DNA from: Magnetococcales bacterium
Lineage (GTDB): Bacteria > Pseudomonadota > Magnetococcia > Magnetococcales > DC0425bin3
Assembly (NCBI GenBank): GCA_015228935.1
Contig: JADGCO010000043.1
Coordinates: forward strand, 1 to 35,775
DNA length: 35,775 nucleotides
Direction: 5' to 3'
The notes beneath the pieces were generated by a model. The model ran no database searches, was not told where the DNA came from, and saw nothing but the letters and a program-made list of their open reading frames with translations. Every line of letters starts with the position of its first letter. Positions within the stretch are counted from its first letter, which is position 1. This document shows positions 1 through 35,775 of the stretch, in pieces. The position numbers were made by a program, and so were the translations under genes.

Positions 1-62
1 CCCAACAAAGTCTTTTGTATCAAATCCTTTTTTTGCAAGGGTTCTGAATAGATACTTTTTTC

Positions 63-2534
63 TTATGGCAAGCCAACCATTTGAAAACCGCTCCAATAGT
101 GGGGATGGGAACGCTCTTCGTTGCGCAGGGCAATCTGGGTATGGCGCAGGGCGGCGCGCTTGTCACCGTCTTCCCGGAGGAATTGAAAATAGCGCCGGAT
201 AAAAAGCAGGGACGATTCAGGTTCCATGCGCCATAAACTGAAAATGGCGGTGTTGCCGAAGCCGAAGAGGAGACCCCGCATCAGGGTGGCAATGGCCTCG
301 CCATCATCCTTGGGGGCCATGGGGAGATCGGTGGCGGATAGTGTCAAGAGATCGGCATCCAGGCCCATGTCATACATCTCCCTGACGGTGAGGCGACCGT
401 CATTGTTCGGATCGGGGGTCAAAAGAATGGCAGAGTCCAGGGGATGCGCCGGACGCAGGCCCAGGGGAATGGCCAGATGGATGTATCGATATCCTTCTTC
501 CAGATTTTTCAGGGTGTTTTTGGTGGCCAGGTCACCCAGATGAACCTTGGCCTGGAGGTGTTCGTCGGACATGGCCACGACCACGGCAATGGCGAGGGCT
601 TCATCCCGGGCCAGGGGGACAGGGGGAAGTTTTTCTTCGGCAGGGCGTTTGGGATCGCCGAAGGCCACGAGTCGTCCTTCCTTGCCGCGTTTTTCCAGAG
701 GGAAATAGGCGCTCGTATTGGCGCTTGGCGACATGCGCATCTCATACCGGTCGATCATCTGGATGTTGTCGTCGTCGAGCAGAACTGCAAAAGGGAGATG
801 CAGCAAGGCACCATGCGGGACAATGGTCACCTTGCTGGTCTTGATGCGTTCCTGAAGGGGGGACCAGAGCTTGCGGTACAATTTGCGGGCAGGTTCACGC
901 CACTGCTCGCCGGATGAAGATTTCAGGGCCTGACGCAGGGCCAGGACATGGGCCTCCGGCTGGACATCCGGCAGGTTGAGGCAGTGGAATTCATTGCGGG
1001 AGACCACAAAGGCCAGCAGATTTTTGGGGGCGTATTGATGAAAGACAACCAGGGTTTCATCCAGGGGGAGCTGTTCCTGGATGCGGGGCAGGGTCAGGGG
1101 ACTGGCCCCCAGACTGGCGGCCAGGGAAAAATCCAGCTCGCTTAACCTTTCCAGAAGCTGCGTGCGATTTTTATGCAATCGTTCCCGTTCTGCTGCCGTG
1201 CGCCGACCATCCCGCCGGCTGGTCTGATCGTTGATTTCCGCCAGGGTGGTCAGCAACCGCTTGACCTGGTTGGAACGGTTGGGGCGGATGCCCCGCAGAG
1301 GGGTGGAACGGGCCAGCAGGTCGGTCGTGGCGAGGGCCTTGGCACGTTCTGCAACGCCAAAGGCCTGGGTAAACTCACCCTGGCGATACAGAATGGCTAT
1401 CAATTGCCGGTAGACTTCCTGTCGATCCCCGGTGATGCCGGTTTCCGACACCGAGCCGTGAAAAGGGATCGGTTCGGCCTCCATGGCTTCGATGGCACGT
1501 CCCCACCAGCCGATGGCCTGATCCTGACGTTTGTCGAGAATGGCGATACGACCCCGGTCATACAGGGCCATCCAGAACAGATCCGACAAGATGGGCATGC
1601 GGGGATCCAGGAGCAGGGCATCGAAGGTTTTGCGGGCGCAGGAGAGGTCACCGGTCTCCAGGCAGGCCCGGGCCAGCATGAACCGACGGGGGAGGGTCAC
1701 GAGCCAGGCACCACTCTGCTCTTCCATGCCCCGGCGTCCCATTTCCGACAGGGTACTCAGGGCACCCTGGAGCGGATTCACCCAGGTGGCGGCCATCATC
1801 AGGACTTCGATGGTATGGACACGATCGTACTCTTCAATGGCCTCCCGCACCTGCACATAATCCTTCAAGGCCATGCCGATCTGGATGGATGCCGTATGAA
1901 AGGCGGCCTGCAATTCCGGACTGGTTTGCACGGGAATGAGACTTTCCAGTTTTCTCAGGTGATGTTGGGCTTCGGCCCGGTGACCTTGCAGGGCCTCGGC
2001 CACCCCGGCCACCCGATGGGCCTGGGCCAGCCAGCGATCCCGATCCGGGGTGGGAGGCTCGCGTTGCAGGAGATTCAAAATTTCCTGGGAATAGACCAGG
2101 GCCTGGGAATAATCGCCGATTTCCAGTCCCGTCAAGGCTCGCCATACCAGGACAGGGGCCATCAATTCCCGGGAGGTGGGGACGTCATCGCCCGGGAAAA
2201 AGAGGGGTTCGTCCGTTTTCTGGGAACGAACCCGCTCCAGATACAGGTCCGAGCAGCGCTGAAAGGCCTCATACCGTTTCATTTCGTAGTAGGCCCGACA
2301 GAGGTCCTGGAGTGTACCGATGTCGGCACTCTCCAGGCTCAGGTTTTCCTCGAAATAGGTCGCTGCCTGCGAATAGCGATGGCTCATGACCAGAATGCGC
2401 ATGCTCATGGCATTGTCCGTGGCGCAGCCAAGCCAGGAGAGGCTGATCAGCATCAACAACATGAGGCTGGCAGGCGTGAATCCTGAACGAAATTTCCAGA
2501 AAAAATGCGGGAAGAGAAAAAGTTTGTTTGGCAT
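63..2534 (-). CDS. TPR-CHAT lipoprotein with degenerate (pseudo-protease) CHAT domain
   Basis: An 823-residue exported protein. The N-terminus has a basic stretch, a hydrophobic helix and a lipobox-like SWLGC near residue 37, so it is probably a lipoprotein. The middle (about residues 45-420) is rich in helical pairs of TPR type. The last ~330 residues match the CHAT caspase-like fold: PHGALLHLPF, an HPLDSAILL stretch, DGRLTVREMY, FSLW, and the closing HPHYWSGFQMVG. The two catalytic positions are lost. The usual HxATHG reads HLAIPL (Pro690 in place of His) and the usual LSAC reads LSAT (Thr735 in place of Cys). I infer a scaffold or sensor rather than an active protease. The start ATG has only a weak ribosome site. 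It is divergent from the gene at 2656, with no obvious partner next to it. Confidence 0.85.
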   Translation of the reverse strand: MPNKLFLFPHFFWKFRSGFTPASLMLLMLISLSWLGCATDNAMSMRILVMSHRYSQAATYFEENLSLESADIGTLQDLCRAYYEMKRYEAFQRCSDLYLERVRSQKTDEPLFFPGDDVPTSRELMAPVLVWRALTGLEIGDYSQALVYSQEILNLLQREPPTPDRDRWLAQAHRVAGVAEALQGHRAEAQHHLRKLESLIPVQTSPELQAAFHTASIQIGMALKDYVQVREAIEEYDRVHTIEVLMMAATWVNPLQGALSTLSEMGRRGMEEQSGAWLVTLPRRFMLARACLETGDLSCARKTFDALLLDPRMPILSDLFWMALYDRGRIAILDKRQDQAIGWWGRAIEAMEAEPIPFHGSVSETGITGDRQEVYRQLIAILYRQGEFTQAFGVAERAKALATTDLLARSTPLRGIRPNRSNQVKRLLTTLAEINDQTSRRDGRRTAAERERLHKNRTQLLERLSELDFSLAASLGASPLTLPRIQEQLPLDETLVVFHQYAPKNLLAFVVSRNEFHCLNLPDVQPEAHVLALRQALKSSSGEQWREPARKLYRKLWSPLQERIKTSKVTIVPHGALLHLPFAVLLDDDNIQMIDRYEMRMSPSANTSAYFPLEKRGKEGRLVAFGDPKRPAEEKLPPVPLARDEALAIAVVVAMSDEHLQAKVHLGDLATKNTLKNLEEGYRYIHLAIPLGLRPAHPLDSAILLTPDPNNDGRLTVREMYDMGLDADLLTLSATDLPMAPKDDGEAIATLMRGLLFGFGNTAIFSLWRMEPESSLLFIRRYFQFLREDGDKRAALRHTQIALRNEERSHPHYWSGFQMVGLP

Positions 2535-2655
2535 CGGTAACAGGTCACCTGGAATTTCTTTGCGTCCCGGGCCGGGATCACGGTATGGTCAAGGGTGTGA
2601 TCATGCCACAGAATGTCTCCCTTTTTCCCACGTTTTCTTTTCAGGTTCCAGATCC

Positions 2656-3030
2656 ATGGCCATTTTTCCCGGTTTGACCGTGCCGGTGGAGCGTTGGGCA
2701 CGCCTTCTTGAACGATGCCGCACGGAACAGGATCCAACCCGACTCAAGGAACATTGCGTGGCCCTGGAAAAATTTTTTCTGGAGTTTGTGGCACCGCAGA
2801 GTGCCTTGTATCACCAGCAGGCCGGATCAACAATCCCGGATGAGACTCTGGATGAAGCCCTGGTCTCCCGACTGGTCACCGCCGGGGCGGGTTGTCTGGG
2901 AGAGTCGCACCGTCTGTTGTGCCGGTTGCATGCCATTCTGCATCAGTCGGACCCTGCCCGGTTTCACCAGGAAGCCACGCGGTTGATCGTGCGCCTTGAC
3001 CGGATTTTGCAGCGGGTCCAGGGTGGATGA
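2656..3030 (+). CDS. Small protein of unknown function (124 aa)
   Basis: I do not recognise this protein. It is predicted to be mostly helical, with Leu/Arg-rich segments (WARLLERCRTEQDP, RLLCRLHAIL, RLIVRLDRIL), no signal peptide and no membrane helix. The ATG at 2656 is chosen because the upstream in-frame extension runs through the neighbouring divergent promoter region and has no protein-like composition. The ribosome site in front is weak (CAGG about 12 bases upstream). It sits between the divergent CHAT gene and the DNA methyltransferase and could be transcribed with the latter; the gap to the methyltransferase is about 97 bases. Confidence 0.55.
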   Translation: MAIFPGLTVPVERWARLLERCRTEQDPTRLKEHCVALEKFFLEFVAPQSALYHQQAGSTIPDETLDEALVSRLVTAGAGCLGESHRLLCRLHAILHQSDPARFHQEATRLIVRLDRILQRVQGG

Positions 3031-3127
3031 TGACAGATTTCCATTGTCCAGGTTTCGACATTGTCAGCATCCTGTCCGGTCATGGTTCCTTTGCATGATC
3101 CGTCCACGATGCACCATAAGGAGGCCA

Positions 3128-4327
3128 ATGTCATATTCCGTTGAATCTCGAAACAGATTTTTGGCCCAGGCACCATCTCGCACCTTTTATGAGTTTTTTG
3201 CTGGTGGTGGCATGGCGAGAATCGGTATCGGACCCGACTGGACATGCCTGTTTGCCAACGACATCAGCGCAATGAAGGCTGCCTGTTACCGGAGGTATTT
3301 TGGAGACGAAGGCTCTTATGTCGTGGGCGATGTGGCGACGGTTGAAACATCGCAATTGCCGGAATGTGCCGATCTGGTTTGGGCATCATTTCCTTGTCAG
3401 GACCTTTCCCTGGCCGGGTCTGGTGCTGGATTGGGCGGGACCCGGTCTGGAACATTCTGGCCTTTTTGGAATTTGATGCTGAGTCTTCGCCGGGAAAATC
3501 GCGCTCCGCGCTTGATTGTGCTTGAAAATGTCTACGGGACGATCACTTCTCGCAGAGGGGAAGATCTGGCGTCAATCCTGGGTGCCTTGGCAGATGGTGG
3601 ATATAAATTTGGCCCACTGGTGATTGATGCCGTGCATTTTCTGCCGCAAAGCCGACCAAGATTATTCATTCTTGCTGTTGACCACGAAGTTGCAGTTCCT
3701 GGCTTTCTCTTTGCTGACGGACCCAACCCAAAATGGCATCCAGGTACTCTTAACCATGCTTACGACGTGATATCCGGGCAAACCTGCTCCAAGTGGATAT
3801 GGTGGAACCTCGCCGATCCACATGAACGTCGCACAACTTTTGCCGACCTGATTGAACACGAACCAGTTGGTGTGACCTGGCATTCTCAAACAGAAACGAT
3901 GCGGTTGCTTGACATGATGTCACCGATCAATCGAAAAAAGGTGGAAGAGGCTCTGCATTCCGGCATTCGCAGGGTGGGAGGACTTTACAAGAGAACCAGA
4001 AAGGATGTGAATGGAATCAAAAGGCAAAGAGCAGAGGTTCGTTTTGATGATGTGGCTGGGTGTCTGCGTACTCCCACAGGTGGGTCCAGTCGCCAAACAA
4101 TTATTATTGTGGAAAATGATTGGGTACGTTCCCGTTTATTGTCGCCCAGAGAAGCAGCCCGTTTAATGGGTTTACCGGAAAACTACATGCTCCCCATAAA
4201 ATATAACGATGCCTACCATTTGGCCGGTGACGGGGTTGCTGTTCCCGTGGTCCGCCATCTTGTCTCACATATTGTCGAACCGATTTTGGACCAGTCACGG
4301 CAATCCATTTGTAAAGACGCAGCATGA
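3128..4327 (+). CDS. DNA (cytosine-5-)-methyltransferase
   Basis: A 399-residue C5-cytosine methyltransferase, which moves a methyl group from S-adenosylmethionine to C5 of a cytosine in a specific duplex site. Motifs occur in canonical order: motif I FFAGGGM (residues 23-29), motif IV FPCQD with the catalytic Cys90, motif VI ENV (133-135), motif VIII QSRPRLF (174-180), a target-recognition region about 210-310, and the C-terminal motifs LSPREAARLMGLP and GDGVAVPVV. The start is fixed by AAGGAGG at 3118-3124; the spacing of 3 bases is short. The next gene begins within about 25 bases and looks like a nuclease, so this is most likely the modification half of a type II restriction-modification system. 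The recognition site cannot be read from the sequence. Confidence 0.93.
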   Translation: MSYSVESRNRFLAQAPSRTFYEFFAGGGMARIGIGPDWTCLFANDISAMKAACYRRYFGDEGSYVVGDVATVETSQLPECADLVWASFPCQDLSLAGSGAGLGGTRSGTFWPFWNLMLSLRRENRAPRLIVLENVYGTITSRRGEDLASILGALADGGYKFGPLVIDAVHFLPQSRPRLFILAVDHEVAVPGFLFADGPNPKWHPGTLNHAYDVISGQTCSKWIWWNLADPHERRTTFADLIEHEPVGVTWHSQTETMRLLDMMSPINRKKVEEALHSGIRRVGGLYKRTRKDVNGIKRQRAEVRFDDVAGCLRTPTGGSSRQTIIIVENDWVRSRLLSPREAARLMGLPENYMLPIKYNDAYHLAGDGVAVPVVRHLVSHIVEPILDQSRQSICKDAA

Positions 4328-4348
4328 CGTTTGCAAAAGACAGGACGC

Positions 4349-5248
4349 ATGAAAACGATGCGAACCAAGCGAGTTTCCCTCAAAGTGGGTTCAATTCCAT
4401 GTGGGTTGTTGCCTGAAACGAGGCTTCGGATTGAAACCTACATGGATGATCTGCTCAGAGCGGCCCCTGCCATTGGATCTCATGGCCTTGATGACGATGA
4501 ATTCTGGCGATCTGGTATCTTTCGTAGTGCCATTGAGAGCATTCGGGGAACACAGTCTGCGTCCATGGCTGAGAAACGCTCGTTTGTTGATGAGGTTTTG
4601 GGATATCTCAAAGAAAAATCCAGGATAACCTCATTTTCTTTCACCGGAGCTGGAGACAGGCATGACTACCAGGTTTCGATGGATGACGGTACGCAGTCGG
4701 TAATTGAATCCAAGGGATGCCTTGATGGACAAAATACAACGATTTTTCAACGACCACAGAATGCAGAAGAGTTTGTTATCTGGTCATTATGTCAGAATCC
4801 TGGCTCGGATCCGCAACATAATGCATGGTCTGGAATCCACACCAGAATTGGCGGAAAACTCATCGCAGAAAAAGAAAAAGTGGACGGACTGATCATCTGG
4901 GACATGCTGTGCGGCACGGCAGGACGACCTTGTCCAAAATTAAAGAATGATTTGCGTGGCATAAAACTTCCCAGTGGACGGTTTCTCCCTCCGCCCTGCA
5001 TATATTTGTTTCCCAGGACCGTTCCCGACCCCAGAAACAACCCGTCACCCAGGCCATGGTCCATCGATGAAATCAAACTGCTCCATGCCATATGGAAAGA
5101 GTTTCAAGGGCAACCAAGTGATCTGACGGCAATACATATTGATACCAGGATGAACGGTGCCAACGTCGAGCGCAAAACCACATTGATTCGGGCGGGCGTG
5201 ATGGTGACAGGGTCCAATTGGACGGAGTTGAAACGGGCATCCCGATAG
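4349..5248 (+). CDS. Probable type II restriction endonuclease (PD-(D/E)XK-like)
   Basis: A 299-residue protein directly downstream of the cytosine methyltransferase on the same strand, where the cognate endonuclease would be expected. I do not recognise the family. A plausible PD-(D/E)XK core is present: Asp106 in RHDYQVSMDDG, then ESK (Glu120, Lys122) about 13 residues later, followed by a polar stretch. No signal peptide or membrane helix is seen. The start is uncertain. ATG 4349 has AGGA three bases upstream; a TTG at 4331 would leave only three bases after the methyltransferase stop. Other cytosolic roles are possible, but the pairing and motif make a restriction enzyme the best inference. 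Confidence 0.62.
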   Translation: MKTMRTKRVSLKVGSIPCGLLPETRLRIETYMDDLLRAAPAIGSHGLDDDEFWRSGIFRSAIESIRGTQSASMAEKRSFVDEVLGYLKEKSRITSFSFTGAGDRHDYQVSMDDGTQSVIESKGCLDGQNTTIFQRPQNAEEFVIWSLCQNPGSDPQHNAWSGIHTRIGGKLIAEKEKVDGLIIWDMLCGTAGRPCPKLKNDLRGIKLPSGRFLPPPCIYLFPRTVPDPRNNPSPRPWSIDEIKLLHAIWKEFQGQPSDLTAIHIDTRMNGANVERKTTLIRAGVMVTGSNWTELKRASR

Positions 5249-5299
5249 AAGCCGACATCTTCGATGTTTCTAATCATGCTGAATTTATTATTAAAATAT

Positions 5300-5339
5300 C
5301 GGAAATGGGACAATATCCGCAAGGTCAAGGCCATTTCCG
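5300..5339. terminator. Inverted repeat between convergent genes
   Basis: A perfect 9-bp inverted repeat CGGAAATGG / CCATTTCCG is separated by 22 bases. It lies in the 92-base gap between the converging endonuclease gene and the shikimate kinase-like gene, ending one base before the latter's stop codon. The position suits a bidirectional transcription terminator, but there is no clear T-run, so the role is inferred. Confidence 0.3.
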
Positions 5340-5340
5340 G

Positions 5341-5886
5341 TCAGCGGGTGGCAATCATGGGAAACAGGGCCAGAATTTCCACGGCCAACTCCTTGCGTGT
5401 CTTGTTTTCGATGTGGACGATCCGGTCTGCGGCCTGTTCATAGAAGGGGAGGCGTCGTTGCATGAGTTCAAGGGTGGAGTGTTGGGTCGTCAAAGAGGGA
5501 CGGTTGGCATCTCCCTGCACTTTTTCCACCAGACGTCGAATATCGCCTTGCAACCAGACGACCAGACCGCGTTCTCTGAGGAAGTCGATTTTTTCCCGGG
5601 CGTAGATTTCCTCGCCTTGGGCACCGATGTCAACCACCACACCGCCCCCGCAATCGATGATGACATTGTCCATTCTGGCGACTTTTTCGACCACCTGGCG
5701 TTCCATCTGGCGAAAAGCCCGCCAATTGCCGCCATTGCGGGCCAGAATCCGGGGTATGGACAACCCTTCATGCTCATATGAAATGAGCAGATCGGTTGAC
5801 AGGATGGGACGGCGGGTCAGGGTCGAGAGTCGGCGTGCGACACTGGTCTTGCCGGCCCCGCGCATGCCAATCAGCACAATGTTCAT
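5341..5886 (-). CDS. aroK: Shikimate kinase-like P-loop kinase
   Basis: A 181-residue protein with the shikimate kinase layout: Walker A GMRGAGKT near residue 8, FRxxE as FRQME, the GGG motif as IDCGGGVV, and a lid/RPxL element as RPSL. Shikimate kinase phosphorylates shikimate at the 3-hydroxyl with ATP in chorismate synthesis. One difference is visible: the DxD motif reads STD, so the first Asp (Mg-side) is replaced by Ser while the shikimate-binding Asp is kept. The start ATG overlaps the stop of the upstream gene in an ATGA arrangement, so the two are probably translated together. It could be a diverged paralogue with another substrate. Confidence 0.78.
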   Translation of the reverse strand: MNIVLIGMRGAGKTSVARRLSTLTRRPILSTDLLISYEHEGLSIPRILARNGGNWRAFRQMERQVVEKVARMDNVIIDCGGGVVVDIGAQGEEIYAREKIDFLRERGLVVWLQGDIRRLVEKVQGDANRPSLTTQHSTLELMQRRLPFYEQAADRIVHIENKTRKELAVEILALFPMIATR

Positions 5887-6146
5887 GTCGCCGCCCCTTT
5901 CTGGTGCGCATGCATCCGCCAAAGCTTGATCCCGATGACCAGCAGGGGGGAGGCATGCATGATCAGATCGAATATGTCGATGGGCTTGTGCAAGGTTCCC
6001 AGGGAGAGCATGCGTAATTTTTCAACCAAATGCGGTTCCGGGTGGACCGGGGCCATGCCCAGCATGAGGGCAATCACCAGCAATATTGGCCATGAAACGC
6101 CATCCACCCACTGCATGACACGATTGTTTGCCTGCGATTCATCCAT
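5883..6146 (-). CDS. Small two-helix membrane protein (RND-transporter-like annotation)
   Basis: An 87-residue protein with two hydrophobic segments: WPILLVIALMLGMAPV, followed by the conserved-looking HPEPHLVEKL and LGTLHKPIDIFDLIMHASPLL, then a short basic tail. Similar small proteins are often labelled RND transporter without functional evidence; I infer only an inner-membrane location. The ATG at 6146 is preceded by GAGGAAAAAAGCA, a good ribosome site. Its stop overlaps the start of the shikimate kinase-like gene (ATGA), which implies a two-gene operon on the minus strand, divergent from the MORN gene. Confidence 0.65.
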   Translation of the reverse strand: MDESQANNRVMQWVDGVSWPILLVIALMLGMAPVHPEPHLVEKLRMLSLGTLHKPIDIFDLIMHASPLLVIGIKLWRMHAHQKGAAT

Positions 6147-6284
6147 TGCTTTTTTCCTCGCTTCCAGGTGATCACTCCCGCCAGGATACCCTGTTCGCCC
6201 CTCTTCGCAACAGAGACCATCCGCACCGAAACGCCCCCTGTTGCACAACGGATGGGGTACAATGGCAACCCGGAACATGTTGCA

Positions 6285-6821
6285 ATGGATCCAATCTGGA
6301 TAATTTTATTGATTGTTTTTGGCTTGTTTGCGGCGGCGATCCGGGCGGATCTCCGGGCCGGCTGGTCGCGTCGCCTGCAACGCGCCAGGGGGAGCAAAGA
6401 GTCCGACTTCAAATGTTTGCGGGGCAATTGTCGCAACGGTTATGGCGAGGCCCTGTTCAGGAACGGCAACCGCTACAAGGGCCAGTATCGGCATGGTCGC
6501 AAGGAGGGACAGGGTTCTTTCACCTGGCGTGATGGCCGACAGTATACCGGTCAATGGAAAAAAGGCCGCATGCATGGCAAGGGTGTCATGACCTTTCCCC
6601 TGGGGGGACGTTACGAAGGGGATTTTGTCCAGGACCTCAAAGAAGGTGAGGGGTGTTATACCTGGCCCAATGGGGGTGTCTATCGGGGAAAATTTGTCGG
6701 CGACAAACGTAATGGCTTGGGAACCTACACGGCTCCCGATGGCCATCAAATCCGTTGCATCTGGCGGGATGACAAGCCCGGACGTTCCATGGAACCAGTC
6801 GGCAAGCGTCCAAAAGCGTGA
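6285..6821 (+). CDS. Membrane-anchored MORN-repeat protein
   Basis: A 178-residue protein. Residues 4-20 form an N-terminal membrane helix (IWIILLIVFGLFAAAI), followed by a basic linker. There are then one partial and four full MORN repeats of 23 residues: YKGQYRHGRKEGQG, YTGQWKKGRMHGKG, YEGDFVQDLKEGEG and YRGKFVGDKRNGLG mark their beginnings. MORN repeats form extended beta-sheets used in protein or lipid contacts; no catalytic domain is attached here. ATG 6285 gives the membrane anchor directly at the start; a candidate ribosome site GGAAC lies about 10 bases upstream. An in-frame ATG at 6252 is an alternative. The role is unknown. Confidence 0.75.
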   Translation: MDPIWIILLIVFGLFAAAIRADLRAGWSRRLQRARGSKESDFKCLRGNCRNGYGEALFRNGNRYKGQYRHGRKEGQGSFTWRDGRQYTGQWKKGRMHGKGVMTFPLGGRYEGDFVQDLKEGEGCYTWPNGGVYRGKFVGDKRNGLGTYTAPDGHQIRCIWRDDKPGRSMEPVGKRPKA

Positions 6822-7120
6822 AAAACCCGGGAATATCTGTCGGCAATAAGGCAATAACAAGGTAACCAACTGAAACAAGGCCTTGATCATTGACAAAACA
6901 ATATTTCACGAACCACGAGGCGGACCACGGGCAACAGGTGTCGGCTCTCTGACCTGTTGTCGCTCCATTGACGGGTTTTGCATGATTTCGACTGCCGGTG
7001 GCCATTCCCGGAAGCAGACGAGATCAGGATCAGGCTCCAGGCGCGCTTGGCATGAAAATTGTATATTCCTACCGGAGTACCCGAATTCAAGGAAGAATCG
7101 TTTTGCAGGGGAGTCTGAAA
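6822..7120. other. Gap of about 300 bases with no recognised feature
   Basis: Between the MORN gene and the next small gene I see no convincing coding frame, RNA or strong hairpin. Short frames here lack ribosome sites and protein-like composition. Confidence 0.5.
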
Positions 7121-7345
7121 ATGTCAGCGACGCAATGCAAGGATGCCATGCAGGTTCCGAATGTCACCATGACGGCCTGTTTTCCGGGCTGGAAAAATTA
7201 TTGGTTGCGGTCGTTGCGGGATATTCTGCTGCTGTTGCTGTTGACCCTGGCCATGGTTTGGGGGTTGGCTTTCTGCTTTGTTCCGGATGCCGTGCGTTCG
7301 GTCACGGGATTGGGCAGCCATGCCAGTCTGGCTCATGATTCCTGA
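7121..7345 (+). CDS. Small single-helix membrane protein (74 aa)
   Basis: I do not recognise this protein. It has a polar N-terminus with Cys residues (TQCKDAMQ, TACFPGWKNYW), one strong membrane helix (DILLLLLLTLAMVWGLAFCFV) and a short C-terminal tail. The start ATG 7121 is preceded by GGGGAG about seven bases upstream, which supports translation; the longer frame upstream does not look protein-like. Its neighbours are also small unknown genes on the same strand. Confidence 0.5.
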   Translation: MSATQCKDAMQVPNVTMTACFPGWKNYWLRSLRDILLLLLLTLAMVWGLAFCFVPDAVRSVTGLGSHASLAHDS

Positions 7346-7557
7346 GGCTCTGCCGGCGTATCTCGGCATTTTGTTTCCGTTTTACGGGTGGCCATCCAGA
7401 GCTGAAACCGTCCTGACGTTTCCCTGTATTGTGTTCTGTATTGTGACTTGAGCGTTTTTTCTGTGCGGGTTGCATTTTTTTCGATTTTGCTGGCCGTTCA
7501 TATGCCGATCAACCTGGATAAGAGGTATACGTTATTTCCTCAAGTCAGGGGTTGACC

Positions 7558-7806
7558 ATGAACGTGCAAGCGCAGAGTGATTTGGTTCGTCCTTTCAACC
7601 AGGCCTGGAACGTTGCCGACCGGAACATTCCGCAACCTGTTGGCAACAGGGCCGCCCAGGTCATCAGGCAGGCTTTTTCTTCTGGCGACACCGTGACCCT
7701 GACCGTGCCGGAGTCGGTCAAGGGGGCCATCAAGACGTTGGCAGAAAAAACCCTGAGCGAACTGCCCCCCAATGGAGCCGTGTCGGCGTTTGACTTTTAT
7801 GCATGA
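7558..7806 (+). CDS. Small protein of unknown function (82 aa)
   Basis: I do not recognise this protein. It is soluble, with no signal peptide. The sequence MNVQAQSDLVRPFNQAWN... includes a likely helix around AAQVIRQAF, a beta-like segment DTVTLTVPESV and the ending AVSAFDFYA. ATG 7558 follows CAGGGG at a spacing of about seven bases; an in-frame TTG at 7552 is less likely. It stands alone, with 212 bases upstream that contain no other gene. Confidence 0.5.
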   Translation: MNVQAQSDLVRPFNQAWNVADRNIPQPVGNRAAQVIRQAFSSGDTVTLTVPESVKGAIKTLAEKTLSELPPNGAVSAFDFYA

Positions 7807-7824
7807 AAAAGGGGTGTTTCCCTG

Positions 7825-8871
7825 TCAAAACAAGCCCTCGCCGCTGATTTTCTCTGCGGTTCCGGCGAGTTTTTCCCGTCCCTGCAAGTCGGGATTTTTC
7901 CAGCCTGGTTTGGCCATCAATACCGACGGGGCTGTCTGTCGCGAAATGTAATCCAGTGCCGCCAGAAGGTCTTTTTCTGACAGGTACCTGATTTGTTTCA
8001 TCTTGAGGGGGTGAATGGCGCGGCGTTTACCGTTTTTCATCCACGCGATCTGGCGGACCATGTATTCATAATGCTGGCCCTGCAACAGGGGGTAGTAGTC
8101 ATCGGGCTTGCCTTCGCCATGGTCGCCATGGCAGGCACGGCAATAGTCGTGGTAGATTTTTTTGCCACGGTCCAGATCGGTTCCGGGACCGTGGCCATTC
8201 TGGGGATTCATGGGCAACGCGGCAATATAGGCCGAAACATCGGAGATGGCCTGATAACCACCGATCTCGTCAGGCAGGGAAAAACGGAACATGGTGGGAT
8301 TGTCGCGGTTTTTGGCGGCAATGTCGGCCATTTGTTTGACCTGTGCGGTACGGTGTTGGCCGGCAATCTGGGGAATTTTGCCATCCGTGCTTCCCCAACC
8401 TTCGGGTTGATGGCATTTTTCGGAACAATATTGAAAATAGACCTCACGACCGCGTTTCAAATCTGCGCGCAGGCCCAAAGCGGCATCCCGGTATTCCCCC
8501 TTGGTCATCCATTGGGCCATGATGAACTCCCGCAAGGGCTTCAATCCCCGGGCGCGGCGGCGGGCATCTTCCTCGCTGTCTTGTTCCAGGCTGCCATTGG
8601 GGAACATGTCGGAACCGAAAAGACGGGTGAGAATGGCTTCTTCATCGGCCAGACGTTTGTTGCGGCGATAGAGAAGGCTGAGGTTGTACAGGGCAAAGGG
8701 ATTGTCGGGTTCCTGTTCCAGGGCCTCCTGGTAATATTTTTCGGCCTTGGCATCGTTGCGCAGATCTGCGGCATCACCAGCCATGTTGACCAGTTCATTG
8801 GCTGAATAGGGCGAAGCCTGACAGCCGAACAGGAAAACGAATCCCAACAAAACCAAAAATTTTTGTTTCAT
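7825..8871 (-). CDS. TPR-containing diheme cytochrome c lipoprotein with a CX3CH site
   Basis: A 348-residue exported protein. A short signal peptide ends in lipobox LFGC (Cys17). Residues 25-85 form TPR-type helices (AEKYYQEALEQEPDNPFALYNL). Two c-type cytochrome domains follow. The first haem site is CSEKCH (Cys149, Cys153, His154), which has three residues between the cysteines instead of two. The second is the standard CRACH (Cys244-His248), with a likely axial Met in HPLKMKQIRYLS. It is probably periplasm-facing and involved in electron transfer. The start at 8871 is supported by AAGGAG about ten bases upstream; an in-frame extension to 9210 runs antisense into the neighbouring gene and is not credible. 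It is divergent from the gene at 8964, with 92 bases between. Confidence 0.85.
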   Translation of the reverse strand: MKQKFLVLLGFVFLFGCQASPYSANELVNMAGDAADLRNDAKAEKYYQEALEQEPDNPFALYNLSLLYRRNKRLADEEAILTRLFGSDMFPNGSLEQDSEEDARRRARGLKPLREFIMAQWMTKGEYRDAALGLRADLKRGREVYFQYCSEKCHQPEGWGSTDGKIPQIAGQHRTAQVKQMADIAAKNRDNPTMFRFSLPDEIGGYQAISDVSAYIAALPMNPQNGHGPGTDLDRGKKIYHDYCRACHGDHGEGKPDDYYPLLQGQHYEYMVRQIAWMKNGKRRAIHPLKMKQIRYLSEKDLLAALDYISRQTAPSVLMAKPGWKNPDLQGREKLAGTAEKISGEGLF

Positions 8872-8963
8872 GTTGACGAGCAACTCCTTTTCGTTATACC
8901 AGACATTGTACCAAAAAGAAGGATCGTTGGGAATCAGGATTCCGAGATCAAGGAGCTTGAGTG

Positions 8964-9608
8964 ATGCGGGTCGGTCGATTTTTTTTGCGGATGATCCTGG
9001 CGGCAGCCCTGCTGGGAACGACAACCTCTTTTGCCGAGGGACCACCAGCCCAGAAGCCGGCCAAACCCGACCGGCAGGCTGACGGGGCAGCCACCGCTGC
9101 CGCCGAGGGAACAGCCCGAAAGCCGGCCAAACCCAATCGGCCATCCGAAGCCGAGGGACCAGCCGGAAAGCCGACAAAGACCAACCATCCGGACCGGTCC
9201 GGTCAGGCACGGGAAGATCGATCAGGTGGAACGAACGACTCCATGGATTCGATCAGCATGGCGTTTGCTGACATGGGAGAGCGGGTCCAGGCCATGCGGA
9301 TGCAAATGGCCAAGGTGCGACAGAGCGAATCCCCCGCCGAGTGGCGGCAGTTGCTGCGTGAACACAGCGAAACCATGCGCGAGGTCGTCCAACAAATGCA
9401 GGAACTGACGCAGGGCGTGTTGAACAATACGGAAACAGGGACCGCCGGTCAGGCGGCGGGGCACAAAAAAAGTCCAGCCGGGAGTGATGCCGGCATGACC
9501 AGGCATCAGGAACTCATGGAAAGACGACTGGCATTGCTCCTCAACCTGATGGAACAAATGGTGGTTCATGTGGATGCCGTCATGCTCGGGTCGGGTGGTG
9601 CCCACTAA
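8964..9608 (+). CDS. Secreted Pro/Lys-rich protein with helical C-terminus
   Basis: A 214-residue protein, not recognised. An N-terminal signal peptide (VGRFFLRMILAAALLGTTTSFAEG) is followed by a low-complexity region with repeats of the type KPAKPxR and EGPAxKP (residues ~25-80). After that come long Met/Gln-rich helices (MGERVQAMRMQMAKV, REVVQQMQELTQGV, ERRLALLLNLMEQMVVHVDAVM) that may form a coiled coil. The start ATG 8964 has AAGGAG eight bases upstream; GTG 8961 is an alternative. It shares a 92-base divergent promoter region with the cytochrome lipoprotein, which suggests co-regulation. Its stop codon interlocks with that of clpB on the other strand. Confidence 0.65.
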   Translation: MRVGRFFLRMILAAALLGTTTSFAEGPPAQKPAKPDRQADGAATAAAEGTARKPAKPNRPSEAEGPAGKPTKTNHPDRSGQAREDRSGGTNDSMDSISMAFADMGERVQAMRMQMAKVRQSESPAEWRQLLREHSETMREVVQQMQELTQGVLNNTETGTAGQAAGHKKSPAGSDAGMTRHQELMERRLALLLNLMEQMVVHVDAVMLGSGGAH

Positions 9609-12181
9609 AACCGGATTTCATGGCCGACCGCCTCGGCATGCAGGTGATCCCCATCCTTGATCCGTCCGGCCAGCATGCCTTCGGCCAGGGGGTCCTGCAC
9701 GAGTTTTTGCATGACCCGTTTCAGGGGACGGGCACCATAGGCCGGGTCATAGCCTTTTTCAGCCAACAGATTGCAGGCCGATTCACCCAGTTCCAGGGTG
9801 ATCTTGTGCGGTTCCAGAAGGGTGTGCAGCCGCTGCATCTGGATGGTGACGATGGCGTCCATCTGTTCCCGCGCCAGGCGGTGGAAAATGACCACGTCAT
9901 CCAGGCGGTTGAGAAATTCGGGCCGGAAAAAACCCTGCAATTCGGCCATGACCAGATTGGACATGGTGGCGTGATCCTGGGTTCCGGTCATCTCCTGGAT
10001 CAGGTGGGATCCCATGTTGGAGGTCATGACAATCAGGGTCTGCCGGAAATTGACGGTCCGTCCATGGCCATCGGTCAGACGCCCGTCATCCAACACCTGG
10101 AGCAGAACATTGAACACCTCGGGGTGGGCTTTTTCGATTTCGTCCAGGAGAACGACACTGTATGGACGCCGCCGGACCGCTTCGGTCAACTGTCCCCCTT
10201 CCTCGAAACCGACATATCCCGGGGGTGCCCCGAGCAGGCGGGCCACTGTGTGGCGTTCGGCATACTCGGACATGTCCAGGCGCACCATGGCCTGTTCATC
10301 GTCGAATAAAAACTCGGCAAGGGCCTTGGTCAATTCGGTCTTGCCGACCCCGGTAGGCCCCAGGAACATGAAGGAACCCAGGGGACGATTCGGATCCTGG
10401 ATGCCGGCCCGTGCCCGCCGCACGGCCCGGGCAATGACCGACAATGCCTGGGGTTGTCCCACAATCCGCTCGGCCAGACGGGCCTCCATGTGGAGCAGTT
10501 TGGCTCGTTCCCCTTCCAGCAGGCGTGCCACCGGAATCCCGCTCCAGCGGGAGACAATGGCTGCAATGTCATCAACATCGACTCGTTCCCGCAACAGCCG
10601 GTTTTCGCTCTCTTTGGCGGTGGTCTGGGCCGCAGCGAGCCGGCGTTCGAGATCCGGAATGGTGCCATAACGCAGTTTCCCGGCCTCTTCGAGCAGATTG
10701 TGGCGCACGGCCTGTTCCAGTTCCTGCCGTTGCTGTTCCAGGGTCTCCTTGAGGGACTGGATTTCGGTCAAAACCGATTTTTCCTTTTGCCACAGGGATG
10801 TGAGACGGGTTGACTCCTCCTTGAGATTGCCGAGTTCCTGTTCCAGATGGGCCAGACGATCCCGGGAGGCGGGATCGGTTTCCCGGGTCAGGGCGGTGCG
10901 CTCGATTTCCAGTTGCAGTATTTTCCGGTCGATTTCATCGATGGCGCGGGGCTTGGAGGTGATTTCCATGCGAATGCTGGCGGCGGCCTCATCCATCAGG
11001 TCGATGGCCTTGTCCGGAAGAAACCGGTCGGCAATATACCGGTCTGCCAGGGTGGCTGCCGCGACAATGGCTCCATCGGTGATCCGTACCCCGTGATGCA
11101 GCTCATATTTTTCCTTGATGCCGCGCAGGATGGAGATGGCATCCGCCACGCTGGGTTCGCCCACCAGGACCGGTTGGAAGCGTCGTTCCAGGGCGGCGTC
11201 TTTTTCGACGTGTTGACGGTATTCATCCAGGGTGGTGGCTCCGACGCAGTGCAGATCGCCCCGGGCGAGGGCCGGTTTCAACAGGTTGGAAGCATCCATG
11301 GCTCCATCGGTGCGACCGGCTCCTACGAGTGTATGCATTTCATCGATGAACAGGATCACCCCGTGATTGGCATCCTGGACCTCCTTGAGAACCGCCTTGA
11401 GGCGCTCCTCGAACTCGCCCCGATATTTGGCCCCGGCAATCAGGGCACCCATGTCCAGGGCCACCAGACGTTTGCCCTTCAGGGATTCCGGTACATCGCC
11501 GCGCACAATGCGCAATGCCAGGCCTTCGATGATGGCGGTCTTGCCCACCCCGGGTTCGCCGATCAGGACCGGATTGTTTTTGGTCCGCCGGGACAATACC
11601 TGAATCGTGCGGCGAATCTCCTCGTCCCGGCCAATCACCGGATCCAGTTTGTTTTGCCGCGCCAGCTCGGTCAAATCCCGGGCATATTTTTCCAAAGCCT
11701 GAAACGTTCCTTCCGGATCCGGCGAGGTGACCCGCTGCTTGCCGCGCACCTCTTGCAAGGCCACCAGAAGATTTTTTTCCGTGGCCCCGGTCTGCCGCAA
11801 AAACTCTCCCCCCTTGCCCTCTTTTTCCCGGGCCATGGCCAGCAGAAAATGTTCTGTGGAGGTGTAGTCATCTTTCAATTGGGTTGCCAATTGTTCGGCA
11901 TCCACCCACACCGCCTGAAACCGGCGCGAAGGAATGATCCGATCCGCCCCGCTGCCCACCACCTGGGGAAAGGCAGTCAGTGCCTGTTCCAGATTTTGTG
12001 CAAGGGAATCGGGATTGGCATTGACCTTTTCCAGAATGGCACGGGTCAATCCGTCACGCTGGGCCAGAAAGGCCAGAAGCAGGTGTTCCGGCTCCATCTG
12101 CTGGTGCGAGCGACTGGCAGCCAGACCAAGGGCGTTTTCAAAGGCTTCCCGGGATTTGGTGGTCAAACGTTCCTGGCGCAA
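9605..12181 (-). CDS. clpB: ClpB disaggregase (TTG start)
   Basis: An 858-residue Hsp100 chaperone that extracts and refolds aggregated proteins with DnaK. Domains in order: Clp N-domain (1-145), NBD1 with Walker A GEPGVGKT near 206 and Walker [10 protein letters not shown], coiled-coil middle domain about 405-520, NBD2 with Walker A GPTGVGKT near 605 and [12 protein letters not shown], and the C-terminal small domain. The length is normal for the family. The start codon is TTG: the family's MRxERLT beginning falls exactly there, and GGAG lies seven bases upstream. No sigma-32 type promoter is obvious; a GC-rich hairpin repeat sits immediately upstream at 12207. The stop overlaps that of the converging gene. 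Confidence 0.97.
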
Positions 12182-12206
12182 GGTGGTTCTCCAAAAAATA
12201 ACTTAT

Positions 12207-12290
12207 GAAAGACTGGGAAGGGGGTCCAGGGGGAAGGGCTGTGCCCTTCCCCCTGGTGGGGGCCAGGGGCGAAGCCCCGAAAACGGAGCC
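12207..12290. repeat. GC-rich double-hairpin repeat, copy A
   Basis: Member of a dispersed family in this window. It contains a perfect 14-bp stem (CCAGGGGGAAGGGC / GCCCTTCCCCCTGG, 12226-12256) with a 3-base loop and a second small hairpin GGGGC-GAA-GCCCC (12266-12278). The flank GAAAGACTGGGAAGGGGGTCC matches the tail of the other copies. It lies upstream of clpB, so it is not simply a terminator of an upstream gene. Confidence 0.75.
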
Positions 12291-12330
12291 GACAACCCGA
12301 ACAAGGCCCGGAGGAGAGTTGAACACTCAC

Positions 12331-12395
12331 TCCAAAACAAGTCCAAAACAAGTCCAAAACATTCAAGATGTCCAGGACATTCAAGACATATGCAT
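12331..12395. repeat. Short tandem repeats upstream of parDE
   Basis: The 11-base unit TCCAAAACAAG occurs about two and a half times, followed by two copies of ACATTCAAGA separated by TGTCCAGG. The stretch links the GC-rich hairpin repeat to the parDE promoter region. The function is unknown. Confidence 0.5.
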
Positions 12396-12464
12396 GTCAA
12401 GAGGGTTTTGCAAGCCCCACCCGGGCCACAGTTTAATTTAATATTGATCCACACAATGCAATTG

Positions 12465-12497
12465 GAGGTTCGCTGGCACCAGCGTATCATGTATGAT
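12465..12497 (+). promoter_or_regulatory. Candidate parDE promoter with operator palindrome
   Basis: A good -10 box TATGAT is at 12492-12497. The perfect palindrome CGCTGG-CA-CCAGCG (12471-12484) lies between the -10 and the poor -35 region. ParD-type ribbon-helix-helix antitoxins autoregulate by binding palindromes in this position, so this is a likely operator; that role is inferred. Confidence 0.4.
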
Positions 12498-12547
12498 AAA
12501 GCATGATGGCATGGGATTTTGAACCTTTGTCAAGAAGGGAGCTAAAG

Positions 12548-12823
12548 ATGGAACGTGTGACCATCACCTTGCCAAACGATATGGCCGCTACCATCAAGAA
12601 TGCGGTCGAAAGTGGTGACTATGCATCCACAAGCGAAGTCGTGCGTGCAGCACTGCGCGACTGGAAAATGAAACGCACCTTGCATCTTCATGAACTTGCC
12701 GTACTCAAGGCCGATATTGACCTTGGGTTGGCCGATGTGGCGGCGGGTCGTGTGAAAGAATTTGATGCGGCACGCATCATTGAACGAGGAAAGAAGCTAT
12801 TAGCCCGCTCATCCTCCGTCTGA
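12548..12823 (+). CDS. parD: ParD/CopG-family ribbon-helix-helix antitoxin
   Basis: A 91-residue antitoxin. The N-terminal RHH fold is clear: MERVTITLPNDMAATIKNAV forms the DNA-binding strand and first helix, and SGDYASTSEVVRAALRDW the second helix. The C-terminal part (DIDLGLADVAAGRVKEFD) is typical of the toxin-binding segment of ParD. It would neutralise ParE and repress its own promoter. ATG 12548 is preceded by AGGGAG at good spacing. Its stop TGA at 12821-12823 overlaps the toxin reading frame, which begins about 22 bases earlier. Confidence 0.88.
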   Translation: MERVTITLPNDMAATIKNAVESGDYASTSEVVRAALRDWKMKRTLHLHELAVLKADIDLGLADVAAGRVKEFDAARIIERGKKLLARSSSV

Positions 12824-13113
12824 CCGACACAGCAGAAGCTGACCTTGCCGAAATTTGGTCTTTTGTTGCTTCTGAGTCCTCGGAAGCAACCGCAACACGA
12901 TTGCTTGCAAAGATCGAGAATACCAGCCGATTGTTGTTGGAGTTTCCCCTCTCAGGAACGGCGCGAAACCAATTCGCGGCGGGTCTGCGTGTAATACTTG
13001 AGGGCAACTATGCTATTTATTACACGGTGTCCGAAGCGGAACTCGTCATTGTTCGTGTATTGCATGGCGCACGCGACACTGCCACACTGGCCAGACGGGG
13101 AGGGTTCATGTGA
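12799..13113 (+). CDS. parE: ParE-family toxin, apparently starting at ATT
   Basis: A 104-residue RelE/ParE-fold toxin, whose family poisons DNA gyrase or cleaves mRNA. Family signatures span the whole frame: RLTDTAEADLAEIWSFV at the N-terminus, LEFPLSGTARNQF, GLRVILEGNYAIYYTV and VIVRVLHGARD at the C-terminus. Between the in-frame TGA at 12781 and TTG 12901 there is no ATG, GTG or TTG. The first common start, TTG 12901, would delete a third of the fold. ATT 12799 restores the normal family length and has GAGGA at 12786-12790, eight bases upstream. CTG 12820, overlapping the parD stop as CTGA, is the alternative. It either uses a rare start or carries a lost start codon. Confidence 0.78.
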   Translation: MSPLILRLTDTAEADLAEIWSFVASESSEATATRLLAKIENTSRLLLEFPLSGTARNQFAAGLRVILEGNYAIYYTVSEAELVIVRVLHGARDTATLARRGGFM

Positions 13114-13206
13114 ACACCCTTTTCACTCGTTGTTCATTTTGTCTCATGCTTGCTGATCCAGACATCCTGTAAACCTGCGGTTTTGCTGGATTCGAGATTT
13201 TGCCAT

Positions 13207-13235
13207 TTGACAAAATTGTTTGCTTTGTTTACACG
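13207..13235 (+). promoter_or_regulatory. Candidate promoter of the HTH-nuclease gene
   Basis: A consensus -35 TTGACA at 13207-13212 is followed after 17 bases by TACACG, a poor -10. It lies about 65 bases upstream of the gene at 13301 in a locally AT-rich stretch. Confidence 0.35.
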
Positions 13236-13300
13236 TGTTAGAAAACGCATTCCGTCTGCAAAAATGGTTATGCCAGTCTAGTGAGAAAAGGAAAGATAAT

Positions 13301-14062
13301 ATGGATGAGAACCTTGGTATAGTAGAAAGAATCAGGAAGATGGCTTTGGAAATTCTTGATAAAAGCCATAAAGGAAAGAGATTTTCAGAATTAAAAAATG
13401 AGATTATCAAAATTGATCCTTCTCTTAATCACAATACAATTAGAGGCGCAATTTGGAATTTAGATGCCGTTTTTTCGGATAAAGTTTCCAAGCCTGAAAA
13501 AGGTTTATTCATTTTTATTAAGTTTCAAGAAGAATTAAATAAACAGCAGGTTCCAATTAATGTTACGGATATTGAACAAGCAAAAAGAAGAGTTCCTGAA
13601 AGTGATTTTTATGAACCGTTTGCTGATTACCTTGTGGAACTTGAAGAAGTAACGGCTGCTATTAAACTTGGAAGGAATTTGTTTGGAAAAAAATGGGGCA
13701 CTCCAGATGTTATCGGAAAAAAAGAATCAAGACCTAGCGATATAGTCAAGTTCACAACTGAAATTATTTCTGCTGAAATAAAGACAAATACTGATCAATT
13801 GATTACTGCTTTTGGACAAGCGTGTGCATACAAACTTTTTAGTCATAGAGTATATTTGGTTGTTCCTAAACAATTTTCAAATGAAGATAGATCCAGGCTT
13901 GATGCGTTATGTAAAATTTGCGGAATTGGTTTGATTACGTTCGATATGAATTCATCATCTAAGCCTGACTTTAATATTCTGGTTAGGTCTTTAAAACACG
14001 AGCCAGACATGTCATACACAAATGCTAACATGAAAATAATCGAAAAAGATTTATGGTCCTAA
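13301..14062 (+). CDS. Winged-helix plus PD-(D/E)XK-type protein of unknown function
   Basis: A 253-residue protein, not recognised as a named family. Residues 10-75 resemble a winged helix of HARE-HTH type (RIRKMALEILDKSHKGKRF, LNHNTIRGAIWNL). Residues 100-190 resemble a restriction-like nuclease core: GTPDVIG with Asp136, then ISAEIK with Glu159 and Lys161, then a helix FGQACAYKLF and a strand VYLVVP. This suggests a DNA-binding nuclease of defence or mobile-element type. The codon use is strongly AT-rich compared with clpB or tol genes, which points to recent transfer. AAAGGAAAG lies just upstream of ATG 13301. Confidence 0.68.
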   Translation: MDENLGIVERIRKMALEILDKSHKGKRFSELKNEIIKIDPSLNHNTIRGAIWNLDAVFSDKVSKPEKGLFIFIKFQEELNKQQVPINVTDIEQAKRRVPESDFYEPFADYLVELEEVTAAIKLGRNLFGKKWGTPDVIGKKESRPSDIVKFTTEIISAEIKTNTDQLITAFGQACAYKLFSHRVYLVVPKQFSNEDRSRLDALCKICGIGLITFDMNSSSKPDFNILVRSLKHEPDMSYTNANMKIIEKDLWS

Positions 14063-14087
14063 TCATGGTCTCGGTTATTGGATGTGA

Positions 14088-14120
14088 ACATTAAACAAAA
14101 CGGTTTCATCTGTTTAATGT
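14088..14120 (+). terminator. Stem-loop after the HTH-nuclease gene
   Basis: A perfect 10-bp inverted repeat ACATTAAACA / TGTTTAATGT has a 13-base loop and starts 26 bases after the stop codon, followed by TTATGTTT. It may act as a terminator; the stem is AT-rich and therefore weak. It also sits about 20 bases before the presumed 5' end of the intron fragment. Confidence 0.35.
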
Positions 14121-14140
14121 TTATGTTTCGGAATAAATAT

Positions 14141-14640
14141 GTGCCGCTAGCCAAGGTCGCGTAACCGAAGTGGGTGGAAATCCCGTCTTGGAAGGTTGGC
14201 CAACCACTGGGGAGCGAGTCTTTGAAGAGAGGGTAGACTCTGACTTTAAGGAGTCTAGCAAAAATAAGTTGAACAGTTTACACGATACACATCAGGAAGT
14301 TACTGCTTGATTAACAATACGTTGTTCAAATTGTTTATGCCAGGTTCCCAAGGGCATGAGCCGCAAGTTTGAAGTGATTGAACCTTGTAATACGAATTAA
14401 AGGGGAAAGACAACGTTGTTTATTTAACGGAAATCAAAATGGGTGGTTGCGAAAGGCAAGTGACCGTCTGTTTCCTCGGGATCTGAGAGCATGGTGTGTC
14501 GAAGATTGGGGGTATGCGGTAACCTGGGAGACTTGAATAACGTTGAAGTCATTGGATGTGACGGACCAGATTCCGAAGGAACGGCTCATTTTGGCAAATG
14601 TGTGACAGTTCGTTTTGCGCCGCATCGATGATGGAGACCT
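14141..14640 (+). ncRNA. Probable 5' part (domains I-III) of a group II intron, no maturase
   Basis: About 500 non-coding bases begin with GTGCCGC, close to the GUGYG 5' end of group II introns. Blocks that I recall from bacterial group II intron domain I occur in order: CTAGCCAAGGTCGCG, GAAGGTTGGCCAACC, GGAGCGAGTCTTTG paired with AGACTC, GAGCCGCAAGTTTGAAG, CGGGATCTGAGAGC, GTAACCTGGGAGAC and ATGATGGAGACCTTC. The last is where the maturase frame would normally follow in domain IV. No reverse transcriptase is present and no domain V (the GAGCCGUAUG-type hairpin) is seen downstream to 15300. I therefore call a truncated remnant. The match is from memory of the family, not a search. Confidence 0.5.
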
Positions 14641-14646
14641 TCAAAA

Positions 14647-15054
14647 ATGGAATCAAATCCATTACCAACAGAAACAAACAGAGAAAACACTCTATCTCGG
14701 CAAGTTCCACTAGAAAAAAAGTGTGTTACTTGTGACCGGTTTTTTATCGGAATGGCAAGTGAAAAATACTGTGCAAGACACGAACCCGTACCCCAGATAC
14801 CACAGGAAGAAGAACCGCAAAAGATCATGCAAAACTGCAAAATCTGTACAGTTATTTCAGGCATTATTGGAGCGATACCATCACTGATAGGATTATACGT
14901 ATATATGAAAGAATTTCAAAGGCTTGATGGTTTTTGGGAAACGACTGGTTTTTTCGTGTTGATTGCAACAATATCGTGCTTGTTGGGTTTAATGTTGTTT
15001 CCATTCACTCATTTCATGCTTGGTTGGATGGGCACTATTTTGGAAAAGGAATAG
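14647..15054 (+). CDS. Cys-rich zinc-ribbon-like protein with two membrane helices
   Basis: A 135-residue protein, not recognised. The N-terminal 50 residues carry CVTC...YCARH, a plausible small metal-binding knuckle, with NCKIC after an acidic linker (PQEEEPQKIMQ). Two hydrophobic segments follow: ICTVISGIIGAIPSLIGLYVY and TTGFFVLIATISCLLGLMLF. The protein is therefore probably anchored in the inner membrane with its Cys-rich head on one side. It starts where a group II intron maturase would be expected, directly after the intron-like RNA, but it shows no reverse-transcriptase motif. Base composition is AT-rich. It may simply be cargo of the accessory region. Confidence 0.6.
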   Translation: MESNPLPTETNRENTLSRQVPLEKKCVTCDRFFIGMASEKYCARHEPVPQIPQEEEPQKIMQNCKICTVISGIIGAIPSLIGLYVYMKEFQRLDGFWETTGFFVLIATISCLLGLMLFPFTHFMLGWMGTILEKE

Positions 15055-15093
15055 ATCGTTTTTGTACCCAAAGAATTTTCCGCATTGTTTTTA

Positions 15094-16143
15094 TTAAATC
15101 GAAAAACTCATTGAGAGTTCGTTATTTTCTTTTCGAAACATTAAATTTTTGTTACGTTTTTGTTGGGAAAATATGGATATTCCTGAAATATTGTCTTCCT
15201 GGTTGACTAGATAATCTTGATTGAAGGAAAGTATTTCCAGATGATCATCATATATGATGTGAAGTTGATTTTCATAATGTTTCGAGCGGGGAAATATTCG
15301 CCAATTGATGGGTTCACCCGGCAGGGTAATTTCCTGGCCATGGCTTGGAAATACGACGATGGCATTTTCAAGCTCAACAACCATGCCAAAGCTGGCTGTA
15401 CTGGCTGAAATGACAGAACCTTGCCAGGATGCAAAGTTGACCATTCCCACATGATGAATACGACTTTTTGGATCTTCTTCCCAGGGGCTGTATTTGACGA
15501 CCTTGATGGCATTGGGTACAGCCTGGCAAAGTTTATCCTGTACACCCCAACAAAACCCATCGGAACCAAAAATTCGTGGGGCATTTTCTACCCGTTCAAA
15601 ATGTCGTTCGGCTTCTCTGTCGTAGGTATTGTTGTCGTTATGTTTACTGAACTCAGCCAGATAACCTGATGTATCCGATGAGGCAAAAACGCTCCAGTAG
15701 GCCCAACCGCAATCCCGACAAACGGTGCTGGAAAGCTGGTGAGGGTTTTTTTTATCAAAATCGATTGCACAAAATAGATGATCGATGGCTCCAAATCGAA
15801 GATTGAGATCGAATTCATACAATCCTTCGGAACCAGCCGCCATGGCCAATGCGCCATAAGCGGCAGACAGACCAAGAACCGGGCCATCCCATTTTTTCTC
15901 CACAATTAATTTAATTTCCTGATCATTCAATAAATTTTGAACTTCTCCAGAATATAAATAATCGCTTCTTTGAAATGCGCATTCAAAAGCAATTTTTATT
16001 TTTTCAGGAATCCGCCATGAAAATATCAATCTATCCCAGTCCAAAGACCGAATATCGCCATTGATCCCGAAAAGATAGATGCGGCCCTTATAAATAAATG
16101 AATCCCAGTATTTCCCAGGAATGCACATTTTTACAGGTTGCAT
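15094..16143 (-). CDS. Unknown protein (349 aa), possible beta-propeller
   Basis: I do not recognise this protein. It is soluble and rich in short beta-type segments with aromatic and Gly residues (YKGRIYLFGINGDIRSLDWDRLIFSW, AAYGALAMAAGSEGLYEFDLNLRFGA, RIFGSDGFCWGVQDKL, GSVISASTASFGMVVEL). This suggests a repeated beta-sheet or propeller fold, but no clear repeat unit. A CRDCGW motif lies in the middle. The start ATG 16143 is chosen because AAAGGGGC lies seven bases upstream; a GTG at 16185 would add 14 residues (SKNICPFDCKGAT). The ribosome site forms one arm of a perfect hairpin (16148-16169). It lies downstream of the hemerythrin gene on the same strand. Confidence 0.62.
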   Translation of the reverse strand: MQPVKMCIPGKYWDSFIYKGRIYLFGINGDIRSLDWDRLIFSWRIPEKIKIAFECAFQRSDYLYSGEVQNLLNDQEIKLIVEKKWDGPVLGLSAAYGALAMAAGSEGLYEFDLNLRFGAIDHLFCAIDFDKKNPHQLSSTVCRDCGWAYWSVFASSDTSGYLAEFSKHNDNNTYDREAERHFERVENAPRIFGSDGFCWGVQDKLCQAVPNAIKVVKYSPWEEDPKSRIHHVGMVNFASWQGSVISASTASFGMVVELENAIVVFPSHGQEITLPGEPINWRIFPRSKHYENQLHIIYDDHLEILSFNQDYLVNQEDNISGISIFSQQKRNKNLMFRKENNELSMSFSI

Positions 16144-16147
16144 GGTT

Positions 16148-16169
16148 GCCCCTTTGCAATCAAAGGGGC
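16148..16169 (-). promoter_or_regulatory. Hairpin sequestering the ribosome binding site
   Basis: A perfect 9-bp inverted repeat, GCCCCTTTG and CAAAGGGGC around a 4-base loop, lies immediately before the ATG at 16143. One arm contains the AAGGGG ribosome site. No T-run follows, so it is not a normal terminator. It could gate translation of the downstream gene. Confidence 0.55.
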
Positions 16170-16203
16170 ATATGTTTTTGGACACAGGTTGCTTCGGTAT
16201 TTT

Positions 16204-16641
16204 TCATGTTTTCCGGTCTGGCATGGTCTGGAAAAACCGGCGGTCGGACAAGGCGATATGGGTATTGACCCATTCGTAGAGAAAATCCAGAATCCGCTTG
16301 GCGAGGACGACTCTTTCCAGATTGTCGTCAAGCGTTACAAACTTTTCTGCAAATTCGATCATGGTATTTTCAAACTGGCGATGCTCCATGGCATGATTTG
16401 ACACGTCTTGATAATGCGATGTTTGCATCAGCTCTTCTTCGTAGGCAAAGTGCGTGGCTGTATAATCCTCGATCAGTTTGAAAATGCTTTCGAGATGCGC
16501 AAAATCGATGCCCTCGTCACGTCCGCCGCTTTTTTTGACCAGACGTTGCAGCCCCGTCATGACGAAAAAGAGCATTTCGTGTTGAAAATCAATTTCCGGA
16601 TGTCCGAGGAGGATTCTTTCTGGCAAAAATTGATATTTCAT
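16204..16641 (-). CDS. Bacteriohemerythrin
   Basis: A 145-residue single-domain hemerythrin, an O2-binding four-helix protein with a non-haem di-iron site. All ligands are visible: His14 and His21 in GHPEIDFQHEM, His64 and Glu68 in HFAYEEELM, His83 and His87 in NHAMEH, and His128 with Asp133 in WVNTHIALSD. The length is slightly above the usual ~130-140. It has no membrane helix or fused signalling domain, so it is probably a cytoplasmic O2 carrier or sensor-buffer, as is common in microaerophilic and magnetotactic bacteria. The start at MKYQF is by homology; the ribosome site is weak, and an upstream TTG (16767) would add an unlikely basic stretch. Confidence 0.93.
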   Translation of the reverse strand: MKYQFLPERILLGHPEIDFQHEMLFFVMTGLQRLVKKSGGRDEGIDFAHLESIFKLIEDYTATHFAYEEELMQTSHYQDVSNHAMEHRQFENTMIEFAEKFVTLDDNLERVVLAKRILDFLYEWVNTHIALSDRRFFQTMPDRKT

Positions 16642-16870
16642 GGGCTGACTCGGCAATGGTTTGCGGGATGGTTTTGAATGGCTCCTGGTCTGTCTTTGCG
16701 CTCTCAGGCTCTTTTTCAGTGTACTCCATTTCAGGATATAAATCCATTTCTCTTTCTGTCGGGGCAACGGGGGATACCTTGTGGCACCGTGGGGTTTCCG
16801 TTAGGGTAGCGGGTGACTTGGGGAGGGGCCTCCCCGAAGAAAACGTTAATGAGCAAACCGAGGTCACATC

Positions 16871-17767
16871 ATGTTCGAAGGCGTTATTTGCGCCTTGATC
16901 ACCCCTTTTCGGGACGGTCGTGTGGACGGCCAGTCCATGCGGCGTCTGATCGAGTATCAGATCAGCCAGGGTGTCCAAGGCATCGTTCCCTGTGGAACCA
17001 CCGGTGAATCGGCGACCCTCTCCCACGACGAGCATCGGGAGGTGATTCGTCTCTGCCTGGAATATGTCAACGGGCGCGTGCCGGTCATTGCCGGGACCGG
17101 TTCCAACTCCACGACGGAGTCCATCAACCTGACCCGCTTTGCCCGTGAAGCGGGGGCCAGTGGCGCACTGCTCATCACCCCCTACTACAACAAACCCACC
17201 CAGAATGGTCTGGTGGCCCACTATCGTGCCGTGGCCGAGGCCGTGGACATTCCCCTGGTGCTGTACAATGTGCCGGGTCGCACGGCGGTGGACATGCAGG
17301 CCGAAACCGTGGCCCGTCTGGCGGAACTGCCGAACATCGTTGCCGTCAAGGAGGCCACCGCCAACATGGAACGCGCTTCGACCATTCGTGCCCTGTGCGG
17401 CGACAAGATTGCCCTGTTGTCGGGTGATGATGCCACCTTCATGCCTTTCCTGGCCATTGGTGGAAGAGGGGTCATTTCGGTGTCGGCGAACGTGGCCCCG
17501 GGTCGCATGGTGGCCATCTACAAACACTGGCGGGCTGGTGCCAGCAAGGAGTCCCTCCGGGAACACGATGCCCTGCTGCCCCTCAACCAGAAACTGTTCT
17601 GTGAAACCAACCCGATTCCAATCAAGGCAGCCGCCCATATGCTGGGATTGAGCGGACCTGAAATCCGGTTGCCACTGACACCCATGTCTGAAAATCACCG
17701 GGAACCTTTGCAACGCATTTTGCGCAACCTGGGCCTGTTTGAACAGGTTGCCCCGTTCATCAACTGA
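16871..17767 (+). CDS. dapA: 4-hydroxy-tetrahydrodipicolinate synthase
   Basis: A 298-residue TIM-barrel aldolase of the lysine/diaminopimelate pathway, condensing pyruvate with aspartate semialdehyde. Visible hallmarks are ITPFRDG, the GTTGES motif (CGTTGESATL), YYNKPTQNGL with the catalytic-triad Tyr, LYNVPGRT, and the Schiff-base lysine in VAVKEAT. The length is normal. ATG 16871 has GAGG about eight bases upstream. It stands alone, followed by about 275 bases of hairpin repeats before the next gene. Confidence 0.97.
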   Translation: MFEGVICALITPFRDGRVDGQSMRRLIEYQISQGVQGIVPCGTTGESATLSHDEHREVIRLCLEYVNGRVPVIAGTGSNSTTESINLTRFAREAGASGALLITPYYNKPTQNGLVAHYRAVAEAVDIPLVLYNVPGRTAVDMQAETVARLAELPNIVAVKEATANMERASTIRALCGDKIALLSGDDATFMPFLAIGGRGVISVSANVAPGRMVAIYKHWRAGASKESLREHDALLPLNQKLFCETNPIPIKAAAHMLGLSGPEIRLPLTPMSENHREPLQRILRNLGLFEQVAPFIN

Positions 17768-17790
17768 CAGGCAAAGGCCGGCATGGAAAT

Positions 17791-17849
17791 CCGGGGGGAA
17801 GTGGGCTTCTGAAGCCTTTCCCCCCGGTGTGGTCCGGGGCTTCAGCCCC
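17791..17849 (+). terminator. Strong hairpin pair after dapA
   Basis: A long stem CCGGGGGGAA / TTTCCCCCCGG (17791-17827), with inner pairing GGCTT/AAGCC, is followed by a second hairpin GGGGC-TTCA-GCCCC (17836-17849) and, 20 bases on, a T-run at 17869-17874. It lies 24 bases after the dapA stop. The double-hairpin layout is like that of the dispersed repeat family. Confidence 0.55.
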
Positions 17850-17920
17850 AAAGCAGACATATCCGTGATTTTTTCGTAACTATTCAGAACCCCTTCATTA
17901 AAAGGATTTGACATGGAAGA

Positions 17921-18004
17921 CTTTGTTGGGGCTCCGCCCCAAACCCCGCCAAGAGGAAGGGCACAGCCCTTCCTCCTGGACCTCCTTCCCAGTTTTTCAA
18001 ACGT
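17921..18004 (+). repeat. GC-rich double-hairpin repeat, copy B
   Basis: It contains the hairpin TTGGGGC-TCC-GCCCCAA (17926-17942), then the stem AGGAAGGGC / GCCCTTCCT (17954-17974), then GGACCTCCTTCCCAGTTTTTC. The layout and tail match copies A, C and D. It sits just upstream of the diheme cytochrome gene, and an open frame running through it gives a false N-terminal extension of that gene. Confidence 0.8.
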
Positions 18005-18042
18005 TTACTAAAACAGGGGGGCTGAATAGTTACATTTTTTCT

Positions 18043-18936
18043 GTGAATTATCGTCGATTATCGGGCATCGGTCTGGCGGTCACTCTGGTGGCCGTGGGTG
18101 CCTGTTTTTTGTTGGCACAGTTGTTTGAAGATCATGGGCAAAGGAGTCATAAAACTGTTTCTGTTGCCGACCGGGATGCTTTTCTGGTGCGTGGCAGGCA
18201 GGTTGCCTTGGCCTGCATCGGTTGCCATGACCTCTCCCCGCGACGGCACCCGAGCCGGAATGGCCCTCCCCTCTGGGGCATCATCGACCAGCCGGCGGGA
18301 CGTTATCCGGGATTTGCCTATTCCGGGGAATTTCTGGCCATCGTCGGACAAAATTGTCTGGTCTGGACCGAAGGTGCCCTGAGCCGTTTTCTGACCCATC
18401 CGCGTGCCCTGCATCCGGACACGTTGATGAAACATTCCAGCGTGGGCAATCCCCGGGAGCGTCGTGACCTGCTGCTTTACCTGTTGACCCTGACGGATGG
18501 CAAGGCGGCCGCTTCAGCCGGGGCCTCGACACCTTCCAGGTCACCGGCACCGACAGCGAACGTTCCGGGCGAAGCCGAGGCCAGCCTGGAAGGGAACCAG
18601 GCGGATTTGATGGAAATCGGCATTCACGAGGCGGAAAAATGCCGTGCCTGTCACGACCTGACCGACCGGCAACGCAATCTGGTCGGTCCCCATCTGTGGG
18701 GTGTGGTGGGACGCACGGCCGGATGGGTCAATGGCTACTGCTATTCGGTTCCCTTTCTGCAAAAAACCGGGCAAAAACTGGTCTGGGACGAACAGAGTCT
18801 GTATCTTTTCCTGGCAGCGCCCAAGACATTCATACCCGGCACGAAAATGTTGTTCGACGGCATTCCCAAAGCCGAGTATCGGGTCGGCCTGATCAACTAT
18901 CTGCGCTCCCTCAAACCGCAGCGGTCTCTTCCGTGA
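18043..18936 (+). CDS. Membrane-anchored diheme cytochrome c
   Basis: A 297-residue protein. An N-terminal helix (LSGIGLAVTLVAVGACFLLAQLF) serves as signal anchor. Two class I cytochrome c domains follow, each with one haem site: CIGCH (Cys58-His62) and CRACH (Cys200-His204). Each domain has the GPPLWGI / GPHLWGVVGRTAG loop. Axial Met candidates are DTLMKHSS in the first and PGTKMLFDGI in the second. A Ser/Pro/Ala linker of about 35 residues joins them. It probably shuttles electrons in the periplasm. The start is uncertain: GTG 18043 places the anchor correctly but has no close ribosome site, since the nearest purine run is 23 bases upstream. Confidence 0.85.
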   Translation: MNYRRLSGIGLAVTLVAVGACFLLAQLFEDHGQRSHKTVSVADRDAFLVRGRQVALACIGCHDLSPRRHPSRNGPPLWGIIDQPAGRYPGFAYSGEFLAIVGQNCLVWTEGALSRFLTHPRALHPDTLMKHSSVGNPRERRDLLLYLLTLTDGKAAASAGASTPSRSPAPTANVPGEAEASLEGNQADLMEIGIHEAEKCRACHDLTDRQRNLVGPHLWGVVGRTAGWVNGYCYSVPFLQKTGQKLVWDEQSLYLFLAAPKTFIPGTKMLFDGIPKAEYRVGLINYLRSLKPQRSLP

Positions 18937-18948
18937 GCATGACATATT

Positions 18949-19968
18949 ATGGATTCCGAACTTCCAGAACGCCTGATCTCCGCCCAACCCGAGACCGGGG
19001 AGGTCAGTGGCGAAAGCACCCTGCGTCCGCGCCGCCTGGAAGAGTTCATCGGGCAGGAAAAGTTGAAAAACAATCTCCGGGTATTCCTGACCGCTGCCCG
19101 GGAGCGGTCGGAATCCCTGGACCATGTGTTGCTGTTTGGACCACCTGGTCTGGGCAAGACAACCCTGGCGCAGATACTGGCCGCCGAAATGGGGGCCAAC
19201 CTGCGGGCCACTTCGGGACCGGTGATCGTCAAGGCCGGGGATCTGGCGGCCTTGCTGACCAATCTGAACCAGGGCGATGTGCTGTTTGTGGATGAAATCC
19301 ATCGCCTGAATCCGGCTGTGGAAGAAATTCTCTATCCGGCCATGGAGGATTTTCAGTTGGACATCATGATCGGGGAGGGGCCTTCGGCCCGTTCGGTCCG
19401 GATCGATCTCCCCCGCTTCACCCTGGCCGGAGCCACCACCCGGGCCGGCATGCTGACCAGTCCCTTGCGGGATCGTTTTGGAATTCTGGGCCGCATGGAG
19501 TTTTATTCCGCCGCCGAGCTGACCCGGATCGTGCAACGGGGTGCCACCCTGTTGCAGGTGCCTGTCACGGTGGATGGTGCCGAAGAGATTGCCCGGCGGG
19601 CACGGGGAACACCCCGCATTGCCCTGCGTCTGCTGCGGCGAGTCCGCGATTTTGCCCAGGTATTGGGCAGTGGCCAGATTGATCGTGCCATGGCCGACCG
19701 CGCCCTTTGGTTACTGGAGGTGGATGCCAAAGGGTTGGACGGCATGGATCGCAAGCTCCTGCACACCATCATCACCAAATTTGGCGGTGGTCCCGTGGGA
19801 CTGGATACCCTCTCTGCGGCCATCGGTGAAGAGCGGGATACCATCGAAGATGTCATCGAACCTTATCTGCTCCAGGAAGGGTTTTTGGATCGCACGCCAC
19901 GTGGTCGTCGTGCCACTGCGGCGGCTTTCACCCACCTGGGTCACCCGCAACAGGGGAGCCTGCTGTAA
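18949..19968 (+). CDS. ruvB: Holliday junction branch migration ATPase RuvB
   Basis: A 339-residue AAA+ motor that drives branch migration with RuvA. Visible motifs are [12 protein letters not shown], Walker [10 protein letters not shown], Walker [11 protein letters not shown], sensor 1 GATTRAGML and the arginine finger region PLRDRFGI. The C-terminal winged helix ([18 protein letters not shown]) is complete. The length is normal. Its stop abuts the ybgC start (TAAATG). ruvA and ruvC are not next to it; the upstream gene is a cytochrome, 12 bases away. Confidence 0.97.
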
Positions 19969-20391
19969 ATGACTGCGACACCGTTTCAATGGCCCGTGCG
20001 GGTCTACTATGAGGATACCGACGCCGCCGGAGTGGTCTACCATGCCAATTATCTGCAATTCATGGAACGCTGCCGCACGGAGTGGTTGCGTTCCCTGGGG
20101 ATCGACCAGCAGCGCTTTTTTCGGGAGACCGGTCTGCAATTTGCTGTGGCGCACATGGAAATTGCCTTTCTGGGACCGGCACGCCTGGACGATTTATTGA
20201 CGGTCACCACCCGGCTGTCAACGCTCCGACGCGCCAGCATTCATCTTGAGCAGGAAATTTTGCGTCCGGCGGACCAGTCAACCCTGATCCGGGCCACTGT
20301 CCGTATTGCCTGCATCGATGCCCGGTTTCGTCCGCAACGGATCCCCGGCGGCATTCTTTCTCCAGAAGTAACGATTCAGCCCTCTCCATGA
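19969..20391 (+). CDS. ybgC: Tol-Pal-associated acyl-CoA thioesterase YbgC
   Basis: A 140-residue hot-dog-fold thioesterase. The signature YYEDTDAAGVVYHANYLQFMERCRTEW includes the catalytic Asp of the 4-hydroxybenzoyl-CoA thioesterase type. It is usually the first gene of the tol-pal cluster and acts on acyl-CoA or acyl-ACP in phospholipid metabolism at the inner membrane. Its ATG follows directly after the ruvB TAA, so translation is probably coupled. After it comes a 308-base gap with a hairpin repeat before tolQ, which may give tolQ its own promoter. Confidence 0.94.
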   Translation: MTATPFQWPVRVYYEDTDAAGVVYHANYLQFMERCRTEWLRSLGIDQQRFFRETGLQFAVAHMEIAFLGPARLDDLLTVTTRLSTLRRASIHLEQEILRPADQSTLIRATVRIACIDARFRPQRIPGGILSPEVTIQPSP

Positions 20392-20423
20392 AATAACGGT
20401 AACTGTTCAGCCTTCCCATTCGA

Positions 20424-20485
20424 AACGTTTGAAAAACCAGGATGGAGGTTCAGGAGGAAGCGGCTTTGCCCTTCCTCCTCAAGAT
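20424..20485. repeat. GC-rich hairpin repeat, copy C
   Basis: The sequence AAACGTTTGAAAAACCAGG leads into GATGGAGGTTCAGGAGGAAG and a stem AGGAGGAAG / CTTCCTCCT (20452-20479) with a one-base bulge. It is in inverse orientation to copy B and lacks the second small hairpin. It lies between ybgC and tolQ. Confidence 0.75.
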
Positions 20486-20699
20486 GCATCGCTTTTGGCA
20501 CCCCGAATGAGATAGAATGGCAGGGTCTGAAGGCTGAAGATGAGAGCAGGAGGCTGAAGAAGGGCTGGACATGCGGCAGTACGGAACCTTTTTGAGAAGA
20601 TATATTTTGATTTTGGCATAAAAAATGCGGTAGATCACACCCAGGCACGGAACGGGCCGCAGGGAACAACACAACCCCCATGGAAGGGAAAGAATTGCC

Positions 20700-21422
20700 A
20701 TGATGAACGAAGCCCTGGCTACCCATAGCATTTGGGATCTGGTCATGCAGGCCGGATTGCTGGTGAAACTGGTCATGCTGGGTCTTTTGGGAGCGTCCCT
20801 CGTCTCCTGGGCCATGATTTTTGACAAATGGCGACGCTTTCGCCGCATCACCCGGGAGTCGGACGAGTTTGAGGAACGGTTCTGGAGTGGTGGCAATGTG
20901 ACGGCGTTTTATCAGACGGCCTCGCAGGAGTGGCCGGACTGCCCGATTGTCACCATGTTTACCACCGGATTCCGGGAGTGGAAGCGCTGGGAAAGCGGCG
21001 AACGGACCGGCGGCGCGGCCCGGGATGCCAGCGAAACCGGGGATCTGGTTTCCAGCGTGCGCCGGGCGATGACCGTGGCCCTGAACCGGGAGATTGATCA
21101 ACTGGAACGGGGTTTGACCTTTCTGGCCACTGTGGGTTCCACGAGTCCGTTCATCGGTCTGTTTGGTACCGTGTGGGGCATCATGAACGCCTTCCGTGGT
21201 CTGGCCGGGGCCAAGACCACGACCCTGACCATGGTGGCTCCCGGCATTGCCGAGGCCCTGATTGCCACGGCCATGGGCCTGGTGGCTGCCATTCCGGCGG
21301 TGATTGCCTTCAACAATTACTCTGCCGAATTGCGCCGTCTCAACCAGAAGATGGACAACTTCGGTGCCGAATTTCTCAACATCATCGAACGGCGGGTTGC
21401 CCGCATGAGAAGGAGCGCCTGA
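20700..21422 (+). CDS. tolQ: TolQ, proton-channel subunit of the Tol-Pal system
   Basis: A 240-residue inner-membrane protein of the MotA/TolQ/ExbB family with three membrane helices: residues ~15-42 (LVKLVMLGLLGASLVSWAMIF), ~145-170 (TVGSTSPFIGLFGTVWGIM) and ~180-205 (GIAEALIATAMGLVAAIPAVIAF). With TolR it forms the proton-driven motor that energises TolA. The start ATG ATG follows GGGAAAG. Its TGA overlaps the tolR ATG by one base (TGATG). Confidence 0.96.
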   Translation: MMNEALATHSIWDLVMQAGLLVKLVMLGLLGASLVSWAMIFDKWRRFRRITRESDEFEERFWSGGNVTAFYQTASQEWPDCPIVTMFTTGFREWKRWESGERTGGAARDASETGDLVSSVRRAMTVALNREIDQLERGLTFLATVGSTSPFIGLFGTVWGIMNAFRGLAGAKTTTLTMVAPGIAEALIATAMGLVAAIPAVIAFNNYSAELRRLNQKMDNFGAEFLNIIERRVARMRRSA

Positions 21423-21835
21423 TGGGTATGGGAGCCTCCATGGGCTCGGGCCGTCACGGTCCCATGAGCGATATCAATGTCACCCCGCTGGTTGACATCA
21501 TGCTGGTGCTGTTGATCATTTTCATGGTGGCAGCCCCATTGATGAGCCAGGGAGTGGAAGTGGAATTGCCCGAAGCCCAGGCCAATCCCATGAGTTCGGA
21601 TCAGGAACCCATGGTGATTACGGTCACGGCCAACGGCACCCCCTCCATTGAAGGCCAGATGGTGAGCATGGAGCAGTTGTCTGTGCGCATCCGGGCCGTC
21701 AAACTGGCCAATCCGCGTCTGCCCGTCTATGTCCGGGGTGACCAGCGGGCCAATTACGGGGCTGTTGCGCGCGTTTTGGTTGAAATGCAACAGGCCGGTG
21801 TCACCGAAATCGGTTTCATAACCGAACCTCGGTAG
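21422..21835 (+). CDS. tolR: TolR, motor subunit of the Tol-Pal system
   Basis: A 137-residue ExbD/TolR protein: a short cytoplasmic N-terminus, one membrane helix with the essential Asp (INVTPLVDIMLVLLIIFMV), and a periplasmic domain (GVEVELPEAQAN...). The Asp in LVDIML is the proton-carrying residue of the family. It is translationally coupled to tolQ by a one-base overlap and is followed by tolA after 15 bases. Confidence 0.96.
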   Translation: MGMGASMGSGRHGPMSDINVTPLVDIMLVLLIIFMVAAPLMSQGVEVELPEAQANPMSSDQEPMVITVTANGTPSIEGQMVSMEQLSVRIRAVKLANPRLPVYVRGDQRANYGAVARVLVEMQQAGVTEIGFITEPR

Positions 21836-21850
21836 CCTGGATCCAGGTCC

Positions 21851-23275
21851 ATGGTATCCAAAGACTCCCTGTTATGGTCCATCGCCGCGCATATCGTGGC
21901 CCTTGTTCTTATATTTTTCATGCCACAGCCTTCTCCTCCCAGGGAGATTTCCAGCAAGCCGATGACCGTCAATTTGATCCAGGCCCCCAAGGTGAAACCG
22001 GAGACTCTGGCAGCCAAACCGACCCAGAAAAACACGCCGGAACCACCCAGGCATTCCGAGCCGCAGCCGGATCACTCTGCTCCGCCACCACCGCCAGCAA
22101 CCAGGGAGTCAGCCCGGCAGGATCCCAAACCGGAACCTCCGAAACCGGAACCGCCCAAAAAAGAGCCGCCCAAAAAAGAGCCGCCGAAGCCGGAGCCGCC
22201 GAAGCCGGAGCCACCGAAGCCGGAGCCGCCGAAGCCGGAGCCACCGAAGCCGGAGCCACCGAAGCCGGAACCACCGAAGCCGGAGCCACCGAAGCCGGAA
22301 CCACCCAAAGCGGTCAAAATTGAAGAGGCCAAAATCAAGGAAAAAGAGAAGGCCGATCAGGCCCTGAAGGAAGCGCAGGCCAAAAAGGAAAAAGAGAAGG
22401 AAAAAGCCAATCTGGCCCTGAAAGAAGCTCAAATCAAAAAGGAAAAAGAAAAGGCTGACCTGGCCCTGAAGGCTGAACTGGCCCTGAAAGAGAAAGAGTC
22501 GCTCATCAAGAAGGAAAAGGAAGCCCAGGAGAAAAAGGCCAGGGAGGCCCAGGCGAAGAAAGAGGAAGAGATCAAGAAGGCCAAGGAGGCCCAGGCGAAG
22601 AAAGAGGAAGAGATCCGGAAAGCCAAAGAGGCCCAGGCGAAGAAAGAGGAAGAGATCCGGAAAGCCAAAGAGGCCCAGGCGAAGAAAGAGGAAGAGATCC
22701 GGAAAGCCAAAGAGGCCCATGCGAAGAAAGAAAAAGAAGAGGAAGAAATCAGAAAGGCAAAGGAAAAAGCGGAACTGGAAAAAAAGAAAAAGAACGAACC
22801 ACAATGGTCTGACATCACCAGGATGATCCAGGACGATTTTGCCGGGACCACGACCAAAGAACCGCCACCGGCGCTTGCGCCGCCGACGCCGGAGCGTGCC
22901 CCGGCCCAGGTCCAGAAGCCGGCCCAGCAGTCGGCCCAGCAGCAGACCCAGGCCCAGGCCCCCGTGCAGGGTCAGCAGGTCAGCCGCCTGCAGGTGGAGA
23001 CCTACAAGAGGAATGTGGAATACAAGGTTCGAACCAGTTGGACCAAGCCAACCGGCATGCTGAACGAAGCCCAGTTGGCCGTCACCGTCCGCGCCAAGGT
23101 GGCCCCGGATGGACGCCTGTACGGCCCAGTGATCGTTCGTTCTTCAGGTGCGGAGGCGTTTGACCGCTCTGTGATGACGGCCATTCACAAAGCCCCTGAT
23201 CTGCCCGTGCCGCCCCAGGGGTGTCAGGAGTGTCTGGAAATTGTATTCGTGTTTCGAGCCAGTGATGTTTTCTGA
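21851..23275 (+). CDS. tolA: TolA, periplasm-spanning protein with large tandem repeats
   Basis: A 474-residue protein with one N-terminal membrane helix (LLWSIAAHIVALVLIFFM). A Pro-rich arm made of about twelve KPEPP/KKEPP units covers residues ~93-152. A long Lys/Glu/Ala coiled-coil with four near-identical 14-residue units (AKKEEEIRKAKEAQ) follows, then a Gln/Pro linker, and a TonB/TolA C-terminal domain (YKRNVEYKVRTSW...VIVFVFR type) that contacts TolB and Pal. It transmits TolQR energy across the periplasm. The repeat arrays are nearly exact at DNA level (15- and 42-base units), so length may vary between strains without frameshift. Confidence 0.92.
   Translation: MVSKDSLLWSIAAHIVALVLIFFMPQPSPPREISSKPMTVNLIQAPKVKPETLAAKPTQKNTPEPPRHSEPQPDHSAPPPPPATRESARQDPKPEPPKPEPPKKEPPKKEPPKPEPPKPEPPKPEPPKPEPPKPEPPKPEPPKPEPPKPEPPKAVKIEEAKIKEKEKADQALKEAQAKKEKEKEKANLALKEAQIKKEKEKADLALKAELALKEKESLIKKEKEAQEKKAREAQAKKEEEIKKAKEAQAKKEEEIRKAKEAQAKKEEEIRKAKEAQAKKEEEIRKAKEAHAKKEKEEEEIRKAKEKAELEKKKKNEPQWSDITRMIQDDFAGTTTKEPPPALAPPTPERAPAQVQKPAQQSAQQQTQAQAPVQGQQVSRLQVETYKRNVEYKVRTSWTKPTGMLNEAQLAVTVRAKVAPDGRLYGPVIVRSSGAEAFDRSVMTAIHKAPDLPVPPQGCQECLEIVFVFRASDVF
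22126..22306 (+). repeat. 15-base tandem array in tolA (KPEPP units)
   Basis: About twelve units of 15 bases, the last eight of type AAGCCGGAGCCACCG with silent third-position changes only. The unit is a multiple of three, so gain or loss keeps the tolA frame. Confidence 0.9.
22551..22718 (+). repeat. 42-base tandem array in tolA (coiled-coil units)
   Basis: Four nearly identical 42-base units encode AKKEEEI(K/R)KAKEAQ. Units two to four differ by almost nothing, which suggests recent duplication or gene-internal homogenisation. Confidence 0.88.
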
Positions 23276-23281
23276 CCAGTT

Positions 23282-23358
23282 AGAGGCTGTCTAATAACAT
23301 GTTGATTTCAAAAAAAACGAATCCATTTTTTTTATCCGAGGGTTGATAGACAGCCTCT
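23282..23358. repeat. 77-bp MITE-like palindrome between tolA and tolB
   Basis: Terminal inverted repeats AGAGGCTGTCTA / TAGACAGCCTCT (12 bp, perfect) flank a core with A8 and T8 runs that can also pair. There is no coding capacity. The left 40 bases recur at 35703. It looks like an IS-derived miniature element; it could also act as a terminator inside the tol operon. Confidence 0.7.
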
Positions 23359-23445
23359 TGGAGATCGTAAGCGGGTTTTTCAGCCGGCACTGTTTTCTGC
23401 CCGGTGGCGTTGCAGTGACACCGTAACAATATTTGCGAGGTTTTG

Positions 23446-24867
23446 ATGATGGACTTGAAGTCACTCCAGACAATCAGACACTCTTCCAGTCTGCCGATCA
23501 TGCGTGTTGTGGATTGCATGCGACTGGGGCGAAACAGTGTCCGACGGGCCGGGATGGCATGGCTGGTTGTACCGGTCATGCTGGTCTTGCTGGTCCTGGC
23601 CGCACCGCTCCATGCAGAACTCGTCATCGACATTCGGGAGGCGGGCTTGAAGCGCATGCCCATTGCCCTGCCTCCCTTCGTCGATCTGAGTTCGCGGGGC
23701 GAATTCATGGCGGGCAATCGTCTGGGGCAACAGCTTGTCGGGGTGATCACCTCGGATCTTGAACGTTCCGGTCTGTTCCGGGCCATCGATCCCCGTGCCT
23801 TCATGCAGGATTCCGCCACCCTGTGGCAATCCGGTCCCAACTATCGGGTCTGGCGGCAACTGAATGCGGAAGCCATTCTCTCTGGAGCCATTCAACAAAA
23901 CGGGGATGAATTGACCGCATCCTTTTTTCTGTACGATACCTTTCAGGGCAAGCTGTTCGGCAAGGGGAAACGGTTTTCGGCTCCCCTCAAGGACATACGC
24001 CATCTGGCGCATCGCATATCGGATGAAATCTACTCCCGTCTGACCGGGGAGAGCGGATATTTTTCGTCCCGCATCGCCTTCATTGCCCAGAAAGGCCGTC
24101 ACAAGTGGCTGGCCATGATGGACCAGGATGGTGCCAACCGCCTGGATCTGACCTACGATGCCAACCATCTGGTCCTGACGCCCCGTTTTTCTCCGAATGG
24201 GGAAAATCTGTTTTACATTTCCTACGAGACCAACCAGCCACGCATTTTTCGCTGGTTGATCTATCAGGGAAAACGCATCCAGCAGGGTGAATATCCGGGA
24301 CTCAACAGCGCCCCCTCCTGGTCGCCGGATGGGCGCTACATGGCCATGACCCTGACCAAGGATGGCAATGCCGAAATCTACGTCAAGGATCTGCAAACCA
24401 ACAATCTGGCCCGCCTGACGCACGACAATGCCATCGATACCTCCCCCTCGTGGTCCCCGGATGGTCGCCGTATCGTGTTCAATTCCGACCGGGCCGGTTC
24501 ACCGCAGATTTATACCATGAACGTGGACGGCTCCAATGTCCGGCGGATCACGTTCGAGGGACGTTACAACTCGGCCCCGGCCTGGTCGCCGCGTGGTGAC
24601 CTGATCACCTACGTCAAAGGAGGAGATGGACATTTCCGGATTGCGGTCACCGATCCCTCCGGCAATCGTTCCCGTACCCTGACCAATTCGTGGATGGACG
24701 AATCTCCCACCTGGTCACCCAATGGCCGTGTCATTCTCTTCTCCCGACAGTCAGGGGATTTGACACGACTTTACACCATCGATCTCACAGGTCATAATGA
24801 ACAGGCAGTACCTGTCGGGGATAGTCTGGGTGGATCCGACCCTTCCTGGTCCCCCCTGATTCGCTGA
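23446..24867 (+). CDS. tolB: TolB, periplasmic beta-propeller of the Tol-Pal system
   Basis: A 473-residue secreted protein. The signal peptide (RRAGMAWLVVPVMLVLLVLAAPLHAELVI) is long. The N-terminal alpha/beta domain contains IALPPFVD and SDLERSGLFRAIDP. Five or six PD40/WD-like blades end the protein, with repeats of the type PSWSPDGRRIVFNSDR, PAWSPRGDLITYV and PTWSPNGRVILFSR. TolB binds Pal and the C-terminus of TolA. Two or three successive ATGs make the exact start uncertain; GAGG at 23437-23440 fits ATG 23446 or 23449. The upstream gap from tolA is occupied by a palindromic element. Confidence 0.95.
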   Translation: MMDLKSLQTIRHSSSLPIMRVVDCMRLGRNSVRRAGMAWLVVPVMLVLLVLAAPLHAELVIDIREAGLKRMPIALPPFVDLSSRGEFMAGNRLGQQLVGVITSDLERSGLFRAIDPRAFMQDSATLWQSGPNYRVWRQLNAEAILSGAIQQNGDELTASFFLYDTFQGKLFGKGKRFSAPLKDIRHLAHRISDEIYSRLTGESGYFSSRIAFIAQKGRHKWLAMMDQDGANRLDLTYDANHLVLTPRFSPNGENLFYISYETNQPRIFRWLIYQGKRIQQGEYPGLNSAPSWSPDGRYMAMTLTKDGNAEIYVKDLQTNNLARLTHDNAIDTSPSWSPDGRRIVFNSDRAGSPQIYTMNVDGSNVRRITFEGRYNSAPAWSPRGDLITYVKGGDGHFRIAVTDPSGNRSRTLTNSWMDESPTWSPNGRVILFSRQSGDLTRLYTIDLTGHNEQAVPVGDSLGGSDPSWSPLIR

Positions 24868-24914
24868 CAGGCCACCCGCACATAATGGACATTTTTGTCA
24901 GGGAGATAAGTCGC

Positions 24915-25514
24915 ATGAAGCACACTGGAATTCTGATCGCAGGCCTGCTGACACTCGGCCTTTTGACAGGGTGCGGTTCAACACCGAAAAACGGACCGGA
25001 ATCCGGCCCCGGCGGCAGCAGCGAACTGGGCGGCCCCGGTGGCGGTCCGGGCGGCGTCGGAGCAGGCATGGATCGCCTGGGTGGCAGCGGGTCCGATCTT
25101 GATCGTGCCGGCGGCGGAGCCGGTGGTGACAGTGCCGGTTTTGATGGTGCCGGCGGTATGGGTGGTCGCGGCGGTGCCGGTGGCGAACCCGAACACCGGA
25201 TCTACTTTGATTTCAACAGCGCCTCCATCACCCCGGAAAGCGGTCGTACCCTGACCTCGAATGCACAATGGATCAAGGCCAAAAATCCCAAGGAAGTGGT
25301 CATCGAAGGCCATTGCGACGAACGCGGGACCCGTGAATACAACCTCGCCCTGGGACAAAAACGCGCCGATTCCGTCAAACAATTCCTCTCCTCCCAGGGA
25401 GTCGATTGGTATCGCATCCGGACCGTCTCCTATGGCAAGGAACGGCCTCTGGTTTACGGACATGACGAATTTGCCTGGGCCAAAAATCGCCGGGCAGAAC
25501 TGCGTGCCCAATAA
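24915..25514 (+). CDS. pal: Pal, peptidoglycan-associated lipoprotein
   Basis: A 199-residue outer-membrane lipoprotein. The signal peptide ends in lipobox LLTGC. A Gly-rich, low-complexity linker of about 65 residues (GGPGGGPGGVGAG..., GGAGGDSAGFDGAGG) is unusually long. The OmpA-like domain follows with HRIYFDFNSASITPES, VIEGHCDERGTREYNLALGQKRA and YGKERPLVYGHDE, holding the peptidoglycan-binding Asp and Arg. It anchors the outer membrane to the wall and to TolB/TolA. ATG 24915 is preceded by AGGGAGA. Confidence 0.96.
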   Translation: MKHTGILIAGLLTLGLLTGCGSTPKNGPESGPGGSSELGGPGGGPGGVGAGMDRLGGSGSDLDRAGGGAGGDSAGFDGAGGMGGRGGAGGEPEHRIYFDFNSASITPESGRTLTSNAQWIKAKNPKEVVIEGHCDERGTREYNLALGQKRADSVKQFLSSQGVDWYRIRTVSYGKERPLVYGHDEFAWAKNRRAELRAQ

Positions 25515-25544
25515 CGCCTCATTCCGGGGAAGGGGAAGGTGACC

Positions 25545-26615
25545 ATGGCTGAATATCACCCTTGGAACATGTCCTGGCCATTTTCGGAAGGGTTCTTTCC
25601 CCGTCTTTCCCTGGTCTCTCTGTTACTGCTGGCGGGGTGTGGTGCCCCCCCGCCAGCGGCAGGACCTGCCCCGATCCGCACCGAAGAAATCTCTCAGGAA
25701 GCTCCCCCTCCCCTGGACAAGGAAGTCAAACGCCTGACCAAAACCGTGACGGAATTGAGCCGCTCTGCCGAGAACAACCGGGTTGGCAGCACGGAAATGC
25801 TCAAGCGTTTCGAACTGATGGAAAAAGAGCTGAATACCCTGCGGGGAGATCTGGAAGTTGCCCGGCATACCAATCGTCAGTTGCTGGAGCAGGTTGCCAG
25901 CCTGAACCAAAGACCTGTCCAGCCTTCGCTGCCGGCAACCATGCAGCCGGCAGCCATGCAGCCGGCAACCGGCGTGGAAATCGAACCCGGGGCCGTGGTT
26001 TCTGCCACAGATCCCGCATCTGCGCCACCACATCCCGTCACGACTGCGGCCACCCCAGCACCGGCCAAAACCGAAACGGCCAAACCGGTCGCCGTCCAGG
26101 CGGTTCCTCCTGCGGCTGCATCTTCCACTGCGGCACAACTGGTCGCAGCCCGGTTGCCAGCCGCAGCTTCACCCAAAATTTCCGGGCAAAAACCGGCCTC
26201 GGCAGATCAGGCCTACAAAGAGGCCTTCCTCAACCTGCGCAGCGGCCAGTACACCCTCGCCGGAACCGGTTTCCGGAATTTCCTCAAATGGTTCCCCGAG
26301 GATGAAAAAGCCCCCAAGGCCCAGTATTGGATCGGCGAGACCCACTATGTTCAGCGGCAGTTCCGGGAGGCCCTGCAGGAGTTCAACCAGGTTCTCATGC
26401 GCTGGCCAAAAAATGATATCGTCCCTGCCTGCCTGCTCAAAATGGGTTTTTCCCTGTACGAACTGGAAGAGTGGGCCAAATCCCGCGATATTCTGAACCG
26501 CCTCATCAAGGAATTTCCCGGATCCCCGACCCTGAACGATGCCCGCAAGCGCCTCAAAATGATCGATACCCAATTGAAGGGACAGCCTCCGCAAGGGAAA
26601 AAAGAGGGAACGTGA
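25545..26615 (+). CDS. cpoB: CpoB (YbgF), Tol-Pal-associated coordinator of wall synthesis
   Basis: A 356-residue protein. It has a signal peptide with lipobox-like LLLAGC, an N-terminal coiled coil (LDKEVKRLTKTVTELSRSAENN...KELNTLRGDLEVARHTNRQ), a Pro/Ala-rich linker of about 120 residues that includes repeated MQPA units, and C-terminal TPRs (AYKEAFLNLRSGQYTLAGTGFRNFLKWFPEDEKAPKAQYWIGE...). It couples outer-membrane constriction to peptidoglycan synthesis in division. E. coli CpoB is soluble, so the apparent lipid anchor and longer linker are differences. GGGGAAGG precedes ATG 25545. Its TGA overlaps the queC GTG. Confidence 0.92.
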   Translation: MAEYHPWNMSWPFSEGFFPRLSLVSLLLLAGCGAPPPAAGPAPIRTEEISQEAPPPLDKEVKRLTKTVTELSRSAENNRVGSTEMLKRFELMEKELNTLRGDLEVARHTNRQLLEQVASLNQRPVQPSLPATMQPAAMQPATGVEIEPGAVVSATDPASAPPHPVTTAATPAPAKTETAKPVAVQAVPPAAASSTAAQLVAARLPAAASPKISGQKPASADQAYKEAFLNLRSGQYTLAGTGFRNFLKWFPEDEKAPKAQYWIGETHYVQRQFREALQEFNQVLMRWPKNDIVPACLLKMGFSLYELEEWAKSRDILNRLIKEFPGSPTLNDARKRLKMIDTQLKGQPPQGKKEGT

Positions 26616-27316
26616 GTAGCCCGGGGAAAGCCGTCGTCCTGCTTTCGGGCGGGCTTGATTCAGCCATTTGTCTGGCCCTCGCAAAAAACAGTGGCTTTGA
26701 ACCCTGTGCCCTGACCCTGCAATACGGCCAGCGGCATCTGACCGAAATCCAGGCATCCCGTGATGTGGCACTCCGGCAACAGGTTCAAAAACACCTGATT
26801 CTGAACGTTGATCTGGGAGCCATGGGGGGGTCGGCTCTGACCTCTTCGGAATTTTCCGTACCCAAAACCGGTCTCGGTGCCGGAATTCCGGTCACCTACG
26901 TGCCGGCCCGCAATACCATCTTTCTGGCCCTGGCCCTGGGCTGGGCCGAATCCCTGGGTGCCCAGGATATTTTCATTGGGGTCAATGCCGTGGATTATTC
27001 CGGCTATCCGGATTGTCGCCCGGCTTTTATCGATGCCTTTGAACGCTTGGCCAATCTGGCCACCCGGGAAGGGGTTACCGGGCATGCCTTTCGCATCCAT
27101 GCCCCCTTGTTGCATTTGTCAAAAGTGGCTATTATTCAAAAGGGTTTGGATCTGGGGGTTGATCTTTCCGTGACGCGCTCCTGCTACGATCCCGATCTGG
27201 AAGGACGTGGCTGTCGTTTGTGTGACGCCTGCCGGTTGCGTCTGAAGGCATTCCAGGAGGCAGGTGTGCCAGATCCGGCTCCCTATCAGGCACTTGCCGC
27301 CTCTTGCCAGCCGTGA
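26612..27316 (+). CDS. queC: 7-cyano-7-deazaguanine synthase QueC
   Basis: A 234-residue ATP-dependent enzyme that makes preQ0 from 7-carboxy-7-deazaguanine for queuosine tRNA modification. It has the PP-loop SGGLDSA at residues ~11-17, the substrate region YVPARNTIFLALALGWAE and GVNAVDYSGYPDCRP, and four zinc Cys in RSCYDPDLEGRGC and LCDAC. Start GTG 26612 overlaps the cpoB stop (GTGA) and has GAGGG upstream, giving the normal family length. Its own stop overlaps the tilS start in the same GTGA form. Confidence 0.96.
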   Translation: MSSPGKAVVLLSGGLDSAICLALAKNSGFEPCALTLQYGQRHLTEIQASRDVALRQQVQKHLILNVDLGAMGGSALTSSEFSVPKTGLGAGIPVTYVPARNTIFLALALGWAESLGAQDIFIGVNAVDYSGYPDCRPAFIDAFERLANLATREGVTGHAFRIHAPLLHLSKVAIIQKGLDLGVDLSVTRSCYDPDLEGRGCRLCDACRLRLKAFQEAGVPDPAPYQALAASCQP

Positions 27317-28344
27317 GCTGCGATCCTCTGCTGACCCGTTTTCGAGCTGTGATCACTCCTTTGCTGCCGGATGGGGGAGGTCTGGTTGTGGCAGTCTCCG
27401 GCGGGCCGGATTCCATGGCCCTGCTGCATCTGCTGGTCCGGTCGGGTTTGCCCGGTCGGCATGCCTGTGTCGTGGCCCATTTTGACCATGCCTTGCGCCC
27501 CACCTCCGGCGATGATGCCCGTTTTGTCGGCGATGCCGCGACCTGCCTGCAACTCCCATTTTGTGTCGAACGCTGGCAGGAACCGTTGGCCGTGGGAAAT
27601 CTCCCGGAACGTGCCCGTCTGGCCCGCTATCATTTTCTGGAACAAACCGCCCACCGCACCGGGGCAAAAGCCATATTGACCGGCCATCAACAGGATGATC
27701 AGGCCGAAACCTTTCTGGAAAGATTGCTGCGCGGCAGTGGTGTCCGTGGCCTGGGTTGCATGGCTGCGGTTCGTCCCCTGCGTTCAAATCCGGAAACGGG
27801 ACCCGAATCGCTTCCGGCAACCCCCCTCACCCTGGTGCGCCCCCTGCTCACTTTTCGTCGTGCGGCTTTGCGTCAATGGTTGCAGGCCAATTCATTGACC
27901 TGGAGGGAAGATCCCGGCAACCTGGATCTGCGCCGCCAGCGCAGCCGTCTGCGCCTGAAAGCCATTCCCTGCCTGACCGCACTCAACCCGGACGATGATC
28001 CGATTCCCCGTCTGGCCACCACTGCCGAGCGGTTGCAGGACGCCGAAGTGGCCCTGGAGTGGACCTGGCAACGCCTGCGCCAGGATCTGGATTGGCAAAC
28101 CCCGGAAAAGACCACCTTGACCCTCTCCCATGCCCGTCTCATCGAACTGCCTGCCGAATTCATCCGGCGAACCCTGGTACACGGTCATGCCACCGTGACC
28201 GGTGACCCTTTTCCTCCAGGTGCCCGGGCCATGGCCGGCTTCATGCACCATCTGCACCTGAAGCAGAAAAACTGGTCCATGCGGGTGCGCGGCATGACCA
28301 TCCAGCGGGTTCGGGAGCGGTTGATTTTTCGTAAGAATATTTAA
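27313..28344 (+). CDS. tilS: tRNA(Ile)-lysidine synthase TilS
   Basis: A 343-residue enzyme that converts the wobble C34 of the minor isoleucine tRNA (CAU anticodon) to lysidine, changing its reading from AUG to AUA. The PP-loop SGGPDSM is near residue 30; HFDHALRP, TGHQQDDQAETFLERLLRGSGVRGL and the REDPGN stretch are typical. The C-terminal domain is short. GTG 27313 overlaps the queC stop; a TTG at 27304 is also possible. Its TAA interlocks with the stop of the converging gene. Confidence 0.94.
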   Translation: MSCDPLLTRFRAVITPLLPDGGGLVVAVSGGPDSMALLHLLVRSGLPGRHACVVAHFDHALRPTSGDDARFVGDAATCLQLPFCVERWQEPLAVGNLPERARLARYHFLEQTAHRTGAKAILTGHQQDDQAETFLERLLRGSGVRGLGCMAAVRPLRSNPETGPESLPATPLTLVRPLLTFRRAALRQWLQANSLTWREDPGNLDLRRQRSRLRLKAIPCLTALNPDDDPIPRLATTAERLQDAEVALEWTWQRLRQDLDWQTPEKTTLTLSHARLIELPAEFIRRTLVHGHATVTGDPFPPGARAMAGFMHHLHLKQKNWSMRVRGMTIQRVRERLIFRKNI

Positions 28345-28862
28345 AAAAATTCAGGAAAAAATTCCTTGAACTCGGCCAATCGTTGCAAATGATCCCGTAC
28401 ATCGTCATACGTCAGTCGGCTTTTGACTTCCACCAATGCTGCCGAATCGGTGTTCGAAACCAGCAGGTCAATCTCCATGTGACGATTGCCTGGAAGCTCG
28501 GCCTTGACCCGGGGACTGACCTTGTGAATCAGGATACCCCGCTCGGCAAACAGGGTTTTGCAGGCTGGCGCAACCAGACCTTCCACAAACTCTCCCCAGC
28601 GTCCTCCCATCTGGCCAACCTGTTTTGAAACTTCCTTGATCTTCCGGTCGGTCTCCTGAAACTTCCGGTCGGTTTCCTGGAATTTCCGGTCGGTTTCAGC
28701 ACTGTTTTCCCGAATTTGTCTTTCGGTCTCGGCACTGTTTTCCCGCAAAATCCGTCTGGTTTCGTGGAGATCGTGTTCGAGGCTGACTTTTGATTCCTGG
28801 AACAACCGGTTGGTTTCCTGGAACAGTTTCCAGATATCATCCATGGTCAAGGATTGGGGCAT
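28341..28862 (-). CDS. Coiled-coil plus nuclease-fold protein (DUF3782-like)
   Basis: A 173-residue protein. The first half is a heptad-type coiled coil (FQETNRLFQESK, then RENSAETERQI and repeated KFQETDR units). The second half looks like the PD-(D/E)XK fold of DUF3782 proteins: HMEIDLLV (Asp132) and ALVEVKSRL (Glu145, Lys147). The biochemical role of this family is not established. ATG 28862 has GGGAG about nine bases upstream; an in-frame extension to 29033 is not protein-like. The coiled-coil DNA contains 21-base repeats. Its stop interlocks with that of tilS. Confidence 0.75.
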   Translation of the reverse strand: MPQSLTMDDIWKLFQETNRLFQESKVSLEHDLHETRRILRENSAETERQIRENSAETDRKFQETDRKFQETDRKIKEVSKQVGQMGGRWGEFVEGLVAPACKTLFAERGILIHKVSPRVKAELPGNRHMEIDLLVSNTDSAALVEVKSRLTYDDVRDHLQRLAEFKEFFPEFF

Positions 28863-29033
28863 GAATGGACTCCCGACAGTAAACGGCGTTCTCCCTACCA
28901 TGCTGGGTACCAGAATATATTTATTCGTGGAACAAAACAGGATGTGAGAATCAAGCCTGCATGGCAAAGATGCGTTTTGCAACCTGCGAATCCATGTGAA
29001 CCTGCCGAAATTTAGGAAGCAGTGATAAAGCAA

Positions 29034-30731
29034 TCAACGTTTGGTTCTGACAACACGGAATCCGATATCAAAGCTCCGGTATTCAGGATCATAGCCATTT
29101 TGGTCTACAGAGTGCATATAGGCTGGAATCTCCCGATCACCACTTGGTTTGACTCGATAGAATCCTTCTGAAGATTCCTGTGAGTTGGTATGAGATGGCT
29201 TGGCATCATTTTTGTTGATCCAATCTGCTACCCATTCCCATACGCTCCCACTCATATCGTACAGTCCCAACTCGTTTGCATCCTTTTGACCCACTGGACG
29301 GGTCGGATGAAATACATCCTTAGACCAAATTTTAAGATCAAATCCCCTACAATACGTTTCCGTTTTACCCCTGTTCCGGCATGCATACTCCCACTCTGCT
29401 TCTGTTGGCAAACGGTATTTGCTGTTTCTATCCATATTCAATTTTTTGAGGAATTCTTCAATATCATTCCAGGATACCTGCTCCACCGGACATTTGTCGC
29501 CGCAGGCATTGAAAGAGGGGTTGTTCTTCATAATTTTTCTCCATTGCTCTTGCGTCACCTGATACTTTCCCATCTCAAAACCGTCCAAACAGACATCCTG
29601 TGCCGACCTGTTTTTACCAATTCCTGCACCACCCCTCATCTTGAAACAACCCCCAGGTATGTGTACGAACTCCATTCCGGTCAATGTTTCAGGAGGTGAG
29701 ACCGGTACACGCCGCACCGTTACGTTATCATCCACCGATGCAGCGGCCGACACAGCCGATTTTTCTTTCAATTTGTCCAGACGGTTTCGCGCCAGAGGAG
29801 CATAGTCTCCTTGCGGATATTTATTTAAGTACCATTCATAACCGCTGACTGTATTGTCCTTTTCTGCAGATTGCCACAAAATGCTTTCCCGGTCCGATTG
29901 CATACCGCCTGGTGCTGATCTGTTTGCCTCGGTTTGATTTGCTGGTGCTGTTTGGAAATAAAAATCCCCATCCGTCTGATCGTACAACGCCGGATTTTGT
30001 TGATGTCCTACACTGGCAGCTTTCAATTTCACCTCTAGTCGCACTTCTTTCACCATTTCATCGACGCGAAGCCCCGGTTTTCGTATCACCTTCAGGAATT
30101 CCCGCGTAAACAGCCCATTCTGATCACGATCCTCATCGTTTAATTTATCCAGTGCCTCCTCGTTCGATCCCGCCGAATAAATCACCATCAACCCATTTGG
30201 TGCTGACAATGTTGTCAAGCCCCGAGTCGTACTGATATTCCGCCCATTCTTCCGAAACGGATTGTTCCGGCACGCATCAATAATCGCCATACTGAACTTC
30301 GCTCGTGTCTGTGCAATCCGGTTCAGAATGCTGCTCAGCTCCAGACCATCGTTCACAACATCGCTCTCTCGTTCTGCATCCAAATCCACCGGCAGGAGAT
30401 AATTCGTACCTCCCAATTGTATTCCATGACCAGCATAAAACAATACAGCCACATCTCCTCCGGAGAGACGACTTACAAACTCATCTACAGCCCGGTTCAT
30501 GGTTTTCCGATTCGCGTTTGTACGCAGGATGACATCAAAACCGAGTTTTTTCAGTTCATGTCCCACGGACTGGGCATCACTGACTGCCTTGTTCAATGGC
30601 AAAATAACCTGATAGGAATTATTGCCAATCACCAAAGCCATCCGCTTTTCAGCCAATACTTTCTCCGGCAGAAAAATCAACATGATGAAAACCACGGCCT
30701 CTATCAAATATTTTGCATGCAACCAGATCAT
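29034..30731 (-). CDS. Secreted caspase-like (C14) peptidase fused to an FGE-sulfatase fold
   Basis: A 565-residue protein. A signal peptide (LIEAVVFIMLIFLPEKVLA) is followed by a caspase-like domain (30-260) with intact catalytic His102 (YAGHG) and Cys154 (IDACRNNPF). A short linker contains EWYLNKYPQGDYAPLARNRL, and a C-terminal formylglycine-generating-enzyme-like domain follows (FVHIPGGCFKMRGG, YQVTQEQWRKIM, RLPTEAEWEYACR, DMSGSVWEWVAD, IGFRVV). The usual RGGSW segment before the end is degenerate (KPSGD). It is probably a periplasmic processing or signalling protein. ATG 30731 is preferred over 30737, because AGGAGG is seven bases from the former but only one from the latter. Confidence 0.88.
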   Translation of the reverse strand: MIWLHAKYLIEAVVFIMLIFLPEKVLAEKRMALVIGNNSYQVILPLNKAVSDAQSVGHELKKLGFDVILRTNANRKTMNRAVDEFVSRLSGGDVAVLFYAGHGIQLGGTNYLLPVDLDAERESDVVNDGLELSSILNRIAQTRAKFSMAIIDACRNNPFRKNGRNISTTRGLTTLSAPNGLMVIYSAGSNEEALDKLNDEDRDQNGLFTREFLKVIRKPGLRVDEMVKEVRLEVKLKAASVGHQQNPALYDQTDGDFYFQTAPANQTEANRSAPGGMQSDRESILWQSAEKDNTVSGYEWYLNKYPQGDYAPLARNRLDKLKEKSAVSAAASVDDNVTVRRVPVSPPETLTGMEFVHIPGGCFKMRGGAGIGKNRSAQDVCLDGFEMGKYQVTQEQWRKIMKNNPSFNACGDKCPVEQVSWNDIEEFLKKLNMDRNSKYRLPTEAEWEYACRNRGKTETYCRGFDLKIWSKDVFHPTRPVGQKDANELGLYDMSGSVWEWVADWINKNDAKPSHTNSQESSEGFYRVKPSGDREIPAYMHSVDQNGYDPEYRSFDIGFRVVRTKR

Positions 30732-31298
30732 GGACATGCCTCCTCAGCGTATGGCTCTGCAAAAATTCCTGATTCAACCCGGATTCAAGAGAACAAATGA
30801 ACATTTACCGACAAGGCTGTCAAACCTGGATTTCACAAACTGTTCAAGGTGACAAGATGAAAAATTATTAATGTCTTAAATAATTTTAATCTTGCAGCAT
30901 TCCCCGCGCAAATCAGAAACCAGATTTTCCGATCTCACTACCCATTCAGATTCGACGTGTCGGAAGCATGGGCGCAGACTTTGCCATGACTTCCCAATCT
31001 TGTTAATATCTCAACCTGCCCCGGTTCAAGTGAAAAGACCAGCTTGGCCTTTTCGGTCAAACCCCTTCTCCTGGACGCAGCTTAGGCCGTTTCACAAACA
31101 CAAGCAAGATCTGATCTATCACCATGACCCACAATCAAACTCTACGAAATATTGATTTCAAATATATTTATAAACATTTCTTATGCCAACCACGCAAGAG
31201 AAATCCTGAAATATTCGCCGAAAAACAATTGGTTATAAAATTTGACGATGAATCATGGGATCACCAAACAGGGCAAATGGATGATGCCCATTTTCACT
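30732..31298. other. Non-coding gap of about 570 bases
   Basis: Apart from the presumed promoter of the caspase gene on the minus strand, I see no gene here. The stretch 30840-30900 and 31100-31260 is AT-rich; short frames lack ribosome sites or plausible composition. It may hold decayed sequence. Confidence 0.5.
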
Positions 31299-31721
31299 CT
31301 ACCCACGTGGAACAGCGAGGATTCCGATGTTTTTTTCCGAACCGTGTGCCAGGGCGGTCAATTCCAATCTACGGCAGATCAACCCGGATACCTTATGCAG
31401 TTGATCGTCATTGGTCAGCAATACCGCGCCAAGGATGGTGGCACTGGCAGCAATGAGAGCATCCGGAATCTTGAGTCGATAGATGCGGCGGAACCTGATG
31501 GCAGTTTCCTTGATTTCATTCGATAAACCAATGTGTTGAACGTTGGTGAGGAAACGCACCAACCAGGCTTCCTGTTCGCTCAGCAAGCCGGGGAAGCTGC
31601 GCAATTCGATTTCGGTGATGAACGAAATCGCCATGCGGCCCGGGGGCAAGGGATCCTTCAATAATCCCTTATGCAAATAGATGACGGCGTTGGTGTCGAG
31701 CAGGAAGTTCAGCGATCCCAT
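31299..31721 (-). CDS. vapC: VapC-family PIN-domain toxin ribonuclease
   Basis: A 140-residue PIN domain toxin. The acidic metal-binding residues are in place: Asp9 in LLDTNAVIY, Glu39 in FITEIEL, Asp87 in KIPDALIAASA and Asp105/106 in LLTNDDQL. Such toxins cleave tRNA or rRNA when not bound by VapB. ATG 31721 is preferred; an in-frame ATG at 31733 is possible. It overlaps the end of vapB by 13 bases, as expected for a coupled toxin-antitoxin pair. Confidence 0.9.
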   Translation of the reverse strand: MGSLNFLLDTNAVIYLHKGLLKDPLPPGRMAISFITEIELRSFPGLLSEQEAWLVRFLTNVQHIGLSNEIKETAIRFRRIYRLKIPDALIAASATILGAVLLTNDDQLHKVSGLICRRLELTALAHGSEKNIGILAVPRG

Positions 31722-31960
31722 GACTGATCCCATTCATGGCGCTGTTGCTGTTGCCAGGCCACGGGATCGTCCATGGGCCAGTCGATGGTTCCAGCGAAGG
31801 CCATCAACCGTTGCGAGTCATCCTGGTCAGATTCTGTTTTTTCGACGGGTTCCGACAACAGCACGATGATTCTGGCCTTGCGTCCGAAGGCCTCATGGAA
31901 CGCTTCCGGCAATTTGCCGTCGGCGGGCAGGACGACTTCATCTTCTATGGCATACAACAT
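31709..31960 (-). CDS. vapB: VapB-type antitoxin
   Basis: An 83-residue protein that precedes and overlaps vapC. The N-terminus LYAIEDEVVLPADGKLPEAF resembles the AbrB or Phd/antitoxin-type DNA-binding strand region, and the acidic C-terminus (SDQDDSQRLMAFAGTIDWPMDDPVAW) is the expected toxin-binding segment. ATG 31960 has GGAGG eight bases upstream; the ATG at 31975 lies so that this ribosome site would fall inside it, so 31960 is the better start. Confidence 0.8.
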   Translation of the reverse strand: MLYAIEDEVVLPADGKLPEAFHEAFGRKARIIVLLSEPVEKTESDQDDSQRLMAFAGTIDWPMDDPVAWQQQQRHEWDQSWDR

Positions 31961-32261
31961 GGATTTTTCCTCCATCAGTGGTTCCGGGATCAGGAACGAT
32001 TCTGGCTGCCATCGACCATTTTATTGATACGAACAAAATGGTCCACCGCATTTTCACTCCAGCTTCGTCACCGCCTGGGGTAAGGTCGTTGGCGCGTCAT
32101 TGTTGGCGATGGGTGTCAGGAGATCAGGGAATTGACTCCTGAACCAGTGATCATGAATCAATATATATTTTGTGGAGTGGCGAGGGCAGGGACTACGACA
32201 GGTCTGCATCACAATCTCTTGGCGCGGTGCAGCCGCAACCAGGATTGGAAAGGAGGCGTTT

Positions 32262-32275
32262 CACCCTGCAGGGTG
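32262..32275. repeat. 14-bp palindrome upstream of ftsH
   Basis: CACCCTGCAGGGTG is a perfect palindrome about 145 bases before the ftsH start. It has the size of a regulator binding site; no factor can be named. Confidence 0.35.
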
Positions 32276-32286
32276 CATGCTCATAT

Positions 32287-32330
32287 CTGAAAAAGGAACC
32301 ATTGAACTTTTTCAGAGAGATACCTATCCT
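32287..32330 (+). promoter_or_regulatory. Candidate ftsH promoter with overlapping inverted repeat
   Basis: TTGAAC (32302-32307) and TATCCT (32325-32330) are separated by 17 bases, each matching the sigma-70 consensus at four of six positions. A perfect 9-bp inverted repeat CTGAAAAAG / CTTTTTCAG (32287-32315, 11-base loop) covers the -35 box, which suggests an operator. The rest of the 31961-32407 gap holds nothing else recognised beyond the palindrome at 32262. Confidence 0.35.
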
Positions 32331-32407
32331 GGTCCAGGTCGGGGGAAAAAGGCGGATCGGATACCTTTGAACGTCTGGGGTCCGGACATGGCAGGCAGGA
32401 GGTTTTT

Positions 32408-34537
32408 TTGAACGGATTTTACAAGAGTCTCTCTCTTTGGCTGGTCATCGGCTTGTTGTTGATCATTTTGTTCAATCTGTTCAACAATCAGCCCAAAACC
32501 CGGGACCACCATATTCCATACTCCGATTTTCTGAGTCATGTGGACCAGGGGCGGGTCACGGAAGTCACCATTCAGGGGCAAAACCTGTTTGGCGTCTTTA
32601 CCGATGGGGGGTTTTTTGCCACTTATACCCCGGAAGATCCGGATTTGATCCGCCGCCTGCGCGATAAAAACGTCGCCATCACCTCCAAGCCACCCGATGA
32701 AACCCCCATCCTGCTGACGATTCTCATCTCGTGGTTCCCCATGCTGCTCCTGATCGGTGTCTGGATCTTTTTCATGCGCCAGATGCAGTCGGGAGGCGGT
32801 CGCGGAGCCATGTCGTTTGGCAAATCCAAAGCCAAAATGATGTCGGACAAACAGAACAAGGTGACTTTTGCCGATGTGGCCGGCATTGACGAAGCCAAGG
32901 AAGAGCTGGAAGAAATTATTGAATTTTTGAAGAATCCCCAGAAATTCCAGCGTCTGGGTGGCAAGATTCCCAAGGGGGTCCTGCTGATCGGCCCGCCGGG
33001 AACCGGTAAGACCCTCCTGGCCCGCGCCATCGCCGGTGAGGCCAACGTGCCGTTTTTCAACCTGTCGGGTTCCGACTTTGTGGAAATGTTTGTGGGTGTC
33101 GGTGCCGCCAGGGTGCGGGACATGTTCGAACAGGGCAAGAAAAATGCCCCCTGCATCATTTTCATCGACGAAATCGATGCCGTGGGTCGGCACCGGGGGG
33201 CCGGTCTGGGCGGCGGCCACGATGAACGGGAACAAACCCTGAATCAACTGCTCGTGGAAATGGATGGCTTTGAATCGACCGAAGGGGTGATTCTGGTGGC
33301 GGCCACCAACCGCCCCGATGTGCTGGATCCGGCCCTGCTGCGTCCGGGTCGCTTTGACCGCCAGGTCACCGTACCCAATCCGGACATCCGGGGTCGCACC
33401 CAGATTCTCAACGTCCACATGGCCAAGGTGCCGGTGGCCGAATCCGTGGATCCGGAAGTGATCGCCCGGGGCACGCCCGGCTTTTCCGGGGCAGACCTGG
33501 CCAACCTGGTCAACGAAGCCGCCCTGGGTGCCGCCCGCACCGACAAAAAAGTGGTGGACATGGAGGACTTTGAAACCGCCAAGGACAAGGTGCTGATGGG
33601 CAAACCCCGCGCATCGGCAATCATCCCCGAAAAAGAACGCCGCAACACGGCCTACCACGAAAGCGGCCATGCCATCATCGCCGCCATGATTCCGGATACC
33701 GACCCGGTCCACAAGGTGACCATCATTCCCCGGGGGCGCGCCCTGGGCTTGACCATGCAACTCCCCACCGAGGATCGCCATTCCTATTCCAAACAGCAAT
33801 TGGAAGACATCATTGCCGTCCTGATGGGCGGACGCCTGGCCGAAGAGATGGTCCTGAACCAGCTCACCACCGGAGCCGGCAATGACATCATGCGCGCCAC
33901 GGATATTGCCCGCAAAATGGTCTGTGCCTACGGCATGAGTGCGCGCCTTGGCCCGCTGACCGTGGGGGAAAAGGAACAGGAAATTTTTCTGGGACGGGAA
34001 ATCACCCAGCACAAGAACATTTCCGAACTCACCGCCCAGGCCGTTGACGAGGAAGTCCGCCGCATCATCGATGAGAACTACAACCGTGCCAAGGATATTC
34101 TGCTCGAAAAAATCGATGTTCTGCACGCCATGGCGGCGGCACTCCTGGAGCGGGAAACCCTGGTCGCCGAGGAAGTGGCCAGATTGGTCCGGGGAGAACC
34201 CCTGCCCAAAATCAAAAAAACGGTACGACTGAAAAAAAAGGGTCCTCCCAAATCGCCGCCATCCGATGATGTGGAAGGCACTTCCGGGCAGGAGGGGGAG
34301 ACCTCCGTCGAGGACCTGCCAGAAGGGGAAACGCCACATCCTCCTCCAGAGGCAGAGGCAGAACCCGAAAAAAGAGTCGATCAGGAAGGGAATGAACCCC
34401 TGGAAACCGTCAAGGCGGCAGGGTTGCGATCCCGGAAAAAAGTGCTGAAAAGCGAGCCTGAGACAAGTGATGAAACCGACGCAGAGGCGGAAGACGCCGA
34501 CAAGTCGGCTGGTGCGAGACCGCGCAAAAAACCATGA
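32408..34537 (+). CDS. ftsH: ATP-dependent zinc metalloprotease FtsH (TTG start, long tail)
   Basis: A 709-residue inner-membrane AAA+ protease that degrades membrane and regulatory proteins. It has two membrane helices ([16 protein letters not shown] and [22 protein letters not shown]) with a periplasmic loop, Walker A GPPGTGKT, Walker [12 protein letters not shown], second region of homology with [16 protein letters not shown], and zinc site HESGH. TTG 32408 has AGGAGG five bases upstream and matches the family's N-terminus. The C-terminus carries about 100 extra residues, rich in Glu, Pro and Lys with a basic end (GARPRKKP), longer than the usual tail. The folP ATG overlaps its stop. Confidence 0.96.
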
Positions 34538-35697
34538 CGGTGCGTACTCTCCTGGAGCCTTTGGCCGGTTATGGTCCGACTGAAAATCCGGGGGCATTGT
34601 TCCCGGATCCGGATTATGGCATTGCCGATCCGGATTGCCCGTGGCTGGTGCGTCTGCCGGAGTGGCCGGAAGTTTGGAACTCCCATCTGCACCCGAAAAT
34701 GTCGGTGCAGAAGCAAGCCGGAGAGTGTCATGCCGTGGGGCGTTTGCTGCGGGCGGAACTGGATGCCTGGATCCGGCATCTGGAAACGACGCCGGCCCGG
34801 CCACTGGCCCTGGCCCTGCACGCAACCTTGACGGAACATGCCCGATGCCGTCCCGTTTTGCGTTGGAATTGTGGAGGTTTTCGGGTTCTGGATTGTTCGC
34901 GTCCCCTGATCATGGGCGTGGTGAATGTCACACCCGACTCGTTTTCCGATGGGGGCCTGCATGTGGATCCGGAAGCTGCCGTGGCCCATGGCATGGCCCT
35001 GGCCCATGCCGGTGCCCACATTCTGGATGTGGGCGGGGAATCCACCCGTCCCGGTGCCAAACCCATACCCGAGGCCGAAGAGCTGCAACGGGTGATCCCG
35101 GTGATCCGCGCCCTGGCCGATGCCGTCAATGTTCCCATTTCAGTGGACACGTCCAAGGCCTCGGTCATGGCTGCCGCCATGGAGGCCGGTGCGGCCATGA
35201 TCAACGATGTCACGGCTCTCCAGGGTGATCCGGAGGCTGTCAAGATCCTGGCACACACGTCCCATCCCATCGTCCTCATGCACATGCAGGGTCTGCCCTT
35301 TACCATGCAGCACAATCCGCATTACCGGCATGTCGTCACCGAGGTCTACGATTTTCTTGAACAGAGAATTCATTTTTGCCAGAAACACGGCATTGGTTTG
35401 GAACGTTTGATCGTGGATCCGGGCATTGGTTTTGGCAAGACCGCCAGCCACAATCTGGAATTGATCCGGCACCTGCGGGTATTTTACGGGCTGGGTGTTC
35501 CCCTGTTGTTGGGGGTTTCGCGCAAACAGATTGTCGGCGTGTTGACCGGGGAAAGCCATCCGGCGGCCCGGGATCCGGGCAGTCAGGTATTGGCAGCCCT
35601 GGGTATGCTTTCCGGTGCCCACATTCTCAGGGTTCATGATGTGGCCGGAACGCACCAATCCCTGGCCGTGGCCCACGGCTGGCGTTCGACCCGGTAG
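34534..35697 (+). CDS. folP: Dihydropteroate synthase FolP with an extra N-terminal region
   Basis: A 387-residue enzyme that joins 4-aminobenzoate to the pterin diphosphate in folate synthesis. The TIM barrel starts near residue 125: [66 protein letters not shown] and the closing RVHDV are all present. The first ~110 residues ([18 protein letters not shown]..., [15 protein letters not shown]...) have no counterpart in the usual ~280-residue enzyme, and I do not recognise them. ATG 34534 overlaps the ftsH stop (ATGA), so the pair is coupled; the ftsH-folP order is common in proteobacteria. Confidence 0.95.
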
Positions 35698-35702
35698 GGG
35701 TA

Positions 35703-35742
35703 AGAGGCTGTCTAATAGCTTGTTAATTTCAAAAAAACGAAT
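35703..35742 (+). repeat. Partial copy of the tolA-tolB palindromic element
   Basis: AGAGGCTGTCTAATA and the following ATTTCAAAAAAACGAAT match the left half of the element at 23282. The right inverted repeat is absent; the sequence runs straight into hairpin repeat copy D. It lies six bases after the folP stop. Confidence 0.7.
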
Positions 35743-35775
35743 GAAAAACTGGGATGGAGGTCCAGGAGGAAGGGC
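35741..35775. repeat. GC-rich hairpin repeat, copy D (cut by window end)
   Basis: GAAAAACTGGGATGGAGG followed by TCCAGGAGGAAGGGC matches the tail and first stem arm of copies A-C in the same orientation as A and C. The rest lies outside the window. Confidence 0.75.

What the first reader, a model, noticed from the sequence alone, without database searches (positions are those of the whole stretch)
12781..13113. ParE toxin with no ATG/GTG/TTG start: probable ATT initiation
The full ParE domain is open from TGA 12781 to the stop at 13113, but the first usual start codon lies a third of the way in. ATT 12799 gives the right length and has GAGGA eight bases upstream, inside parD. A weak start would keep the toxin below its antitoxin, a neat built-in dosage control; gene callers would truncate it.
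Basis: partly seen in the sequence, partly recalled or inferred. Interest (0 to 1): 0.65.

Follow-up and report, generated by a model that had tools for sequence, protein, structure and literature searches.

The report
ParE toxins started at AUU
A bacterial toxin gene in this window has no ordinary start codon and almost certainly begins at the rare codon ATT inside its antitoxin gene; relatives in several Proteobacteria and on two complete plasmids keep the same ATT (one lineage ATC), so it looks like a conserved low-output start that gene finders miss.

Summary
A full ParE toxin frame (Pfam ParE_toxin, 4e-16) is open from an in-frame TGA (12781) to the stop at 13113, with no ATG/GTG/TTG before TTG 12901 (codon 35 of 104). 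Homologues strongly favour ATT 12799. The window and 11 divergent intact relatives (37-78% identical, two on complete plasmids of Azospirillum and Thiodictyon) all carry ATT (11) or ATC (1) there, behind a Shine-Dalgarno-like stretch inside parD, in the same frame relation. None has ATG there; nearly all ParEs outside this clade have a usual start close to the matching place. Codons 10-34, upstream of any usual start, are under purifying selection (omega 0.05-0.3). ATT/ATC is the only near-start codon shared by all. In 11 of 13 loci ATG would create a TGA stop in parD, and ATA a TAA stop; only ATT/ATC keep both toxin start and antitoxin tail. PGAP models of the two plasmid genes begin 23 codons late. 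Most likely this is a translationally throttled toxin, plausibly IF3-sensitive like infC and sigR; the dosage and IF3 effects are inferred, not shown. I found no report of AUU-started type II toxins in open-access papers. New variant of ParDE.

The parts
12548..12823 (+). parD antitoxin (RHH/CopG-ParD, 91 aa), ATG start
   Evidence: Pfam RHH_1 3e-7, ParD_antitoxin 4e-6; relatives also start with ATG, most of them 3-6 codons further upstream
12535..12541 (+). AAGGGAG, Shine-Dalgarno-like site of parD
   Evidence: read from sequence
12781..12783 (+). TGA in the parE frame: upstream limit for any parE start
12786..12790 (+). GAGGA, Shine-Dalgarno-like site of parE, 8 bases before ATT, inside parD
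   Evidence: anti-SD duplex -5.9 kcal/mol here and -5.3 to -11.8 across members, against a parD-body median of -3.7
12799..12801 (+). ATT, inferred parE start codon
   Evidence: conserved as ATT (ATC in the L010 lineage) in 11 intact relatives and several decayed ones
12799..13113 (+). parE toxin, 104 aa from ATT
   Evidence: PF05016 4.2e-16; AlphaFold2 model pLDDT 80.5 with ParE fold
12799..12823 (+). 25-nt parD/parE overlap; parD reads (C)TA TTA GCC..., parE reads ATT AGC CCG...
   Evidence: same frame phase and an overlap of 19-28 nt in all members

Best explanation
This is a type II ParDE module of a clade whose toxin is initiated at AUU (AUC in one lineage) inside the 3' end of the antitoxin gene. 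Shown here by sequence: the conserved site, the SD-like stretch, the absence of usual starts, selection on the codons before any usual start, and the parD-frame constraint. Inferred: 30S subunits recruited by the SD within parD start at AUU with initiator tRNA at low efficiency, because IF3 discriminates against AUU/AUC. ParE is therefore made below ParD from one mRNA, and translation through parD may help expose the site. The near-cognate start also resolves a coding conflict: with the next base A, ATG or ATA there would end parD 7-8 codons early, whereas ATT/ATC keep both proteins. A single G-to-T change in an ATGA overlap (TGA to TTA, ATG to ATT) is a possible but unproven origin. My confidence is about 0.87 for AUU as the start, about 0.55 that low toxin output is what is selected, and about 0.3 for IF3 as a signal.
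For: Frame and lack of usual starts. Same ATT/ATC in L008, L009, L010, L018, L019, L021, L023, L024, L028, L037, L050 and in decayed L031, L029. It is the only near-start codon shared by all 12; in L023 and L024 ATT is the only one in the bracket. Homologues outside the clade have ATG/GTG/TTG within a few codons of the aligned position, apart from L041 and L051, whose nearest ATG lies about 10 codons upstream. The 12 rows fit one clade (AU test p = 0.61; likelihood higher when held together). Omega at codons 10-34 is about 0.05-0.3. SD-like pairing in all. TTA is 0.5-4.5% of Leu codons in three hosts sampled, yet it stands at this parD site in 11 of 12 Leu-bearing loci; the preceding parD codon ends in A whether it encodes L, A, Q, K or R. 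parD starts with ATG. IF3 acts against AUU/AUC/GUC starts: PMC5472188, PMC4611024.
Against: No ribosome profiling, N-terminal or expression data. The window's own SD pairing is among the weaker ones. Dosage control, parD-parE coupling and any IF3 response are not shown. In L009 a GTG five codons further in could serve. L075 keeps ATTA with parE lost, so part of the conservation could be lag or parD coding. No ATGA relative was found inside or next to the clade to prove the origin.
Confidence: 0.87

Rival explanations
1. ParE starts at a downstream usual codon (TTG 12901), giving a 70-aa product.
For: It is the first usual start in frame; automatic annotation does something similar in relatives (TTG or ATC, 23 codons in).
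Against: The first usual start lies at a different codon in each relative (5 to 62 codons in). Codons 10-34 are under strong purifying selection. The short form would lose strand 1, helix 1 and part of helix 2 of the ParE fold.
Confidence: 0.03
2. ParE is reached by a -1 ribosomal frameshift from parD, giving a ParD-ParE fusion.
For: The frame relation is the same in all members.
Against: No X XXY YYZ slippery heptamer in the overlap except in L009; an SD-like stretch at start distance is kept instead; the shared phase is also that of ordinary ATGA overlaps.
Confidence: 0.05
3. The start was lost and parE here is a decaying relic.
For: Decayed copies exist in relatives (L029, L031, L032, L075) and a relic (L006) lies in the same genome.
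Against: The window copy is intact, the codons before any usual start are under selection, and the same non-AUG codon is shared by 12 intact, diverged copies including two on complete plasmids.
Confidence: 0.03
4. AUU is the start, but it is kept only because the antitoxin's tail must be encoded through it (ATG would be a parD stop); low toxin output is a tolerated side effect, not a regulatory device.
For: In 11 of 13 loci ATG would give TGA and ATA would give TAA in parD; only ATT/ATC are seen.
Against: The parD tail is variable (5-8 codons) and largely dictated by parE's own codons, so its value is doubtful; in L010 (next base C) and L037 (next base G) ATG would not stop parD, yet ATC/ATT remain, which favours selection on weak initiation.
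Confidence: 0.3

Closest known systems
ParDE type II toxin-antitoxin systems (e.g. Mesorhizobium opportunistum ParDE, 5CEG/6X0A; ParD-ParE complex 3KXE)
   Same: antitoxin-first operon, RHH ParD, ParE fold and sequence
   Different: the other ParE homologues examined here have a usual ATG/GTG/TTG start; this clade has AUU/AUC within a 19-28 nt overlap
infC (IF3) AUU start in E. coli (ATC in Streptomyces); pcnB AUU start
   Same: conserved AUU/AUC start, a codon class that IF3 discriminates against (PMC5472188, PMC4611024; infC and pcnB AUU: PMC4245954)
   Different: housekeeping genes, not toxins; IF3 response untested here
Streptomyces sigR GTC start repressed by IF3 (PMC5472188)
   Same: a weak non-canonical start keeps the partner that must be held in check (sigma factor) below its co-encoded inhibitor; misannotated in genomes
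   Different: sigma/anti-sigma pair, GTC codon, not a toxin-antitoxin system

Membership tests
ParDE type II toxin-antitoxin | ParE/RelE-superfamily toxin sequence and fold | tested here: met
   PF05016 4.2e-16; best Foldseek hits are chains of ParDE complexes, TM about 0.8
ParDE type II toxin-antitoxin | RHH antitoxin gene immediately upstream, same strand | tested here: met
   RHH_1 and ParD_antitoxin above cut-off, 25-nt overlap
ParDE type II toxin-antitoxin | toxicity neutralised by ParD; DNA gyrase inhibition | not testable with these tools
   needs expression assays
genes with IF3-controlled non-canonical starts (infC, sigR) | conserved near-cognate start with no usual start available | tested here: met
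genes with IF3-controlled non-canonical starts (infC, sigR) | SD-like stretch at start distance | tested here: met
genes with IF3-controlled non-canonical starts (infC, sigR) | expression rises when IF3 is low or mutated, falls when in excess | not testable with these tools
   needs infC fidelity mutants
programmed -1 frameshift fusion | conserved slippery heptamer in the overlap | tested here: not met
   in the overlap, present only in L009 of 12 members

The most novel reading that the evidence does not exclude
An IF3-sensing toxin-antitoxin clade: because IF3 discriminates against AUU/AUC starts, ParE output would rise relative to ParD whenever free IF3 drops relative to 30S subunits, linking toxin release to the state of the translation machinery, with the antitoxin's overlapping frame hindering reversion of the codon to ATG.
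Probability: 0.3. Interest if true: 0.78.

Novelty: new variant of a known kind. Interest (0 to 1): 0.62.

Why it matters
Well-documented bacterial AUU/AUC starts are very few (infC, pcnB). A whole toxin clade with such a start would be a natural use of a weak start to hold a toxin below its antitoxin. It shows how an overlapping antitoxin frame can forbid AUG. It also means that database copies of these toxins are N-terminally truncated, and that IF3 could act on toxin-antitoxin balance, which is directly testable.

Tried and rejected
Phage records and viral contigs: no relatives. Frameshift: no conserved slippery site. CTG 12820, ATC 12811, AGG and ACG as starts: not conserved in all members. 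TTG 12901: contradicted by selection and fold. The idea that conservation of ATT only reflects parD coding: TTA is rare in the hosts sampled and the A is the third base of codons for five different amino acids. Monophyly is not proven: the free tree needs two changes because of a long branch (L051), but the constrained tree scores higher. No outgroup with an ATGA overlap sits next to the clade; ATGA overlaps occur in more distant parDEs (L081, L082, L086, L088, L089), so the stop-loss origin stays a hypothesis. Searches around two further member genomes found no new members. Literature searches for AUU-started toxins found none, but only open-access papers were covered.

Full report
Observation. 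The parE frame is open from ACG 12784 to the stop at 13111-13113, with TGA 12781-12783 in frame just before it. No ATG, GTG or TTG occurs until TTG 12901, codon 35 of the 104 counted from ATT 12799. GAGGA (12786-12790) lies eight bases before the ATT. The product matches Pfam ParE_toxin over nearly the whole profile, and the gene before it, parD (12548-12823), matches RHH/ParD antitoxins.

Where can translation start? Two limits bracket the start without assuming any codon. Upstream is the in-frame TGA. Downstream, codons 10-34 (past the parD stop, before any usual start in the window) evolve under strong purifying selection: omega is about 0.05-0.3 where it can be estimated, in pairs with high synonymous divergence. 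They are therefore translated in this frame. Within the bracket there is no ATG/GTG/TTG in 11 of 12 intact members; L009 has a GTG five codons in that the others lack. ATT (ATC in L010) is the only near-start codon present at the same place in all 12, and in L023 and L024 it (doubled in L023) is the only near-start codon at all.

Homologues. The nearest relatives come from an alphaproteobacterial MAG (L008, 78%), a MAG labelled cyanobacterium (L009, 72%), a Rhodospirillales MAG (L010, 53%), genomes of the order of G356 (L021, L023, L024, L028), further genomes of G356's class (L037, L050), the complete plasmid p1 of Azospirillum sp. TSH100 (L018, 53%) and the complete plasmid pTs417 of Thiodictyon syntrophicum (L019, 41%). 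All have ATT, or ATC in L010. Two complete plasmids make assembly error an unlikely cause. Decayed copies keep ATT (L031, and the relic L006 in the window's own genome) or ATC (L029). PGAP models of the two plasmid genes start 23 codons late, at TTG and ATC. More distant ParEs carry ATG, GTG or TTG within a few codons of the aligned position, except L041 and L051, whose nearest ATG lies about 10 codons upstream. On a protein tree that leaves out the start codon, the 12 ATT/ATC rows are strongly clustered, and one clade fits at least as well as the free tree (p-AU 0.61). parD starts with ATG in the relatives, which serves as an internal control: only the toxin's start is unusual.

Why ATT? In every member parD is read in the same phase across the site: xxA TTA (xxA TTG in L037, CAA TCC in L010). 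The A is the third base of CTA, TTA, GCA, CAA, AAA or AGA, that is of codons for five different amino acids. Leu is written TTA in 11 of 12 Leu-bearing loci although TTA is 4.1%, 0.5% and 4.5% of Leu codons in the window, Azospirillum and Thiodictyon samples. parD coding alone does not explain this. In 11 of 13 loci the next base is A, so ATG would turn the parD codon into TGA and ATA into TAA; ATT and ATC are the only AUN codons that leave parD open there, and they are the ones seen. In L010 and L037 ATG would not stop parD, yet the codon is still ATC/ATT, which hints that weak initiation itself is favoured. The phase is that of a common ATGA overlap, as in more distant parDEs; one G-to-T change would convert ATGA to ATTA, lengthening ParD and weakening the parE start at once. 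This origin is a hypothesis.

Mechanism. Shown by sequence: conserved non-AUG start, SD-like stretch inside parD (anti-SD -5.3 to -11.8 kcal/mol against a median of -3.7 within parD), 19-28 nt overlap. From literature: AUU, AUC and AUA are discriminated against by IF3 (PMC4611024); infC uses ATT or ATC to autoregulate, and sigR uses GTC so that the sigma factor stays below its anti-sigma (PMC5472188); AUU is among the seven strongest start codons in E. coli (PMC12350097). Inferred: ParE is initiated at AUU at a low rate, keeping it below ParD; IF3 level may modulate the ratio. Full-length ParE from ATT folds in silico as a ParE with strand 1 at residues 5-8; starting at TTG 12901 would begin inside helix 2.

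Known versus new. The module is a ParDE system by sequence, gene order and fold; its initiation mode is the new part. I found no description of AUU/AUC-started type II toxins in the open-access papers searched; most subscription papers were not covered. Limits: no experimental evidence; members were sampled from about 1,500 genome searches, one scan of a genome collection and 72,556 plasmids; tree resolution is low at 97 columns.

Noticed in passing
L006 (own genome, C29:23254-23319, minus strand): A short relic of a second parE of the same kind, again with ATT (ACC ATT GGC CCG CTC GTT CTT CGT) and a parD-like overlapping tail.
   Followed up: partly
L097 (own genome, C100:4835-5089, minus strand): The genome's infC (IF3) shows no usual start next to its SD; ccGGAGGGAacagccATAagc suggests an ATA start.
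   Followed up: partly
L098:34299-34763 (NZ_CP039640.1:314298-314762): Azospirillum plasmid p1 carries an infC copy about 9 kb from the AUU-started parE; its annotated ATG start also looks truncated.
   Followed up: no
L075 (G471:C127:1404-1673): parD of this clade with ATTAGCC kept but the parE downstream lost: an orphan antitoxin.
   Followed up: partly
window 13304-14062: ORF of about 252 aa downstream of parE with no Pfam match.
   Followed up: no
L023 (G547:C16): The parE frame of this member runs to 227 aa, about twice the usual length: a C-terminal extension or fusion.
   Followed up: no
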